From positions 62,001 through 126,000 of the forward strand of contig CAMLJY010000004.1 of the NCBI GenBank assembly GCA_946480465.1: a stretch of DNA of 64,000 nucleotides, written 5' to 3'. The notes under the pieces were generated by a model. It ran no database searches. It was not told the origin of the DNA and saw only the letters and a list, made by a program, of their open reading frames with translations. Shown in pieces: positions 1 through 64,000 of the stretch. Each line of letters opens with the position of its first letter. Position 1 is the stretch's first letter. This DNA is from an uncultured Burkholderiales bacterium. GTDB lineage: Bacteria; Pseudomonadota; Gammaproteobacteria; Burkholderiales; Burkholderiaceae. A program made the translations under genes and the position numbers.

Positions 1-189
1 TGCGATGGCGGGGCCGCCGCGCAGCCATGCCTGCGGCCGTGGAGGATGACCTCCAAAGTGAGCGTCAGCCGCGGCGGCTGCCGCCGGCCCGCGGCGCGAG
101 GCACAGCGCTTGCCGGCCTCAGGCTGAACCGGCACGCCGGCCTTCGCATCCCCCGCGCAATCCGCGGAACCTGGCAGCCCTCCGCCCGG

Positions 190-400
190 ATGCCGCCCAG
201 GGCCGCCCGGGCCGCTGCGCTGCCCCGCATGGCCGCGCAACTGCGCATCGAGCTTCCGGCCGAGCCGCGCAGACGCGACGCCGACATGCTGCGCGACCTG
301 CGGGCCACGCCCGCGGGTGACGCGTTCGATCAACGTTATGTCGCCCTTTCCTGCGTGGCCGCGCACCGGAAAACCACGGAGCTATCGCAAGAATCGAGCG
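190..400 (+). pseudogene. DUF4142 gene remnant
   Basis: This is a degraded copy of the DUF4142 (ferritin-like, four-helix) domain found intact in the gene at 9862-11133. The translation has MLRDLRATPAGDAFDQRYVA at 286-345, against MLRDLRAMPATDAFDQRYVA in the intact gene. The bases around the DAFDQRYVA stretch are nearly identical. Upstream, the reading frame still has MAAQLRIELP where the intact gene has LARQHRVALP. The match fades after about base 375, and no signal peptide or start is preserved. It is a decayed duplicate, not a working gene. The frame is open from 46 to 507, but only the central part is recognisable. Confidence 0.7.
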
Positions 401-503
401 GCCATGCGGGGTGCAGGCCGCGGCGCGCTGACGGCGCATGTGCGGGAAAGGGCTGCGAACCGCGCTGCTGCCGCGGGACCTTCGTTTGCCCGAGCCGGCG
501 CAG

Positions 504-1469
504 ATGAACCTCGCCGGCCTGAACCTCGTTGACCTGGTCCTCGTCGCCGTGATGGCCGCCAGCCTGTGGGGTGGGTGGCGGCGCGGCCTGGCGGCTGGCG
601 CCGCGGAACTGGCCACGCTGGTGGCCAGCGCGGCGTTTGCGCTGGCGGCCTACCGGCTGCCGGCGCGCTGGCTGGGCGGCGAGGGCTTCGGCGTGTGGGC
701 GATGCCGCTGGCCTTCCTGGGCAGCTTCCTCGTGGCGCGCGTCGTGCTGGGGCTGCTGGCGGGGCGCCTGCTGGCGGCGCTGCCGGCGCATGCCCACCAG
801 CACCGCGCCAACCGCGTGCTGGGGCTGCTGCCGGGAGCCGCGAACGGCCTGATCTACGCCGCCATCGTCGCGGCCTTGCTGCTGGCCTTGCCGCTGTTCG
901 ACGGCTTGACCCTCCAGGCCCGGGAAAGCGCGCTGGCGCAGCGCCTGTCGCGCCCGGCGCAGTGGCTGGAAGCCAGGCTGTCGCCGATCGTCGATCCCGC
1001 CGCCCGCGCGACGCTGGGCCGGCTCACCGTGCGGCCGGGCTCGCGCGAAACCATCCAGCTGCCTTTCCAGGTCGCGCAGCCGCGGCCGCGGCCGGACCTG
1101 GAAGCGCGCATGCTCGAATTGGTCAATGCCGAGCGCGCCGCCGCCGGGCTGCGTCCCCTGCGGTCGGATGCGGACCTGACGCAGGTCGCGCGCCGGCATT
1201 CGGCCGACATGTTCGCCCGCGGCTACTTCTCGCACATCACGCCCGAGGGGCGCGATCCCTTCGAGCGCATGCGCTCGGCCGAACTGCGCTTCGTGGCGGC
1301 CGGCGAGAACCTGGCGCTGGCGCGCTCGCTGCAGCAGGCCCACGACGGCCTGATGGACTCGCCCGGCCACCGCGCCAACATCCTGCGGCCCGCCTTCGGC
1401 CGCCTGGGCGTGGGCGTGCTCGACGGCGGGGTGCGCGGGCTGATGGTGACGCAGAACTTCCGCAATTGA
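504..1469 (+). CDS. CvpA-like membrane domain fused to a CAP/SCP domain
   Basis: The 321-aa protein has two parts. Residues 1-165 form a CvpA-type membrane region with four hydrophobic segments and an early GGWRRG turn. Residues 195-320 form a CAP (YkwD/SCP-like) domain. The CAP signatures are visible: H232 in RRHSADMF, H244 in YFSH, E268 in GENLA and H289 in GHRAN. These are the usual cleft residues of the family. The CAP domain probably lies in the periplasm, and its substrate is unknown. The start at 504 gives the expected CvpA N-terminus (MNLAGLNLVDLVL); the frame is also open further upstream. CAP domains are common in secreted proteins of spore formers and actinobacteria; the CvpA-CAP fusion is known but not common. 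Confidence 0.85.
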   Translation: MNLAGLNLVDLVLVAVMAASLWGGWRRGLAAGAAELATLVASAAFALAAYRLPARWLGGEGFGVWAMPLAFLGSFLVARVVLGLLAGRLLAALPAHAHQHRANRVLGLLPGAANGLIYAAIVAALLLALPLFDGLTLQARESALAQRLSRPAQWLEARLSPIVDPAARATLGRLTVRPGSRETIQLPFQVAQPRPRPDLEARMLELVNAERAAAGLRPLRSDADLTQVARRHSADMFARGYFSHITPEGRDPFERMRSAELRFVAAGENLALARSLQQAHDGLMDSPGHRANILRPAFGRLGVGVLDGGVRGLMVTQNFRN

Positions 1470-1653
1470 GCCGGGGACGGGGCCGTCAGGGCAGGCGCGG
1501 GGCCCTTGCCACGCCATCGCCGGGCCCGGTGGCGCTTGGCGGCCAGGGCGATGCCCCCGCGCGACGCGGAACACCGCTTGCCGGGTCGGCGGGCACATCA
1601 CCGCAATCGGACGGCGCACCCCACACCGCCTGCCCACAGCAAGGAATCCCGAC

Positions 1654-1734
1654 ATGGCCAAGAGCGTGAGCGTGCTGCTGCCGCAGCGGCTGCATCAATG
1701 GGGCCTGCGGCGCATGGGACTGCCGGGCCGGTGA
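1654..1734 (+). CDS. possible 26-aa leader or remnant ORF
   Basis: This short frame encodes a basic peptide with two Leu/Trp-rich stretches. It has AAGGAAT about 8 bases before the ATG and ends 7 bases before the next gene, so it could act as a leader for the downstream oxidase. It has no recognisable homologue and could be chance. Confidence 0.2.
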   Translation: MAKSVSVLLPQRLHQWGLRRMGLPGR

Positions 1735-1741
1735 CCGCCGC

Positions 1742-2998
1742 ATGGCCCCCTGGCACGGTCCCCCCTCGGTGGCGCAGCTCGATGGCTCGCCGCGCCGGTG
1801 CTACTACAGTGGCCGCCGGCTGTCGCGTGCGGTGGCGGTGGATGACCTGCGCGCCATGGCGCACCGGCACCTGCCGCGCTTCGTGCTGGAGTACCTGGAG
1901 GGCGGTGCCGAAGGCGAGACCACGCTCGCGCGCGAGCGCACTGCGTTCGCCGACTGGCGCTTCCTGCCGCGCCAGTTGGTGGACGTGTCGCGGCGCAGCC
2001 TGCACACGCAACTGCTGGGGCGCGATGCCCCATTGCCGCTGGCGGTGGCGCCCACCGGCCTGAACGGCCTGTTCCGCCACGGCGCGGACATCGTCCTGGC
2101 CGAAGGCGCGGCGCGCTGCGGCGTGCCGTTCGTGCAGAGCACGATGTCCAACGACCGCCTGGAGGACGTGGCGCGCGTGAAGGACCTGCGCCACTGGTGG
2201 CAGCTCTACGTCTTCGGCGGCGACGAGGTCTGGCAGGAGCTGCTCCGGCGCGCGGACGCGGCGGGCTGCGAGGCGCTGGTGCTGACCACCAACGCGCAGA
2301 TCTTCGGTCACCGCGAATGGTCCGCCCGCACCCGCGCGGGCCCGTCGCGGCCGACGCTCGCCACCGCACTCGACGCCGCCTTGCACCCGCGCTGGGCGGC
2401 GCAGACGATGCTGCCGCACGGCATGCCGGTGTTCCGCAACGTGATCGACTTCCTGCCGCGCGACCAGCGCGGCTTCTTCGACAGCGCGTCCTGGGTCCGC
2501 GCGCACCAGCCCACCTCGCTGTCCTGGCGCACGGTGCAACGCATCCGCCAGCGCTGGCGCAGGCCCTTGCTGATCAAAGGCATCCTGCACCCCGACGACG
2601 TGCGCCGGTCGATGGACGCCGGCGCCGACGGCATCGTGCTCAGCAGCCACGGCGGCCGCCAGCTGGACGGCAGCGTGGCGCCGCTGGACGTGCTGCCCCA
2701 GGCGCGCCGCATCGCCGGCGGCCGCGCGGCGCTGTACCTGGCCGGCGGCGTCCGGCGCGGCACCGACCTGCTGAAGGCCCTGGCGCTGGGGGCCGACGCG
2801 GTGATGCTGGGCCGGGCCCCGCTGTACGGCCTGTGCGCCGGCGGCGCCGATGGCGTGGCGCTGGCGCTGCGGATGCTGCAGCAGGAAGCGCTGGATGCCC
2901 TGGGCCTGCTCGGCGTGGCCTCGCTCGGCGCGCTGGAGCCTTCGCTGCTCGCGCGGTCCGGCACCCTGGCGGCCGGACCCGCGCCCGGCGGGGCCTGA
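1742..2998 (+). CDS. FMN-dependent alpha-hydroxyacid oxidase/dehydrogenase
   Basis: A 418-aa TIM-barrel flavoenzyme of the lactate/mandelate dehydrogenase and glycolate oxidase family. It would oxidise a 2-hydroxyacid to a 2-oxoacid and pass electrons to quinone or oxygen. Visible family features are APTGLNGLF near the N-terminus, the FMN-binding Lys in LLIKGIL, the catalytic His and substrate Arg in SSHGGRQLD, and the phosphate-binding tail AGGVRRGTD then GADAVMLGRAPLYG. The strand usually written TVD is TTNAQIFGHRE here, so the usual Asp is Asn, as far as the alignment can be judged by eye. The substrate cannot be told from sequence. A second hydroxyacid enzyme (13527-16448) lies nearby but not in the same operon. 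Confidence 0.85.
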   Translation: MAPWHGPPSVAQLDGSPRRCYYSGRRLSRAVAVDDLRAMAHRHLPRFVLEYLEGGAEGETTLARERTAFADWRFLPRQLVDVSRRSLHTQLLGRDAPLPLAVAPTGLNGLFRHGADIVLAEGAARCGVPFVQSTMSNDRLEDVARVKDLRHWWQLYVFGGDEVWQELLRRADAAGCEALVLTTNAQIFGHREWSARTRAGPSRPTLATALDAALHPRWAAQTMLPHGMPVFRNVIDFLPRDQRGFFDSASWVRAHQPTSLSWRTVQRIRQRWRRPLLIKGILHPDDVRRSMDAGADGIVLSSHGGRQLDGSVAPLDVLPQARRIAGGRAALYLAGGVRRGTDLLKALALGADAVMLGRAPLYGLCAGGADGVALALRMLQQEALDALGLLGVASLGALEPSLLARSGTLAAGPAPGGA

Positions 2999-3152
2999 AG
3001 GCCGAAGGCTGAAATGGGGCGCCCGGCGCGAGGGCGCGGGCGTTCAGGGCCCCGGTTCCGGTCCCGGCGGCGGCGCCGGCGGGCCGCCAGCACTGCGCCG
3101 CCGCGCGCCGCGGCCGGGCGCCAGGCGGTGGCCCAGTTCATGGCGCAGCCGC

Positions 3153-3862
3153 TCAGAACGAGAGCCAGGCGGCCAGCAGCGCGGCGGCCACCACCGGGGC
3201 GCGGTGCGTGGCCAGCCGGAACTGCGCGCTGTGGAGGTGGGCCTGCGGGTCGAAGCGGCCGTGTGCACCGTGGTCGCCCGGCACGGGCGCCCACAGGTTG
3301 TCGCGGCGGTCGAGCGGCAGCGGCTCGTTCGACTGCTGGCCCTTCACCGCGCGGGCGCCCAGCAGCCGGTCCAGGAAGCCGGGCATCACCCGCGTGCCCA
3401 GGATGGCCTGCACCGCCGGCCAGCCCACCCACGGCTCGCGCCGTTCGTGCGTGGCCGCCCAGTACACCGCGCGGACAGCGATCTCGGGCTGGAAGATCCT
3501 GCCCATCGGCCGCGGGCGCCCTGGCATGCGCGTGCGGCCCCATTCGAACTGCGGCGTGTTGAAGGCGGCCCGCTGCACCATCGTCACCCGCACGCGGCTG
3601 GCCTCGTGCACCAGCTCGCAGCGCGTCGGTGAAGCCGCGCACCGCCGCCTTGGCGGCGCAATACGGCGCCTGCATCGGGATCGAGCGGTCGGCCAGCGCC
3701 GACCCGGCCTGGACGATGGTGCCGCGGTCGCGCGGCTTCATGCAGCGCAGCGCGGCCAGGGTGCCCCAGACGGTGCCGAGGCAGGTCACCTCGGTGGCGC
3801 GCACGAAGTCGCCATGCGAGATGTCGTCCAGCCGCGCGAAGATGGTGGCGGCAAGGACCGCG
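3153..3862 (-). pseudogene. short-chain dehydrogenase (SDR) remnant
   Basis: Two minus-strand frames together give the C-terminal two thirds of an SDR. The first (about 3862-3622) has the family pattern TEVTCLGTVWGTLAALR, GTIVQAGSALA and the catalytic YCAAKAAVRGF. The second (about 3620-3153) continues with VTMVQRAAFNTPQFEWGR and runs to a normal end with DNLWAPV and HGAHGRFD. Joining them needs an indel close to 3622. The N-terminal NAD-binding TGxxxGIG region is absent because the homology stops about 57 bases before the next gene. Truncation plus frameshift makes this a pseudogene, unless the shift is a sequencing error; even then the cofactor site is missing. Confidence 0.8.
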
Positions 3863-3918
3863 CCCGGCGCCGGCGCTGGCGGGGCTGTGCCGCCGGCGGT
3901 GCCCGCCGTGCGGCTCCC

Positions 3919-4659
3919 TCAGCCCAGCGCATCGGGCGCCAGCAGCACGGCCGTGTAGCCCGCGGCGCCGGCCAGGAAGGCGGAGAAGCGGCTCTCGCGC
4001 TCTTCCGGCAGCTCTTCCTTCATCACGTTCAGGATGACTGCGCCGGAGAGAAAGGCCACCAGTACCGCGAGCACCGCGTCGTCCAGCCGCCCGCCCAGGC
4101 CCGCCGTCCAGCCCAGCAGGGCGGCGGCGCTCAGCAGCCAGCGTCCCACCTGGTCGTAGCGCTCGTGGTGGTGCTCGCGCAGACCGTGGTCGGCGACGAC
4201 GAAGTGCAGCCCCATGGCCAGGGCATAGAGCGCCAGCCCGTGCAGGCCGGGATCGTCGCGGTGCAGCAGCAGGTAGCCGACGATGGCGTTGTAGACGGCG
4301 AAGGCGCCCACGTGGACCCAGAACACCGGCGCGCTGGTGCCGGCGCGGGCGCCGCCGCCATGGCGCCGGCGCGACGAGACCGCCAGCCGCTCCAGGCCGT
4401 AGAACGCCGTCAGGCCGCCCAGCGCCACCAGATAGACGTGGTGCTCCGCGAAGGCCAGCGCCGGCGAGGCCTGTGCCAGCACCCGCTGCCCGCGGTGCAG
4501 CTCCGGCAGCAGGTGCAGGAAGACGTAGGCCACCGCCACGCCGCCCGCCGCCGACAGCCAGCGGCTGCGCGGCACCCGGGACAGGCGTCCGATGCGGCCG
4601 ATGAAAAGGTGCACCACCACGAAGGCGGCCACGGCGAGCAGGGCGGGGAGTGGGGCCAT
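3919..4659 (-). CDS. ZIP-like integral membrane protein
   Basis: A 246-aa protein with about seven hydrophobic helices. It resembles ZIP-type metal transporters in its His-rich helix ends (FLHLLPELH, LHFVVADHGLREHHHERYD) and in the C-terminal pattern LSGAVILNVMKEELPEER, which recurs in a conserved bacterial membrane family. A divalent metal substrate is inferred, not shown. The start MAPLPALLAVAAF at 4659 places the first membrane helix at the N-terminus; the frame extends upstream without a good initiation site. The gene stands alone between decayed genes. Confidence 0.65.
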   Translation of the reverse strand: MAPLPALLAVAAFVVVHLFIGRIGRLSRVPRSRWLSAAGGVAVAYVFLHLLPELHRGQRVLAQASPALAFAEHHVYLVALGGLTAFYGLERLAVSSRRRHGGGARAGTSAPVFWVHVGAFAVYNAIVGYLLLHRDDPGLHGLALYALAMGLHFVVADHGLREHHHERYDQVGRWLLSAAALLGWTAGLGGRLDDAVLAVLVAFLSGAVILNVMKEELPEERESRFSAFLAGAAGYTAVLLAPDALG

Positions 4660-4696
4660 CGCAGCCGACGGACGACGCGGTTCGGTGTCCTTGCCT

Positions 4697-4882
4697 TCAG
4701 CCCTTCCTGGCCGGGCGATGGCCGGCGGTGAGGCCGCCCAGCAGGCCGATGGCGCGCACCTTCCAGATGCGGCCGAGCCGGAACACCACGCCGCGCTCGT
4801 GCTCGTGCAGGATGCGCAGCGAGGTGCCAACAAGCAAAAGACGCGTCAGCAGCTGCGTGCCGGGGGCGAGGTCGAACATCAT
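4697..4882 (-). pseudogene. slipin (stomatin-like) N-terminal remnant
   Basis: The frame starts MMFDLAPGTQLL, has one hydrophobic stretch, then LRILHEHERGVVFRLGRIWK. This is the characteristic beginning of slipin/SPFH proteins (ILxEYERGVVFRLGR). Homology ends after about 46 residues, just where the SPFH domain should begin, and the frame closes at 4697. A whole slipin is about 250-260 aa, so this is a truncated remnant. Confidence 0.7.
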
Positions 4883-4996
4883 GGCGGCGGGGCGCGTTCG
4901 TCGTACACGCCGGCCAGGTGCAGCAGCAGGAAGGGGATGTGCCCGTGCTCCTCGCGCACCACCGCCTCGGCGGCGGCCTTGAACTTCGGGCAGGCC
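4879..4996 (-). pseudogene. NAD-dependent epimerase-like fragment
   Basis: A roughly 38-codon stretch reads KFKAAAEAVVREEHGHIPF followed by LLLHLAGVYDER. This resembles the middle of extended SDR/epimerase proteins (AExxVREEHGxIPxxLLRxAGVYDER). It ends in a TGA that overlaps the ATGATG of the slipin remnant. No other part of such an enzyme is nearby. This is a small relic called from family memory only. Confidence 0.4.
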
Positions 4997-5041
4997 CACC
5001 TGGGCGCCAGCGGCTGCGGCTTTGTCAGCCATGGCCGGAGG

Positions 5042-5698
5042 TCAGCCCGAGCAGCTGACGCGCGCTGACTTCACTTCCTCGAACCAGCCGAGCTTGCGGT
5101 CGCGCAGGTCGGGAATGCGGGCGCCGGGGTTCAGTGTGGCGGTGCGGTCGTTGAAGTTCTCGTTGTCGTAGGTGGTCACGCGCGCCTTGGGTCCGACGAT
5201 GGCGCTGTCCCAGTCCTGCCAGGCATCGCCGGGGGCGTCCATGTTGGCCATGTCCACCGGGCCCACCAGGGTCAGTGACTCGCCGCGGAAATTCTGGTTG
5301 TCGTAGAAACGGACCCAGCAGCCGTTGCCCAGGTTCGGGTCCGCCCCCTGCGCGGCGGGCAGCAGCACCAGCACCGCCGTCACCGGCAGCGTGGGGTTGC
5401 TGCGCTGGTTCGCCGCGGTGCCTGACGTGGTGCTGCCCGCGGTGCCGGATGCGGTGCCCGTTGCCGTGGTGTTCGTGCCGGTGTTGCGCGTGTTCTGTGT
5501 GTTCTGGGCGCTCTGCGCGTACTGCGAGCCGGCCGCATTCGCATTGCCTGTGGGGTTGCCGGTGCTGTTGGCCATGGTACCCGTGCCGCGGTTGTCCGCC
5601 GCCCCGGCGCAGGCCGCGGCCACCGTGCAGGCGGCGGCCAGCACGGCACGGCCCAGGCGGGCGGGGCGCTGATTCGCAGATCGGTCGTGTCGGTTCAT
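5042..5698 (-). CDS. secreted beta/gamma-crystallin domain protein
   Basis: A 218-aa exported protein. It has a basic start, a hydrophobic signal segment ending near ACAGAA, and a low-complexity linker of about 65 residues rich in Asn, Thr, Gly, Ser and Ala (TGNPTGN, TQNTRNTGTNTTATG). A second hydrophobic stretch and a C-terminal beta/gamma-crystallin-like domain follow, with WVRFYDNQNFRGESLTL, WDSAIVGP and TTYDNENFNDRTATLNPG. Such Greek-key domains often bind calcium and stabilise envelope proteins; a role here is inferred. The next gene upstream (5757-6278) is a shorter paralogue on the same strand, 58 bases away, so the two may form an operon. Confidence 0.75.
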   Translation of the reverse strand: MNRHDRSANQRPARLGRAVLAAACTVAAACAGAADNRGTGTMANSTGNPTGNANAAGSQYAQSAQNTQNTRNTGTNTTATGTASGTAGSTTSGTAANQRSNPTLPVTAVLVLLPAAQGADPNLGNGCWVRFYDNQNFRGESLTLVGPVDMANMDAPGDAWQDWDSAIVGPKARVTTYDNENFNDRTATLNPGARIPDLRDRKLGWFEEVKSARVSCSG

Positions 5699-5756
5699 TG
5701 CTTCTCTCCTTCGGATGGGCGATGCCGGCGCTGCCGCCGGCCGGTGGGGATGGGAT

Positions 5757-6278
5757 TCAGCGCGGCACGCAGTCCACGCGCAGCGACTCGATGTCTTCGC
5801 CGCGTCCCGTGCGCAGCGTCATGTCCTTGACCCGCTCGCCGGGCTGCACGGTGGCGCCGTGGCCTTCGAATCCGACGCCGGTGTAGGCGCTGAGCACCGC
5901 GCGCGGCCCGGCCACGGCGCTGTCCCAGTCGCGCCAATGCGCGCTCACCGCGTCCAGCCGGGGCAGCGCCAGCGGGCCGGCCAGCACCAGTTCGCGGCCC
6001 TTGAAGTCGATGCCGTCGTACAGCCGCACCCAGCAGCCGCGCGCCAGCTTGTCGTCGATGGGGAAGCTGCCGGGCACCACCAGGGTCCGTGGGGGAACCG
6101 GCAGGGGTGGTGCGTCGGTGGGCTGTGCCGGCGCGGCCGTGGATGCGGTGATGAGCGCGGTGACGAGCAGCGCCGGGATGCACAGCGCCCACGCGGTTCG
6201 CCGGGCGCCTGCGCCGCCGTGCGGCGCCGCACCTGATGCATGGGATGGTCCGTTGCGGGTGTGACGGGTGGCGGCCAT
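5757..6278 (-). CDS. beta/gamma-crystallin domain protein, paralogue
   Basis: A 173-aa protein. A basic N-terminus and one hydrophobic segment (WALCIPALLVTALIT) act as signal or anchor. A Pro-rich linker and one beta/gamma-crystallin-like domain follow: WVRLYDGIDFKGRELVLAGP, HWRDWDSAVAGPRA, YTGVGFEGHGATVQPGERV. The two halves match those of 5042-5698 closely (WVR-YD, DWDSA-GP). The start at 6278 was chosen because the upstream codons encode no signal and are shared with non-coding DNA before the second PRC-barrel gene. Confidence 0.7.
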   Translation of the reverse strand: MAATRHTRNGPSHASGAAPHGGAGARRTAWALCIPALLVTALITASTAAPAQPTDAPPLPVPPRTLVVPGSFPIDDKLARGCWVRLYDGIDFKGRELVLAGPLALPRLDAVSAHWRDWDSAVAGPRAVLSAYTGVGFEGHGATVQPGERVKDMTLRTGRGEDIESLRVDCVPR

Positions 6279-6442
6279 GCCGCCGATCTGCAAGGCGCGT
6301 TCCTTCCCCCACGAACACACAGGCACCGCACGCGGGCGGCAGACCGGCGTCAGCCTGAAAAAAGCTCCGAACGGATTGCCGCTGCTGGCCACGCAGGTAT
6401 GCAGGCTTTCCCGATCGGTCGCCGCCGGCCGACGGACGCGCC

Positions 6443-6456
6443 ATTAATCCGTTAAT
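6443..6456. promoter_or_regulatory. AT-rich palindrome in a divergent promoter region
   Basis: ATTAATCCGTTAAT has arms ATTAA/TTAAT around a four-base centre. It lies between the divergent crystallin (start 6278) and PRC-barrel (start 6578) genes. It stands out in very GC-rich DNA and could be an operator or part of a promoter. No regulator can be assigned. Confidence 0.3.
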
Positions 6457-6577
6457 GCATCGGATGGGACCGTTCGTCGGTTTCCCCGCACCGGCGGAAC
6501 GGGGCTTGCCGCGCGTGCGTGGGCGTGGCGCACGTCGCGCCGCGAACCGTGGCGCAGTAGCGCGCGAAGGAGAAGAC

Positions 6578-7318
6578 ATGCGGAAGCACCTGGCCAGCGA
6601 ACTGATCGGCCGCACCGCCTCCGCCACCGACGGCGAGGTCGGCCGCATCGTGGACCTGTTCATCGATGACGAGCACTGGGCGGTGCGCTACCTGGTCGTC
6701 GACACCGGCACCTGGCTGGCCTCGCGCCGGGTGCTGCTGTCGCCGGCCAACCTGGTGGCCGAGGCCCCGGCCGTGGGCCCGCTGCCGGTGGCCCTGACGC
6801 GCGAGCAGGTGGAGCGCAGCCCCGACGTGGACACGCAGAAGCCGGTGTCGCGGCAGTACGAGATCGCCCATTCGCTGCACTACGGCTACGACACCTACTG
6901 GGGCGGGCCTTCGCTGTGGGGCGCCTCCATGCTGCCTTCCATCCGCCACGGCGTGGTGCCGGGCGTGCTGCCGGGTCTGGTGCGGCCGCCGCTGGGCAGC
7001 GGGCCGGAGCATCCCGAGCCGCCTTCCGAGGCGCAGCAACTGGCCAGGCAGGCCGAGCAGGAGGCGCAGCGCAGCCACCTGCGCAGCGCCAGCGAGATCA
7101 TCGGCTACCACGTCGATGCGAGCGATGGCCGCGTCGGCACCCTCGACGACCTGGAGGTGGATGGCCGCAGCTGGGCGGTGCGGCAGTTCGTCGTCGACAC
7201 CAAGCCCTGGTGGCCGGGCGGCCACGTGCGCGTGGCGCCCGCGCTGGCCAAGGACGTCGACTGGAGCGGCCGCGTCCTTCGCCTGCAATGCAGGCGCGAC
7301 GAGGTGCCGAAGGCGTAG
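6578..7318 (+). CDS. double PRC-barrel protein, copy 1
   Basis: A 246-aa soluble protein with two PRC-barrel domains. The first, residues 3-75, has LIGRTASATDGEVGRIVDLF and WAVRYLVVDTG. The second, residues 160-235, has IIGYHVDASDGRVGTLDDLEVD and WAVRQFVVDT. A Tyr/Pro/Gly-rich linker holds a conserved YDTYWGGPSLWG. PRC barrels bind proteins or RNA and occur in stress and RNA-processing proteins. The start at 6578 follows GAAGGAGA. Copy 2 at 23767-24507 has exactly the same length and about 90% similar sequence by eye, and the two also share upstream DNA. Confidence 0.85.
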   Translation: MRKHLASELIGRTASATDGEVGRIVDLFIDDEHWAVRYLVVDTGTWLASRRVLLSPANLVAEAPAVGPLPVALTREQVERSPDVDTQKPVSRQYEIAHSLHYGYDTYWGGPSLWGASMLPSIRHGVVPGVLPGLVRPPLGSGPEHPEPPSEAQQLARQAEQEAQRSHLRSASEIIGYHVDASDGRVGTLDDLEVDGRSWAVRQFVVDTKPWWPGGHVRVAPALAKDVDWSGRVLRLQCRRDEVPKA

Positions 7319-7339
7319 CGGCTGACGCCGCGGGGGCCG

Positions 7340-8872
7340 CTAGGCCGGCCCCACCTGCAGCGGCACGTACAGGCTTGCTTCCCCCCGCCGCACCAGCAGC
7401 GCCACGCTGCCGCCCGCGGGCAGCCCGGCCACCAGGCGGTTGAATTCCGCCAGGCTGGAGAAGCGCTGCCGGTTGATGGCCACGATCACGTCGCCGCGCT
7501 GCAGCGGCGCGTCGGCATTCACGCCCTGCACGCCCTGGACCACCAGCCCGAAGTCGATGCCCAGCTCGCGCCGGCGCGGGGCCGGCAGTTCGGCCAACGC
7601 CAGGCCCAGCCGGTTGCTGGCGGGGGCCTGCGGCCCGGCGCCGCCGGGGGCCTGGCGCCCACCGCCCGCCGCCTGCTGCTCGCCCACCGTCACCGACAGC
7701 GTGCGGCTGGCGCCTTCGCGCCACACCTCGAGGCTGGCCCGGGTGCCGGGTGCCGTGCGCGCCACCTTGCGCGGCAGCTCTTCCAGGCCGCCGACGGCCT
7801 CGCCGTTGAAGCCGGTGACGATGTCGCCCACCTGCAGGCCGGCGCGCTGCGCCGGGCTGCCCGGCTCCACCGAGGTGATCAGCGCACCGCGCGCCGAGTC
7901 CAGCCCGAAGGAGCGCGCCAGGTCCTCGCTCACCTCCTGGATGCCCACGCCGAGCCGGCCGCGCGTCACGCGGCCGTGCTCGCGCAGCTGGCGCGCCACG
8001 TCCATCGCCATGCCGATCGGGATCGCGAACGAGACGCCCATGTAGCCGCCCGTGCGGCTGTAGATCTGCGAATTGATGCCCACCACCTGGCCGCGCAGGT
8101 TCAGCAGCGGACCGCCGGAATTGCCGGGGTTCACCGCCACGTCGGTCTGGATGAAGGGCACGTAGGTCTCGTCCGGCAGCGAGCGCTGCGTGGCGCTGAC
8201 GATGCCGGCGGTGATGGTGTTGGCGAAGCCGAAGGGCGAGCCGATGGCCGCCACCCATTCGCCGGCCTGCAGCTGCTGCGAATCGCCCAGCGTCACCACC
8301 GGCAGCCCGCGCGCCTCGACCTTCAGCAGCGCGATGTCCGTCTGGCGGTCGCTGCCCACCACCTTGGCCTTGTACGAGCGCTTGCTGTCGGCCAGGCGCA
8401 CCAGCACCTCGTCGGCATCGGCCACCACGTGCGCGTTGGTCAGCACGTAGCCCTCGGCTTCGATGATGAAGCCCGAGCCGATGCCCTGGCGGCGGAACTG
8501 GCGCTCGCCGCGTTCGCCCGGTCCGCCCGGTCCGAAGGCCTCGGGCGGCAGCATGCGGCGGAAGAACTCGAACAGCGGGTCGTCCGGCATGGGCCCGGGC
8601 GGCCGGCCCGGCCACTGCGGCCTGCCCGAGGCGAGGGACGGCGCGCGGCTGCTGGTCGTCACGTTCACCACCGCGGGTCCCACCTGCCGCACCAGGGCCG
8701 TGAAGTCGGGTGCCGCCGCACCGGTGGTGGCGGGCACGGTGGCCGCGGCCGGCGCCGCGGCCAGGCCCAGCGCCATGCCGGCGGGCGGCGCGTCGCTGCG
8801 CTCCGGCGAGCAGGCGGCCATGAGGGCGCCCAGCGCACAGCAGGCCACGACGATGCGTCCGTTCCGGCGCAT
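7340..8872 (-). CDS. HtrA/DegP-family serine protease, lipoprotein type
   Basis: A 510-aa periplasmic Do-family endopeptidase for damaged envelope proteins. The signal MRRNGRIVVACCALGALMAAC ends in a lipobox (LMAAC), so it is probably lipid-anchored; this is less usual than the free periplasmic DegP. The catalytic triad is visible: H148 in TNAHVV, D179 in TDIALLKV and S252 in GNSGGPL. Two PDZ domains follow (from about residue 318 and about 420), with GALITSVEPGSPAQRAGL in the first. A Gly/Gln-rich linker separates the PDZ domains. The start at 8872 puts the lipobox at residue 21. The gene lies between the PRC-barrel and DUF421 genes, like the M50 protease in the second module. Confidence 0.9.
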   Translation of the reverse strand: MRRNGRIVVACCALGALMAACSPERSDAPPAGMALGLAAAPAAATVPATTGAAAPDFTALVRQVGPAVVNVTTSSRAPSLASGRPQWPGRPPGPMPDDPLFEFFRRMLPPEAFGPGGPGERGERQFRRQGIGSGFIIEAEGYVLTNAHVVADADEVLVRLADSKRSYKAKVVGSDRQTDIALLKVEARGLPVVTLGDSQQLQAGEWVAAIGSPFGFANTITAGIVSATQRSLPDETYVPFIQTDVAVNPGNSGGPLLNLRGQVVGINSQIYSRTGGYMGVSFAIPIGMAMDVARQLREHGRVTRGRLGVGIQEVSEDLARSFGLDSARGALITSVEPGSPAQRAGLQVGDIVTGFNGEAVGGLEELPRKVARTAPGTRASLEVWREGASRTLSVTVGEQQAAGGGRQAPGGAGPQAPASNRLGLALAELPAPRRRELGIDFGLVVQGVQGVNADAPLQRGDVIVAINRQRFSSLAEFNRLVAGLPAGGSVALLVRRGEASLYVPLQVGPA

Positions 8873-9078
8873 GGCCCCGCTGCCGCGCGGCGGCCTGCCC
8901 GCGGCCGGGGCGGGCAGTTCGATCCTGGTGGGTGGGTGGATGTGCATGACCGCTCCGACATCGTGTGCACGCCCTGTCCGGCAACGCGCGTGCCCCCGGG
9001 GCTGGCTGGCATTGCCACGGCGGGACCGATCCTTGCCGCGGGTGCCATCACGGGCGCTGATGTCGGTGGAGGGCGGTC

Positions 9079-9597
9079 ATGTTCTTCGACAGCTGGGAGG
9101 GCTTGGGAAGGGTGGTGATCGTGGGCGTGCTGGCCTACATCGGGCTGGTCCTGCTGCTGCGGATTTCGGGCAAGAGGACTTTGTCGAAGCTGAACGCCTT
9201 CGATCTGGTCGTGACGGTCGCGCTCGGTTCGACGCTGGCCACGGTGCTGCTCTCGCGTGATGTCGCCCTGCTGGAAGGGCTGCTGGCATTCGCCATCCTC
9301 ATCGCCCTGCAGGCCGCGATCACGTGGTTGTCGGTGCGGTCGCAGCGTGTCGCCGGCCTGGTGAAGGCGGAACCCGCGCTGCTGGTCTTCGAAGGGCGGA
9401 TCCTGGTGGAAGCGCTGAAGCGCGAACGGGTGACGGAAGACGAGGTCCGGGCGGCGATCCGGGCCGACGGGTGCATGGCGACCGAGCAGGTGGTCGCCGT
9501 CGTCCTGGAAACGGACGGCAGCCTGAGCGTGCTGCGGGTGCGGTCGCCGGCAAGCGGGGCTTCGGCGTTGCGCGGCGTCAAGCGGCCGCATGCGTGA
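9079..9597 (+). CDS. YetF-like DUF421 membrane protein, copy 1
   Basis: A 172-aa protein. Two or three N-terminal membrane helices are followed by a soluble YetF/DUF421 domain. Typical family text is LVLLLRISGKRTLSKLNAFD, VTVALGSTLATVLLS and, in the soluble part, KAEPALLVFEGRI and GCMATEQVVAVVLETDGSLSVL. The function of DUF421 is not established; it often sits in stress and spore-related clusters. The paralogue at 26987-27505 has the same length. About 100 bases upstream are also shared, including GCCACGGCGGGA and GGAGGGCGGTC just before the ATG, so the promoter and ribosome-binding region was duplicated too. Confidence 0.85.
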   Translation: MFFDSWEGLGRVVIVGVLAYIGLVLLLRISGKRTLSKLNAFDLVVTVALGSTLATVLLSRDVALLEGLLAFAILIALQAAITWLSVRSQRVAGLVKAEPALLVFEGRILVEALKRERVTEDEVRAAIRADGCMATEQVVAVVLETDGSLSVLRVRSPASGASALRGVKRPHA

Positions 9598-9861
9598 ACG
9601 GCGTGTCGCCACCCGCATGGCCGGTCAGGCCTGCGTCAGCGGCGGGTTAGGCAACGGCGCGCTGCAACGCAGCGGGCGGACCTGCCGCTGACGTCCGCTC
9701 CGGTGCCCAGCTTGCTGGTCGCTTTGGCCGCTGGGTGTCCGCCGATGGCGCGCAGCATTCGGCCGGCAATGGGCGTGCCCTGCCGGCCCGCCGCCGGCCG
9801 GGGGCACACGGCTTGCCGCCGCACACCCCGAGGCCTCCACCGCATGAAAGAAGCTGCCACC

Positions 9862-11133
9862 ATGAAGCACCACCAACCGCACGCCGCAGCCCTTGCCACG
9901 GCGCTGGCCGCCGCTGCGCTGATGGCCATTGCTCCGGCAGATGCGCCGGCCCAGGCGCCGTCGTCCACGGGCCAGGCCCAGGGCCAGGCGCAACCCACGC
10001 AGACCACGCCGGTGCCCATGCCCTCGCCGGCGACCAGCCGCAGCATGGTCACGCAGGCCGGGCGCAGTTTCGTGCAGCAGGCCGCGTCCGCCGGCCTGGC
10101 CGAGGTCGCCGCCGCCCGCCTGGCGCTGCAGCGCAGCCAGGACACGCAGGTGCGCCAGTTCGCGCAGCGCATGCTGGACGACCACATTCCCAACAACACC
10201 ATGCTGCGCGGCCTGGCGCGCCAGCACCGCGTTGCGCTGCCGGAAGGCCCGCAGAGCGAGGACGCCACCATGCTGCGCGACCTGCGCGCCATGCCGGCCA
10301 CGGACGCGTTCGACCAACGTTATGTCGCCCACTTCGGCGTGGCGGCGCACCAGAAGGCGGTGGACCTGTTCGAGCACCACGCCAAGACCCTGGCCGAGCC
10401 GATGCTGCGCGACTACGCGGGCCGCACCCTGCCGACACTGCGCGAGCACCTGGCCATGGCGCGCCGGCTCGACGCCACGATGCAGGCCCGCGCCCCCGGC
10501 GCCACCGCGCCGCGCACAGCGCAGAACCGCACCGATGCCGACCACGAACTGCAGAACGCCCGCGAGACGGTGAGCGAGGCCGTGCAGATGGTGCAGCAGC
10601 TGAAGGCCGACGCCCGCAGCGCCGCGCTGCTGCGGCAGGCCAAGGCCGTGCTGCTGCTGCCGGACTACGGGCGCGGCGGCCTGGTCATCGGCGCCCAGGG
10701 CGGGCAGGGCGTGCTGGTGGCGCGCCAGGCCGATGGCTGGAGCGACCCCGTCTTCTACAACCTGGGCGGCGTCAGCGTGGGCGCGCAGGCCGGCGTGGCG
10801 GCAGGCCGCATCGCGCTGCTGCTGATGACCGACCGCGCGCTCGACCGGGTGCGGTCGGACCGGCGCTTCTCGCTCACCGCCGATGCCGGCCTGACCGTGG
10901 CCGACCTGTCGCGGCGGCGGCAGGCTTCCGGCGGCAAGCTCAGCGACGTGGTGGTGTGGTCGGACACCCAGGGCGCCTATGCCGGCGCCAGCGTGGGCGT
11001 CACCAACCTGATGATCGACCGCGAGGCCAACGAGGCCTACTACCGCCGCGCCGGCGTGCAGGTGGCGCAGATCCTCGACGGCCGCGTGGCCAACCCCCAC
11101 AACAACCTGCTCGACCTGGTGCTGGGCGTGTGA
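9862..11133 (+). CDS. DUF4142-SYLF (YSC84) fusion protein
   Basis: A 423-aa exported protein. The signal peptide spans residues 1-35. Residues 65-210 form a DUF4142 ferritin-like helical domain (RQFAQRMLDDHIPNNTML, FDQRYVAHFGVAAHQKAVDL). Residues 220-423 form a SYLF/YSC84 domain, with AVLLLPDYGRGGLVIGAQGG, YNLGGVSVGAQAGV and VVVWSDTQGAYAGASVGV. SYLF domains bind phosphoinositides or lipids in eukaryotes; in bacteria they are periplasmic and of unknown role. The start at 9862 has AAAGAAG 8 bases upstream; an ATG at 9844 is possible. The two halves also exist apart here: a DUF4142 remnant at 190-400 and a SYLF-only protein at 21529-22359. Confidence 0.85.
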   Translation: MKHHQPHAAALATALAAAALMAIAPADAPAQAPSSTGQAQGQAQPTQTTPVPMPSPATSRSMVTQAGRSFVQQAASAGLAEVAAARLALQRSQDTQVRQFAQRMLDDHIPNNTMLRGLARQHRVALPEGPQSEDATMLRDLRAMPATDAFDQRYVAHFGVAAHQKAVDLFEHHAKTLAEPMLRDYAGRTLPTLREHLAMARRLDATMQARAPGATAPRTAQNRTDADHELQNARETVSEAVQMVQQLKADARSAALLRQAKAVLLLPDYGRGGLVIGAQGGQGVLVARQADGWSDPVFYNLGGVSVGAQAGVAAGRIALLLMTDRALDRVRSDRRFSLTADAGLTVADLSRRRQASGGKLSDVVVWSDTQGAYAGASVGVTNLMIDREANEAYYRRAGVQVAQILDGRVANPHNNLLDLVLGV

Positions 11134-11181
11134 CCGGACACCCCGCGCAGCCATGACGATGACCCCTGAAAGGAGCGTCCC

Positions 11182-11646
11182 ATGCAGGCGAAGATCCTCA
11201 ACGAGGCCCCCGAGCGCACCTGCGCCCTGGTGCTGCAGACGGGCGAGGAGGTGGTGGCCGCGCTGGAAGGCTTTGCGCAGGAACACGGCTTGGCGGCCAC
11301 GCGCATCACCGCCATCGGCGCGTTGCAGCGGGCCGTGCTCGGCTACTTCGACTGGCAGCGCAAGGACTACGAGCGCATTTCCGTGGACGAGCAGGTGGAG
11401 GTGCTGTCGCTGATCGGCGACGTGGCCCTGGCCGATGGCCGTCCCAAGCTGCATGCCCACGTGGTGCTGGGGCGTCGCGACGGCAGCACGGTGGGCGGCC
11501 ACCTGCTGTCGGGGCACGTGCGACCGACGCTGGAGGTGCTGATGGTGGACTCGCCCTCGTACCTGGCGCGCCGGCACGACCCGGCCAGCGGGCTGGCCCT
11601 CATCCGCATGGAGGCCGGCCCGGAAGGCCCGGACTCACCCGCCTGA
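11182..11646 (+). CDS. PPC (DUF296) domain protein
   Basis: A 154-aa single-domain protein of the PPC/DUF296 family. This fold is found in plant AT-hook proteins and in stand-alone form in bacteria. Visible features are the start of strand 1 (ALVLQTGEEVVAALEGFAQE), the metal-site-like HAHVVLG and the conserved GGHLLSGHVRPTLEVLM. The role in bacteria is not known; DNA binding is unlikely without an AT-hook. A good ribosome site (AAAGGAGCG) precedes the ATG. It lies 48 bases after the SYLF fusion and 64 before the PoxB-like gene, so these may be one operon. Confidence 0.8.
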   Translation: MQAKILNEAPERTCALVLQTGEEVVAALEGFAQEHGLAATRITAIGALQRAVLGYFDWQRKDYERISVDEQVEVLSLIGDVALADGRPKLHAHVVLGRRDGSTVGGHLLSGHVRPTLEVLMVDSPSYLARRHDPASGLALIRMEAGPEGPDSPA

Positions 11647-11710
11647 CAGGCGCCCTTCGACGCCGGCGCCGCTGCATCGCAGCCACCGCCGAACACCCAA
11701 GGAGAAAGAC

Positions 11711-13504
11711 ATGGCCAGGACGACGGTGAGTGATCAGCTGCTGCAGCGGCTCGAGGCCTGGGGCATCCGCCGCATCTACGGCTACCCGGGCGACGGCATC
11801 AACGGCCTGATGGGCGCCTTCGACCGCATGGGCGACCGGATGCAGTTCATCCAGGCCCGGCACGAGGAACTGGCGGCCTTCATGGCCACCGCGCATGCCA
11901 AGTTCAGCGGCGAGGTGGGCGTGTGCATGGCCACCTCGGGTCCCGGCGCCATCCACCTGCTGAACGGCCTGTACGACGCCAAGGCTGATCACCAGCCGGT
12001 GCTGGCCATCGTCGGGCAGCAGGCGCGCGCGGCGCTGGGCGGCGACTACCAGCAGGAGGTGGACCTGGTGAGCCTGTTCAAGGACGTGGCCCACGAATAC
12101 GTGCACATGGCCACCGTGCCCGCGCAGGTGCGGCACCTGGTGGACCGGGCGGTGCGCATCGCGCGCGACCGCCGCACCGTCACCTGCCTGATCGTGCCCA
12201 ACGACCTGCAGGAGATGGAGGCGGTGGAACAGCCCCCGCGCGAGCACGGCACGGTGCATTCCGGCATCGGCGTCACCTTCAAGCCCGCCACGCCGTCGCA
12301 GGACGACCTGCTGGCCGCGGCGGAGGTGCTGAACGCCGGGCGCAAGGTGGCCATCCTGGCCGGCGCCGGCGCGCTGCACGCCACCGACGAGCTGATCGCC
12401 GTGGCCGAGCAGCTGGGCGCCGGCATCGCCAAGGCGCTGCTGGGCAAGTTCGCGGTGCCCGACGAGCTGCCCTTCGTCACCGGATCGATCGGCCTGCTGG
12501 GCACCGTGCCCAGCTGGGAGCTGATGACCGGCTGCGACACGCTGCTGATGGTGGGCTCGTCGTTCCCGTACAGCGAGTTCCTGCCCGAGGAAGGCCAGGC
12601 GCGCGGCGTGCAGATCGACCGCGACGGCCGCAAGCTGTCACTGCGCTACCCGATGGAGGTGAACCTGGTGGGTGACAGCCAGCGCACGCTGCAGGCGCTG
12701 CTGCCGCTGCTGAAGCGGCAGGAAGACCGGAGTTGGCGCGAGCAGATCGAAGCCGGCGTGCGCCAGTGGTGGACCGTGCTGGAAAAACGCGCGATGAACG
12801 CGGCCAAGCCCATCAACCCGCAGCGGGTGTTCTGGGAACTGTCGCCCCGGCTGCCCGACAACGCCATCCTCACCTGCGACTCCGGCACCGCGGCCGCCTG
12901 GTATGCGCGCGACCTGAAGGCGCGGCGCGGCATGATGGGTTCGCTAAGCGGCGGCCTGGCCACCATGGGCCCCGCGGTGCCCTATGCCACCGCGGCCAAG
13001 ATGTGCCACCCCGACCGGCCGGTGATCGCGCTGCTGGGTGACGGCGCCATGCAGATGCTGGGCATCAACGGCCTCATCACCATCGCCCACCACTGGAAGC
13101 AGTGGCGCGACCCGCGGCTGGTGGTGATGGTGCTGAACAACGCCGACCTGAACATGGTCAGCTGGGAGCAGCGCGTGAGCGCGGGTGAGCCCAAGTTCAG
13201 CGATTCGCAGGACCTGCCGGCCTTCCCGTATGCCGACTACGCGCGCCTGCTGGGCCTGCACGGCATCCGCGTCGACCGTCCGGAAGAGATCGCCGGCGCC
13301 TGGGAGCGGGCCCTGTCGGCCGACCGGCCGGTGCTGATCGAGATGGTCACCGATGCCGACGTGCCGCCGCTGCCCCCGCACGTGACGCGCCAGCAGGCGA
13401 CGAACTACGCCAAGGCCCTGCTGCACGGCGACCCCGACGCGCGCGGCATCGTGATGGCCAGCATGCGCGAGGTGTGGGACCAGATCGCCACCCGCAAGTC
13501 GTGA
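11711..13504 (+). CDS. thiamine-diphosphate enzyme, pyruvate oxidase/PoxB-like
   Basis: A 597-aa ThDP enzyme of the pyruvate oxidase/acetolactate synthase superfamily. All three domains are present. The N-terminal PYR domain has the activating Glu in RHEELAAF (E52) and the FAD-family-like TSGPGAIHLLNGLYDAK. A central domain with IGLLGT follows. The C-terminal PP domain has the ThDP/Mg motif GDGAMQMLGINGL at about 443 and NNADLN at about 475. The closest family in memory is quinone-dependent pyruvate dehydrogenase (decarboxylating pyruvate to acetate at the membrane), so the redox partner would be ubiquinone. Acetolactate synthase is less likely since no small subunit is near. GGAGAAAG precedes the start. 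Confidence 0.8.
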   Translation: MARTTVSDQLLQRLEAWGIRRIYGYPGDGINGLMGAFDRMGDRMQFIQARHEELAAFMATAHAKFSGEVGVCMATSGPGAIHLLNGLYDAKADHQPVLAIVGQQARAALGGDYQQEVDLVSLFKDVAHEYVHMATVPAQVRHLVDRAVRIARDRRTVTCLIVPNDLQEMEAVEQPPREHGTVHSGIGVTFKPATPSQDDLLAAAEVLNAGRKVAILAGAGALHATDELIAVAEQLGAGIAKALLGKFAVPDELPFVTGSIGLLGTVPSWELMTGCDTLLMVGSSFPYSEFLPEEGQARGVQIDRDGRKLSLRYPMEVNLVGDSQRTLQALLPLLKRQEDRSWREQIEAGVRQWWTVLEKRAMNAAKPINPQRVFWELSPRLPDNAILTCDSGTAAAWYARDLKARRGMMGSLSGGLATMGPAVPYATAAKMCHPDRPVIALLGDGAMQMLGINGLITIAHHWKQWRDPRLVVMVLNNADLNMVSWEQRVSAGEPKFSDSQDLPAFPYADYARLLGLHGIRVDRPEEIAGAWERALSADRPVLIEMVTDADVPPLPPHVTRQQATNYAKALLHGDPDARGIVMASMREVWDQIATRKS

Positions 13505-13526
13505 CCCGCGGACCGGACGCGACCGC

Positions 13527-16448
13527 ATGACGACCGCCACTGCCGCCCCGCCTGCCGTCGACGCGAAGGCGCTGCAGCACACCCTGCGCCAGCGCGTGAA
13601 AGGCGAGGTGCGCTTCGATGACGGCAGCCGCGCGCTGTACGCCACCGATGCCTCGAACTACCGCCAGGTGCCCATCGGCGTGGTGATCCCGCGCGACGTG
13701 GACGACGTGGTGGCCACGCTGGCCGCCTGCCGCGAGCACGGCGCGCCGGTGCTGCCGCGCGGCGGCGGCACCAGCCTGTGCGGGCAGTGCTGCAACGTGG
13801 CGGTGGTGATCGACTTCTCCAAGTACATGAACCGCGTGCTGCACATCGACACCGAAGCCCACACCGCGCGCGTGCAGCCCGGATGCGTGCTGGACGAGCT
13901 GCGCACCGAAGCCGGCCGCCACGGCCTCACCTTCGCGCCCGATCCCGCCACCCACAACCACAACACCCTGGGCGGCATGATCGGCAACAACTCCTGCGGG
14001 CCGCATTCGGTGATGGGCGGCGAGACGGTGCACAACGTCATCGCGCTGGACGTGCTCACCTACGACGGCCTGCGCCTCACCCTGGGCGGCGGCGACGACC
14101 TGCGGCGCCTGCGCGCCCAGGGCGGACGCGCGGCCGAGATCGGCGAGCGCCTGCACGCCCTGGCGCAGCGGTGCGCGCCCGAGGTGCGGCGCCGCTACCC
14201 CGACCTTCCGCGCCGCGTCTCCGGCTACAACCTGTCGTGGCTGCTGCCCGAACGCGGTTTCGACCTGGCCCGGGCCCTGGTGGGCAGCGAAGGCACCTGC
14301 GTGGTGGTGCTGGAAGCCACGCTGCGCCTGCTGCCCCAGCCGCCGTGCACCACGCTGCTGGTGCTGGGCTACGCCAGCGTGTACGAAGCCGGCGACCACG
14401 TGCCCGAGGTGATGCAGGCCGGCCCCATCGCGCTGGAAGGCATCGACGACCGCCTGGTGCAGGACATGAAGCGCGCCGGCTTGCACGCAAAGTACGCGGA
14501 TCTTCTGCCGCCCGGCCGCGGCTGGCTGCTGGTGGAGTTCGGCGGCGACAGCCAGGAACATGCCGATGCGCAGGCCCACGCGCTGATGCGCCGCCTGCGC
14601 CGCGCGGACAAGCCCCCGGCCATGAAGCTGATGGCCCGGCCGGACGACGAGCAGCACGTGTGGAAGGTGCGCGAATCCGGCCTGGGCGCCACCGCGCACG
14701 TGCCCGGGCAGCCCCTCACCTGGGAGGGCTGGGAAGACTCCAGCGTGCCGCCCGACAAGCTGGGCGAGTACCTGCGCCGCCTGCGCGCACTGCTGGAGCG
14801 CTACGGCTACCACGGCGACCTGTACGGCCACTTCGGCCAGGGCTGCGTGCACACCCGCATCGACTTCGACCTGGAGACCCAGCCCGGCATCGACACCTAC
14901 CGCCGCTTCATCCGCGAAGCGGCGCAGCTGGTCGCTTCCATGGGCGGCTCCATCTCCGGCGAGCATGGCGACGGCCAGTCCAAGGCCGAGCTGCTGCCCA
15001 TCATGTTCGGCCCGGACCTGGTGCGCGCCTTCGAGGAGTTCAAGGCCATCTGGGACCCCGGGCAGCGCATGAACCCCGGCAAGGTGGTGCATGCCTACCG
15101 CGCCGACCAGAACCTGCGCCTGGGGACCGACTATCAGCCGAAACCGGTGGCCACGCGCATGTTCTTCGCCGCCGACCAGGGCGACTTCGGCCGCACCACG
15201 CTGCGCTGCGTGGGCGTGGGCGAATGCCGCAAGCGCGACGGCACCATGTGCCCGAGCTACATGGCCACCGGGGAAGAACAGCACAGCACCCGCGGCCGCG
15301 CCCACCTGCTGTTCGAGATGCTCAACGGCGAACGCGACGGCGGCGTGCTGAAGGCCGGCTGGCAGGAAGAAGCGGTGAAGGAGGCGCTGGACCTGTGCCT
15401 GTCGTGCAAGGCCTGCAAGCACGAATGCCCCGTGAAAGTGGACATGGCCGCCTACAAGGCCGAGTTCCTGGCGCACTACCACGAGCGCCACCACCGGCCC
15501 ATCAGCGCGCACGCCTTCGGCTTCATCGACCGCTGGAGCGCGCTGGCCGGCCACGCGCCGTGGCTGGCCAACGCCTTCTCGCAGCACCAGCCCTTCGCTG
15601 GGCTGATCAAGCGCGTGGCCGGCATTGCGCCGCAGCGGCGGCTGCCCGCCTTTGCGCCACGCAGCTTCCGCCGCCAGTTCATGGCGATGAACGGCGGGCG
15701 CCCGCCGGCGACGGGCCCCGGCGCCGGCCGCGGCGAGGTGCTGCTGTGGCCCGACACCTTCAACGACCATTTCCACCCCCAGGTGGCGCAGGCTGCCGCC
15801 GCGGTGCTGGCGCGCGCCGGGTTCCAGGTGCGGCTGCCGCGCCGGCGGCTGTGCTGTGGCCGCCCACTTTACGAGTTTGGATACCTGGACGAAGCCCGTG
15901 CCTACTTGCGCCGCACGCTGGACGGGCTGCAGGACGAGCTGCGCGCCGGCACGCCCATCGTGGTGCTGGAGCCGGCCTGCCAATCGGTGTTCAAGGAAGA
16001 GCTGCCGATGATGCTGCCGCGCGAGGAACAGGCGCGGCGCCTGCGGCAGCAGTGCTTCCTGCTGGGCGACTTCCTGCAGCAGCACGCGCCCCACCTGGAA
16101 CTGCGCCCGCTGGACCGCCCGGCGCTGCTGCACCTGCACTGCCACCACAAGACCGTGCTGGGCGCCGGGGCCGACCATGCCCTGCTGCAGCGCCTGCGCC
16201 TGGAGCTGAGCGAGCCCGACAGCGGCTGCTGCGGCATGGCCGGCTCCTTCGGCTTCGAGGCGCACAAGTACGAGGTGTCCATGCGCTGCGCCGAGCGCGT
16301 GCTGCTGCCCGCGGTGCGCGAGGCGCCGGCGGACCGCCTGCTCATCGCCAGCGGCTACAGCTGCCGCGAGCAGATCGTGCAGGCCACCGGCCGCCGCGTG
16401 CTGCACCCGGCCGAGGTGCTGCAGATGGCGCTGCCGGAGCGGGGCTGA
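13527..16448 (+). CDS. FAD/4Fe-4S dehydrogenase, YdiJ-like (D-2-hydroxyacid)
   Basis: A 973-aa fusion flavoprotein resembling E. coli YdiJ (about 1018 aa), a D-2-hydroxyglutarate dehydrogenase-type enzyme; D-lactate is another possible substrate. The N-terminal PCMH FAD-binding domain has PRGGGTSLCGQC and GMIGNNSCGPHS. The FAD oxidase C-terminal domain has GHFGQGCVHTRIDFD and SGEHGDGQSK. Then come cysteine clusters CVGVGECRKRDGTMC and CLSCKACKHEC (from residue 624) for the Fe-S site, and a C-terminal CCG domain with LCCGRPLYEFG and SGCCGMAGSFGFE. It starts 22 bases after the PoxB-like gene, so the two are likely cotranscribed. Together they would feed electrons from hydroxy- and oxoacids into the quinone pool. 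Confidence 0.85.
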   Translation: MTTATAAPPAVDAKALQHTLRQRVKGEVRFDDGSRALYATDASNYRQVPIGVVIPRDVDDVVATLAACREHGAPVLPRGGGTSLCGQCCNVAVVIDFSKYMNRVLHIDTEAHTARVQPGCVLDELRTEAGRHGLTFAPDPATHNHNTLGGMIGNNSCGPHSVMGGETVHNVIALDVLTYDGLRLTLGGGDDLRRLRAQGGRAAEIGERLHALAQRCAPEVRRRYPDLPRRVSGYNLSWLLPERGFDLARALVGSEGTCVVVLEATLRLLPQPPCTTLLVLGYASVYEAGDHVPEVMQAGPIALEGIDDRLVQDMKRAGLHAKYADLLPPGRGWLLVEFGGDSQEHADAQAHALMRRLRRADKPPAMKLMARPDDEQHVWKVRESGLGATAHVPGQPLTWEGWEDSSVPPDKLGEYLRRLRALLERYGYHGDLYGHFGQGCVHTRIDFDLETQPGIDTYRRFIREAAQLVASMGGSISGEHGDGQSKAELLPIMFGPDLVRAFEEFKAIWDPGQRMNPGKVVHAYRADQNLRLGTDYQPKPVATRMFFAADQGDFGRTTLRCVGVGECRKRDGTMCPSYMATGEEQHSTRGRAHLLFEMLNGERDGGVLKAGWQEEAVKEALDLCLSCKACKHECPVKVDMAAYKAEFLAHYHERHHRPISAHAFGFIDRWSALAGHAPWLANAFSQHQPFAGLIKRVAGIAPQRRLPAFAPRSFRRQFMAMNGGRPPATGPGAGRGEVLLWPDTFNDHFHPQVAQAAAAVLARAGFQVRLPRRRLCCGRPLYEFGYLDEARAYLRRTLDGLQDELRAGTPIVVLEPACQSVFKEELPMMLPREEQARRLRQQCFLLGDFLQQHAPHLELRPLDRPALLHLHCHHKTVLGAGADHALLQRLRLELSEPDSGCCGMAGSFGFEAHKYEVSMRCAERVLLPAVREAPADRLLIASGYSCREQIVQATGRRVLHPAEVLQMALPERG

Positions 16449-16659
16449 ACCGGACGGGCGCGACGCCTGCCCCGCGGGGGGCAGTGCAAGGATCCGTGCC
16501 GACCCGAGAGCAGCAGCCCGCCGCGATCACCCCGGTCGTCGGCAGGCCGCCCTGGCCCTGCAGTCCACGCTGGCGCAAGGGCAGGCAGTGAAGCGGGACA
16601 GTGAAAGGCAGGCCCCGGCCCGTTCGAAGCGGGCGGCGTGAAGCGGGGCCCTGGACCAG

Positions 16660-17355
16660 CTACCGCGCCGTGACGAACAGGCCGCGGATCAAGGGCCAGT
16701 TCACGTTGCGGAACCGCTTGCCGGTGAGTTCGACGTCGATGCCGTGGAACACCGGGTTCAGCCCGGTCGCGCGCGGACCGAGCGAGTCCTGCACGTGCAC
16801 ATGCACGTGCGGGAAATCGCTGTTGCCCGAGTTGCCGCAGCGGCCCAGCAACTGGCCGACCGCCACCTGGTCGCCTTTCGCCACCTGCACGCTGCGCTGC
16901 TGCAGGTGCGCGACGAAGACATGGCGCCCCAGTGGCGTGGAGACCACCACGTGATTGCCCGCGGGGCGTTCCCTGTCGCTGGTGCCCAGCGGGTTGTCCG
17001 GCAGGTTGCCCACCGCGGCGGACACCGCGCCGGAGACGGGTGACAGCACCGGCTGGCCCCAGCAGAAGAAGTCCTGCAACCGCGTCGGCCTGGGCAAGGA
17101 CAGCTCGCGCTCCTGCGCGCCGCCCACCTTCGAGAAGTCCACCCCATACCACTGCGCCCGCACCGCCATGTGGTGGTTGACGTTGATCGTGTCGCCCCCT
17201 TGATGGACGAACCAGCGGCCAGTGAACGGCAGCCGCAGTTCCTGGGCCTGCGCGGCCGCCGCGGCGACGGTGATCAGGGCGGCGCCGAGGATCCGCCGCC
17301 AGGCGCATGGGGTGGTGGGGCAGGGCGAGGGGGGAGATGGACGCGGCGAAGGCAT
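16660..17355 (-). CDS. M23-family (LytM) metallopeptidase, secreted
   Basis: A 231-aa exported protein. The signal peptide ends near AAAQAQ (residue 38). The peptidase core keeps the zinc-site pattern of M23 enzymes: D73 in WYGVDF, H150 in VFVAHLQ and H183/H185 in PHVHVHVQD. VLSPVSGAV and KGDQVAVGQLLGRCGNSGNS are typical of the barrel. The likely role is peptidoglycan cross-link cleavage or, if partly inactive, activation of other hydrolases. It is convergent with the YdiJ-like gene and the last gene before the low-GC island. Confidence 0.8.
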   Translation of the reverse strand: MPSPRPSPPSPCPTTPCAWRRILGAALITVAAAAAQAQELRLPFTGRWFVHQGGDTINVNHHMAVRAQWYGVDFSKVGGAQERELSLPRPTRLQDFFCWGQPVLSPVSGAVSAAVGNLPDNPLGTSDRERPAGNHVVVSTPLGRHVFVAHLQQRSVQVAKGDQVAVGQLLGRCGNSGNSDFPHVHVHVQDSLGPRATGLNPVFHGIDVELTGKRFRNVNWPLIRGLFVTAR

Positions 17356-17794
17356 GAAGGCGGGGCGGCAACCGGCGCGCCCGGGTGGGCGCGGCGCAGG
17401 ATTGGCATCTGGCGCTGCTCGCGAGGATCGTCAAGCGAACAATTCCCGCGCTTGACGTGGGTCGGTGGCTCGAAAACCCGAAGCCTCGTGGCTGGAGGGC
17501 GCGGAACAATTCGTCGGCGGATACCGAGGAGGTGTTCGGAGTGAGGGAATTGAATGACTTGGGTGGGTCGGTATTGGTGCGCCATTCTGATGAGCATGGG
17601 TGGCCGCTTCAGACTGGTCAGAGTCATTCGCAGGCGGGGGCTGAGCGGCCGCTTCGGCCGTCACCCGACATTCCCTGAGTACCGATCAATCCGCGGAGAT
17701 GTCAAAAGCTCCCCACCTGCTGGCTAGAACCAAATGAGACACCAGCAGCGGGAAGTAGCTCCGGCCTGCATCGGCAAAAGTTCAGGGGAATCGA
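17356..17794. other. intergenic region, left edge of low-GC island
   Basis: No gene is supported in these 439 bases. From about 17440 the DNA becomes clearly less GC-rich than the flanks and keeps that character into the ATPase gene. It contains a GC-rich dyad, GCGGCCGCTTCGGCCG, at about 17645-17660. A left island boundary is plausible here, but no integrase, tRNA or clear att repeat is visible. Confidence 0.4.
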
Positions 17795-20700
17795 ATGACA
17801 AATGATCCTGCCGGCTCGACTTGGAAAAAGTGGGACTTGCACGTCCACACGCCGTCGTCGCTGGTCCACAACTACCCCGGCGCCAGCCAAGACGAAGCCT
17901 GGGAAGCCTTCCTGACGGACCTTGAAGCCTTGCCACCAGAGTTCAAGGCCATAGGCATCAACGACTACATCTTCATCGATGGCTACGAGCGCGCGCGCAA
18001 GGCCAAGCTCGAACAAGGCCGGCTCAAAAACATCGATCTCCTGCTGCCGGTCATTGAGCTGCGTTTGGACAAGTTCGCCGGGGTGGTCAAGAAGGATAAG
18101 GACGGCACCTATTCACAGTCCGGCTGGAACCGCATCAACCTGCACGTCATCTTCGACGCTATGGACCCGGCGGTCATCCAGCAGCAGTTCCTCAACGCGC
18201 TGACTCCGAGCTACCAACTGATTCCGGACTCAAGCGACTTGAAGGGCAAGTGGAACGCCGTGATCACCCGAGAAAGCCTGGCTGAGCTTGGGAAGATGAT
18301 CGTCGACTCAGCGCCGCCTGAGAAAAAGGCGGACTACGCGTCTCATTTGCTGGAGGGTTTCAACAACCTCTGTGTGAGCTTGGAGAAGGTCGTCGCTGCC
18401 CTGGAGAAACCCTACTTCGCCGGCAAGTTTCTGGTCGCCGTCGGTAAGACCGAATGGGCCAACCTCAAGTGGGACGACCAATCCATCGCCGAGAAGCGCA
18501 ACATCATCAACCAAGCCGATCTGGTATTCACCGCAGCCGCGAACCCTGCGGAATACCACGCGGCGCGCAAGAAGCTCTCCGAGTCCAACGTCAAGGCCAC
18601 GCTGCTCGACTGCTCCGACGCGCACGCGCCGAGGGCGTCGGAGGACAAGGACCGCGTCGGCAACTGCTTCACCTGGATCAAGGCCGACGCGACCTTCGAC
18701 GGCCTCGTCCAAGCCATCACCGAATTCGAGGACCGCGTATTCATCGGCGACACGCCGCCCAAGCGGCTCCTGGTCGAGGCCAACCGCACCAAATACGCCT
18801 CCAGTATCCGCATCAACCGCAAGGTCGGCTCCACGCTGGCCGATCCTTGGTTCAACGTGGACATGCCGCTGAGCCATGACTTGGTCGCCATCATCGGCAA
18901 CAAGGGGAGCGGCAAGAGCGCGATGGCCGACATCGCCGCGCTGGCCGGTGACACCAAGAACTTCAAGAGCTTTTCGTTCCTCAAGGACACGCGGTTTCGC
19001 AACCCGAGGAATAAGCTCGCGCAGCACTTCCTCGGCGCACTCGGCTGGCACGACGGCACCGAGTCCGAGCGCCAGCTCGACCAAGACCCGTCGGAGACAA
19101 GCGTCGAGCGGGTGAAGTATCTGCCACAGAGCTACCTCGAGACGCTGTGCAACGAGCTCGGCGACGGCGGCTCGGCGACGTTCGACACCGAGCTGCGCAA
19201 GATCATCTACACGCACGTTCCGGAAGATGCGCGGCTGGGCTACACGTCCATGGACGAGTTGCTCGACTTCAAGGTCGCGGAGATCGACAGCGCGCGCGAG
19301 CAGGTCGTCAAGGAAATCTCCAAGGCCAATGCGGAGATTCTGCAGACCGAGCGTAGGCTGACGCCGGAATTCAAACAGTCGCTGCAAGAGCAGCTCGATG
19401 CCAAGGTCGCTGAATTCAACGCCCTGGTGGCATCTAAGCCCGCCCAGGTGGAAGACCCCACGGCGTCGGAAGCGGCCCAGGAGGAGTCGAAGGCGGCCAC
19501 CGAGAAGATTCAAGCCCTTGAAGACGAGCTCAAAAAGCTGGGCAATGAAGAGAAGCTTCTCCGCGACAAGAAGGCCGCCGAGGCGAAGCGGCAAGCCGTG
19601 CTGAGCCGCATCGTCCAAGCCATCGCGAACCACAAGAAGGCCTACGAGCAGTTCGTCGCGGAGTTGGCACCCATGCTCGCCGAAGCTGGCGCGGCCGTAG
19701 AGGCGTCCGAGGTGGTCGAGCTGAGGATCGACACGTCGCGGATTGACGCGCTCGGCAAGACAACCAAGGAATCCATCGCGTCCATCGACGCGGCCCTCGC
19801 CAATCAAGAACTCACAGGCCTGTCCAAGCGGCGCGAGGCGGCCGAGGCGGCGATGGCTGACATCAAGAGCAAGCTCGGCGAGAAGCAGCGCCTGTTCATC
19901 ATCTTCAAGGATCAGGTCGCCAAGTGGGAGCGCGCCCAAGCGGAGCTCACCGGCAGCAAGGACAAGCCGCAGTCCATTGAATGGTTCAAAGCTGAGATTG
20001 AGTCGCTGGCCGCCCTGCCCGTCAAGCTGGCGGAGCTGCGGGCGCGCCGCGTGGAACTGGCCAAGACGGTCCACGAGCAACTGGGCAAGACGGTCGAGGA
20101 ATACCGCCGCCTGTATGGGCCGGTGCAGGAATTCGTCAAATCCGCCGCGCAGATGGACATGCACCTACCGCTGGATTTTGCGGTGCGGATCGAAGAGTCG
20201 GACTTCCAAGACCAATTCTTTCCTCGAATCAATCGGCAGGCGCGCGGAAGTTTTGCCGGCGTTGACGAAAGCGGCCAGCTCATGCGTGGATTGCTCAAAG
20301 AGGTCAACTTCGGAGACGTGGAGTCGACGCTGAATTTCCTCGAGACCATCGACGACATGCTGCACTTCGACCGGCGTGAGTCCGGCGGCGGCCGCGAGAC
20401 CAGGATCGCCGACCAACTCCGAAAAGGCGGAGAGCCCCAGGACATCCTCGACTACCTCTACGGCATGAGCTATCTCGAACCGCGGTATTCACTCACGTTC
20501 GACGGCCAAGAGATCAGCCAGCTTTCGCCGGGCGAGCGCGGCCTGCTCTTGCTGGTCTTCTACCTGTTGGTGGACAAGGACGACATTCCGATCATCATCG
20601 ACCAGCCCGAGGAGAACCTGGACAACCAGACCATCTTCAAGGTGCTGGTCAAGTGCATCAAGGCGGCCAAGCAGCGGCGCCAGGTCATCATGGTGACACA

Positions 20701-20887
20701 CAACCCCAATTTGGCGGTGGTGTGCGATGCAGAACAAATCATCTGCGCGACCTGCGACAAGGCGACCAACACGTTCAACTACGTCTCGGGCGGCATCGAG
20801 TCGCCGGTAATCAAGGCCATCGTCGTTGAAATTCTCGAGGGCACCGAGCCTGCCTTCAAGAATCGGAAGCGCAAGTACGGTCTTTGA
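17795..20887 (+). CDS. PHP-domain SMC/ABC-type ATPase, TrlF-like, putative defence protein
   Basis: A 1030-aa protein. Residues 10-330 form a PHP-type metallo-hydrolase domain: DLHVHTPSS (14-22), GINDYIFIDGYERA, VIELRLD and DCSDAH. Walker A is GNKGSGKSA (from 368). A long coiled coil covers about 495-780 (EEKLLRDKKAAEAKRQAVLS and similar). The ABC signature QLSPGERGLL (from 908), Walker B IPIIIDQPEENLDNQ (from 931) and H-loop VTHNPN (966) complete an SMC/Rad50-like ATPase. The layout matches proteins named TrlF-family AAA-like ATPases, from memory. PHP or nuclease domains fused to such ATPases are frequent in anti-phage systems; that role is inferred. The base composition is lower in GC than its neighbours. 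No partner gene is adjacent. Confidence 0.8.
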   Translation: MTNDPAGSTWKKWDLHVHTPSSLVHNYPGASQDEAWEAFLTDLEALPPEFKAIGINDYIFIDGYERARKAKLEQGRLKNIDLLLPVIELRLDKFAGVVKKDKDGTYSQSGWNRINLHVIFDAMDPAVIQQQFLNALTPSYQLIPDSSDLKGKWNAVITRESLAELGKMIVDSAPPEKKADYASHLLEGFNNLCVSLEKVVAALEKPYFAGKFLVAVGKTEWANLKWDDQSIAEKRNIINQADLVFTAAANPAEYHAARKKLSESNVKATLLDCSDAHAPRASEDKDRVGNCFTWIKADATFDGLVQAITEFEDRVFIGDTPPKRLLVEANRTKYASSIRINRKVGSTLADPWFNVDMPLSHDLVAIIGNKGSGKSAMADIAALAGDTKNFKSFSFLKDTRFRNPRNKLAQHFLGALGWHDGTESERQLDQDPSETSVERVKYLPQSYLETLCNELGDGGSATFDTELRKIIYTHVPEDARLGYTSMDELLDFKVAEIDSAREQVVKEISKANAEILQTERRLTPEFKQSLQEQLDAKVAEFNALVASKPAQVEDPTASEAAQEESKAATEKIQALEDELKKLGNEEKLLRDKKAAEAKRQAVLSRIVQAIANHKKAYEQFVAELAPMLAEAGAAVEASEVVELRIDTSRIDALGKTTKESIASIDAALANQELTGLSKRREAAEAAMADIKSKLGEKQRLFIIFKDQVAKWERAQAELTGSKDKPQSIEWFKAEIESLAALPVKLAELRARRVELAKTVHEQLGKTVEEYRRLYGPVQEFVKSAAQMDMHLPLDFAVRIEESDFQDQFFPRINRQARGSFAGVDESGQLMRGLLKEVNFGDVESTLNFLETIDDMLHFDRRESGGGRETRIADQLRKGGEPQDILDYLYGMSYLEPRYSLTFDGQEISQLSPGERGLLLLVFYLLVDKDDIPIIIDQPEENLDNQTIFKVLVKCIKAAKQRRQVIMVTHNPNLAVVCDAEQIICATCDKATNTFNYVSGGIESPVIKAIVVEILEGTEPAFKNRKRKYGL

Positions 20888-21528
20888 TGGCGGTACGCTG
20901 GCGCTCAAAGGCTTAGACGTCACCGCCGTGGACACGTCGAAGGACTGCTTGATGTCGGTGCTCGGTCGCAGCAGAAACAGCCGCGACTGACGGCAGCCGC
21001 TGCTGAACAGCCACTTCCCGCCCTTCACCCACCCCCACGTTCCCCCTCGGCCCGGCACCGCCTCCCGTTCCCCGCAGCACCGCCTCGCCCACCTGCCTTT
21101 CCAGCGCCACCAGCATGCGCCGGCTTGCGCAGAGGCGTGGGCTTTCAGCAGCAGGGGCCGAGCCTGCCCGCGTGCGGGCGGCGGCGAGGAATTCCCGGCC
21201 GGTCTGGTCGAGTTGCCGGAAACAGGGATCGCGCATCTGCGACAGCCGTTCGCGCAATGTGGTTTCAATTCAAACGCCTGGCGCTTGTCGTGAACTTCGC
21301 CGCCCATGCGGCCGCCGGGTGTCCATCATCCATTTGAAGGCGCCGGCCACCCACGACGAGCCACCGGCAATGGGGGCGATGGGGTGATAGCGCAAACGGG
21401 ATTCGTGCAAGCGGATTTGCCGCGGTGAGCGCAAGGGTCTGCCGCAGAAGCGGGTGGCGGCACCGATCCGAATGCGGGCATGCGCGTTGCCGCCGATCAA
21501 TCCAATTCATACACAAAGGAGTCAGGTC
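20888..21528. other. intergenic region after the PHP-ATPase
   Basis: These 641 bases hold no gene I can support. A minus-strand frame at 20913-21257 (114 codons, starting MRERLSQMRDPCFRQLDQTG) looks slightly gene-like at its beginning but matches no family known to me and becomes Gly/Arg-rich. It may be a relic. GC rises back to the local norm by about 21000, which marks the right edge of the island. The last 15 bases before 21529 carry AAGGAGTC, the ribosome site of the next gene. Confidence 0.35.
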
Positions 21529-22359
21529 ATGAACCGAATGGGAACCCGGACACTGATGCTCGCGCTCGCGGCCCCGTTGGCGCTTGGCACGCTCGCGTTG
21601 CCATCTGCCGCCCTGGCCCAGCAGGCCGCCGCCACCCACGCAGGCCAGCGCAGCGAAGCCCGCGACACGCTGCAGGAGGCGCAGCGTGTGGTGCGCAAGA
21701 TGCAGGCCGACGCGGACCTGCGCCAGCAGATGCAGCGGGCGCAAGGCCTGTTCGTGCTGCCCAACTTCGCACGCGCCGGGCTCGGCGTGGGCGTGAAGGG
21801 CGGTGAAGGCGTGCTGCTGGCGCGCACCGGCACCAACCAGTGGAGCAACCCGGCCTTCTACAACGTGGGCGGCATCACCGTGGGGGCGCAGGCCGGCGCC
21901 TCGGCCGGCCAGATGGCCATGCTGCTGATGACGAAGCAGGCGGTGGACAGCTTCCGGCAGCAGAACAACTTCTCGCTCAATGCCAACGCAGGCCTTTCGA
22001 TCATCGACTGGTCCGCACGTGCGCAGGCCTCGGCCGGCAAGGGCGACGTGGTCGTCTGGTCGGACACCGAAGGCCTGTTCGCCGGCGCCACCATCGGAGT
22101 CAGCGACATCCAGTTCGACGAGGAAGAGAACCGGGCGTTCTACGCCCTCTCGGAACGCCGCGCCAACCCGGCGGCCGTGTTGGACAGTCCGCCTTCCACC
22201 GCCCCGCAGGCGGCGCGGCAGCTGCGCATGACGGTGGCGTCGGCAGCCAACGACTCCACTACCTCGCGCGGCACCCAGCCGCGCGCGGAGAACGATGTCG
22301 TCGTGGGCAGCAACGCGCCGGGCGCGGGCATGCGCGCTGCGCGCACCGACCGCAACTGA
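21529..22359 (+). CDS. SYLF/YSC84-domain secreted protein
   Basis: A 276-aa exported protein. The signal peptide ends near ALAQQAA (residue 28). A SYLF domain covers about residues 40-200, with GLFVLPNFARAGLGVGVKGG, YNVGGITVGAQAGAS and VVVWSDTEGLFAGATIGVS. The last 70 residues are a Ser/Ala/Arg-rich tail without recognisable structure. The domain is close to the C-terminal half of 9862-11133, so the two are paralogues, this one lacking DUF4142. The start at 21529 has AAGGAGTC upstream. Confidence 0.85.
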   Translation: MNRMGTRTLMLALAAPLALGTLALPSAALAQQAAATHAGQRSEARDTLQEAQRVVRKMQADADLRQQMQRAQGLFVLPNFARAGLGVGVKGGEGVLLARTGTNQWSNPAFYNVGGITVGAQAGASAGQMAMLLMTKQAVDSFRQQNNFSLNANAGLSIIDWSARAQASAGKGDVVVWSDTEGLFAGATIGVSDIQFDEEENRAFYALSERRANPAAVLDSPPSTAPQAARQLRMTVASAANDSTTSRGTQPRAENDVVVGSNAPGAGMRAARTDRN

Positions 22360-22565
22360 GCCCGGCCGACACGCCGCGCGCCGCGCCGCCACCGCCGCGC
22401 TGCCCGGCGCGTGAATTGCGGCGCCGGTGCCAATGCCGGACACCACGCCGCAGGCCGGGGTGGCGGTGGCGATGTCTCGGGTGGCGCTCGGCGTAGGGGT
22501 ACGGGGGCGCTGTCCGGGCATGTTGTCCGGGCGCCTGGCCGTGCAGGCGGTTCGCGGCCCGGGCG

Positions 22566-23400
22566 TCACGCCGGCTCTTCGGCGCCGAAGTCGTCCATCT
22601 GGATCAACCGGTGGGCCGCGCGCAGGTCGGCCAGCGCGGCCGCGGAGTCGCGCGCTTCGGCGGCGGCCAGCTCCAGCGACCGATGGGCAGGCCAAACTGC
22701 TCGCGCACGCGGCCGTAGCCGGTCATCACCAGCAGCGCGGTCTGCTGCAGCGCGGCGCCCAGCGCCGGCAGCGAGATGGCGCGGCCCGCGGCCAGGCATT
22801 CCATCAGCATGCGCCAGCCCTGGCCCACGCAGGCTTCGCCGCCGATGACCCAGTCCATGGGCACGAAGACGTCCTCGCCGCGCACCGGGCCGTTCATGAA
22901 CGCGGAGTCCATCGGCCGGTGGCGCCGGCCGATGTCCAGCCCGGGCGTGGGCACGGGTACCAGCGCGCAGGTGATGCCCAGCTGCTGCCGGCCCGCGGGC
23001 CGTGCCGGGTCCACCGCCTGGAAGGCCAGGCCCACCAGGTTGGCGACCGGGGCCAGCGTGATGTAGCGCTTGTCGAAGCGCACGCTGAAGCCGCGCTGCC
23101 GGCGGCCGCCGGCCTCGCGCTCGGTGAGCGTGCCGGTGTCGGGGATCGACGCGGCATCGGACCCGGCGTAGGGCGAGGTCAGGGCGAAGCAGGGCAGCTC
23201 GCGGCCATCGGCCAGGCGGGGCAGGTGGTGCTGCTTCTGTGCGGCAGTGCCATAACGCATCAGAAGCTCGGCCGGGCCGAGCGAATCGGGCACCATCACC
23301 GTCACCGCGGCGGCCACGTTGGCGGTGGCGATGCGGGTGAGCACTTCGCCGTGGGCGAAGTGGCCGAGGCCGGAGCGCCGGCGCGCGGCGGTCCGGCGGC
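22566..23400 (-). pseudogene. acyl-CoA dehydrogenase (FadE-type) fragment
   Basis: A minus-strand reading frame matches the interior of E. coli-type FadE: GLGHFAHGEVLTRIATANVA, VMVPDSLGPAELLMRYGT, SDAASIPDTGTLTERE, FDKRYITLAPVANLVGLAF, DVFVPMDWVIGGE and GWRMLMECLAAGRAISLPAL. This is about 270 of about 800 residues. The start, active-site end and C-terminal extension are missing. The frame breaks after FGLPIGRW, where a different frame carries on with LELAAAEARDSAAALADLRA. The upstream end runs straight into DNA shared with the PRC-barrel copy 1 promoter region, so the duplication boundary may have cut the gene. Confidence 0.8.
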
Positions 23401-23766
23401 ACTCCGCGGGCCACCAAGGAACCGTCAAGGGTGTGGAGGTGCGCGTGCCGCCGCGGTCGCGGCGCGCATCTGCGTCTCACGCTGGGGGCGGCGCACAAGA
23501 CGTGGGCGGAAAGAGGGTCCGAACGGGTTGCCGCTGTGGCGCTCGCCGGCATGCAGGCCTTCCCGATCGGGCACTGCGGCAGCCGGTGGGCGCAGGGTCA
23601 GGCCGCTGGTTCGGCGGATGCCGCCGTGCGTCCGCTTCCTGCGCCGCCGGTACGGAGCTTGCCGCGTCTCGCGTGGCCGTGGCGCACGCCGCGGCGCGAA
23701 CCGTGGCGCGAACCGTGGCGCGAACCGTGGCGCGAACCGTGGCGCCAGACGCCCGAAGGAGCAGAC
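23401..23766. other. duplicated leader region of PRC-barrel copy 2
   Basis: No gene is supported in these 366 bases. From about 23515 to the start codon the DNA resembles 6365-6577, upstream of PRC-barrel copy 1: GCAGGCCTTCCCGATCGG against GCAGGCTTTCCCGATCGG, and GAGCTTGCCGCG against GGGCTTGCCGCG. It ends in the 12-bp tandem repeat annotated separately. Confidence 0.55.
23695..23742 (+). repeat. 12-bp tandem repeat, four copies, in a 5' leader
   Basis: CGCGAACCGTGG occurs four times in perfect tandem at 23695, 23707, 23719 and 23731, ending 24 bases before the start codon of PRC-barrel copy 2. The corresponding leader of copy 1 has the same unit only once (6541-6552). The array therefore expanded after duplication. 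Confidence 0.9.
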
Positions 23767-24507
23767 ATGCAGAACCAACCGGCCAGTGAATTGATCGGCC
23801 GCACCGTTTCCGCTACCGATGGCGAGGTCGGCCGCATCGTGGACCTCTTCGTCGACGATGCGCAGTGGGCCGTGCGCTACCTGGTCGTCGACACCGGCAG
23901 CTGGCTGGCCTCGAGGCGCGTGCTGCTGTCTCCGGCCAGCGTGGTGGCCGAGGCCCTGGCCGTGGGGCCGCTGCCGGTGGCCCTGACGCGCGAGCAGGTG
24001 GAGCGCAGCCCCGACGTGGACACCGAGAAGCCGGTGTCGCGGCAGTACGAGATCGCCCATTCATTGCACTACGGCTACGACACCTACTGGAGCGGGCCTT
24101 CGCTGTGGGGCGCCGGCATGCTGCCTTCCATCCGCCACGGCATGGTGCCGGGCGTGGCGCCGGGGCTGGTGCGGCCGCCGCTGGGCAGCGGGCCGGCGAA
24201 TGCCGAGCCGCCCACCGAGGTGCAGGAGCTGGCCATGCAGGCCGAGCAGGAGGCGCAGCGAAGCCACTTGCGCAGCGCGCGCGAGATCATCGGCTACCAC
24301 GTCGATGCGCGCGACGGCCGCGTCGGCACGCTCGACGACCTGCTGGTGGATGGCCGCAGCTGGGCGGTGCGGCATCTCGTCGTCGACGCCAAGCCCTGGT
24401 GGCCGGGCGGGCACGTGCGCGTGGCGCCGGCGCTGGCGAGCGAGGTCGACTGGAGTGGCCGCGTCCTTCGCCTGCAATGCCGCCGCGACGAGGTGCCGAA
24501 GTCCTAG
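23767..24507 (+). CDS. double PRC-barrel protein, copy 2
   Basis: A 246-aa protein with two PRC-barrel domains: LIGRTVSATDGEVGRIVDLF near the start and IIGYHVDARDGRVGTLDDLL in the second half. The spacer carries YDTYWSGPSLWG and a Met/Pro/Gly-rich stretch. It is the paralogue of 6578-7318, with differences spread evenly and no gaps. The start at 23767 follows GAAGGAGC. In this copy the downstream neighbour is an M50 protease in place of HtrA. Confidence 0.85.
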   Translation: MQNQPASELIGRTVSATDGEVGRIVDLFVDDAQWAVRYLVVDTGSWLASRRVLLSPASVVAEALAVGPLPVALTREQVERSPDVDTEKPVSRQYEIAHSLHYGYDTYWSGPSLWGAGMLPSIRHGMVPGVAPGLVRPPLGSGPANAEPPTEVQELAMQAEQEAQRSHLRSAREIIGYHVDARDGRVGTLDDLLVDGRSWAVRHLVVDAKPWWPGGHVRVAPALASEVDWSGRVLRLQCRRDEVPKS

Positions 24508-24565
24508 AAGGCACTGTGCCGGCGCGCTGCCACCCGCCGGCCTTCAGCCCACCGCCAGGTCGCCA

Positions 24566-25759
24566 TCAGGCCACGGCGGTGCTGCCGCGCAGCGCGAGCC
24601 ACTTGTCGATGTCCTCCAGCCGCAACAGGCCGTGCAGGCGGCCGTCGGAGACCACGGGCACCGGCAGGGGCGTGGCGGTGCCACGCCCGGCGATGGCGCC
24701 GGCCACGTCGGCCGCGTCTTGCGCCGGCTCGGCCACCAGCAGCTCGCTGGCTGGCTTCATGATCTCGCCGACGCGGCGCAGCGCGCGTTCGGCCACCGGC
24801 ACCCGCTGCACGTCGGGCAGCCCCACCAGGCCGACCAGCCTGCCGCCGTCCAGCACTGGAAAGCTGCGCTGGTCGGATGCCAGCAGGTGTTCGTCGATGA
24901 GCGCAGTCACGCTGGTGTCGGGCGTCACGCTGTCGACGTCGGCCCGCATCAGCTGCGACACCGGCACGCCCTCCAGCGCGCGCTGCGCGAGCAACTGGCG
25001 GTAGCTGAGCAGCGCCGCGTTGTGCAGGAACCAGCCGATCAGCGCCAGCCACATCCCGGGCAGCACGCCGGTGCCGAACACCGGCACCCAGAGCCCGAAG
25101 GCCATGCCGACGCCCATGGCGATCAGCAGCAGGCCGAAGGCGCGGCCCAGGCCCGCCGCCCAGCGCGTGGCGCGCACCACGTTGCCGGTGGCGCCCCACA
25201 GCAGCGCGCGCAGCACGCGGCCGCCATCGAGCGGGAAGCCCGGCACCAGGTTGAACAGCGCCAGAACGATGTTGACCGGCCCGAGCCACAGGATCACCGT
25301 GGCCGCCGGCCCCGCGGCCGCGAGCGTCGCGGCGGGGTCTTCCGGAGCGGCCCCCCCGGCGAGTGCCATCGCGGCGCCGATGAACGTGCAGGCCGCGCCG
25401 ATCACCAGGCTGGTCAGCGGACCGACGATCGCCATCCAGAACTCGTCTTTCCAACGGCGCGGCTCGTGTTCGAGCTGAGCCACGCCGCCGAAGACGAACA
25501 GCGTGATGCGCTTCACCCGCACCCCCAGGGCAACCCCGACCAGCGCATGCGACAACTCGTGCACCAGCACCGAAACCACCAGCAGCGCGGCGGCGGCCAG
25601 CGCGGTGAGCCAGTGCGTGACCGCGCCCCATTGCGGATGCCAGGCCGGAAATACGCCGAGTGCCAGGCCGGAGGTGACCAGTGCGAAGACGATCAGCAGG
25701 CTCCAGTCCAGCGCGATGTCGACGCCGGCCAGGCGGCCGATCCGAAAGCCAATGTTCAT
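24566..25759 (-). CDS. site-2 protease (M50) with two CBS domains
   Basis: A 397-aa intramembrane zinc metalloprotease. Six hydrophobic segments carry the two M50 motifs, HELSH (residues 67-71) and NLVPGFPLDGGRV, with metal-binding Asp at D178. Residues 285-395 hold two CBS modules (VSQLMRADVDSVTPDTSV and VGEIMKPASELLV), which usually sense adenine nucleotides. Substrates of this group include anti-sigma factors or damaged membrane proteins; none can be named here. It is convergent with PRC-barrel copy 2. Confidence 0.9.
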   Translation of the reverse strand: MNIGFRIGRLAGVDIALDWSLLIVFALVTSGLALGVFPAWHPQWGAVTHWLTALAAAALLVVSVLVHELSHALVGVALGVRVKRITLFVFGGVAQLEHEPRRWKDEFWMAIVGPLTSLVIGAACTFIGAAMALAGGAAPEDPAATLAAAGPAATVILWLGPVNIVLALFNLVPGFPLDGGRVLRALLWGATGNVVRATRWAAGLGRAFGLLLIAMGVGMAFGLWVPVFGTGVLPGMWLALIGWFLHNAALLSYRQLLAQRALEGVPVSQLMRADVDSVTPDTSVTALIDEHLLASDQRSFPVLDGGRLVGLVGLPDVQRVPVAERALRRVGEIMKPASELLVAEPAQDAADVAGAIAGRGTATPLPVPVVSDGRLHGLLRLEDIDKWLALRGSTAVA

Positions 25760-25861
25760 TCCACTTCTCCCGCCTTGTCAGGATTGCCGCAAGGTTGACG
25801 TGTCCATCGTGCGCTAGGTTTCTCGAATGTCGTTGACCCGTTGTCTGGGGGCAAGGCAGCG

Positions 25862-26563
25862 TCAGCGCACGACGAACGGCAGCTGCAACGCACCCATGCG
25901 CTGGCCGTCCCGGCCCTGGATCAGCTGGGCCTGGAAGTCGACCTGCCGCACGCGGCTGTCGAGATCCGGGAAGTACAGAAAGCCCGACACGCTGCCGCCG
26001 GCCTCGATCACCCCTTCGGGAATCGCCATTTCCAGCATGTCCCGCGTCGGCAGCCGCACCGTCCAGCGCGGGTAGTAGGTGTCGTAGTACACGGGGCTGT
26101 AGGTCCACGGGTGGGCCCAGTGCGGCAGCCCGGGGTAGTGCCGCACGTACCAGGGCGCCAGGTAGAAGCGCGAATGCGTGAAGCGCGGGTGGACTGTCAC
26201 CGGCGTGTCGGCGGTCTGCGTCACGCTGCCCTGGATGCGCAGCGGCGGCAGCGGGGTGTAGTGCGTGCCGCGGCCGGTGGCGATCGAGAAGTCCTCGTAG
26301 CGCACGCGCACCGGCTGGTCGCTGCGGTTGTCGATCGTCACCAGCAGCGGCGTCAGCTCGCTCGACAGGTCGTCGGGATAGCCTGACCAGGCGCCGGCCT
26401 GGACCGTCATGCGCACGCCCGCGTTCTGCGTGACCGCCGCCAGCGGCTGGCCGGGCACCAGCTGCGCGCGCTCGGCGGGCATCAGCTGCGGCTGCGCACA
26501 GGCGGCCATCAGCGCCAGCGCGGCAAGGGCCGGTGCACCCAGGGTCATGGAGGGCAGATTCAT
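25862..26563 (-). CDS. putative lipoprotein, unknown function
   Basis: A 233-aa exported protein. The lipobox is ALMAAC at about residue 19. An Ig-like beta-sandwich region follows (LLVTIDNRSDQPVRVRYEDF), then a Tyr/Trp/Pro/His-rich middle (APWYVRHYPG, YSPVYYDTYYPRW) and a C-terminal sheet with GVIEAGGSVSGFLYFP. The family is unnamed to me; similar lipoproteins are common in Burkholderiales. AAGGAGTT before the ATG at 26563 fixes the start. Confidence 0.65.
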   Translation of the reverse strand: MNLPSMTLGAPALAALALMAACAQPQLMPAERAQLVPGQPLAAVTQNAGVRMTVQAGAWSGYPDDLSSELTPLLVTIDNRSDQPVRVRYEDFSIATGRGTHYTPLPPLRIQGSVTQTADTPVTVHPRFTHSRFYLAPWYVRHYPGLPHWAHPWTYSPVYYDTYYPRWTVRLPTRDMLEMAIPEGVIEAGGSVSGFLYFPDLDSRVRQVDFQAQLIQGRDGQRMGALQLPFVVR

Positions 26564-26986
26564 GTCGAACTCCTTCAAAGCGTCGTCATGCCGGGGCGGA
26601 GCAAACGGGGGCCCTGGCATGGCGCGGCGGGCACGGCAGGCGCGCCGCCGGATCGTGGGTGCAAGCCGCTGTGGTCGGCGGGCGTGCCAAATGGCCGGCC
26701 TTGCAGCCCGAAACGCGGCGATCACCCGCGGTGGCCCGTCGCTCGAACGCGGAAGGCATCCACCAAGGAGGGAAGGCCTGGCGTTCGAAAGACGCGGCCA
26801 TTTCCGCCTGCCGGGATGGGCGGCCGCGGACCTGCGTCACGGATGCGCGGGGATGCGCCGGCCTGTACTGAACGAGGCCGTGCCTTCTGGCGGCGGCATG
26901 ACCACGCGTGGTGTGCCACGGCGGGATCGATCCTTGCCGCCGGTTGCCATCACCTGCGCTGATGCTTCGAACGGGGGAGGGCGGTC

Positions 26987-27505
26987 ATGTTCTTCGACAG
27001 CTGGGACGGGTTGGCAAGGGTGGCCATCGTGGGTGTACTGGCCTACCTCGGGCTGGTTCTTCTGCTGCGGGTTTCCGGCAAGAGAACCTTGTCGAAGTTG
27101 AATGCCTTCGATCTTGTCGTGACGGTCGCGCTCGGTTCGACGCTGGCGACGGTCCTGCTCTCGCGTGACGTTGCCCTGCTGGAAGGGCTCCTGGCCTTCG
27201 CGATCCTGATCGGCATGCAGGCCGGGATCACGTGGCTGTCGGTGCGGTCGCTGCGTGTCGCCGGCCTGGTGAAGTCGGAGCCTGCGCTGCTTGTCTTCGA
27301 AGGGCGGTTCCTGGCGACGGCGCTCAAGCGCGAACGGATGACGGAAGACGAGGTTTGGGCGGCGATCAGGGCGGACGGGTGCGCGGCGATCGATCAGGTT
27401 GCCGCCGTCGTGCTGGAAACGGACGGGAGCCTGAGCGTGCTGAGGGCGCAGGCATCGGCAATGGGGGTTTCCGCGTTGCACGGCGTCAAGCGGCAGGGAG
27501 CGTAA
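26987..27505 (+). CDS. YetF-like DUF421 membrane protein, copy 2
   Basis: A 172-aa paralogue of 9079-9597 with the same layout: membrane helices (VLAYLGLVLLLRVSGKRT, VTVALGSTLATVLLSRDVAL) then a soluble domain (KSEPALLVFEGRFLATALKR, ETDGSLSVLRAQ). The N-terminal 80 residues differ from copy 1 at only a few positions, while the last 20 diverge more. The leader bases before the ATG (GGAGGGCGGTC) are shared with copy 1. Confidence 0.85.
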   Translation: MFFDSWDGLARVAIVGVLAYLGLVLLLRVSGKRTLSKLNAFDLVVTVALGSTLATVLLSRDVALLEGLLAFAILIGMQAGITWLSVRSLRVAGLVKSEPALLVFEGRFLATALKRERMTEDEVWAAIRADGCAAIDQVAAVVLETDGSLSVLRAQASAMGVSALHGVKRQGA

Positions 27506-27603
27506 AGCTTCGTTCCCGTGCCTGATCACCGACGCGTGCCTGTCGTGGAACCGGCGCCGCGGCACGGCCTCGAAAAGCTGAGCTGCACGAAAGGAGCCAG
27601 ACG

Positions 27604-28038
27604 ATGACGACGATGAAGTACCTGCAATCTGTCTGCGCCGCGGCGGGCCTGTGTGCCGCCGCGGCGGCAGGCGCGGCCACCACCGGCACCAGCGTGGCCG
27701 GTCATCCCTACGTCAGCGGCGGGGTCGGCAACAGCGAACAGCAGGCGCTGCGGGCGGACCGCGGCCGCTACAGCCTGTGGGCCGTGACCGCCGCGCGCGG
27801 ATCAGGGGCCTATCTCGCCGAAGTGCGCGTGCGCGTGACCGACGAGCAGCAGCGCACCGTGTTCGACCGCGAGCTGGACGGGCCGTGGCTGATGATCGAC
27901 CTGCCGCGCGGGCGCTACACCGTGGAGGCCAGCCACGACGGACAGACGGTGCGCCGCACTGCTTCCATCGGCGCGGGCGGGCCTCAGCGCATGGTGCTGT
28001 ACTTCAATGTCCCCGGGGCCGATGCGCGCGCAGGCTAG
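27604..28038 (+). CDS. secreted small protein with carboxypeptidase-regulatory-like fold
   Basis: A 144-aa protein. The signal peptide ends near AAAGAAT. One beta-sandwich domain has YSLWAVTAARGSGAYLAEVR, GPWLMIDLPRGRYTVEASHDG and a closing strand RMVLYFNVPG. The turn LPRGRYTVEAS is typical of carboxypeptidase-regulatory/transthyretin-like folds. Function is unknown. AAAGGAGCC precedes the start. Confidence 0.6.
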   Translation: MTTMKYLQSVCAAAGLCAAAAAGAATTGTSVAGHPYVSGGVGNSEQQALRADRGRYSLWAVTAARGSGAYLAEVRVRVTDEQQRTVFDRELDGPWLMIDLPRGRYTVEASHDGQTVRRTASIGAGGPQRMVLYFNVPGADARAG

Positions 28039-28116
28039 GTTGTGCCGCGCGCCGCCCGGCGGCGCTGGCCACGGTGCCTGGCGCGCCGGGCAGTGAAAAC
28101 CTTGCGGAGACTGACC

Positions 28117-28689
28117 ATGCTGGCCATCACGACCCAGGCGGCGCACAGCAGCGAGCAACTCGCGCTGAGCCGCATCTACCTGTTGCTGTTCCCGGTTCCC
28201 GTCGTGCTCTTCGTCGGCGCGCTGTGCACCGACGCCGTCCATGCCGCCACCGGAGATCCGGGTTGGCTGCATTTCTCCGAATGGCTGATTGCGGCGGGAT
28301 TCGGGCTGGGCACATTGGCGGCCATGGTGCTCCTGATCGAGTTCATCACCAATGCGGCACTGCGGCGGGCCGGACGCGGCTGGGCGCACCTGCTGATGTT
28401 CATGGGCGCGATGGCCGTGGCGCTGGCCAATTCAATGGTCCATGGCAGCAGCGGCCGCACTGGCGACGTGGTGCCGTACGGGCTGGTGCTGTCGGCCGTC
28501 GGCGCGGCCCTGGCGCTGGGCGCCGCGGCGACGCTGTTCCGCGCCCGCGCCAGGCCATTGCACGGGGGGTTCGATGGCGGTGCCGATGCCGCCGAGCTGG
28601 CCGGGCGGCGAGAAGGAGAGGCCGGGACGACGCGCGCCGGCGGCAACCGGCGCCCGGGCACGCCGGGTGCCGCCCATCGTGTCCGTTGA
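28117..28689 (+). CDS. DUF2231-like four-helix membrane protein
   Basis: A 190-aa protein with four membrane helices (LLLFPVPVVLFVGALCTDAV, WLIAAGFGLGTLAAMVLLIE, LLMFMGAMAVALANSMVH, YGLVLSAVGAALALGAAATL) followed by a charged cytoplasmic tail of about 45 residues. The early P-x-P and CTDAVHAATGDPGWLHFSEW pattern is that of DUF2231. The start MLAITTQ at 28117 was chosen because upstream codons are basic and uncharacteristic. Function is not known. Confidence 0.65.
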   Translation: MLAITTQAAHSSEQLALSRIYLLLFPVPVVLFVGALCTDAVHAATGDPGWLHFSEWLIAAGFGLGTLAAMVLLIEFITNAALRRAGRGWAHLLMFMGAMAVALANSMVHGSSGRTGDVVPYGLVLSAVGAALALGAAATLFRARARPLHGGFDGGADAAELAGRREGEAGTTRAGGNRRPGTPGAAHRVR

Positions 28690-28739
28690 ATCGCAATCCG
28701 CGCAGCCGCCTCGGCGCTGCCGGGAAAAAGGAGTTGATC

Positions 28740-29177
28740 ATGAAGGTACGTGACGTGATGACTGTGGACGTAGCGGTGGCGAACCCGGAACAGACCATCG
28801 GGGAAGCGGCGCAGCTGATGGCCGAACGTGACATCGGCGCGCTGCCGATCGGCGAGGACGACCGGCTCGTCGGCATGGTGACGGACCGCGATCTCACGGT
28901 GCGCGCGCTTGCCGAAGGCCGCGGGCCGGAGACGCCGATCCGCGACGTGATGTCCGACGAGGTGATGTACTGCTTCGAGGACGAGGACCTCGACGAGGTG
29001 GCGGACAACATGGCCGACGTACAGGTCCGGCGCATGCCGGTGGTGAACCGCGACAAGCGCCTGGTGGGCATCGTCTCGCTGGGCGACGTAGCCAGCTGGG
29101 AGGAGGCGGACACGACGGGACGGGCCATCGCGGGCATTTGCACCCCGGGGGGGCCGCACTCGCACACCGCGCGCTGA
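28740..29177 (+). CDS. CBS-pair protein
   Basis: A 145-aa stand-alone CBS-domain protein. Two modules are visible: residues 1-60 (MKVRDVMTVDVAVANPEQTI, ALPIGEDDRLVGMVTDRDL) and 66-122 (IRDVMSDEVMYCFEDEDLDE, RMPVVNRDKRLVGIVSLGDV). Such proteins usually bind AMP, ATP or SAM and act as energy sensors. AAAAAGGAG precedes the ATG. It closes the second stress gene group. Confidence 0.85.
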   Translation: MKVRDVMTVDVAVANPEQTIGEAAQLMAERDIGALPIGEDDRLVGMVTDRDLTVRALAEGRGPETPIRDVMSDEVMYCFEDEDLDEVADNMADVQVRRMPVVNRDKRLVGIVSLGDVASWEEADTTGRAIAGICTPGGPHSHTAR

Positions 29178-29718
29178 GCGGTACCGCTGGCAAACGGACA
29201 CATCGCCAGATCGTGCGTCGATAACGTGCTAGGGGCGCGGCTGCCGATGATCCGCCTCGCGGGTGGTTCGGCAGCCTCGGCGGCGCAGCGGTTGGCGGCA
29301 GCGCGCGGGGCGCGGGCCGGGGCACGCGGCGCTCCCGGCGCCTGGGCGTACGCCCTCGCTGGCCGTTGGTTCCACCGGGGCGGCGCGCAGCTTGCGCAGC
29401 GCCACGAAGGAAGGCCCGTGGCCGGAAGCCGGCGGGCGCGGCATCCCCGGTGCCCGCCGGCTGACCGCCGGACGGGTTTTTCAAGAGTTGCTCGGCTGCA
29501 GGCCGATGTGCCGCGTAGCTAACGTGTAATGCGAGCGACATTGCGTCACTTGTGCCTTGGCACCACGGATTCCGGCGCTGGATCATGGTGGCGTGTGTGG
29601 TGCCGCGATGTTGCTGAACTGCCCGGCCGGGGCCGCGTGCCTTCGCCGTCTCGGCGCGGCGGTGCCGCCGCGCCGCCGAGCCGCCGAGCCGCGGGCCCGT
29701 CCCTTGCCGCGACCGGGC
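29178..29718. other. intergenic region before the pentapeptide gene
   Basis: These 541 bases contain no gene I can support. A strong hairpin (29427-29462) lies inside and is listed separately. A minus-strand frame at 29229-29444 is Arg/Pro-rich and looks like GC-driven noise. At about 29500-29560 GC drops locally (TAGCTAACGTGTAATGCGAG), which could hold a promoter for the downstream gene. Confidence 0.35.
29427..29481 (+). terminator. strong hairpin with distal T-run
   Basis: AGCCGGCGGGC (29427-29437) pairs perfectly with GCCCGCCGGCT (29452-29462) over a 14-base loop. Five T follow at 29477-29481, 14 bases after the stem. This spacing is longer than in a standard intrinsic terminator, so it may be a transcript-end stabiliser. 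Confidence 0.35.
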
Positions 29719-30468
29719 ATGAGCACCTCGTCCCGCCCCTTGCCCCCCACCCCGGCCGCGCGCCGGCCCGACGACGGCCGCCGCGCCGACCCCGGCAGCC
29801 GCGGCCGCTGCCGTGCCGGACTGCACCCGCGGGTGCTGGTCCTGGCACTGGCCCTGGGCGGCATCGGGGCATATGCGGCCGATGCCCCGGTGGTGCCCGA
29901 CGGCGTGCAGGCCTGCCGGCGCGAGCCCGGTGCCCTGTGCATCGAGGCGCGGCTGGCCGGTGCCGACCTGCGCGCCGTCGCGATGCGTGGCGCGGACTTC
30001 TACCGGGCCGACCTGCGGGCGGCCGACCTGCGCGAAGCCGACCTGCGCGCCGCCAACCTGCAGAACGCGCGGATGTCCGGTGCGCAGCTGCAGCAGGCTC
30101 GCCTGGGCGAGGCGGACCTGCGCCGTGCGGTGCTGCGTGGGGCGGAACTGGAGCGCGCGGTTCTGGCTGGCGCGCAGTTGGACGACGCGGACCTGCGCGG
30201 CGCGGATCTGCGCCGGGCGGACCTGAGGCTGGCGCACCTCCACGGTGCCGAGCTGGCCGGGGCCCACCTGCAGGGGGCGGACCTTCGGCGCGCCGACCTG
30301 AGCGCGGCACAGCTCACCGGCGCGTTGCTCGACGGCGCCGACCTGCGCGGCGCGGTACTGCGCGATGCCGAGCTGGACGCAGCGACCTTGGCCAATGCAC
30401 GCATCGACGCCACCACCGTGCTGCCGCTGCGCATGCGCGCGGCGCTGGGCGAGCCGCCGGTGCGGTAG
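29719..30468 (+). CDS. exported pentapeptide-repeat protein
   Basis: A 249-aa protein. A basic Pro/Arg-rich N-terminus is followed by one hydrophobic segment (VLVLALALGGIGAYAADA) and then about 22 consecutive pentapeptide repeats of the A(D/N)LxxA type (LAGADLRAVAMRGADFYRAD, LREADLRAANLQNA, LRGADLRRADLRLAHLHG). Such repeats form a right-handed quadrilateral beta helix about the size of a DNA duplex; some members protect gyrase, but exported ones have unknown roles. The start at 29719 places a standard signal; the frame is open further upstream. Confidence 0.8.
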   Translation: MSTSSRPLPPTPAARRPDDGRRADPGSRGRCRAGLHPRVLVLALALGGIGAYAADAPVVPDGVQACRREPGALCIEARLAGADLRAVAMRGADFYRADLRAADLREADLRAANLQNARMSGAQLQQARLGEADLRRAVLRGAELERAVLAGAQLDDADLRGADLRRADLRLAHLHGAELAGAHLQGADLRRADLSAAQLTGALLDGADLRGAVLRDAELDAATLANARIDATTVLPLRMRAALGEPPVR

Positions 30469-30574
30469 CGCCGCCGCCACTGGCCTCCCAAGCCTTCGGC
30501 TGGTCCATCCGCACGGCCGCGGAGGTACGGCGCTTGCCCGGACCTGTGCGAAGCACATGCAAGGAACCACCGCC

Positions 30575-31066
30575 ATGAACACGACAGCACAGAGCCGATG
30601 CCAGGCACTGCTCGCGGTGATGCCGCGCCTGCGTGTCGCCGGCCTGGCCCTTGCCGCGGCGCTCGCCAGCGGTGCCGCCTGGCCCCAGCCGTACGAGCAG
30701 TCCGCCGGTGCCTACACGCTGCGGGCCAGCGTGGTGTCCAGCATGGACGTCGCCGAATCCACCGCGCGCGAACATGGGCTCGACCGTTCGCCGGTGCACG
30801 GCGTGCTCAACGTCACCCTGCTCGAGCGGCATGGCGGGGATGCGCCGGCGGTGCCGGCGCGGGTGGAGGCGAGCATCACCAACCTGTTCGGCGCGCCCCA
30901 CAGCGTGGAGCTGCGGGAGACGCGCGTGGGCGGCTGGGTCTCGTACACCGGCAGCTTCCGGCATGCGCCGAGCGAGGTGCTGAACTTCAGCATCAACGCG
31001 CAGCCGGAGCAGGGCGGGCCGCGGGTGGAGCTGGCCTTTCGCGAACGCATGGGCCGCCGCCGCTAG
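30575..31066 (+). CDS. DUF4426-like secreted protein
   Basis: A 163-aa exported protein with its signal peptide ending near AAWPQPY. The domain is DUF4426-like: YTLRASVVSSMDVAESTARE, HGLDRSPVHGVLNVTLLER and FSINAQPEQGG with a final strand RVELAFRER. Function unknown. AAGGAACC precedes the start. The next gene (tamA) begins 26 bases after its stop, so they may be cotranscribed. Confidence 0.65.
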   Translation: MNTTAQSRCQALLAVMPRLRVAGLALAAALASGAAWPQPYEQSAGAYTLRASVVSSMDVAESTAREHGLDRSPVHGVLNVTLLERHGGDAPAVPARVEASITNLFGAPHSVELRETRVGGWVSYTGSFRHAPSEVLNFSINAQPEQGGPRVELAFRERMGRRR

Positions 31067-31092
31067 CCGGCCCGGTTGTCGCTGCGCGTCAA

Positions 31093-33039
31093 ATGCAACG
31101 GCTGACCGTCACACCGTGCCCCGTCGCAGGCGCGGTTCCCGGGGTCGCGCGCGGGGCACTTGCGGGTGCCGCTGCCGCCGCGGCACCCGCCCTGGTGCGG
31201 GCGGCTGCGCTGATGGCCCTGGGCGTGGCCTGCCTGCTGCTGGCCGGCTGCGGCCTGCTGCGCCGCGACGAAGCCGAGGCCGACGCAGCCTCGGCGCCGC
31301 CGCGTCGGCCCGCCCCCGCGGTGCAGGTGGAAGTGCGCGCGCCGGGCGAGCTCGCCAAGCTGCTGTCCACGCACCTCGACCTCGCCCGCCTGCCGCCGCG
31401 TGCGGACGCCGCGCCCGGCAGCCCCGGCATCAGCGAGGCCGAGCTCGAACGCCAGATCGCGCAGGTGCCGGCCCAGGCGCGCGAGCTGCTGGGCACCGAG
31501 GGCTACTTCGAGCCCAGCATCGACGTGCAGCGCCTGCCCGCGGACGGGCCGCGGCCGGCCGTGCGCCTCGTCGTGCAGCCGGGCCCGCGCTCGCTGGTGC
31601 GCGACGTGCGCATCGACGTGCAGGGCCCGCTGGCCGATCACACCCGCGAGCAGGCGCCGCAGGCGCGCGCCGCCCAGCGTGCCCTGCGCCACGGCTGGCC
31701 GCTGCCGCCGGGCGCGCCTTTCCGCAACGCCGAGTGGTCCGAGGGCAAGCGCGATGCGCTGGCGCAGCTGCGCGCGCAGGGCTACATCGGCGCCGAGTGG
31801 GCCCACACGCGCGCGACCGTGCATGCCGACGACCGGCGCGCCGACCTCGAGCTGGTCGTCGACAGCGGGCCGCTGTTCCGCACCGGTGTCCTGCGCATCG
31901 AGGGCCTGCGCCGCCATGACGCGCAGACGGTGCGCAACCTGGCCGACTTCGGGCCGGGCGCGATCGCCAGCGAGCAGCGGCTGCTGGACTTCCAGGAGCG
32001 CCTGGCCAACAGCGGCCTGTTCGACGCCGCCACCGTGCAGTACCTGCCCGAGTCCGGCGCCGCGAACACGGCCCCGGTGCTGGTGACGGTGAACGAGCGC
32101 ACGCTGCAGGAAGCCACCCTGGGCCTGGGCATCGATGCCAACGTGGGCTTGCGCGGCTCGCTCGAGCACCACCACCGCCGCGTGCTCGGCCGCGCGCTGA
32201 CCGCGCGCAACCGGGTGGAGCTCAGCAGCGTGCGGCGCGCCTGGGAGGGCGAGCTGAGCACGCACGCGTTGCCCGGCTTGTGGCGCAACCTGGTGGGCGG
32301 CGCGGCCGAGCGCATCGAGTCGGACACCGACGTCGTCACCGCCACCCGGGTGCGCGTGGGCCGCGCCCAGGACAAGCACTCCATCGACCGGCTGGTCTTC
32401 GTCGAGGCCGAGCGCTCGCGCCAGCGCGGGCCGGCCGGGCGGCTGGACTCGAGCGCGCTGTCCGCGCATTACCACGGCATCTGGCGCGAGGTGGACAACG
32501 TGCTGCTGCCCACCCGCGGCCACGTGTTGGCCGGGCAGGGCGGCGGCGGCATCGCCAGCGCCGACCCCGGCCGGCGCGGTCCCTTCGCCCGGCTGTACGC
32601 ACGCTGGCACTATTACCGGCCCATCGGCCGCAGCTGGCACCTGGCCACGAGGCTCGAGGCCGGGCAGGTGTTCGCGCGCGAAGGCGTGGTGGCGCCGGAG
32701 TCGATGCGGTTCCGCGCCGGCGGCGAGGAGTCGGTGCGCGGCTACGGCTACCGCGAGCTGGCGCCAGTGGTTGATGGTCAGGTCACGGGCGGCCGCGTGC
32801 TCGCCACCGCCAGCGCCGAAATGGCGCGGCCCTTGCTGAAGCGGCTGCCCGAGCTGTGGGGCGCGGTGTTCGTCGATGCCGGGCGCGCGGCTGATCGCTG
32901 GTCCGACCTGAAGCCGGCCGTGGGTGTGGGCGTGGGCCTGCGCTACCGCAGCCCGATCGGGCCGGTGAAGCTGGACCTGGCCTATGGCGAGGAGGTCGAC
33001 CGCTTCCGCTTGCACCTCACCGTGGGCGCGACCTTCTGA
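31093..33039 (+). CDS. tamA: TamA outer-membrane barrel, translocation and assembly module
   Basis: A 648-aa Omp85-family protein. POTRA-like domains occupy about residues 85-330 (RSLVRDVRIDVQGPL; LVVDSGPLFRTGVLRIEGLR). The barrel region carries the family signature FRAGGEESVRGYGYREL and ends in GLRYRSPIGPVKLDLAYG with a C-terminal aromatic (TVGATF). TamA with TamB moves phospholipids and some outer-membrane proteins to the outer membrane. An early LLLAGC lipobox (Cys53 from the 31093 start) suggests the N-terminus may be lipidated, unlike the E. coli protein. An alternative start at 31213 would make that Cys residue 13. tamB follows after 5 bases. Confidence 0.9.
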   Translation: MQRLTVTPCPVAGAVPGVARGALAGAAAAAAPALVRAAALMALGVACLLLAGCGLLRRDEAEADAASAPPRRPAPAVQVEVRAPGELAKLLSTHLDLARLPPRADAAPGSPGISEAELERQIAQVPAQARELLGTEGYFEPSIDVQRLPADGPRPAVRLVVQPGPRSLVRDVRIDVQGPLADHTREQAPQARAAQRALRHGWPLPPGAPFRNAEWSEGKRDALAQLRAQGYIGAEWAHTRATVHADDRRADLELVVDSGPLFRTGVLRIEGLRRHDAQTVRNLADFGPGAIASEQRLLDFQERLANSGLFDAATVQYLPESGAANTAPVLVTVNERTLQEATLGLGIDANVGLRGSLEHHHRRVLGRALTARNRVELSSVRRAWEGELSTHALPGLWRNLVGGAAERIESDTDVVTATRVRVGRAQDKHSIDRLVFVEAERSRQRGPAGRLDSSALSAHYHGIWREVDNVLLPTRGHVLAGQGGGGIASADPGRRGPFARLYARWHYYRPIGRSWHLATRLEAGQVFAREGVVAPESMRFRAGGEESVRGYGYRELAPVVDGQVTGGRVLATASAEMARPLLKRLPELWGAVFVDAGRAADRWSDLKPAVGVGVGLRYRSPIGPVKLDLAYGEEVDRFRLHLTVGATF

Positions 33040-33044
33040 ACGCC

Positions 33045-36000
33045 ATGGCGGACCTGCCCAGCCGCCGCCGTTGGCCGCTCATCCTCGGTGTCAGCGGCGC
33101 GGCCGTGCTGGGCCTGCTGGTGCTGCTGGGCGGGGCGGCCTGGTGGCTGTGGCGCAGCGAGGCCGGCTTCAGCTGGCTGCTGCAGCAGGTGCCCGGCCTG
33201 GAGCTGCGCGGCCGCGAGGGCCGGCCCGACGGCGGGCCGTTCCGGGCCGAATCGCTGGTGTGGCGCGGTGCCGGCTTCTCGGTGGAGGTGGACGGGCTGG
33301 CCTGGCGCGACCTCGGGTGGCGCTGGCGCCCGCATGAGCGCGCCTGGCTGCGCATCGAGATCGACGCGCCGCAGGCGCGCCGCGTTCAGGTGCGCACCGA
33401 GCCCGGGCCGGAGCCGGCGCCAGAGCGCGGCGGTGCGCCGTCTTCGCTGGTGCTGCCGCTGGAGCTGGTGCTGCACCGGCTGGCGGTGCAGACCTTGCGG
33501 GTGAACCAGCAGCCGCCGCTGCAGGGGCTGGCCGGCGAGTTGCACCTGGGCGACGAGCAGGGGCGGCTGCACCGCATCGGCCCCCTGGTGGCGCAGCGGG
33601 CGCCGGCGGCCCTGTCGCTGCAGGCGCAGGTCGGTGCCGTCGGTGACCTGCGCGTCAGCGGGCGCCTGCAGGCCACCAGCCTGGCCGGGGCGCCGGTGCC
33701 GTGGCGCGCCGAGGCGGTGCTGGGCGGCACCGTGCCACGGCCGACCGTCGAGGCGCGGCTGGCCGCCGGCGCGGGCGGGGCGGCCGGGCGCGCGGACCTG
33801 CAGGCCACGCTCGCGCCCTTCGCGGCCTGGCCGCTGCTGGCCTTGCAGGCGCAGGCCCAGGCGCTGGACCTGGCCGCGCTGCAGGCCGGCTGGCCGGTCA
33901 CGCGCCTGGGCGGCCGTGCCGTCGTCACCAGCACCGGCGCCGAGCAGCCCGCCACGGCCGAGCTGGCCCTGCGCAACGAGGCGGCCGGCCCCTGGTCCGC
34001 CCAGCGCCTGCCGGTGCAGGCGGTGCAGGCCACGCTGCGCGCCCGCCCGGCGCGGCCGGATGCGCTGGAGGCCCGCATCGAGACACTGCAACTGCACGGC
34101 CACGGCGATGCCGGGCGCTTGAGCGGCGAGGGCCGCTGGGTCGGCGAAGAGCTGTCGCTCGACCTGCTGTTGCAGGCGCTGCAGCCGGCGCGGCTGGACG
34201 AGCGGCTGGCCGCCATGCACCTGGGCGGGCCGTTGCGGCTGCGCCTGTCGGGGCTGGGGCTGCCTTGGGCGGCCGGTGCTGCGCCGGCATCGGCGGCCCC
34301 CGCGCTGTCCGGCACGGTCGGTGCCGAGCTGGCGGGCCGGCTCGGCCGTGTCGACGGCCGGCCGGGCGAGCCGCTGCGCATCGCGCTGGCGGCGGCCTTT
34401 GAACGGCCGGCCCCGGGCCGGCTGCAGGTGGCCCTTGAGCCCTTGCGGGTGCAGGCGGCCGGATCGTCGGTGGCGCTGGAAGGCCGTGTGCGGCGTGATG
34501 CCGCGGCGAACTGGGCCGCCACGGTCGCAGGCCGTTTCGAGCGCGTCGATCCCAGCCAGTGGTGGGCCGGCGCGCCGGGCTCGGCCTGGCGACGCGGACG
34601 CCATGCCCTGGCCGGGCAGTTGACGGCCGACCTGCGCTGGCCGGCCGCCGCGCCTGGTGCCGAGCCGCAGGGCTGGCACGCCCTGTTGCGCCACCTGCGC
34701 GGCGAGGCCCGCGTCGACATCGCGCCCAGCCGGCTCGCCGGCCTGCCGCTGGAGGGCGAGCTGCGCCTGGCCGGCGGCGAGTCCGCCACGCGTGTCGAGG
34801 CCCGGCTGCAAGCTGCAGGCAACCGCGCCGAGGGCCGCCTGGAGGCGGCCGACGCCGCCGCGCGCGACCGCTGGCACCTGAAGGCCGATGCGCCGGCGCT
34901 GGCGCGGCTGGCGCCCATCGGCCGCCTGCTGCCCGTGCTCGAAGCCTGGTGGCCGCGCCAGGGCAGCCTGCAGGCCGAGGCCGATGCCGCCGGGGCCTGG
35001 CCGGTGCTGACGACCGAAGGACGCATGCAGGCGCGCGCGCTGGTGCTGGGCCCGCCGCCTTCCGGCACGGCGCGCGGTGCAGGTGACGGCCCGGCCCCGG
35101 GCGCCGCCGCCGAACGCGTGGACCTGCGCTGGCAGGCCACGCCCGGACGTCCGGCGGCGCCGCTGTCGCTGGTGCTCGATGCCCGGGGCCTGCGCCAGGG
35201 CGGCAGGCGCATCGAGACGTTGTCCGCCCGCGTGGACGGCACGCTGGCGGCCCACCGCTTCGAGCTGCAGGCCGCCAGCCCCGTGCGGCCGCCGGCCTGG
35301 ACCGATGCCTTGCTGTCCGGCGGCGGCGCCCCGCCGCGCGGCACCGCGCTGGCGCTGGCCGGCGAGGGCCGGCGCAACCCCCTCGCCGATGGCGCCGTGC
35401 GCTGGCTGTGGCAGCTGTCCACGCTGCGCCTGGGCCCGCGCGGCGGCGGCGCGCCCTGGCTTCAGGCCGGTGGGCTGGAGGCGGCGCTGCGCCTGGCGCC
35501 GGACGGCAGCGTCGCCGCGGCCGAACTGGCGCCGGGCCGGCTGCGCCTGCGCGAGGCCGTGCTGCAGTGGCACCAGGCGCTCTGGCACGCCGGTGCCGGC
35601 GGCGCGCCGCCGCGGGTGCGGCTGGCGGCCGAACTCGAACCGCTGGCCGTGGTGCCCTGGCTGCAGGCCTGGCGGCCCGACCTCGGCTGGCAGGGCGACC
35701 TGCGCGTCGGCGCCACCCTGCGTGTGCACGGCGCCGGCACGCTGGAGGCCGATGCGGTGGTCCAGCGCACGGCGGGCGATCTGGCCGTGCAGGTGGACGG
35801 CGTGCGCCGCACGCTGGGCCTGAGCGCGCTGCGCTTCGCGCTGTCGGCCCAGGGCGGCACCTGGCGCCTGCGCCAGCAGGTGGCCGGCGCGCAGATCGGC
35901 AGCATCGAAGGAACGCAGACGGTGCGCGCCGCGCCCGGCGCGCCGTGGCCCGGGGCGCAGGCGCCGGTCGAGGGCACGCTCGAGGTCCGCAGCGCCGGAC

Positions 36001-37268
36001 TCGACACCTTCGGCGCCTGGTTGCCGCCGGGCTGGCGCATCCAAGGCCGGCTGGAGGGCCGCGTGGCCATCGGCGGACGCGTCGGCGCGCCCACGCTGCA
36101 GGGCCGCGTGCTGGGCCGCGGCTTGGAGGCGCACAACCCGCTGCTCGGCGTGCAGGTGCAGGACGGCCAGCTCGCGCTCGATTTCGATGGCGACAGCGCC
36201 CGCCTGCGCAGCCTGACGCTGCAGGCCGGCGAGGGCACGCTGCAGGCCAGCGGCAGCGCCGACTGGTCCGGCGAGCCGAGTGCCCGGCTGCAGCTGCAGG
36301 CGCGGCAGTTCCAGGCACTGTCGCGGCAGGACCGGCGCGTGGTGGTCAGCGGGCAGGCCGAGGCCCGCTTCGGGCAGCGCCTGAGCCTGCACGGCCGCAT
36401 CACCGTCGACCGTGGCTACATCGACATTGCCGCGCTCGACGCGCCCAGCCTGGACGAGGACGTGGTGGTGATCCGCCGCACCGCGGCCGGCGGCGCCGGG
36501 CCCGTTCCCGCTGCCCGCACGCCGGTGCGGGCGGGGCAGCAGCCGGCCGGGCCGCTGGCCCAGGCCGACCTGCGGCTGGTAATCGACCTGGGCGACGACC
36601 TGCGCCTGGTCGGGCGCGGACTGGAGACCGAACTGCACGGCCAGCTCACCGTCACCACCGACGACGGCGCCCTCGCGGCCCACGGCGCGGTGCGCACGGT
36701 GGGCGGCACCTATGCCGCCTATGGCCAGAACCTCGTCATCGAGCGCGGGGTGCTGTACTTCAGCGGCGAGCCGGCCAACCCGCGGCTGGACATCCTGGCC
36801 CTGCGGCCGGACATCGACGTGACCGTGGGCGTGTCCATCCAGGGCCTGGCCACCAGCCCGCGCGTGCGCCTGTACAGCCGCCCGCCGATGAGCGACATGG
36901 AAAAGCTGTCCTGGCTGGTGATGGGCCGCGCGCCCGCTGGACTTGGCCGCGACGACACCGCGTTATTGCAGCGTGCCGCCCTGGCCCTGCTGGCGGGCGA
37001 GGGTGCCGGCCGCAGCCCCGGCCTGCTGCAGCGCCTGGGGCTGGACGAGCTGTCGCTGCGCCGCGGCGAATCGGGCGACCTGGCAGGCACCGTGGTCTCG
37101 CTGGGCAAGCAGCTGTCCGAACGCCTGTTCATCGGCTACGAACGCGGGCTCAATGCCGCGGCCGGCTCCTGGCACCTCCTCTACCGCATCGCCCGCCGCC
37201 TGACCCTGCGGCTGCAGGCCGGGGAGGAAAGCGCCGTCGAGGCCGTCTACACCTGGCGCTGGAACTGA
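33045..37268 (+). CDS. tamB: TamB-like bridge protein (AsmA/TamB family)
   Basis: A 1407-aa protein. One N-terminal membrane helix (WPLILGVSGAAVLGLLVLLG) is followed by a very long repetitive beta-rich region typical of lipid-transfer bridges, and a C-terminal DUF490/TamB domain with GGTYAAYGQNLVIERGVLYF, RLYSRPPMSDMEKLSWLVMG and the closing AVEAVYTWRWN. It spans the periplasm and connects with TamA in the outer membrane. The length is slightly above E. coli TamB (about 1260 aa). The start overlaps the tamA operon layout with a 5-base gap. Confidence 0.95.
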   Translation: MADLPSRRRWPLILGVSGAAVLGLLVLLGGAAWWLWRSEAGFSWLLQQVPGLELRGREGRPDGGPFRAESLVWRGAGFSVEVDGLAWRDLGWRWRPHERAWLRIEIDAPQARRVQVRTEPGPEPAPERGGAPSSLVLPLELVLHRLAVQTLRVNQQPPLQGLAGELHLGDEQGRLHRIGPLVAQRAPAALSLQAQVGAVGDLRVSGRLQATSLAGAPVPWRAEAVLGGTVPRPTVEARLAAGAGGAAGRADLQATLAPFAAWPLLALQAQAQALDLAALQAGWPVTRLGGRAVVTSTGAEQPATAELALRNEAAGPWSAQRLPVQAVQATLRARPARPDALEARIETLQLHGHGDAGRLSGEGRWVGEELSLDLLLQALQPARLDERLAAMHLGGPLRLRLSGLGLPWAAGAAPASAAPALSGTVGAELAGRLGRVDGRPGEPLRIALAAAFERPAPGRLQVALEPLRVQAAGSSVALEGRVRRDAAANWAATVAGRFERVDPSQWWAGAPGSAWRRGRHALAGQLTADLRWPAAAPGAEPQGWHALLRHLRGEARVDIAPSRLAGLPLEGELRLAGGESATRVEARLQAAGNRAEGRLEAADAAARDRWHLKADAPALARLAPIGRLLPVLEAWWPRQGSLQAEADAAGAWPVLTTEGRMQARALVLGPPPSGTARGAGDGPAPGAAAERVDLRWQATPGRPAAPLSLVLDARGLRQGGRRIETLSARVDGTLAAHRFELQAASPVRPPAWTDALLSGGGAPPRGTALALAGEGRRNPLADGAVRWLWQLSTLRLGPRGGGAPWLQAGGLEAALRLAPDGSVAAAELAPGRLRLREAVLQWHQALWHAGAGGAPPRVRLAAELEPLAVVPWLQAWRPDLGWQGDLRVGATLRVHGAGTLEADAVVQRTAGDLAVQVDGVRRTLGLSALRFALSAQGGTWRLRQQVAGAQIGSIEGTQTVRAAPGAPWPGAQAPVEGTLEVRSAGLDTFGAWLPPGWRIQGRLEGRVAIGGRVGAPTLQGRVLGRGLEAHNPLLGVQVQDGQLALDFDGDSARLRSLTLQAGEGTLQASGSADWSGEPSARLQLQARQFQALSRQDRRVVVSGQAEARFGQRLSLHGRITVDRGYIDIAALDAPSLDEDVVVIRRTAAGGAGPVPAARTPVRAGQQPAGPLAQADLRLVIDLGDDLRLVGRGLETELHGQLTVTTDDGALAAHGAVRTVGGTYAAYGQNLVIERGVLYFSGEPANPRLDILALRPDIDVTVGVSIQGLATSPRVRLYSRPPMSDMEKLSWLVMGRAPAGLGRDDTALLQRAALALLAGEGAGRSPGLLQRLGLDELSLRRGESGDLAGTVVSLGKQLSERLFIGYERGLNAAAGSWHLLYRIARRLTLRLQAGEESAVEAVYTWRWN

Positions 37269-37558
37269 GATCTGAGGGCCCTCGGGGTGATCGGCCATGC
37301 CCGTTCATCACGCCGGCAGACGCCCGCCCGCCGCTGCAAATGTTCGCCTTGGCCCGGGCCGTCGCTTCCATCTGCGCCTGGATGGGACGCCCTCGGGTGT
37401 CGAGGCCGGGACCGCGAGGCGGCCACCGCCTCCGCGCCCCGCCCGGAGCGAACACGAGCCGGACCAGCTCGCGGGGCACGACGGCGGCCCGTGGCGGCCG
37501 GAGGCATGCGCGTTGCCATGGAGTCAGCTCGAAGGTCTCGAGTCGAAAGGTGGTCCCC

Positions 37559-38392
37559 ATGAGAGAAGGCAAGCGCATTCACCTGTCCCAGCTGCTGCTG
37601 GGCTTAGGGCTCGGAGCCGTGCTGATGTACGTGCTCGATCCGCAGCAGGGCCGGCAGCGGCGGCAGGTCGCCCTGGGCGAGGTGCAGCGCCGCATCCAGC
37701 CCATCGCGGGGGCGGGCGGCCGCTGGACTTCGATGGACCGTGACGAGTGGATCCACCAGGCGCGGGCGCATCGCGGCGGCCTGCTCGGCCTGCTGGTCGG
37801 CGGTGCCGCCGCCGGCCTGGCGGTGCGCGCGCTGCTGCGCGGCGGCGGATGGCGCGGGGTGGCGCACGGCGGCGCGCGCGGGCAGCCCATCGAGCTGGAG
37901 AAGTCGATCCACATCGCCGCCCCGCCCGAGGAGGTGTACCGGCTCTGGAACGATTACGACAACTTTCCCCGCTTCATGTCGATGGTGGAGCAGGTGCGGC
38001 CGCTCGGCGGCGAGCGGTCGCATTGGGTGGTCAAGGGCCCGGCGGGCGCGCGCGTGGAATGGGACTCGGTCATCACCGAGCGCGTGGCGGGCCGGCTGCT
38101 GGCGTGGCGCAGCGAGCCCGGGGGCGCCGTCGAGCACGCCGGCCGCGTGCAGTTCACGCCCGCGGCCTCGGGCACGCGGGTCACGGTGCACCTGTCCTAC
38201 CACCCGCCGGGCGGCCGCCTGGGCCATGCCGTGGCCGGCCTGTTCGGGCGCAACCCCGAGCAGGAGATGGATGCCGACCTGCAGCGCATGAAGTCGTTCA
38301 TCGAAGAAGGCATGCCGGTTCCGGACAGCAGGCCCGCGACGGTGTCCGGCGCGGTGCGCCCGGACTTCACCGGTGCCGGCTCCGCCCATTGA
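37559..38392 (+). CDS. membrane-anchored SRPBCC/cyclase-dehydrase-like protein
   Basis: A 277-aa protein. An N-terminal hydrophobic helix (LSQLLLGLGLGAVLMYVLDP) and a second one (GLLGLLVGGAAAGLAVRALL) precede an SRPBCC/START (Coq10-like) domain at residues 115-255: IELEKSIHIAAPPEEVYRLW, YDNFPRFMSMVEQVR, HWVVKGPAG and VTVHLSYHPPGG. The opening MREGKRIHLSQ with MYVLDPQQGRQRR is common in a Burkholderiales stress-associated group. AAAGGTGG precedes the ATG at 37559. The ligand is unknown. Confidence 0.75.
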   Translation: MREGKRIHLSQLLLGLGLGAVLMYVLDPQQGRQRRQVALGEVQRRIQPIAGAGGRWTSMDRDEWIHQARAHRGGLLGLLVGGAAAGLAVRALLRGGGWRGVAHGGARGQPIELEKSIHIAAPPEEVYRLWNDYDNFPRFMSMVEQVRPLGGERSHWVVKGPAGARVEWDSVITERVAGRLLAWRSEPGGAVEHAGRVQFTPAASGTRVTVHLSYHPPGGRLGHAVAGLFGRNPEQEMDADLQRMKSFIEEGMPVPDSRPATVSGAVRPDFTGAGSAH

Positions 38393-38480
38393 AGAAGCCG
38401 TGGTCGCGCCCCGTGACGTTCGTGCCGACCGAATTGCCGCTGCGGCCGCCAGGGTCTTCCCGGCCGCGGCCATGGCAGCG

Positions 38481-39359
38481 TCATTCGAGGTTTAGCAGGT
38501 AGTCCGCGATCAGCCGGGCATGGTGGTCGGTGAGTCCCATGTCCGGCATCGCCGTGCCGTGGTGCAGCGCCTGCGGCTGCTGCAGCCAGCGCACCAGGTT
38601 CGCGTGGGTGTTGGGCAGGCCGCCGGGCAGCAGCTGCCGCCGCGCGAAGCCTTCCAGCGGCGGCCCCACGTGGCTATCCGGGCCCGCCAGGCCCGGCACC
38701 CGGTGGCAGGCGATGCAGGCGTATTGCCGCAGCGCCAGGCGCGCCTGCTCACGCCTATCACGCGATTGCAGCGGCTGCTGGTCTGCGGTGGCGGCCGTCG
38801 CGCAGCCCGGCGACGCGCCGCAGGCCTGCGATGCGGTCCGGCACTGCTGGGGGTCGGTGCCGGCCATCGTGCGGGCGTAGTCGGCCGGGGTCAGCGTGGC
38901 CAGCCGGTCGACGAAGGCGGTCACGGCCCACAGCTCGCTGTCGGTCAGCCGCAATTCCCAGGCCGGCATGCCGCTCATCTTGATGCCGTGGCGGGTGATC
39001 CAGTACACCTCCTCCGGCCGCCAGCGGCGGGCCGCGTCCACCAGCGGGCCGGGCAGGGGCTGCAGGCTCTTGCCGATGTCGTCCTGGGCGACGCCAGGCC
39101 CGCCGTGGCACTGCACGCAGTGGTTGCGGTAGCAGGCCGCGCCCAGGGCCAGCCGCTGCGGCTCCCGCAGCGGCGGCGCCTGCAGGCCGGCGGCCCGGCG
39201 GCGCACCGCCTGGTGCATCGTCACTTCCAGCAGCCTGTAGACGAAGGCCGTGTGGGAGGTGGTGGCCGAGATGTCGTAGATGCCGAGGTGGACGAAGGCG
39301 GCCGCTGCCGCCACGGCGAGCAGCGCTGCGGCCAGCAGCGTGGCGAACACGGCTTTCAT
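38481..39359 (-). CDS. diheme cytochrome c, membrane-anchored
   Basis: A 292-aa protein. An N-terminal helix (AVFATLLAAALLAVAAAAAF) is followed by two c-type haem sites, CVQCH and CIACH. Typical surroundings are GIKMSGMPAWELRL with its Met ligand, and TAMPDMGLTDHHARLIADYL. The start at 39359 gives the helix immediately. It is divergent from the cytochrome c/oxidase operon and separated by 88 bases, so a shared promoter region is likely. It probably passes electrons toward the caa3 oxidase. Confidence 0.85.
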   Translation of the reverse strand: MKAVFATLLAAALLAVAAAAAFVHLGIYDISATTSHTAFVYRLLEVTMHQAVRRRAAGLQAPPLREPQRLALGAACYRNHCVQCHGGPGVAQDDIGKSLQPLPGPLVDAARRWRPEEVYWITRHGIKMSGMPAWELRLTDSELWAVTAFVDRLATLTPADYARTMAGTDPQQCRTASQACGASPGCATAATADQQPLQSRDRREQARLALRQYACIACHRVPGLAGPDSHVGPPLEGFARRQLLPGGLPNTHANLVRWLQQPQALHHGTAMPDMGLTDHHARLIADYLLNLE

Positions 39360-39447
39360 CGGGGCGGTCGGGGAAGTCGAGGGTCTCGCCCGCCCAGGCA
39401 AGCGGCGCACCTTGCCGGCCGGGCACGATTCCTGTTCCTGCGCCGCC

Positions 39448-39831
39448 ATGCACACCACCTTGCTTGCCGGCGCGCTGTCCGCCTGGCTCGTCCTGATGGC
39501 CGGCTGCGGCGCCCGGCATGGCGCCGGCGAAGGCACGCCCGGCGTTGCGGGCGGGAATGCCGAGCGCGGCCAGCGCCTGCTGGCGCGCTACCAGTGCGGC
39601 AGCTGCCATGCCATTCCCGGCGTGGCGTCGGCCGCGGGGCGCACGGGGCCGCCGCTGATGGCGTTCGGGCGGCGCAGCTACATCGCCGGCCACGTGCCCA
39701 ACGGCCCCGAGACGCTGACCCGGTGGCTGCTCGAACCGCAGGCGCTGGTGCCGCATGCGCGCATGCCGGACATGGGCGCCAGCGAGGCCGATGCGCGCGA
39801 CATGGCGGCCTACCTCCAGTCGCTGCGATGA
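39448..39831 (+). CDS. monohaem cytochrome c lipoprotein
   Basis: A 127-aa protein. The lipobox is LMAGC at residue 20. The haem site is CGSCH, with a Met-ligand segment RMPDMGASEADARDMAAYL. It resembles the C-terminal half of 38481-39359. Its TGA overlaps the ATG of the mini-ORF repeat that precedes coxB, in an ATGA arrangement. Confidence 0.85.
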   Translation: MHTTLLAGALSAWLVLMAGCGARHGAGEGTPGVAGGNAERGQRLLARYQCGSCHAIPGVASAAGRTGPPLMAFGRRSYIAGHVPNGPETLTRWLLEPQALVPHARMPDMGASEADARDMAAYLQSLR

Positions 39832-39982
39832 GCGCCTCCGCGCGGCCGTTCCGGAGGAGGCGCTCCCCTCCCTCGGGGAGGTGGCCGCGCAGCGGCCGGA
39901 GGGTCGTTCGATGAGCGCCTCCGCGCGGCCGTTCCGGAGGAGGCGCTCCCCTCCCTCGCGCAGCGGCCGGAGGGTCGCCTGA
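39828..39982 (+). repeat. tandem repeat encoding two coupled mini-ORFs
   Basis: Two near-identical units (39828-39910, 83 bases, and 39911-39981, 71 bases) each begin ATGAGCGCCTCCGCGCGG; the third ATGAGCGCC is the coxB start. Each unit is a tiny frame: 28 aa (39828-39914) and 23 aa (39911-39982), both starting MSASARPFRRRRSPPS. The chain is stop-start overlapped throughout: cytochrome c TGA/ATG, mini-ORF 1 ATGA mini-ORF 2, then TGATG into coxB. The unit also has an inverted repeat (GCGCCTCC and GGAGGCGC) and a GC-rich dyad, as in REP-like elements. Whether the mini-ORFs are translated is unknown. Confidence 0.85.
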
Positions 39983-40926
39983 TGAGCGCCGTCCCGCCCG
40001 CCCAGGCCCCTTCGGTGTTCGCCCCGGCCGGGGTGGAAGCCGCCGCCCTGCACGAGGTGAGCATGGTGCTGCTGGCCGCCGCCACCGGCATCTTCCTCGG
40101 GGTGATGCTGCTGCTCGGCCTGGCACTGCGGCGCGGCGGCAAGCGGCCGGTGCCCACCGCCTGGTGGGTGCTGGGCGGCGGCATCGGCCTGCCCGTGGCG
40201 GTGCTCACGCTGCTGCTGCTGTACGGCACGCTGCGCACCGCGGGCCTGGAGCGCACGCTGGCCGACCCGCCGCTCGTCGTCAGCGTCACCGGCCGGCTGT
40301 GGTGGTGGGAGGTGCGCTACCGCGACCCGGCCGGTGGACAGGACGTGGTGCTGGCCAACGAACTGCGCCTGCCGGCCGGCCGCCCGGCGCAGATCGCCCT
40401 GGCCTCGGACGACGTGGTGCACAGCCTGTGGGTGCCGCAGCTGGGCGGCAAGCGTGACCTGGTGCCGGGGCGCATCAACCACCTGGTCTACACGCCCTCG
40501 CGCACCGGCGTGTTCCGCGGCGCCTGCGCCGAGTACTGCGGGGCGCAGCACGCGAAGATGGTGCTGCCGGTGGTGGTGATGCCGCCGGCGGACTTCGCGG
40601 CCTGGCTGGCGGCCCAGGCCCGGCCTGCGATCGCCCCGCCGACGGAGCGGCTGGACGCGGGCGTCCGCGCCTTCCTCGCCCACGGCTGCGCGGCCTGCCA
40701 CACGGTGCGCGGCCTGAACGGCCCGGTCGGCCGCGGGCCCGACCTCACGCACGTGGCCAGCCGGCTCACGCTGGGCGCCGGCACGCTGCCCAACGAACCG
40801 GGCGCCGCCAAGCGCTGGCTGGTCGGCGTGCAGGCGCTGAAGCCCGGCGCGCGCATGCCGTCCTATGCCCATCTGGACGCGGCCACGCTCGACGCGCTGG
40901 CCGCCTACCTGGAGCACCTGCGATGA
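39982..40926 (+). CDS. coxB: cytochrome c oxidase subunit II with fused cytochrome c (caa3 type)
   Basis: A 314-aa protein. Two membrane helices (SMVLLAAATGIFLGVMLLLG and VLGGGIGLPVAVLTLLLLYG) are followed by the CuA domain with ligands H147 (DVVHSLW), C182 and C186 with H190 and M193 in the run CAEYCGAQHAKM, and then a C-terminal cytochrome c with CAACH (236-240). It accepts electrons from cytochrome c and passes them to subunit I. The stop overlaps the coxA start (ATGA). The start at 39982 follows the mini-ORF repeat. Confidence 0.95.
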   Translation: MSAVPPAQAPSVFAPAGVEAAALHEVSMVLLAAATGIFLGVMLLLGLALRRGGKRPVPTAWWVLGGGIGLPVAVLTLLLLYGTLRTAGLERTLADPPLVVSVTGRLWWWEVRYRDPAGGQDVVLANELRLPAGRPAQIALASDDVVHSLWVPQLGGKRDLVPGRINHLVYTPSRTGVFRGACAEYCGAQHAKMVLPVVVMPPADFAAWLAAQARPAIAPPTERLDAGVRAFLAHGCAACHTVRGLNGPVGRGPDLTHVASRLTLGAGTLPNEPGAAKRWLVGVQALKPGARMPSYAHLDAATLDALAAYLEHLR

Positions 40927-43487
40927 GAGGCACCGACGACGACGGCGCGCGCGTGCTGCCCAACCGCCTGCCGCGCCCGCCGGGCGAGCTGCAGGCGCTG
41001 GAACGCGTGTGGGCGCTGCCGCGCGGCTGGCGCTCGGTGACCGCGGTCAACAACACCTACATCGGCAAGCTCTACATCGGCACCGCCCTGCTGTTCCTGC
41101 TGCTGGCCGGCGTGCTGGCCCTGCTGATGCGGGCGCAGCTGGCCGTGCCCGGCGCCACGCTGATCGGCCCCGACACCTACAACCAGGTCTTCACGATGCA
41201 CGGCACCGTGATGATGTTCCTGTTCGCGGTGCCGATCGTGGAAGCAGTGGCGGTGTACCTGCTGCCGAACATGCTGGGCGCGCGCGACCTGCCGTTCCCG
41301 CGGCTGTCGGCCTATGCGTACTGGGCCTATGCCTTCGGCGGGCTGGCCTTCTTCTGCTCGCTGTTCTTCGGGCTGGCGCCCGACGGCGGTTGGTTCATGT
41401 ACCCGCCGCTCACCAGCGGCGAGCAGTCGCCGGGCATCAACGCGGACTTCTGGCTGCTGGGCATCGGCTTCATCGAGATCTCCGCCATCGCCGGTGCCAT
41501 CGAGCTGATCATCGGCATCCTGCTCACCCGCCCGCCCGGCATGACGCTGGGCCGCATGCCCGTGTACGCGTGGGCGATGCTGATCGTGGGCTTCATGATC
41601 GTCTTCGCGTTCCCGGCGGTCATCGCCTGCACCGCGCTGCTGGAGCTGGAGCGGGCCTTCGACTGGCCGTTCTTCGACGCCAAGCGCGGCGGCGATCCGC
41701 TGCTGTGGCAGCACCTGTTCTGGTTCTTCGGCCACCCGGACGTCTACATCATCTTCCTGCCCGCGGCGGGCATGGTGTCGGTGATGCTGCCGGCGCTGGT
41801 GGGCACGCCGCTGGTGGCGCACCGCGCCGTCATCGGCGCCTTGCTGGCCACCGGCTTCTTCAGCTTCGCGCTGTGGGCGCACCACATGTTCACCGCCGGG
41901 CTGGGCTCGCTGAGCCTGGGCTTCGTGTCGGCGGCCAGCATGGCGGTGTCGGTGCCCGCGGGCATCCAGGTGTTCGCCTGGCTGGCCACGCTGTGGCGCG
42001 GCGGGGTGCGCTGGAACACGCCCACGCTCTTCATCGTCGGCTTCCTCGTCACGTTCACGTTAGGCGGACTCACCGGCGTGATGGTGGCGGCGCTGCCGTT
42101 CGACTGGCAGGCGCACGACAGCTACTTCATCGTCGCCCACCTGCATTACGTGCTGATCGGCGGCATGGTGATGCCGGTGTTCGCCGCGCTGTACTACTGG
42201 ATGCCGCTGCTGCGCGGCCAGGGCCTGAGCGAACGCTGGGGCCGCTGGGTGTTCTGGCTCGTCTTCGGCGGCTTCCACCTCACCTTCTTCCCGATGCACG
42301 TCGCCGGGCTGCTCGGCATGCCGCGGCGCGTCTACACCTACGACGCCGGGCTGGGCTGGGAGTGGCCGAACCTGCTGGCCAGTGCCGGCGCGGTGCCGCT
42401 GGCGCTGGGCATCGCGCTGCTGATGGTGGACGTGGCGCGCACGCTGCGCCGCCCGCCGGCCGAACACCGCAACCCCTGGAACGCGCCCACGCTCGAATGG
42501 CTGCCGTCGGCCGACTACGGCATGCGCAGCATCCCGCAGGTGGAGGGCCGCGATCCGCTGTGGCGGCGGCCAGGGCTGGCCGATGAGGTGCGGCAGGGGC
42601 GCCACTGGCTGCCCGGCACGGCGACGGGGCTGCGCGAGACCCTCGTCACCACGCCGCTGCGCGCCGAGCCCAGCCACGTCATCGTGCTGCCCGGACCGGG
42701 GTGGACGCCCGTGCTGGGCGCCCTGGGCACGGCCGCCTTCTTCCTGCTGCTGACGGTGAAGTGGGTGGCATCGGCCTTCGTCTTCGGCATCGCCGCGGTG
42801 GCGTGCGTGTTGATGTGGCTGTGGCAGACGGACCGCCTGCCGGCCACGGGCGTGCAGGTGGCCGACGGTTTGGCTATCGAGGGCGTGAATGTTGCCGATG
42901 GCACGCGCCTGCCGCTGGGCGCGGTGCGCACCCGCTCGCATTCATGGTGGGCGACGGTGGTGCTGCTGCTGGTCGATTTCACCGTGCTGGCCTCGATGGC
43001 CTTCGCCCACGTGCACCTGGCCATGCTGCTGCCGGTGTGCCCGCCGCCGGGCGCCGCGCTGCCGCCGCTGGAGCGGGCGGCGCTGGCGGCCGGTGGTTTC
43101 GTCGCCAGCGCCGCGCTGCTGTGGTGGAGTGGCCGGCCGCTGGCCGCGCGTGCGCTGGGGCGCGGCCGCCTGCTGCCGCTGCTGGTCGCCGCCGGCGCGC
43201 TGCTGCTGGCCTTCGGCGGCCTGTACGCGGCGATGCAGGGCACCGGCCTGGCGCCGACCGCGCACGGCTGGAGCGCGTCCATCGCTGCGCTGGTCGGCTA
43301 CGTCGGCTTCCGCGTGGTGGTCGTGCTGCTCGCGGCGGCGTTCCTCGGGGCCCGGGTCTGGTGCGGGCTGGTCACGGCCCGCCAGCGGGCCAGCTTCGAC
43401 AACACCGCGCTGCTGTGGTGGGGCTGCTGCGTGCAGGGCGCGGCCGTGGCCTTGCTGCCGCATGCCGTCGCGGCCTTCATGCCATGA
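40923..43487 (+). CDS. cytochrome c oxidase subunit I fused to a subunit III-like part
   Basis: An 854-aa haem-copper oxidase subunit. The metal ligands are present: H93 and H408 (haem a), H271, H320 and H321 (CuB) and H406 (haem a3), with Y275 in HPDVY. The D-channel mouth Asp is kept (D122 in GARDLPFPR). The usual Glu of HPEVY is Asp (D273), and the K-channel Lys of PTGxKVF is Gln (Q349 in PAGIQVFAW). The usual Asn pair after FPR is also changed (FPRLSAYAYW). The C-terminal part (from about 640) has five or six helices resembling a reduced subunit III. It belongs to the CoxAC-type fusions; pumping capacity is uncertain. Confidence 0.9.
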   Translation: MRGTDDDGARVLPNRLPRPPGELQALERVWALPRGWRSVTAVNNTYIGKLYIGTALLFLLLAGVLALLMRAQLAVPGATLIGPDTYNQVFTMHGTVMMFLFAVPIVEAVAVYLLPNMLGARDLPFPRLSAYAYWAYAFGGLAFFCSLFFGLAPDGGWFMYPPLTSGEQSPGINADFWLLGIGFIEISAIAGAIELIIGILLTRPPGMTLGRMPVYAWAMLIVGFMIVFAFPAVIACTALLELERAFDWPFFDAKRGGDPLLWQHLFWFFGHPDVYIIFLPAAGMVSVMLPALVGTPLVAHRAVIGALLATGFFSFALWAHHMFTAGLGSLSLGFVSAASMAVSVPAGIQVFAWLATLWRGGVRWNTPTLFIVGFLVTFTLGGLTGVMVAALPFDWQAHDSYFIVAHLHYVLIGGMVMPVFAALYYWMPLLRGQGLSERWGRWVFWLVFGGFHLTFFPMHVAGLLGMPRRVYTYDAGLGWEWPNLLASAGAVPLALGIALLMVDVARTLRRPPAEHRNPWNAPTLEWLPSADYGMRSIPQVEGRDPLWRRPGLADEVRQGRHWLPGTATGLRETLVTTPLRAEPSHVIVLPGPGWTPVLGALGTAAFFLLLTVKWVASAFVFGIAAVACVLMWLWQTDRLPATGVQVADGLAIEGVNVADGTRLPLGAVRTRSHSWWATVVLLLVDFTVLASMAFAHVHLAMLLPVCPPPGAALPPLERAALAAGGFVASAALLWWSGRPLAARALGRGRLLPLLVAAGALLLAFGGLYAAMQGTGLAPTAHGWSASIAALVGYVGFRVVVVLLAAAFLGARVWCGLVTARQRASFDNTALLWWGCCVQGAAVALLPHAVAAFMP

Positions 43488-43846
43488 GACACCCGGCACG
43501 GCGGGCCTCGCCTTTCTTCGCCGGCATGTGGTCGGGCACTGCGCCGCTGCTGCTGTGGGCCGCTCACTTTGCGTTCTGCTACCTCGCGGTCGCGGTGGGC
43601 TGCGTGGACCTGCTGGGCAGCAGCCCGTCCATCACGGCGGCGCAGCTGCGGCTGCTGCTGGCGGCCGGCACCGTGCTTGCGCTGGCCGCCGGACTTTGGC
43701 TGCTGCGGCGCGCGTGGCAGGAGGTGCAGCGGCAGCCGGGCGGCTTGTCCCCCAGGGTACGGCTGGTGGGGGCCGGGCTGGCGCTGGTGGCGATGCTGTG
43801 GGCCGGCCTGCCGCTGGCGCTGCTGCCGGTGTGCCACGCCGGCTGA
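43484..43846 (+). CDS. small membrane protein of the oxidase operon
   Basis: A 120-aa protein with three hydrophobic segments (LLLWAAHFAFCYLAVAVGCV, LLLAAGTVLALAAGLWLL, LVGAGLALVAMLWAGLPLAL). It is translationally coupled to the oxidase subunit I gene (ATGA overlap), so it is probably part of the oxidase or its assembly. No family could be assigned. Confidence 0.65.
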   Translation: MRHPARRASPFFAGMWSGTAPLLLWAAHFAFCYLAVAVGCVDLLGSSPSITAAQLRLLLAAGTVLALAAGLWLLRRAWQEVQRQPGGLSPRVRLVGAGLALVAMLWAGLPLALLPVCHAG

Positions 43847-43860
43847 AGATCCGGCGGGAA

Positions 43861-43896
43861 GGCCGACTGGAAGGCCGACTGGAAGGCCGACTGGAA
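43861..43896 (+). repeat. 12-bp tandem repeat, three copies
   Basis: GGCCGACTGGAA is repeated perfectly three times between the oxidase operon and the antiporter gene. It has the same unit length as the array at 23695-23742 but a different sequence. Confidence 0.9.
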
Positions 43897-43972
43897 GCCC
43901 GGTCCGTGGGGCCCGGACGCGGGCGTGCCGGTTGCCGGTGGCCGGGGCGCGCAACCATCCCCATCACGGACC

Positions 43973-45010
43973 ATGTTCAAGGACCTGCCCCTGTGGGCCA
44001 ACCTGGCCGCCCTGGCCGCGGCCGCCGTGGCCGTCTGGTGGGCGGGCGCCGGGCTGGCGCGGCATGCCGACGCGCTGGCGCGCAAGACCGGCATCGGCCA
44101 GGCCGTGGTGGGCATGCTGCTGCTGGGCGGCATCACTTCGCTGCCGGAGCTGGCGGTGGCGGTGACCGCGACGCTGCATGACGCGCCCCTGCTCACCGTC
44201 AACGACATCCTCGGCAGCGCGGCGATCAACGTCGTCATCCTGGCGCTGGCCGACGCCCGCTACGGCCGCGGCGCCCTCACGGCCACGCCGGGCCATCCGC
44301 AGGTGCTGCTGCAGGGCGCGCTGTCCGTCGTGCTGCTGTTGCTGACCGCGGCGGCCGTGGTGGCGGGGGACCGCATGGTGATCGGCGTGGGCGCGTGGAG
44401 CTGGGTGCTGCTGGCCGGCTATGCGGTGTCGGTGCGCATGGTGTCGCGTTCGGCGCACATGCATTCCTGGGTGCCGGATCCCGACGGACCGCATCACGAC
44501 GCGCCGCGCGATGCCGGAAAATCCCGCGAACCCGAGGCCTCGCGCGCACGGCTGGTGGGGCGCATCGCGGTGCGCGGCGCCGTGATCCTGGCCGCCGGCT
44601 TCGTGCTGGCCCAGAGCGCTGAGGGCATCGCCGAGCAGAGCGGCCTGGGCAACAGCTTCGTCGGCGCCGTGCTGCTGGGCCTGTGCACCTCGCTGCCCGA
44701 GGTGAGCACCGTGCTCGCCGCGGTGAAGCTGGGCCGCTACGAAATGGCGATAGGCGACGTGTTCGGCACCAACCTGTTCAACGTGACGATCATCGTGCTG
44801 GTCGATGCCATCCACGGCGGCCCGCCGGTGCTGCAGGTGGCGGGTGCGTTCGGCGCCTTCGCGGCGCTGCTGGCGGCGCTGCTCACGCTGCTGTTCATCG
44901 CTGGCGTCATCGAACGCCGGGATCGCACGCTGTGGCGCATGGGGGCCGATTCGCTGGCGGCGCTGGCGGTGTACGCCGCCGGCCTGGCCGTGCTGTACCG
45001 GCTGCGTTGA
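43973..45010 (+). CDS. sodium/calcium exchanger (CaCA family)
   Basis: A 345-aa membrane protein with two inverted alpha-repeats typical of CaCA exchangers: GGITSLPELAVAVTA in the first half and GLCTSLPEVSTVLAAV in the second, each followed by an acidic loop and a helix with N (LGSAAINVVIL, FGTNLFNVTIIVL). These motifs hold the ion-binding Glu/Ser/Asn. About ten helices, with a charged His/Asp-rich loop in the middle (DPDGPHHDAP). It exchanges Ca2+ or K+ for Na+ or H+. The start at 43973 leads directly into the first helix. Confidence 0.8.
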   Translation: MFKDLPLWANLAALAAAAVAVWWAGAGLARHADALARKTGIGQAVVGMLLLGGITSLPELAVAVTATLHDAPLLTVNDILGSAAINVVILALADARYGRGALTATPGHPQVLLQGALSVVLLLLTAAAVVAGDRMVIGVGAWSWVLLAGYAVSVRMVSRSAHMHSWVPDPDGPHHDAPRDAGKSREPEASRARLVGRIAVRGAVILAAGFVLAQSAEGIAEQSGLGNSFVGAVLLGLCTSLPEVSTVLAAVKLGRYEMAIGDVFGTNLFNVTIIVLVDAIHGGPPVLQVAGAFGAFAALLAALLTLLFIAGVIERRDRTLWRMGADSLAALAVYAAGLAVLYRLR

Positions 45011-45045
45011 CGGGCGGGGCCCGCCGCCCGGGCGGCGCGCCGGCC

Positions 45046-46311
45046 CTACGCGATGAGGAAGGCGATCACCGCCACCAGCGTCGGGGCCAGGGCCCCGAGC
45101 AGCAGCCCGCCCGCGCCGATGGACTCGTCGGCGAAGCCGCGCTTGAGCAGGGCGACGCCGGCCGGGTTCGGCGCGTTCGCGATGACGGTGAGCCCGCCGC
45201 CGGCCACCGCGCCGGCGACCAGCATGTACTTCGCTTCGTTGCTGATGCCGCTGATCTGCGAGCCCAGGTAGGTCAGCGCCGCGTTGTCGGTGATGGCGGT
45301 GAGGCCCAGCGCGCCGAAGAACAGCGCCACCGGCTCCAGGCTGGAGACGATGGGCTGCAGCCACCACCGCTGCAGGCCGCCCAGCACGACGAGTCCGGCA
45401 AGGAAGAAGGCCACCAGCAGCGATTCCTTGATGATCAGCGGGTTCTGGTGGCGCTCGTAGGCCTGGGAGAAGCCGAGGAACAGCAGGAACACGCCGAGGA
45501 AGGCGACCGGGTGGTGGGCCAGCAGCACCACCGCCGCCAGCAGCACCACGTGCACCGCCGCGATCGGCCACGGCACCGGGGGCCGATCGGACCCCGGCGC
45601 GGCCGCGGGCGCGGCCCCGGCCTGCAGGTGGCGGCGCAGCACGAAGGCCGCCGCGCTCGCGTTGACGACGACCGCGATCGCCGCCTTCCAGCCGAAGGAC
45701 GCGAACATGAAGGCGCTGTCCCACTGCCAGACGGAGGCCACCATCAGCACCGGCGGCGCGGCGTAGGAGGTGAGCGTGCCCCCGATCGACACGTTGACGA
45801 ACAGCACGCCGAGCGCGAAGTACTTGACCCCTTCGGGCAGTTCGGGCCGGAAGACGATGGGCGCCAGCATCAGCGCGGCGATCGTCATCGCCGCGGGCTC
45901 GGTGACCAGCGACCCCATCAGCGGCACGGCGGCCAGGCCCAGCCAGGCGGTCGCGAGCGGCGTCGGGATGGGCGCCAGCCGTGCGATGGCCTGCACCGAG
46001 TTCAGGACGGTCGCCGAGATCGGCCTCGAGGCGGCGATGACCATCACGACGAAGACGAACAGCGGCTCGGTGTAGTTGCGCGATTCGGCGTAGGCAAGCG
46101 CCTCCTGGCCGTTGCTGACGAGCGCCATCGTGAGCACCAGCACCATGGCCCAGAAGCCGAAGACCACTTCGACCTCGCCGAGCAGGTGGAACAGGCCCGC
46201 GTGGCGGGGAAACCGATGCGCCAGCCGCTCGAACTGCTTGGTCGAGAAGGTGTGGAGCAGGGCGATGGCGAAGATCGCGCCGGCAATCAGGTCGATGGTG
46301 GAAGTGGGCAT
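45046..46311 (-). CDS. putative Na+/H+ antiporter (membrane protein)
   Basis: A 421-aa protein with about ten helices, resembling the Na+/H+ antiporter family with conserved SLVTEPAAMTIAAL and ALGLTAITDNAALTYLGS. The TEP and TDN motifs are those expected in ion-transporter families of the IT superfamily. GTLTSYAAPPVLMVASVW is also conserved. It is convergent with the CaCA exchanger (35-base gap). The start MPTSTID at 46311 was chosen because upstream codons are not membrane-like. Confidence 0.7.
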   Translation of the reverse strand: MPTSTIDLIAGAIFAIALLHTFSTKQFERLAHRFPRHAGLFHLLGEVEVVFGFWAMVLVLTMALVSNGQEALAYAESRNYTEPLFVFVVMVIAASRPISATVLNSVQAIARLAPIPTPLATAWLGLAAVPLMGSLVTEPAAMTIAALMLAPIVFRPELPEGVKYFALGVLFVNVSIGGTLTSYAAPPVLMVASVWQWDSAFMFASFGWKAAIAVVVNASAAAFVLRRHLQAGAAPAAAPGSDRPPVPWPIAAVHVVLLAAVVLLAHHPVAFLGVFLLFLGFSQAYERHQNPLIIKESLLVAFFLAGLVVLGGLQRWWLQPIVSSLEPVALFFGALGLTAITDNAALTYLGSQISGISNEAKYMLVAGAVAGGGLTVIANAPNPAGVALLKRGFADESIGAGGLLLGALAPTLVAVIAFLIA

Positions 46312-46446
46312 GCGAAAGGCGGTCGAGGCAAGGCTGCGTGGCGGCCCGACCAGCGCATCAACCTGCCACACCCCCATGGCGTGGCACCCGGGCGCGGAGT
46401 CTACTGGACAGGCCGTCCCGTTCGTCCGCGCGGTGCTCGGCAGGCT

Positions 46447-46776
46447 TCAGGCGGAAGCCATGCGCTTGCACTCCTCGGCGCATCGGCGGCAGGCCTGCGC
46501 GCAGGCCTGGCAGTGCTGGTGCTCGTGCCGCGCGCACTCGTCGCCGCAGGCCTGGCACACCTGGGCGCACAACTGGCACAGCGGCTCGGCGAACTCGCTG
46601 CCGCGTGCCATGTACCCGGCCGCCATCCGGCAGATGGCGGCACAGTCGATGTCGAGCGCGATGCAGCGGGCCATCGCCTTCACGTCCTGCTCGCGCAGGC
46701 AGGCGGTGGCGCAGTGGTCGCAGGCGTCCGCGCAGGCGTTGCACGCTTCGACGCAGGCTTGGTGGATCTGGTGCAT
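46447..46776 (-). CDS. Cys-rich four-helix copper-storage-like protein
   Basis: A 109-aa cytosolic protein with 18 or so Cys in helical spacing, as in Csp/DUF326 proteins: CVEACNACADACDHCATAC, CQLCAQVCQACGDECARH and CQACAQACRRCAEEC. The Cys line a four-helix bundle that binds many Cu(I) ions. There is no Tat or Sec signal, so it is a cytosolic (Csp3-like) type. A good ribosome site (GAAGGAGAAG) precedes the start at 46776. It fits with the copper efflux genes at 55-64 kb. Confidence 0.85.
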   Translation of the reverse strand: MHQIHQACVEACNACADACDHCATACLREQDVKAMARCIALDIDCAAICRMAAGYMARGSEFAEPLCQLCAQVCQACGDECARHEHQHCQACAQACRRCAEECKRMASA

Positions 46777-46867
46777 GGACTTCTCCTTCGAGAGGTGGCA
46801 GGGGCCCGCCGCGGGCCGTCAATGCGGCCCGGCGGACGGAGGGCCAAGGCCGGTTCCGGCCTGACGG

Positions 46868-46934
46868 CCATCGGGCGCGTCCCGGCGGCCTTGGTTCCGG
46901 CCTGCTGGGCAAGGCCGGAGCCCGCGCCCGATGG
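46868..46934. repeat. nested inverted repeat
   Basis: CCATCGGGCGCG (46868-46879) pairs with CGCGCCCGATGG (46923-46934). Inside, GGCCTTG (46887-46893) pairs with CAAGGCC (46910-46916). The element lies between the tctA stop and the start of the copper-storage gene. It could stabilise or end the tctA transcript; it has no T-run. Confidence 0.5.
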
Positions 46935-46970
46935 TCCGCCGTGGCCGAGCAGCCGCGGCCGCGAGGCACC

Positions 46971-48476
46971 TCAGGCTTCCTGGAACGCCAGCTCCCGCTT
47001 GCTGCGCACCGCCGGCAGCGTCACGGCCACCAGCAGCAAGGCGGCGGCCACCAGCAGGCCGGCCGACAGCGGCCGCTGCGCGAAGGTGTTCCAGTCGCCG
47101 CGCGACAGCAGCAGCGCGCGGCGCAGGTTCTCTTCCATCATCGGCCCGAGGATGAAGCCCAGCAGCAGCGGCGCCGGCTCGCAGCGCAGGCGATAGAACG
47201 CGAAGCCGAGCACTGCGAACAGGGCCACCATGTAGACGTCGAAGGTATTGTTGTTGACCGAGTAGACGCCGATGCAGCAGAACGCCGCGATGGCGGGAAA
47301 CAGGAAGCGGTAGGGCACGGTGAGCAGGCGGATCCAGATGCCGATCAGGGGCAGGTTCAGGATCACCAGCATCAGGTTGCCGATCCACATCGATGCGATC
47401 AGGCCCCAGAACAGCTCGGGGTTGCTGGTCATCACCTGCGGCCCCGGCTGGATGCCCTTGATCGTCATCGCGCCGACCATCAGCGCCATCACCGCGTTCG
47501 GCGGAATGCCGAGGGTCAGCATCGGGATGAACGAGGTCTGGGCGCCGGCGTTGTTGGCCGATTCAGGCCCTGCCACGCCGCGGATGTCACCCTTGCCGAA
47601 CTGGCTGGACTGGCGCGCCAGCTTCTTCTCCAGCGTGTACGCGGCGAAGGACGACAGCAGCGAGCCGCCCCCCGGCAGGACGCCCAGCAGCGAACCCAGC
47701 GCCGTGCCGCGCAGCACGGCGGGGGCGGCGAGGCGGAAATCCTCGCGCGTCGGCCACAGGCCCTTCACGTCCTTGGTGAACACCTCGCGCTGCTCCGCGG
47801 GGCGGCCCAGGTTGGCGATGATCTCGGCGAAGCCGAAGAGGCCCATGGCCAGTGCCACGACGCTCACACCGTCCGTTAGCTCCGGAATGTCGAAGCTGTA
47901 GCGCGGCACGCCGGAGATGACGTCGGTGTTCACCTGCCCGATCAGCAGGCCGAGCAGGATCATCGCCACCGCCTTGATCAGCGAGCCGGAGGCCAGCACC
48001 ACCGCGCCGATGAGGCCCAGCACCATCAGGGAGAAATACTCCGCCGGACCGAACTGGAAGGCCAGTTCGGTCAGCGGTGGCGCGAAGGCGGCGATGACCA
48101 GCGTGGCCACCGTGCCCGCGAAGAAGGACCCCAGGCCCGCGGCGGCCAGCGCCGGTCCCGCGCGGCCGCTGCGGGCCATCTGGTAGCCGTCGATGGCGGT
48201 GACGACCGAGGCCGATTCGCCCGGCACGTTGATCAGGATGGCGGTCGTGGAGCCGCCGTACTGCGAGCCGTAGTAGATGCCCGCCAGCATGACCAGCGCC
48301 GGCGTCGCGTCGAGCGAATAGATCGACGGCAGCAGCATCGCGATGGTGGTCACGGAGCCGAGGCCGGGCAGCACGCCGATCAGCGTGCCCAGCAGGCAGC
48401 CCATGAAGGCATACAGCAGGTTCTGCAGCGACAGCGCCGTTTGCAGGCCGAGGGCGAGGTTCTCGATCATTTCCAT
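46971..48476 (-). CDS. tctA: tripartite tricarboxylate transporter, large permease TctA
   Basis: A 501-aa membrane protein with about twelve helices. It is recognised by GVLPGLGSVTTIAMLLPSIY near the N-terminus, GIYYGSQYGGSTTAILINVP and GVLPGGGSLLSSFAAYTLEK, the typical TctA loop. It imports citrate or other carboxylates with sodium or proton. No TctC binding protein is in the window; in Burkholderiales such proteins are often encoded elsewhere. It follows tctB by 7 bases. Confidence 0.9.
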   Translation of the reverse strand: MEMIENLALGLQTALSLQNLLYAFMGCLLGTLIGVLPGLGSVTTIAMLLPSIYSLDATPALVMLAGIYYGSQYGGSTTAILINVPGESASVVTAIDGYQMARSGRAGPALAAAGLGSFFAGTVATLVIAAFAPPLTELAFQFGPAEYFSLMVLGLIGAVVLASGSLIKAVAMILLGLLIGQVNTDVISGVPRYSFDIPELTDGVSVVALAMGLFGFAEIIANLGRPAEQREVFTKDVKGLWPTREDFRLAAPAVLRGTALGSLLGVLPGGGSLLSSFAAYTLEKKLARQSSQFGKGDIRGVAGPESANNAGAQTSFIPMLTLGIPPNAVMALMVGAMTIKGIQPGPQVMTSNPELFWGLIASMWIGNLMLVILNLPLIGIWIRLLTVPYRFLFPAIAAFCCIGVYSVNNNTFDVYMVALFAVLGFAFYRLRCEPAPLLLGFILGPMMEENLRRALLLSRGDWNTFAQRPLSAGLLVAAALLLVAVTLPAVRSKRELAFQEA

Positions 48477-48483
48477 GGCTGCC

Positions 48484-48942
48484 TCACGACATGAACGCCG
48501 GCCACACGGGGATGGTCAGCTGCAGTCCCTTGATGAACACGGCCCACGATCCGGCGGTGAGCACGAGGCAGTTCAGCAGCACTTCGCGCCAGCGGAACTG
48601 GTCCGACGCCGTGCTGATGACGATGATGAGCAGCGGCAGCGTCAAGGCCATGCCCAGCCGGGGCAAGGCCAGGCCGAACGCCACGATGGCGGCGACGACG
48701 ATCACCAGCGGCCGCCAGCGGATCGGGCCCATCGGCGCTGGCGCCGATGCACCGATCAGCGACTTGGCGGTGATCACGGTCCCCAGCAGGGCGAGCAGCA
48801 GGCCGAGCCCGAGCGGGAAGTAGCCGGGCCCGGGCCGAACGGAGCTGCCCATCGAGTAGTTCGAGGCCCCGATCGCGAACCCGGCGCCTGCCACGGCGAA
48901 CAGGAGGCCGGACCAGAAGTCTTCGCGGTTTCTCGCACGCAT
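48484..48942 (-). CDS. tctB: tripartite tricarboxylate transporter, small permease TctB
   Basis: A 152-aa protein with four helices (GLLFAVAGAGFAIGASNYSM, GLGLLLALLGTVITAKSLIG, PLVIVVAAIVAFGLALPRLG, LLNCLVLTAGSWAVFIKGLQ), as in TctB. It pairs with TctA in the membrane. An operator-like motif (48962-48976) sits 19 bases before the start codon. Confidence 0.85.
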   Translation of the reverse strand: MRARNREDFWSGLLFAVAGAGFAIGASNYSMGSSVRPGPGYFPLGLGLLLALLGTVITAKSLIGASAPAPMGPIRWRPLVIVVAAIVAFGLALPRLGMALTLPLLIIVISTASDQFRWREVLLNCLVLTAGSWAVFIKGLQLTIPVWPAFMS

Positions 48943-48961
48943 GATGTTGCCCTCTCAATTG

Positions 48962-48976
48962 ATTTGCACAAATGTA
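48962..48976. promoter_or_regulatory. operator-like site 1 (tctBA)
   Basis: ATTTGCACAAATGTA. The first 12 bases form a perfect palindrome (ATTTG-CA-CAAAT). It lies 19 bases before the tctB start and shares ACAAATGT with sites at 49093 and 50160 and most bases with 54405. It is a probable binding site of the MarR protein encoded at 54466-54993. Confidence 0.55.
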
Positions 48977-49092
48977 GAAAGGGGGGCGCGCGGAGCGCAT
49001 GCGTACTTCCCGCACAGGGGCCTTTGGATTCGCGCGGGTTTCGCCTCCGGCGCGCGAACCCATCCGGGGCGCGCGGCCGGGCGCGGCACTGC

Positions 49093-49108
49093 ATTGTGAC
49101 AAATGTAT
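49093..49108. promoter_or_regulatory. operator-like site 2 with -10-like TATACT
   Basis: ATTGTGACAAATGTAT shares ACAAATGT with sites 1 and 3. It overlaps TATACT (49106-49111), a good -10 hexamer on the plus strand; the -35 is weak. The site could control the short transcript that ends in the terminator at 49158-49187. Confidence 0.5.
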
Positions 49109-49111
49109 ACT

Positions 49112-49187
49112 TCTGCAGTCGCAGTTTGCCTGGCGGCGAACCGCGGCACAGGAGTTCGGGGGCCTCTTCGGAGGCCCCCTTTTTTTT
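49112..49187 (+). ncRNA. candidate small RNA
   Basis: A transcript starting a few bases after TATACT (49106-49111) and ending at the strong terminator would be about 70-75 nt. No convincing protein frame lies within it, and both flanking genes are on the minus strand, so a plus-strand terminator has no other user. The 5' part, TCTGCAGTCGCAGTTTGCC, is open sequence that could pair with targets. Exact ends are not known. Confidence 0.45.
49158..49187 (+). terminator. intrinsic terminator, UUCG tetraloop
   Basis: GGGGGCCTC (49158-49166), loop TTCG, GAGGCCCCC (49171-49179), then eight T (49180-49187). It is a perfect 9-bp stem with the very stable UUCG loop. The T-run is on the plus-strand side only, so it stops plus-strand transcripts. 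Confidence 0.9.
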
Positions 49188-49231
49188 CGCCCGGCCTCTC
49201 CCGGCCGGGCGCCGGGCGCAGCGCCGCGGCC

Positions 49232-50116
49232 TCAGGCCGGCTGCGCTTCCTCCGCCAGCGCGGTGCGTCCGGCGTAGACGGTGAGGTGCGGGAACGGGAT
49301 CTCGACGCCGCGCCGATCGAAGGCTTCCTTGATCCGCTGCAGGAAGGCGCGGCGGACCGTCCACTGGGCCAGCGGGGCCACCTTGAACCGGCTGCGCAGC
49401 ACGACGGCGCTGTCGTCGAGACGCTCGACCCCGGCGATCTCCAGGTCATCGAGGATCAGCGGGGCGAGGGCTTCGTCCGCCCGCATCGCCGCACCCACCC
49501 CTCGGATGATGTCCAACGCTTCGTTCACGCTTTCGCGGTAGGCCACGCCGACGTCCATCACCGCGAAGGCAAAGCCGCGGCTCATGTTCGTGACGGTGGT
49601 GATGAGGTTGTTGGGAATGAAATGGACGTTGCCGTCGTAGTCGCGCAGGCGCACGTGCCGCAGCGTGATGTCCTCCACCAGGCCGCCGATGCCGGCCACG
49701 TTGACGACGTCGCCGGTGCGGATCTGGTCCTCGAACAGCAGGAAGAATCCGGTGAAGTAATCCTTCACCAGGCTCTGGGCGCCAAAGCCGATGGCCAGGC
49801 CCACCACCCCCGCCGCACCCAGGATGGGCGCCAGGGAAACGCCAACCTCGGCGAGCACCAGCATGACGGCGATGGCGCTGATGACGAGGGCCACCAGGTA
49901 GCGGATCACGCGGCCGAGCGTTTCCGCGCGGCGTGCCGCCTCGATGCCTTCCAGGCGCGCCTGGATGCGGATGCGCACGCCCCGCACGAGGCGCTGCAGC
50001 ACGGCGATGGCGATCCACGCCGCGGCCACGATCAGCACGATGCGGACAGCCGCCAGGGCCGGGCCGTACCACTGGTTCCAGTCCACGCCTGCGAGGTGTG
50101 TGAACAGCTCGCTCAT
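49232..50116 (-). CDS. small-conductance mechanosensitive channel, MscS family
   Basis: A 294-aa protein. Three N-terminal helices (the third, pore-lining one is GAAGVVGLAIGFGAQSLVKD) and the MscS beta domain (GDVVNVAGIGGLVEDITLRH, RDYDGNVHFIPNNLITTVTN) are followed by a C-terminal alpha/beta domain. It opens on membrane tension and releases solutes after hypo-osmotic shock. An operator-like site (50160-50174) lies 43 bases upstream. Confidence 0.9.
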   Translation of the reverse strand: MSELFTHLAGVDWNQWYGPALAAVRIVLIVAAAWIAIAVLQRLVRGVRIRIQARLEGIEAARRAETLGRVIRYLVALVISAIAVMLVLAEVGVSLAPILGAAGVVGLAIGFGAQSLVKDYFTGFFLLFEDQIRTGDVVNVAGIGGLVEDITLRHVRLRDYDGNVHFIPNNLITTVTNMSRGFAFAVMDVGVAYRESVNEALDIIRGVGAAMRADEALAPLILDDLEIAGVERLDDSAVVLRSRFKVAPLAQWTVRRAFLQRIKEAFDRRGVEIPFPHLTVYAGRTALAEEAQPA

Positions 50117-50159
50117 TCAGTCTCCGAGAGGGTCAAGATGCATGCCCGGACCATAATGC

Positions 50160-50174
50160 ATTTTCACAAATGTT
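50160..50174. promoter_or_regulatory. operator-like site 3 (mscS)
   Basis: ATTTTCACAAATGTT lies between the DUF5985 gene stop (50217) and the mscS start (50116). It differs from site 1 at two positions in the first 15 bases. It is probably in the mscS promoter. Confidence 0.5.
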
Positions 50175-50216
50175 CATCGCCGACCGACCGTGCCGAAGGG
50201 ATTCGGGCGGCCCGGC

Positions 50217-50492
50217 CTACCGCCGGCCGGGCCGGTTCTTGTCCCAGATCGCGAGCAGGATCAGCCCGTAGGTGACGAGGCGGACGAGGTAGTGCACCGG
50301 CGAGTCGTCCTCGTTCCACGAGTTGGTGAGCGCCATGTCGAAGCGGTTGACCGCCTCGATCCAGAACGCGAGCATGAAGAACAGAAAGAAGCGGTCGCGC
50401 GTGCTGAGCCAGTAGCGCAGGAAGAACAGGCCTGCGAAGAACGAGCCGATGGCGATGCCGCCCAGCAGCGTGTGGTTCAGGGGGTCGATCAC
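50217..50492 (-). CDS. DUF5985 membrane protein, second of pair
   Basis: A 91-aa protein with three helices (LLGGIAIGSFFAGLFFLRYW, RFFLFFMLAFWIEAVNRFDM and YLVRLVTYGLILLAIWDK), as in the DUF5985 family. The start overlaps the upstream DUF5985 gene closely (one-base gap to its stop). Function unknown. Confidence 0.75.
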   Translation of the reverse strand: MIDPLNHTLLGGIAIGSFFAGLFFLRYWLSTRDRFFLFFMLAFWIEAVNRFDMALTNSWNEDDSPVHYLVRLVTYGLILLAIWDKNRPGRR

Positions 50493-50493
50493 C

Positions 50494-50751
50494 TCAGTCG
50501 CCCTCCAGGATCAGCCCGGTCAGCAGCAGCATGACGGAGACCAGCGCGACGACGAGCCGCCAGGTCGAGAGGTCCGCCGCGGTCAGCACCAGCCTGTCCA
50601 GCACCAGCAGCACGTTGTTCACCGTGAGGCCGCCGAAGCACAGCGCGCTCCACAGCAGCATCCGGGCGTGGGTCTTCAGGTAGGCCCGCAGCAGCAGCCA
50701 CGCGCAGCAGCAGGCCGTGGCGGCACACAGGAAGTAGACGATCTTGGCCAC
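50494..50751 (-). CDS. DUF5985 membrane protein, first of pair
   Basis: An 85-aa protein with three helices (IVYFLCAATACCCAWLLLRA, MLLWSALCFGGLTVNNVLLV, RLVVALVSVMLLLTGLILEG). It is a paralogue of the next gene with the same N-ALCFGGL/AFWIEA-N arrangement. The start directly follows the winged-helix gene stop, so translation is probably coupled. Confidence 0.75.
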   Translation of the reverse strand: MAKIVYFLCAATACCCAWLLLRAYLKTHARMLLWSALCFGGLTVNNVLLVLDRLVLTAADLSTWRLVVALVSVMLLLTGLILEGD

Positions 50752-51117
50752 TCACCGGTCCCTTCTCAGCTTGAACGCGTCCGCGAACCGCTGGGCGGTG
50801 CGCTGGGTCGCGTCGTGGATGAGCTTCGTCACGCCGACGAGATCTTCGGCATAGGCCCGGGCCAGTGCGTCCAGCAGGCCGTCCAGCGCGGGGTTGCCCG
50901 GTTCGTAGCGGTACTGCCCTTCGTCGCAGCACAGCAGACCCGCGTCGCACAGCGATTGCAGCAGGTTCACCGCCACCTGCTCGGGGACGTAGAGCCGCGC
51001 GCCGACCTCGGCCGCGCTGCGCCGCTGGCCGGGCTGCGTATGCATCAGGAGCACGGCCTCCAGGTGCGGGACGGAGGGGATGCTGGTCAGGATGAAGCGC
51101 TTGAGGTCGGGAGACAT
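50752..51117 (-). CDS. winged-helix-like small protein
   Basis: A 121-aa protein with a winged-helix fold (LEAVLLMHTQPGQRRSAAEV, GARLYVPEQVAVNLLQSLCD, AGLLCCDEGQYRYEP) followed by a C-terminal helix with basic end (RFADAFKLRRDR). It could regulate the operon or act by protein contacts. The start MSPDLKRF at 51117 was chosen as it begins the fold. Confidence 0.6.
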   Translation of the reverse strand: MSPDLKRFILTSIPSVPHLEAVLLMHTQPGQRRSAAEVGARLYVPEQVAVNLLQSLCDAGLLCCDEGQYRYEPGNPALDGLLDALARAYAEDLVGVTKLIHDATQRTAQRFADAFKLRRDR

Positions 51118-51154
51118 GCTGCTCAGGGAGGCGCGGCGAGCGCGCACGGCTTCT

Positions 51155-52711
51155 TCAGGCCGCGACGGGGTCGGCCGGTACGTCTTCCGTCAGCGCGGAC
51201 AACTCGGCGAACGAGTCCACGCGCACGATGTTCGGCACGCGCAGCACCTCGGGCGATTTCGGATCCATCGCGAAGGCGCGGTCCACCCGGCGCAGCAGGC
51301 CGATGTCGTTGATGTTGTCGCCGACGGCCCAGGTCGTCGCGATGCGGGGCTCCGCCGGGTCTTCCAGGAAGCGCGCGAGCACGTGGCTCTTGCAGATCGG
51401 CGCGCCCTCTCCGGCGTCGAGCGGCTGGAAGGCCGGGTTGATGCGCAGGCGGCCGCTGCAGACGTCGCTGTCGAACTGCACCGTGTGCGCCAGCGCGAAG
51501 TCGGCGAACACGCGGCGGCGCAGGATCTCGGCCGCGACGAAATAGCTGTCGCTGACCACGCCCACCATGAAGCCGTTGCGGCGCATCCGGTTCACGAAGG
51601 CGATGGCTCCGGGCCGCAGCCGCAGGCTGCGGGCCACCTGTTCGAACTGCCGGCGGTGCACGAACTTGAAGAGTGCCGCGATGCGTTCGCTGCGCGTGAC
51701 GGCGTCCCCCGCCGGATCGTCGAGCAGGCCGGCCAGCGCCTGCTCGCGGCCGGTGGCGCGCGCCAGTTCGACGATGAAGCGCTCCGAGGTGATCGTGCCG
51801 TCCATGTCCAGCAGCAGCAGGCGCTGCCGGTTGCGGCGGCGGGTGAGGATGTATTCGATCGACGCGGTGGCCAGCCGCTGCGTCTCGTACATCGCGGCGA
51901 TCTGCTCGACGTGCAGCCGCCCGGCCTCACGCGCGCGCGAGTAGATGACGCGCGACACCTCGTTGGCCATCGCCGTCAGGTCCAGCAGCGGCTGGCTGTC
52001 GTGCTCGAGCGAGCCGATGTCGACCTCGACCACGCGTGCGCCGCTGCGGTGGGCGTCCAGCAGCAGGCCGATGTCCACGCCGTAGCCGTTCTCGAACTCG
52101 AGCGTCTGCAGCAGCGAGCGGCGCGCCGCGATGATGCCGCCCAGCGGCTGGGCATAGTGCGACAGCTCGGGGAAGAACACCTTCAGCATCGGCTTGGCCG
52201 TGAGTTCGGTGACGCGGCCGCCGCCGCGGCCGAACCGGGCCTTGACGAAGTCGGCCTCGCCGCGCAGCAGCGGCCGGCACAGGTCGGTCACGATGCCGGG
52301 CCGCAGGCCGGCCAGGTCGCCGTCGAGGTAGACGATCAGCTCGCACTGGCCTTCGCCGAGGCCGTCGTGCATCGACGCACCCTTGCCGAGCATCGTGCTC
52401 GTTATCACGTGGGCCCCGGCGCGGCGGGCGAGCGCGGCGGTGTCGTCGATCGAGCTGTCGTCCACGACGATCACCTCCGCCGTGGCCGGGTCGGACAGCG
52501 CGTAGCGGACCACGTCGGCGATGCGCGCCGCTTCGTTCAGTGCCGGGATGACGACGGTGGCGCAGGCCTGCATGGGCAGCTGGAGCACCGCGGCCGCCAG
52601 CTGCGGCGGTGCCGCCTGGGGCCGAGCCGGCGCGGCCCGGCGGCGTGCTGCCATGACCCGGCCGGCCTGCTGCAGCAGCCAGCGCCACGCCGTGCGAAGA
52701 AAGTCGTTCAT
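51155..52711 (-). CDS. GT2 glycosyltransferase-HAD phosphatase fusion (glucosyl/mannosyl-3-phosphoglycerate synthase-like)
   Basis: A 518-aa protein. Residues 50-290 form a GT-A glycosyltransferase of the GpgS type: VVIPALNEAARIADVV, VIVVDDSSIDDT and the metal-binding DGD (130-132), then EFENGYGVDIGLLLDA. Residues 296-500 form a HAD/SerB-like phosphatase: LLLDMDGTITSERF (nucleophile D302, D304), VVSDSYF and AVGDNINDIGLL. A natural reading is a one-chain enzyme that makes a glycosyl-3-phosphoglycerate and removes the phosphate to give a compatible solute (glucosylglycerate or mannosylglycerate). A similar synthase-phosphatase fusion is known in Dehalococcoides (mgsD). Its start overlaps the clc stop (ATGA). 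Confidence 0.8.
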   Translation of the reverse strand: MNDFLRTAWRWLLQQAGRVMAARRRAAPARPQAAPPQLAAAVLQLPMQACATVVIPALNEAARIADVVRYALSDPATAEVIVVDDSSIDDTAALARRAGAHVITSTMLGKGASMHDGLGEGQCELIVYLDGDLAGLRPGIVTDLCRPLLRGEADFVKARFGRGGGRVTELTAKPMLKVFFPELSHYAQPLGGIIAARRSLLQTLEFENGYGVDIGLLLDAHRSGARVVEVDIGSLEHDSQPLLDLTAMANEVSRVIYSRAREAGRLHVEQIAAMYETQRLATASIEYILTRRRNRQRLLLLDMDGTITSERFIVELARATGREQALAGLLDDPAGDAVTRSERIAALFKFVHRRQFEQVARSLRLRPGAIAFVNRMRRNGFMVGVVSDSYFVAAEILRRRVFADFALAHTVQFDSDVCSGRLRINPAFQPLDAGEGAPICKSHVLARFLEDPAEPRIATTWAVGDNINDIGLLRRVDRAFAMDPKSPEVLRVPNIVRVDSFAELSALTEDVPADPVAA

Positions 52712-54156
52712 GGTGTCTCCTTGGGGGCTGCCGCGGGAAGGGGGGGGACCGGCAGCAGGGCGGCCAGCTCGGGGTACATGGGTGGGGTCAGCAGGCGGGC
52801 GATGCCGCTGGCCAGCAGCGCGCAGGCCATGAGGCTGAGCACCATCGCGTGGCCGGCGACCATTTCCATCACGATGATGAAGGCGGTGATCGGGCCCTGC
52901 GTGGCCGCCGCGAGGAAGCCGACCATGCCCAGCGCGATCAGTGGAATGGCCGCTTCGCGCGATACGCCCAGCAGCAGCGCCACGTCGTGGCCGATGCCTG
53001 CGCCGATGGACAGCGAGGGCGCGAACATGCCGGCCGGCACCCCGGTCCATGCCGACAGCCAGGTGGCGCAGAACTTGAGCGCGGTGTAGACGCCGGGCAG
53101 TTCGGCCCGGCCCTCCAGCAGCGCGCGCGTGGGCGCATAGCCGGCGCCCGCCGTGAGGCCGCCGGTGGCCAGCGTGATCACCGCCACGGCCAGCGCGCAG
53201 CCGGCCGCGAAGCGGTACGGGAAGGCCGCGCGCCAGCGGCCCAGGCGGCCCGGCAGCGCGCGGGCGGACGTGATGAGCAGCCGCGACAGCAGGCCGCCCG
53301 CCAGCCCGCACAGCACCGCCACGAGCAGGCCGGGGCCGAGCAGGCGCCACGAGAGATCCTGTACCCGCAGGCGCCCGAAGTAGGTCTCGTTGCCGAAGAC
53401 CGACACCGCGACCAGGCCGGCCAGCACGATGCTGGAGATGATCAGCGCGCTGTGCTGCATGCTGCGCCGCCGCGACAGCTGCTCCAGCGCGAAGATGACG
53501 CCGCCCAGGGGCGTGTTGAAGGCGGCGGCGATGCCGGCGGCGGCACCGGCGACCATCAGGTCATGCTGGTCGATCGGGGAGCGGTCCGACAGCCAGCGGC
53601 GCGCATGCAGCATGACGCCGGCGCCGACCTGCACGGTCGGCCCTTCGCGTCCGATCGACAGTCCGCCCAGCAGGCCGGCCGACACCAGGCCGATCTTCTG
53701 CAGCGACAGGCGCAGCGAGACCAGCCGGGCCAGCCGCGGCGGCTCGAGGTCGTCTTCCAGCGCGCGGACGACATGTGGAATGCCTGAACCGGCGGCACCG
53801 GCCACGAAGCGGCGCGTCCACCACAGCACGGCCACGGTCACCAGCGGCGTCCATGCCAGCGCCGCCCAGGCGGCGTACGGGGACGACGCCCGCGCGCTCG
53901 TGAAGGCATGGCTGGCGGCTTCGGCCAGCAGCGCGAAGCCGACCACCAGCAGGCCGGTGGCCGCCGCGTAGACCAGCACCACGGCGCGATCGGCCCACAG
54001 GCGTCCGCCTGCCAGCTCGGTGGCCAGGTTGCGCCAGAAGTCGGGCGCCAGCCCGTGCACGGCGCTGCGGCCGGAGGCCAGCGTGGCGCTGGCCTGCCGC
54101 CAGGCACGATGGAGCCGGGCGGCTGCCAGAGCGCAGGCGCGCGGGATTGTCGGCAT
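52708..54156 (-). CDS. ClC chloride channel/antiporter
   Basis: A 482-aa membrane protein with the three ClC selectivity motifs: GSGIPHVV, GREGPTVQVGAG (with the gating Glu) and GVPAGMFAPSLSIGAG. It would exchange Cl- for H+ or conduct Cl-. No C-terminal CBS domains. The stop overlaps the start of the GT-HAD gene. The start at 54156 begins a basic N-terminus before the first helix. Confidence 0.9.
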   Translation of the reverse strand: MPTIPRACALAAARLHRAWRQASATLASGRSAVHGLAPDFWRNLATELAGGRLWADRAVVLVYAAATGLLVVGFALLAEAASHAFTSARASSPYAAWAALAWTPLVTVAVLWWTRRFVAGAAGSGIPHVVRALEDDLEPPRLARLVSLRLSLQKIGLVSAGLLGGLSIGREGPTVQVGAGVMLHARRWLSDRSPIDQHDLMVAGAAAGIAAAFNTPLGGVIFALEQLSRRRSMQHSALIISSIVLAGLVAVSVFGNETYFGRLRVQDLSWRLLGPGLLVAVLCGLAGGLLSRLLITSARALPGRLGRWRAAFPYRFAAGCALAVAVITLATGGLTAGAGYAPTRALLEGRAELPGVYTALKFCATWLSAWTGVPAGMFAPSLSIGAGIGHDVALLLGVSREAAIPLIALGMVGFLAAATQGPITAFIIVMEMVAGHAMVLSLMACALLASGIARLLTPPMYPELAALLPVPPLPAAAPKETP

Positions 54157-54196
54157 CGGGAAATAACTCCTGAGGCACGCGTGCCCCGACCGGTGA

Positions 54197-54388
54197 TCAA
54201 CGCATGCGCTGTTTCGAGACGGCGGCCGACGGATCGGCCGTGTGGAGACTGGACAGGGCCGGCTTGCCGGCGCGAACCGCCTCGCGGTGCGCCTGGCGCT
54301 CCATCCACAGCAGCCACAACCAGCCGCTTGCCGCGGCGTCAAGGGCGAACAGCAGGCCGATCAGCCACCAAGCCGCTCGTCTTGGCAT
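54197..54388 (-). CDS. 63-aa single-helix membrane protein
   Basis: A small protein with a basic start (MPRRAAWW), one helix (LIGLLFALDAAASGWLWLLW) and a charged tail. It lies 40 bases before clc in the same direction and directly after operator-like site 4, so it would be the first gene of the operon. No homologue is known to me. Confidence 0.55.
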   Translation of the reverse strand: MPRRAAWWLIGLLFALDAAASGWLWLLWMERQAHREAVRAGKPALSSLHTADPSAAVSKQRMR

Positions 54389-54404
54389 CGGTTGGCGTCC
54401 ATGT

Positions 54405-54420
54405 ATTTGCACAATAGTAT
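54405..54420. promoter_or_regulatory. operator-like site 4 (clc operon)
   Basis: ATTTGCACAATAGTAT lies 16 bases before the 63-aa ORF, between it and the MarR gene. Its first 10 bases are identical to those of site 1. Confidence 0.5.
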
Positions 54421-54465
54421 CAGGCGTGCCCAATTGCGGCATCCGGGTCGATCCCGGGGAACTTT

Positions 54466-54993
54466 CTACTGCTGGCCCAGCGGAACGCCGGCGGCCGTCT
54501 CGTCGGGCTGCAGCGCCTCGATCAATACCGCGAGATCCTTGTCGAGGCGTGCCAGGGTCTTGGTGTCCAGCCGCGCCAGGGCGTCCGGAAGGACGCCGTG
54601 GAAGGGGCCGGGTGCCTTGCGCAGCAGCTTCAGCCCGCCGGGCAGGATGTGCAGCTGCACCGTGCGGCGATCCGGGCCGTCCTTCGCGGCGGCGATCAAC
54701 TCCATGGCGAGCAAGGCCTTGACGAGGTTGCTGGCGGTGGTCTGGTGGATGTCCATCGCCTGCGCCAGGCCGCTGACGCCGACGCCGGGCTGGTCGCGGA
54801 TCACGCTCAGGGCCCACAGCTGCGCACCGCCGATGCCGGCGCGCTTCTCGACCTGCTGGAAGTGCGTCTTCACGGCGTTGAAGACGATGCGGAACTTGCG
54901 CAGCACCCGGGCGGCGGGCACCCCCAGCTCCTGGCGGACGGCGGGGTCTTGTTCTTCGGGCTGGGGGCGGGGCTTGCGGGTCGGGGCGGGCAT
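54466..54993 (-). CDS. MarR-family regulator
   Basis: A 175-aa protein with a basic N-terminal tail and a MarR winged helix: IGGAQLWALSVIRDQPGVGV, SGLAQAMDIHQTTASNLVKA (recognition helix) and the wing AKDGPDRRTVQLHILPGGL. It ends in a dimerisation helix (LAVLIEALQPDE). It is upstream of the block whose genes share the palindrome-like sites, and so is the best candidate to bind them. It may sense a small acid or oxidant; none can be named. Confidence 0.85.
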   Translation of the reverse strand: MPAPTRKPRPQPEEQDPAVRQELGVPAARVLRKFRIVFNAVKTHFQQVEKRAGIGGAQLWALSVIRDQPGVGVSGLAQAMDIHQTTASNLVKALLAMELIAAAKDGPDRRTVQLHILPGGLKLLRKAPGPFHGVLPDALARLDTKTLARLDKDLAVLIEALQPDETAAGVPLGQQ

Positions 54994-55090
54994 TCGCCGA
55001 TGATAGGGGCGCGCCTGCGGGCCTTGGCTCTCCGATCACCGGGTGCCTTTCAGGGCGGCCGCGGGGCGGACCGGGTGCGGCCCCGCGGCC

Positions 55091-57412
55091 TCACCGCACC
55101 TGGACCGCCCGCAGCCGCAATGCATTGCCGATCACGCTGACCGACGACAGCGCCATCGCCGCCGCGGCGACGACCGGCGACAGCAGCAGCCCGAAGAACG
55201 GATAGAGCAGACCGGCCGCCAGCGGAATGCCCGCCACGTTGTAGGCAAAGCTCAGGAAGAGGTTCTGCCGGATGTTGCGCATGGTCGCCCCCGACAGCGT
55301 GCGCGCGCGCACGATGCCCAGCAGGTCGCCCTTCAGCAGCGTGATGCCCGCGCTTTCCATCGCGACGTCCGTGCCCGTACCCATCGCGATGCCGACGGTG
55401 GCGGCGGCCAGCGCGGGCGCGTCGTTCACGCCGTCGCCGGCCATCGCGACCACGCGGCCTTCGGCCTGCAGGCGCTTCACCACGGCCGCCTTGTCCTCGG
55501 GGAAGACCTCGGCGACGACTTCGCCGATGCCCAGCTGCCGCCCGACCGCCTCGGCCGTGGTGCGGCCGTCGCCGGTCAGCATGACGACCCGGACCCCGGC
55601 TGCCTGCAGGGCCTGCAGCGCGGCCGGCGTGGTGGCCTTGACGGGGTCGGCGATCGCCACGAAGCCTGCCAGCCGGCCGCCGACGCCGACGAAGATCACC
55701 GTGGCCGCCTGCTGCCGCTGGCCTTCGGCGGCCGCGGCGAGCGGGCTGCTGTCGATGCCTTGCTCGGCGAGGAACTTGGCGCTGCCCGACACGACCACCT
55801 GGCCGTCCACCGTGCCGATCACGCCCTTGCCCACCGGCGAGTCGAAGTCGCTGACCGGGGCCAGCGCCAGGCCGCGCGCCTGGGCCTCCATGACGATGGC
55901 CAGGGCGAGCGGGTGTTCGCTGGCGCGCTCGACGCTGGCCAGCTTCTGCAGCACGTCCTGCGCCGAGACGCCCTCGGCCGGCTCGACGTGCACGACCTTG
56001 GGCCGTCCTTCGGTGAGCGTGCCGGTCTTGTCGACCACCAGGGTGTCGACCTTCTCCATCTTCTCCAGCGCCTCGGCATCGCGGATCAGCACGCCCAGCT
56101 GCGCGCCCTTGCCGACGCCGACCATGATGGACATCGGCGTCGCCAGGCCCAGCGCACAGGGGCAGGCGATGATCAGCACCGCCACCGCCGCGACCAGCGC
56201 ATGGCTGAAGGCCGGCGACGGCCCCCAGGCGAGCCAGGCGGCGAAGGTCAGCGCCGCGACCAGCATCACCACCGGCACGAACCAGCCGGCCACCTGGTCG
56301 GCCATGCGCTGGATGGGCGCGCGGCTGCGCTGCGCGGCGGCCACCATGTGCACGATCTGCGACAGCAGGGTGTCGGCACCGACCTTCTCCGCCCGCATCA
56401 CGAAGCCGCCGGTCTGGTTCATCGTGCCCGCCGTCAGCTTCGAGCCCACCGCCTTGGCCACCGGCACCGGCTCTCCGGTGACCATGGACTCGTCCACGTT
56501 GCCCTTGCCTTCCGCCAGCTCGCCGTCGACCGGCACCTTCTCGCCCGGACGCACGCGCAGCAGGTCGCCGACCTGGATGGTGTCGACCGGCACGGTCTCG
56601 TCGCCGCCGTCGTGGTTCACCTTCACGGCGGTCTTCGGGGCCAGGCCCAGCAGGGCCTTGATGGCGCCGGAGGTCCGTTCACGCGCGCGCAGCTCGAGCA
56701 CCTGGCCGAGCAGCACCAGCACGGTGATGACGGCGGCGGCCTCGAAGTAGACGGCCACCGCGCCATCGGCCAGCCGCAGCGCCGGCGGAAAGCGCTGCGG
56801 CGCGATGGTGCCGACGATGCTGTAGAGCCAGGCGGCGCCCGTGCCCAGCGCGATCAGCGAGAACATGTTCAGGCTGCGGTGCTTCACCGACGCCACGGCC
56901 CGCACGAAGAAGGGCCAGCCGGCCCACAGCACCACCGGCGTGCCCAGCAGCAGCTGGATCCAGTTCGACAGCTGCTGCCCCAGCAGGTGGTTCAGGTTGG
57001 TCAGGTGGCCGCCCATTTCGAGTGCAAAGACCGGCAGGGTCAGTGCGGTGCCGATCCAGAAGCGGCGGGTCATGTCCTTCAGCTCGGGGCTCGCCCCTTG
57101 CTCGGCGGTGGCGAGCACCGGCTCCAGGGCCATGCCGCAGATCGGGCAGTGGCCCGGGCCCAGCTGCCGGACCTGAGGGTGCATCGGGCACGTGTACTCG
57201 GCCTGGCCCGGGTCGCCCGTGGGCGCGGAGGCGGGCGGGCCGGCGTGGATGTGGCCATGGCCGTGGCCGTGGTGGTCGTGGTGGCCGTGGTGGCCGTGGT
57301 GGCCGTCGCCGCGGTCCTGCGGCTGGTGATCGTGAACGCCGGTCTGGCTCCGCGCCGCGTGGTGGTGATGCTGCGCGGCATGGTCGCGGGGTGGGCTGGG
57401 GATGGTCGGCAT
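55091..57412 (-). CDS. copA: Cu(I)-exporting P1B-ATPase, His-rich N-terminus
   Basis: A 773-aa P-type ATPase. The N-terminus is His-rich (residues 11-56), followed by a heavy-metal-binding domain (HMBD) with C75/M77/H78 and C89/C92/M94 ([17 protein letters not shown]) in place of the usual HMA domain. Core motifs: CPC in [13 protein letters not shown] (about 416), phosphorylation site DKTGT (about 460), and [10 protein letters not shown]. The CPC class transports Cu(I) or Ag(I) to the periplasm. A CueR-type promoter (57438-57468) precedes it. CAGGAGAG is the ribosome site. Confidence 0.95.
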
Positions 57413-57437
57413 CGCGCTCTCCTGGGCTTGGCGGGAC

Positions 57438-57468
57438 AGTCTCAACCTTCCAATGATCGGAAAGTCAA
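57438..57468 (-). promoter_or_regulatory. CueR/MerR-type promoter of copA
   Basis: On the minus strand TTGACT (57468-57463), a 19-base spacer holding the dyad TTTCCGATCATTGGAAGG, and GAGACT (57443-57438). The long 19-base spacing with a TTCC-GGAA dyad is the hallmark of CueR-controlled copA promoters. No CueR gene is in the window. Confidence 0.85.
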
Positions 57469-57627
57469 GCGGTGCGTCCGGCCGGGCGCCGGCAGTGGCA
57501 AGGCAGGCGCCCGCGGCCACTCGGGCAGCGCGCCCGGCGCGGCCAGGGTCGCCGCATGCGGAACGCGCGGGTTTGATGCGCATCAACGCAGCCCCCCCTG
57601 CTGCCGCGTGGACTTGGGTCGCGGCGC

Positions 57628-57658
57628 TTGACCTTGTCCCCGTGGCAATCCTTAGAGT
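57628..57658 (+). promoter_or_regulatory. MerR-type promoter of copG
   Basis: TTGACC (57628-57633), 19-base spacer with an imperfect dyad (CCTTGTC and GGCAATCC), then TAGAGT (57653-57658). The 19-base spacing suggests a MerR-family (CueR-like) activator. It is divergent from the copA promoter. Confidence 0.7.
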
Positions 57659-57729
57659 GCCGCCTGCACCAACCACCACCGATGCGGGGCGCGGGGCACC
57701 TGCCCACCGGTCCGCACGGCCCCACGCCC

Positions 57730-58188
57730 ATGAAGCGCCGTCACGTCTTCACCGTCCTCGCCGCAGGCCTCGCGGCTTCCGCCTTGCCGTCGGCCGCGGC
57801 ACCGGCCCTGCCGCGGATCGATGTCTTCAAGAGCCCCACCTGCGGCTGCTGCGGCGCCTGGGTGGATCACCTGAGGGCCGCCGGCTTTGCGGTGAAGGTC
57901 ACCGAGGTCCAGGACACCACCGCCACCCGCCGCAGCCAGGGCCTGCCCAGCCGCTTCGGCAGTTGCCACACCGCCCTGGTCGAGGGCTACGTCATCGAAG
58001 GCCACGTGCCGGCGGCAGACGTGAAGCGGCTGCTGGCGACGAAGCCGGTCGCCATCGGCCTGGCGGTGCCCGGCATGCCGGCCGGCTCTCCCGGCATGGA
58101 GAACGGCCACGCCAGGGCCGCCTTCGATGTCCTGCTCATCGACAAGAGCGGCCGGGACAGCGTGTTCGCCCGCTACGCCGGGGCCTGA
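57730..58188 (+). CDS. copG: CopG/DUF411 periplasmic copper protein
   Basis: A 152-aa exported protein. Signal peptide ([20 protein letters not shown]) and a DUF411 domain of thioredoxin-like fold: [35 protein letters not shown] and [16 protein letters not shown]411/CopG proteins bind copper in the periplasm and can take part in redox changes of the metal. It follows the MerR-type promoter and opens the copper efflux block. Confidence 0.85.
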
Positions 58189-58326
58189 CGCCGCCGGCCA
58201 CGGCCGCTCGCGGTGGACGCGGCGAACGCGGTGACCCGTCGCGCGGATGACGTTCGATTGACGCGGCGCAAGCCCGCGTGCCGTCCGCTCGCCGCGGCCG
58301 AATCCCCATCGATACACTCGACCGCG

Positions 58327-58710
58327 ATGCCGCGCCGCCCCTTCCACCGCCTGACGACCGCGTTGCTCGTGGTCATGTCGCTGCTCTTCTCGCAGCTGGC
58401 GCTGGCGAACTACCTGTGCCCCGAGCAGGCCAGCGCGGCGACGATGGGCGAACGCATGGCGGCCGGCCTGCCGTGCGAAGGCCTGGACGCCGACCAGCCG
58501 GCCTTGTGCGCCGGGCACTCCGCGGATGCTCCGCAGTCGGCCGAGACGGCCAAGCCGCCGACCCTGTCGGCGCCGCTGCTGATCCTGGTGCTGCAGCTGC
58601 CCTTGGCACTGCAGGCCAGCGCCGCGCGGACCCTGCCCCCGGCCGCGGTGCCGGCGGCGCATCCGCCACCCGACCCGCTCTTCCTGTCCACGCGCAGACT
58701 GCGCGTCTGA
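58327..58710 (+). CDS. small secreted protein of the cus cluster
   Basis: A 127-aa protein with signal (LTTALLVVMSLLFSQLALA) and a Cys/Met-containing region (YLCPEQ, LPCEGL, LCAGHSAD), then a hydrophobic segment (LLILVLQLPLALQASAA) and a Pro-rich tail. Genes of this type often precede cusC in Burkholderiales; metal binding is inferred from Cys/His. Confidence 0.6.
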   Translation: MPRRPFHRLTTALLVVMSLLFSQLALANYLCPEQASAATMGERMAAGLPCEGLDADQPALCAGHSADAPQSAETAKPPTLSAPLLILVLQLPLALQASAARTLPPAAVPAAHPPPDPLFLSTRRLRV

Positions 58711-58788
58711 TCCGCTCCGTCGACCGACCGGTGCTGGCGCGGCCTGGCCGCATGCCGGCCATGTTTCCGCTCGTCTTCGGAGCCTTGG

Positions 58789-60030
58789 ATGTTCACACCT
58801 GTCCTGCGCGCAGTCCTCCTGGCTGCCGCCCTGCTGCCGGCCGCCCGCGCCGCCGCGGCACCTTTGTCGCTCGACCAGGCGATCGGCCTGGCCGTCGAGC
58901 GTTCCGCGCTCACCCGCTCGGCACGCGCCGGCACGCAGGGCGCCGCTGAACTGGCGCGCGCGGCCAGCCAGCTGCCGGACCCGATGCTCAGCGTGGGCGT
59001 CGACAACCTGCCGCTGAACGGGCCCGACCGGTTCAGCACGTCGGCGATGGACATGACGATGAAGCGCATCGCCCTCGCCCAGGAGTGGGTCCCGGCCGAC
59101 AGGCGGGCGGCGCGCCAGGCCGTCGCGGCGGCGATGGCCGACCGCGAGGCGGCGATGGAGCGCGTGGCCGCGGCGGAAGTGCGCCTGCAGACGGCGATGG
59201 CGTACCTGGACGCGTACTTTGCAGGTGAGGCGGCCGTGCTGGCCACCCTCGCCGAACGGCACGCCCGGGAAGCGCTGGAGGTGGGCAAGGGCCGGCTGGC
59301 CAGCCCGGCCGGCGGCAGCGCCGGGGCGCTGGGGCTGGCCGGCGCGCTGGGCAGCGCCGAGGACGATTCGGCCGAGCAGCGCCAGCAGCAGGCCGCGGCT
59401 GCGGCCAACCTGCAGCGCTGGACCGGCGCGCCGGCCGGCCAGCTGCTGCCGCCGCTGCTGCCGGCCGAGCCGGCCGGGCCGGACTACGTCGCGGCACATC
59501 CGCAGGTGGCGCTCCGCCTGCGCGAGGTCGAGGTCGCACGCCACGAGGCCGAGCTCGCCCGGCTGGCGCGCCGCCCCAACTGGACGGTCGAGCTGTCCTA
59601 CGGCCAGCGCCAGGGCCGTTCCGACCTGGTGTCCTTCGGCGTCAGCATCCCCTGGCCGGTGGCGCCGGCGGCGCGCCAGGACCGCGAGACGGCGGCGAAG
59701 CTGGCACAGGTGGACAAGGCCGAGGCCGAGCTGGAAGAAGCCCGCCGGGCCGCCGCCGGCGAGCATGCCGCCCTGTCCGGCGACGCGCAGCGCTTGCGCG
59801 CGCGCATCGAGCGCTTCCAGGCCGGCGTGCTCGCACCGCTTCAGCAACGAAGCGCGGCGACGCTGGCGGCCTACCGCGGCAACCAGGCAGAGCTGTCGAT
59901 GCTGTTCGAAGCCCGCCTGGCCGACGTGGAGGCGCAGCGAAGGCTGCTGATGCTTCGGCGCGACCTGGCCCGGGTCCAGGCGCAGCTGGTGTTCAAGCCC
60001 GTTTCCCAAGCCCAAGGAGCAGCGCGATGA
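58789..60030 (+). CDS. cusC: CusC-like outer-membrane channel (TolC family)
   Basis: A 413-aa exported protein with signal peptide (AVLLAAALLPAARAAAA) and two helical-hairpin repeats of the TolC family (LDQAIGLAVERSALTRSARA, LPDPMLSVGVDNLP; RRPNWTVELSYGQRQG). It lacks a lipobox and is shorter than E. coli CusC. It overlaps cusB by 4 bases. Confidence 0.85.
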   Translation: MFTPVLRAVLLAAALLPAARAAAAPLSLDQAIGLAVERSALTRSARAGTQGAAELARAASQLPDPMLSVGVDNLPLNGPDRFSTSAMDMTMKRIALAQEWVPADRRAARQAVAAAMADREAAMERVAAAEVRLQTAMAYLDAYFAGEAAVLATLAERHAREALEVGKGRLASPAGGSAGALGLAGALGSAEDDSAEQRQQQAAAAANLQRWTGAPAGQLLPPLLPAEPAGPDYVAAHPQVALRLREVEVARHEAELARLARRPNWTVELSYGQRQGRSDLVSFGVSIPWPVAPAARQDRETAAKLAQVDKAEAELEEARRAAAGEHAALSGDAQRLRARIERFQAGVLAPLQQRSAATLAAYRGNQAELSMLFEARLADVEAQRRLLMLRRDLARVQAQLVFKPVSQAQGAAR

Positions 60031-61274
60031 ACCGCCTCGCCACCGCCGCCATCGCCGTCGCCGCCGTCCTGGCCGTGGGCGGTGCCGCCTTCCAGATCGG
60101 GCGCCAGTCGGTGCGCCACGAGGCCGCGGCCGCGCCCGCCGCCGCGGCATCCGCCGCCGAGCGCAAGGTGCTGTACTGGCACGACCCGATGGTGCCCGGC
60201 CACCGCTTCGACAAGCCCGGCAAGTCGCCCTTCATGGACATGCAGCTGCAGCCCGTGTACGCCGACGAGGGCGGTGCCGACGGGGGCATGAACCCGGGCG
60301 TGAAAGTGAGCCCGCAGGTGCAGCAGAACCTGGGGCTGCGCACCGCGCTGGTGAAGAAGGCGCAGGTCGGCCCGTCCTTCGAGGCCGTGGGCGCGGTGCA
60401 GTTCGACGAGCGCCTGGGCGTGGCCGTGCAGACCCGCGCTAACGGCTATGTAGAGCGTCTGCTGGTGCGCGCGCCGATGCAGCGTGTGGTCCGGGGCCAG
60501 CCGCTGGCCACGCTGTTCGTGCCCGAGTGGCTCGGTCCGCTGAACGAGATCGCGGCGCTGAAGCGGGCCGGCGCCGCGGCCGAGCTGGTGGCCGCGGCGC
60601 GCGAGCGCACGCGCGCGCTGTCGATCCCCGACGAGCTGGTGCGCCAGGTGGAGGCCGGCGGCCCGCCGCAGGCATGGACGACGCTGCTCGCGCCGGCCAG
60701 CGGCGTGGTGGCGGAGCTGGGCGTGCGCGAGGGCGTGGCGGTGTCCCCGGGCATGACGCTGTTCCGCATCGCCGGGCTCGAGAAGGTGTGGGCCGTCGTC
60801 GAGATCCCCGAGGCCGAGGCCCTGCGGCTGGCGCGCGGGCACGAGGTGACGGCGGCGCTGCAGGCCGACCCCGGCCGCGCCTTCTCCGGCACGCTGCAGG
60901 AAATCCTGCCGCAGGTGAACGCGGCCACGCGCACGCTGCCGGCCCGCTTCGAGGTGGACAACCCGGGCGGCCGGCTGGTGCCGGGCATGCTGCTGCGGGT
61001 TCAGGTCGCCGGTGCCGCGGCGCCGCGGCTGGTGGTGCCGACCGAGGCCGTGATCCGCACCGGCACCCGCGCGGTGGTCATCGTGCGTGCGGACGATCGC
61101 CGCTTCGAGCCGCGCGAGGTGCAGCTGGGCGCCGACCTGGGCGAGCAGCTGGAGGTGCTGCAAGGCCTGGCCGAAGGCGACGAGGTGGTGGCGAGCGGCC
61201 AGTTCCTCATCGATTCGGAGGCGCGGCTGCGCGCCGTGCTCGGCAGCATGGCCGCCAGCGGAGCCGGCAAGTGA
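60027..61274 (+). CDS. cusB: CusB-like periplasmic adaptor
   Basis: A 415-aa membrane-fusion protein. An N-terminal helix is followed by a heavy-metal-binding motif ([20 protein letters not shown], then MDMQLQPVY) as in CusB, then barrel-sandwich and beta-barrel domains ([56 protein letters not shown]). It links CusC and CusA. It starts in ATGA overlap with cusC. Confidence 0.9.
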
Positions 61275-64000
61275 TCGCGGCCCTCATCCGCTGGTCGGTC
61301 GCCAACCGCTTCCTGGTGCTGATGGCCACGGCCTTGCTGGTCGCGGCGGGCTGGTGGTCCGTCGCGCGCACGCCGGTCGATGCGCTGCCGGACCTGTCGG
61401 ACACGCAGGTCATCGTGCGCACCAGCTTCCCCGGCCAGCCGCCGCAGGTGGTCGAGGACCTGGTCACCTATCCGCTGACGACCACGATGCTGAGCGTGCC
61501 GGGCGCGAAGACGGTGCGCGGCTATTCGTTCTTCGGCGACTCCTTCGTCTACATCCTCTTCGACGACCGCACCGACCCGTACTGGGCCCGCTCGCGCGTG
61601 GTGGAGTACCTGAACCAGGTGCAGGGCCGGCTGCCGGCGGGCGCCACCGCCGCGCTGGGGCCGGACGCCACCGGCGTGGGCTGGGTCTACGAGTACGCGC
61701 TGGTCGACCGCAGCGGCCAGCACGACCTGGGCCAGCTGCGCGCGCTGAACGACTGGTTCCTGAAGTTCGAGCTGAAGACCGTGCCCGACGTGGCGGAGGT
61801 GGCCAGCGTCGGCGGCATGGTGCGGCAGTTCCAGGTCGTGCTCGACCCCGACCGCATGCGCCAGCTGGGGGTCACGCAGGGCATGGTGGTGGATGCGCTG
61901 CGGCGGGCCAACCAGTCGGCGGGCGGCTCGGTGGTGGAGCTGGCGGAGGCCGAGTACATGGTCCGCTCGCAGGGCTTCCTGAAGTCGCTGGACGACTTCC
62001 GCGGCATACCCATCAAAGTGAGCGGCGCCACGCCGGTGCTGCTGCGCGACGTCGGCTTCGTGCAGGTGGGGCCCGAGATGCGCCGCGGCATCGCCGAGCT
62101 GGACGGGGAGGGCGAAGTCGCCGGCGGCATCGTGGTGATGCGCTCGGGCAAGAACGCGCGCAGCACCATCGCCGCCATCCAGGCCCGGCTGGAAGCGCTG
62201 AAGCCCAGCCTGCCGCCGGGGGTGGAGGTGGTGGCGACCTACGACCGCTCCAGGCTGATCGACCGCGCCATCGACAACCTGGCGACCAAGCTGCTGGAGG
62301 AATTCATCGTCGTCGCGCTGGTGTGCGCCGTGTTCCTGGCCCACCTGCGTTCGGCGCTGGTGGCCGTGGTCACGCTGCCGGTGGGCGTGCTGGCGGCCTT
62401 CATCGTGATGCACGCGCAGGGCATCAGCGCCAACATCCTGAGCCTGGGCGGCGTGGCCATCGCGCTGGGGGCGATGGTGGATGCGAGCGTGGTGCTGGTC
62501 GAGGCCGCGCACAAGCAGCTCGAGCATTTCGAGGACCGGCAGGGCCGGCCGGCGACCGTGGCCGAGCGCTGGGCGCTGGTCACGCAGGCGGCGGTGGAAG
62601 TCGGCCCGGCGCTCTTCTTCTCGCTGCTGGTGATCACGCTGTCGTTCCTTCCGGTGTTCACGCTGGAAGCGCAGGAAGGGCGGCTGTTCTCGCCGCTGGC
62701 CTTCACCAAGACCTATGCGATGGCCGCGGCCGCCGGCCTGTCGGTCACGCTGGTGCCGGTGCTGATGGGCTACCTGATCCGCGGCCGCATTCCGCGCGAG
62801 GCCGCGAACCCGGTGAACCGCTTCCTGATGGCCGCCTACCGGCCGGCGCTGGAAGCCGTGCTGCGCTTCCCGAAGGCCGCGCTGGTGGCCGCGGCGCTGG
62901 TGCTGGCCGTGACGGCCGTGCCCGTGCTGCGCCTGGGCGGCGAATTCATGCCGCCGCTGGACGAAGGCGACCTGCTGTACATGCCCACCGCGCTGCCGGG
63001 TCTGTCGGTGTCGAAGGCGAGCGAATTGCTGCAGCAGACGGACCGCCTGATCAAGACCGTGCCTGAAGTGGACCGCGTGTTCGGCAAGGCCGGCCGGGCC
63101 GACAGCGCCACCGATCCGGCGCCGCTGGAGATGTTCGAGACCACGATCCAGTTCAAGCCGCGCGAGCAGTGGCGGGCGGGCATGACGCCCGACAAGCTCG
63201 TGGAGGAACTGGACCGTGCGGTGCAGGTGCCGGGCCTGTCCAACATCTGGGTGCCGCCCATCCGCAACCGCATCGACATGCTCGCCACCGGCATCAAGAG
63301 CCCGGTGGGCATCAAGGTGGCGGGGCCGGACCTGGCCACCATCGACCGGCTCGCGACCCGCATCGAAACCGTGGTCAAGGATGTGCCCGGCGTGTCGTCG
63401 GCGCTGGCGGAACGGCTCACCGGCGGGCGCTACGTCGACGTGGACGTGGACCGCGCCGCGGCGGCCCGGCACGGCCTGTCGGTGGCCGACGTGCAGGCCA
63501 TCGTCGCCACCGCCATCGGCGGCGAGAACGTCGGCGAGGTGATCAGCGGCCGCGAGCGTTTCCCGATCAGCGTGCGCTACCCGCGCGAGATCCGCGACTC
63601 GCTGCAGCGCCTGCGCTCGCTGCCCTTCGTCACCGGGCAGGGCGCGCAGCTGATGCTGGGCGACGTGGCCACCGTGCGGCTGCAGGACGGCCCGCCGATG
63701 CTGCGCAGCGAGAACGCGCGCCTGTCGGGCTGGGTCTACGTGGACGTGCGGGGGCGCGACCTGCGCTCGGTGGTGCGCGACATGCAGGCCGCCGTCGCCG
63801 GCGAGGTCAGCCTGCCGGCCGGCTACGCGCTGTCCTGGTCCGGACAGTTCGAGTACCTGGAACGCGCCACCGAGCGCCTGAAGCTGGTGGTGCCGGCCAC
63901 GCTGGCGCTCATCTTCATGCTGCTGTACCTGCTGTTCCGCTCGGCCGGCGATGCCTTGCTGGTGATGGCGGCGGTGCCGTTCTCGCTGGTGGGCGGATTC
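61271..64000 (+). CDS. cusA: CusA-like heavy-metal RND pump (partial)
   Basis: At least 910 aa, cut by the window end. Starts with GTG overlapping the cusB stop (GTGA). Early text [13 protein letters not shown] and [20 protein letters not shown], the central proton relay ([20 protein letters not shown]) and [20 protein letters not shown] are those of Cu/Ag HME-RND pumps. With CusB and CusC it expels Cu(I) and Ag(I) from periplasm or cytosol out of the cell. The C-terminal part is not seen. Confidence 0.95.

What the first reader, a model, noticed from the sequence alone, without database searches (positions are those of the whole stretch)
48962..54993. A MarR-centred regulon for osmotic and ion stress with a shared operator
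Seen: four intergenic sites (48962, 49093, 50160, 54405) carry the same AT-rich element, consensus ATTTGCACAAATGTA, three with ACAAATGT intact, in DNA that is otherwise extremely GC-rich. They precede tctBA, a candidate small RNA, mscS and the operon 54388-50217 (63-aa protein, ClC, GT2-HAD fusion, winged helix, two DUF5985). A MarR gene (54466-54993) stands directly upstream. Inference: one regulator sets solute synthesis, chloride exchange, mechanosensitive release and carboxylate uptake together. I know of no description of this combination.
Basis: partly seen in the sequence, partly recalled or inferred. Interest (0 to 1): 0.82.

Follow-up and report, generated by a model that had tools for sequence, protein, structure and literature searches.

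The report
MarR osmotic-stress regulon with conserved sRNA
A small DNA-binding protein in Burkholderiales bacteria appears to control, through one shared DNA signal, genes for protective sugars, salt and chloride transport, pressure-release channels and an apparently undescribed small RNA, which together would make a salt-stress circuit.

Summary
Four copies of one palindromic operator (TACATTTG-NN-CAAATGTA) lie at 48959, 49090, 50157 and 54402 and nowhere else in the window. In 150 genomes of one family, strict sites occur in 25 of 31 with this MarR and 19 of 119 without (p=2e-11); 26 of the 40 sites in MarR+ genomes lie within 11 kb of it. Operator-linked genes include ClC, MscS, trehalose-6-phosphate synthase, trehalase, the GT2-HAD fusion, betaine uptake, Na+/H+ antiporters and Pal; tctBA has two operators in the three operator-linked cases seen. 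The "candidate small RNA" belongs to a conserved operator-linked family: 42 units, 36 with both a -10 box overlapping the operator and a terminator about 75 nt on; in a 12-unit subset base pairs covary; none of 40 units searched reaches an Rfam threshold. A covariance model built without the window finds it at 49116-49188 (E=6.5e-7). Binding, repression, signal and RNA targets are inferred. MarR-type osmotic repressors are known (CosR, EctR1, GbsR); this operator, regulon and RNA were not found described.

The parts
54466..54993 (-). MarR-family regulator (175 aa), presumed binder of the operator
   Evidence: PF12802 35.1 bits (cut-off 27), PF01047 29.9 (24.6); homologues, mostly in records titled as Burkholderiales genera
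54402..54419 (.). operator before the small-membrane-protein/ClC/GT2-HAD operon
   Evidence: 23.3 bits; ClC is the first called gene after a site in 22 of 81 loci
54197..54388 (-). small protein (63 aa) with one membrane helix by eye, first gene after the operator
   Evidence: similar 63-75 aa ORFs start 8-19 nt after the operator in 5 of 12 ClC loci examined: L010, L019, L023, L028, L044; aligned, 24-35% identity; no Pfam match
52708..54156 (-). ClC chloride transporter/channel; GSGIP and GREGP kept, internal Glu (E203 position of ClC-ec1) is Gln
   Evidence: PF00654 E 6e-78; start; residues
51155..52711 (-). GT2-HAD fusion, probably glucosyl-3-phosphoglycerate synthase/phosphatase-like (compatible-solute enzyme)
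   Evidence: Pfam; NCBIfam glucosyl-3-phosphoglycerate synthase PRK13915 E 1e-54 but 186 bits vs cut-off 262
50752..51117 (-). winged-helix protein
   Evidence: PF12802 22.4 bits, below cut-off 27; beside DUF5985 genes in L018, L022, L047, L077
50494..50751 (-). DUF5985 protein a
50217..50492 (-). DUF5985 protein b
50157..50174 (.). operator before mscS
   Evidence: 25.1 bits
49232..50116 (-). MscS-type mechanosensitive channel
   Evidence: first gene after an operator in 6 of the 8 loci that hold it
49090..49107 (.). operator at the sRNA promoter; also the distal of two operators upstream of tctB
   Evidence: 21.6 bits
49106..49111 (+). -10 hexamer TATACT of the presumed sRNA promoter; no -35 recognised
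   Evidence: sequence; -10 boxes toward the terminator in relatives; in the window it lies 2 nt further out than the usual offset, and the -35/-10 scan found no promoter
49116..49188 (+). small RNA, about 70 nt (5' end inferred): 5' stem-loop, AGGAG linker, intrinsic terminator
   Evidence: hit of a covariance model built without the window, 36.4 bits, E 6.5e-7; terminator 49158-49187
48959..48976 (.). operator proximal to tctB, about 17 nt before the start codon
   Evidence: 27.9 bits
48484..48942 (-). TctB
   Evidence: PF07331
46971..48476 (-). TctA
   Evidence: PF01970

Best explanation
This is the local part of an osmotic/ionic-stress regulon of Burkholderiales run by a MarR-family repressor. 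A MarR dimer binds the palindrome TACATTTG-NN-CAAATGTA. Where the site overlaps a -10 box (clear for the small RNA, seen for a few gene targets) it blocks RNA polymerase. Osmotic or ionic upshift would release it, turning on solute synthesis (GT2-HAD, glucosylglycerate-like; in relatives trehalose synthesis and turnover), chloride and sodium transport, glycine-betaine uptake, mechanosensitive release, an envelope lipoprotein, tctBA and a roughly 70-nt small RNA. Shown by sequence: the sites, their link to this MarR over many genomes, the target classes, and the sRNA unit with -10 box, covarying 5' stem and terminator. Inferred: that MarR is the binder, that it represses, the inducing signal, and that the RNA acts on unlinked mRNAs.
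For: Seed 15-mer from the window: 134 strand-wise matches (a palindrome can count twice) in 80 MarR-anchored loci vs 1 in one mononucleotide shuffle. Matrix >=16 bits: 127 sites in 81 sequences vs 2 in reversed sequence; 9 of 150 sites >=12 bits and 3 of 127 >=16 lie in called genes. 71 of 81 loci have a site. 25 of 31 MarR+ vs 19 of 119 MarR- genomes; 26 of 40 sites within 11 kb of a MarR. Of the 8 best of 46 order-level MarR matches, 7 have a site >=16 bits nearby, 5 of them >=28; L114 has a GT2-HAD gene right after one. Target classes. Unlinked sites before osmotic genes: between trehalose-6-P synthase and trehalase in Curvibacter gracilis, asparagine-synthase-like gene in G002 and G251, MscS-like in G002, tctBA with two sites in G207. 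sRNA: terminator 50-100 nt on in 35 of 254 site-strands vs 9 of 1794 control point-strands; -10 toward the terminator in 27 of 34, away in 1 of 34; 12 of 17 pairs with double changes, 0 of 500 shuffles as high; 2 of 42 units with a closed ORF >=8 codons; non-training hit on the window.
Against: No binding or expression data. 10 of 81 loci lack a site >=16 bits, 6 of 31 MarR+ genomes lack a strict site and 19 of 119 MarR- genomes have one. At <=2 mismatches sites are common (125 of 150 genomes; 177 of 200). Several unlinked sites in MarR+ genomes lie by genes with no osmotic link (lipocalin, acetyl-CoA hydrolase, TonB receptor, sulfatase, MFS) or in coding sequence. The order-level loci L117/L118 have an amidohydrolase and DUF3103 as neighbours. 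Gene-facing sites seldom have a -10 at the sRNA offset (5 of 25) and no -35 was recognised, so occlusion is supported mainly for the sRNA class. No regulon gene in the same locus was a consistent base-pairing partner of the sRNA linker.
Confidence: 0.84

Rival explanations
1. The regulator is a ligand-sensing MarR of carboxylate or aromatic-acid metabolism that happens to sit beside ion-transport genes; tctBA is the core target and the osmotic genes are secondary.
For: tctBA has two operators in the three operator-linked cases seen (window, Piscinibacter sakaiensis L003, G207). In G207 a TctC gene lies beside the operator that precedes MarR, though not downstream of it (L167). MarR proteins often bind aromatic acids (recalled); weak NCBIfam resemblance to HpaR (19.7 bits, cut-off 121).
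Against: tctB is the operator's first gene in 2 of 81 loci, against ClC 22, trehalose-6-P synthase 13, Pal 13, MscS 6 and trehalase 5. Two distant TctA homologues in the loci (L023, L042, 32-33% identity) are not among the operator-linked ones.
Confidence: 0.1
2. The palindrome is bound by another regulator encoded or acting nearby, and the MarR is only a neighbour.
For: Binding was not tested; 19 of 119 genomes without the MarR hold strict sites.
Against: Sites track MarR presence (p 2e-11) and position (26 of 40 within 11 kb), and MarR is the first called gene after a site in 27 of 81 loci, as in autoregulation, though 18 sRNA units lie just upstream of a marR. An inverted repeat of this size suits a MarR dimer (established knowledge).
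Confidence: 0.05
3. The 'sRNA' is not a trans-acting RNA but a transcription attenuator in the leader of neighbouring genes.
For: 18 of 42 units lie within 450 nt upstream of marR on the same strand, where read-through could feed marR.
Against: 24 of 42 do not. In the window (beside tctB), L004 and L008 (beside DUF3014) the unit is transcribed away from that gene, and in L078 it converges on the 3' end of ClC.
Confidence: 0.15

Closest known systems
CosR of Vibrio and EctR1 of Methylomicrobium (MarR-type osmotic repressors)
   Same: MarR-family repressors of compatible-solute genes at low salinity (passages of PMC7876524)
   Different: The targets named there are ectABC, betIBA-proXWV, proVWX and bccT3; here ClC, MscS, trehalose, GT2-HAD, Pal, Na+/H+ antiport, tctBA and an sRNA.
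GbsR/OpcR of Bacillus subtilis
   Same: MarR-type repressors of osmoprotectant genes; OpcR hinders RNA polymerase access to the promoter; the GbsR operator is an A/T-rich inverted repeat (passages of PMC7396694)
   Different: GbsR responds to choline and its half-sites are 4 bp apart (same passages); here half-sites are 2 bp apart and the predicted target set is wider
Osmoregulated sRNAs such as MicF and OmrA/B under OmpR (recalled, no call)
   Same: small RNA as one output of an osmotic-stress regulator
   Different: different regulator class; no unit of 40 searched reaches the gathering score of any Rfam family
Glucosyl-3-phosphoglycerate synthase (GpgS) plus HAD phosphatase
   Same: GT2 domain resembles GpgS (E 1e-54), fused to a HAD domain
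   Different: 186 bits against a curated cut-off of 262; substrate unknown

Membership tests
MarR family | MarR winged-helix domain above the curated Pfam cut-off | tested here: met
   PF12802 35.1/27 and PF01047 29.9/24.6 bits
MarR family | dimeric binding to an inverted-repeat operator | tested here: inconclusive
   palindromic site shown; protein binding not testable here
HpaR / Saro_0803 subfamilies (NCBIfam) | score above the curated cut-off | tested here: not met
   19.7 vs 121.2 and 35.1 vs 200 bits
CosR/EctR1 group | sequence orthology to CosR or EctR1 | not testable with these tools
CosR/EctR1 group | control of osmotic-stress genes through operators | tested here: inconclusive
   operator linkage shown by comparative genomics; regulation not shown
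CosR/EctR1 group | ectoine genes among the targets | not tested
   no search for ectABC was made
Rfam RNA families | sRNA reaches the gathering score of a known family | tested here: not met
   40 of 42 units searched, none reaches it (L075 and L076 not searched); best below it: sbrA 27.1 vs 45 for the window, PhrS 22.8 vs 37 for L070
GpgS (PRK13915) | score above the curated cut-off | tested here: not met
   185.8 vs 262 bits
ClC H+/Cl- exchanger | external gating Glu (GREGP) and internal proton Glu | tested here: inconclusive
   GREGP kept in 44 of 45 (1 gap); internal Glu is Gln in 24 of 45 including the window, Glu in 20, Lys in 1

The most novel reading that the evidence does not exclude
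An apparently undescribed family of ~70-nt Hfq-type trans-acting sRNAs is the RNA arm of a MarR-controlled osmotic regulon across Burkholderiales: osmotic release of one repressor both induces solute, ion and release systems and, through the sRNA, silences unlinked mRNAs, an independent counterpart of OmpR with MicF/OmrAB.
Probability: 0.55. Interest if true: 0.82.

Novelty: new variant of a known kind. Interest (0 to 1): 0.73.

Why it matters
How Burkholderiales coordinate osmolytes, chloride, sodium and mechanosensitive release is, as far as I know, little studied. Here one operator, readable from sequence alone, ties these functions to one regulator in many genera and gives a covariance model for an RNA with no Rfam 15 match at threshold in the 40 of 42 units searched. 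Binding, regulon and sRNA predictions are directly testable in named species such as Piscinibacter sakaiensis (operators before tctBA) and Curvibacter gracilis (an unlinked operator between trehalose-6-phosphate synthase and trehalase).

Tried and rejected
No genome is held for the window, so the genome-wide test was done in relatives. The order-level comparison at <=2 mismatches and the family set at <=2 were too loose to separate MarR+ from MarR- genomes; <=1 mismatch in the family set was used instead. A -35 box at constant distance from the operator was looked for and not seen, and a -35/-10 scan of 46000-56000 found none; an AGGGAAA..CCCT-like element upstream in a few sRNA units was not followed up. 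A first gene finder trained on long ORFs chose wrong strands and was retrained on known window genes. Pairing of the 26-nt sRNA linker with starts of genes in the same locus gave no consistent partner; unlinked targets were not searched. The genome-wide search with model R1 gave 46 of 150 genomes at E<=0.1; the only match below 1e-11 (G216) is beside its MarR, G003's weak match (0.011) is beside an operator, and of 20 fetched matches only these two have an operator-like site within about 1.5 kb. A divergent sRNA terminator by tctBA in L003 and L156 was sought and not found, so the tctB-sRNA pairing is seen only in the window. A tiny ORF in the sRNA is unlikely: 2 of 42 units have a closed ORF of 8 or more codons, neither with an SD-like start. 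Paper searches for a prior description showed none in their listings; only open-licence PMC papers are searchable and most listed papers were not opened.
Full report
Observation. The four AT-rich sites exist where stated. The 15-mer with up to 3 mismatches matches only there in 64 kb (0.12 expected; 0 of 100 shuffles reach four). The short core ACAAATGT is not enriched by itself. The gene content is as described.

What the element is. One scan of species genomes with a MarR alignment kept the best 80 of 426 confirmed places, in records titled mostly as Burkholderiales. Searched with the window's own 15-mer, these 80 loci held 134 strand-wise matches (a palindrome can count twice) against 1 in one mononucleotide shuffle. 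Aligned, the sites form a palindrome, TACATTTG-NN-CAAATGTA. A matrix from these sites gives 127 sites of 16 bits or more in 81 sequences against 2 in reversed sequence; 9 of 150 sites of 12 bits or more, and 3 of the 127, lie inside called genes. The matrix was trained on the same loci, so one search is the independent figure. 71 of 81 loci have a site of 16 bits or more; the ten without are L001, L041, L043, L045, L048, L049, L052, L066, L067 and L072, several of them short contigs.

Link to the MarR. In 150 genomes drawn from one family, 31 have the MarR at E<=1e-40. Strict sites (<=1 mismatch) occur in 25 of 31 with it (40 sites) and 19 of 119 without (20 sites), p=2e-11; 26 of the 40 lie within 11 kb of a MarR. 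The pattern read backwards gave 4 sites in all 150. At <=2 mismatches the contrast is blurred (125 of 150 genomes). At order level 45 of 200 genomes have a MarR match at E<=1e-20; of the eight best matches fetched, seven have a site of 16 bits or more within about 1.5 kb, five of them 28 or more. L114, a distant one, has a GT2-HAD gene right after a site; L117 and L118 have an amidohydrolase and DUF3103 instead.

Targets. Loci holding the gene, of 81, with the number where it is the first called gene after a site in brackets: MarR 74 (27), ClC 45 (22), trehalose-6-phosphate synthase 19 (13), Pal-like lipoprotein 16 (13), PF07399 Na+/H+ antiporter 13 (3; 9 in an operon after a site), trehalose phosphatase 12 (0; 8 in the operon), GT2-HAD 12 (1; 10 in the operon), DUF3014 9 (6), PF00999 exchanger 9 (2), MscS 8 (6), trehalase 8 (5), methyltransferase 5 (5), DapB-like 5 (4), TctA 3 (0; 2 in the operon), TctB 2 (2) (families). 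In L004 one operator lies between mscS and a methyltransferase-OpuAC-permease-ATPase gene run. Unlinked sites often point the same way: between trehalose-6-P synthase and trehalase in Curvibacter gracilis, about 535 nt from each called start, before an asparagine-synthase-like gene in two genomes and an MscS-like gene in one. tctBA has two operators in the three operator-linked cases seen: window, L003 and, unlinked to MarR, G207. In G254 a contig of under 11 kb holds trehalase, synthase, phosphatase, MarR, ClC and Pal with three operators. Against this, other unlinked sites in MarR+ genomes lie by genes without an osmotic link, or in coding sequence.

The small RNA. 35 of 254 site-strands are followed 50-100 nt on by an intrinsic terminator, against 9 of 1794 control point-strands. 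In these units a -10 hexamer sits at one offset overlapping the operator's outer arm, toward the terminator in 27 of 34 and away in 1 of 34; over all sites of the window, L001-L080 and L149-L168, -10 and terminator go together (37 both, 39 -10 only, 16 terminator only, 248 neither; p=2.5e-16). The window's -10 is 2 nt further out, so it counts there as terminator only. In all there are 42 units, 36 with both features; a few (such as L076) have weak terminators. Twelve aligned units, window left out, share a 5' stem and the terminator: 12 of 17 pairs have changes on both sides, none of 500 shuffles reaches the covariation, and slid controls are far lower. A model from them finds the window at 49116-49188 (36.4 bits, E 6.5e-7) and, also outside the training set at E<=0.02, L010, L057, L035, L008, L022, L063 and L004, each at its operator-linked unit. 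13 of 42 have AGGAG in the 5' part against 3.5 expected. None of the 40 units searched reaches an Rfam gathering score (L075 and L076 not searched), and 2 of 42 have a closed ORF of 8 codons or more. 18 of 42 lie upstream of marR on the same strand, so a leader/attenuator role cannot be excluded there; it does not fit the window, L004, L008 or L078.

Other details. A 63-75 aa protein, with one membrane helix by eye, starts 8-19 nt after the operator in 5 of 12 ClC loci with a long gap, as in the window. ClC has Gln at the internal proton-Glu position in 24 of 45 including the window, so chloride conduction may not be proton-coupled there (the meaning of the change is recalled from ClC-ec1). 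The PF07399 antiporter about 2.6 kb from the nearest operator has an nhaA-I riboswitch in the window; of 8 relatives with this antiporter searched, L057 has one too, and there an operator also lies upstream.

Comparison with the known. MarR-type repressors of osmotic genes exist: CosR and EctR1 (passages of PMC7876524), GbsR and OpcR (passages of PMC7396694). It would work like these. Whether it is an orthologue of CosR/EctR1 could not be tested. The operator, the target set and the sRNA were not found described in the listings.

Noticed in passing
window 46337-46389 (-) with gene 45046-46311 (-); L057 10835-10892 (+): nhaA-I riboswitch (a Na+/Li+ sensor, recalled) before a PF07399 Na+/H+ antiporter; in 9 of 13 loci holding this antiporter it lies in an operon after a MarR operator; nhaA-I found in 1 of 8 such relatives searched, L057, where both are present.
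   Followed up: partly
window 52708-54156: ClC with Gln in place of the internal proton glutamate, as in 24 of 45 homologues.
   Followed up: partly
window 54197-54388; L010, L019, L023, L028, L044: small protein starting within 8-19 nt of the operator; possibly a leaderless or near-leaderless mRNA.
   Followed up: partly
L009, L035, L059, L063, L078, L079 upstream of the sRNA operator: AGGGAAA..CCCT-like dyad some 15-30 nt before the operator, perhaps a second regulator's site; seen by eye.
   Followed up: no
L162-L166 (5 of the 20 strict sites in genomes without the MarR): operator-like palindromes in 19 of 119 MarR-negative genomes; binder unknown, perhaps distant MarR paralogues.
   Followed up: partly
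window 46447-46776 (-), 55091-57412 (-), 60027-61274 (+): Cys-rich DUF326 protein, a P-type ATPase with a heavy-metal-binding domain and a CusB-like protein flank the region; metal handling, not studied.
   Followed up: no
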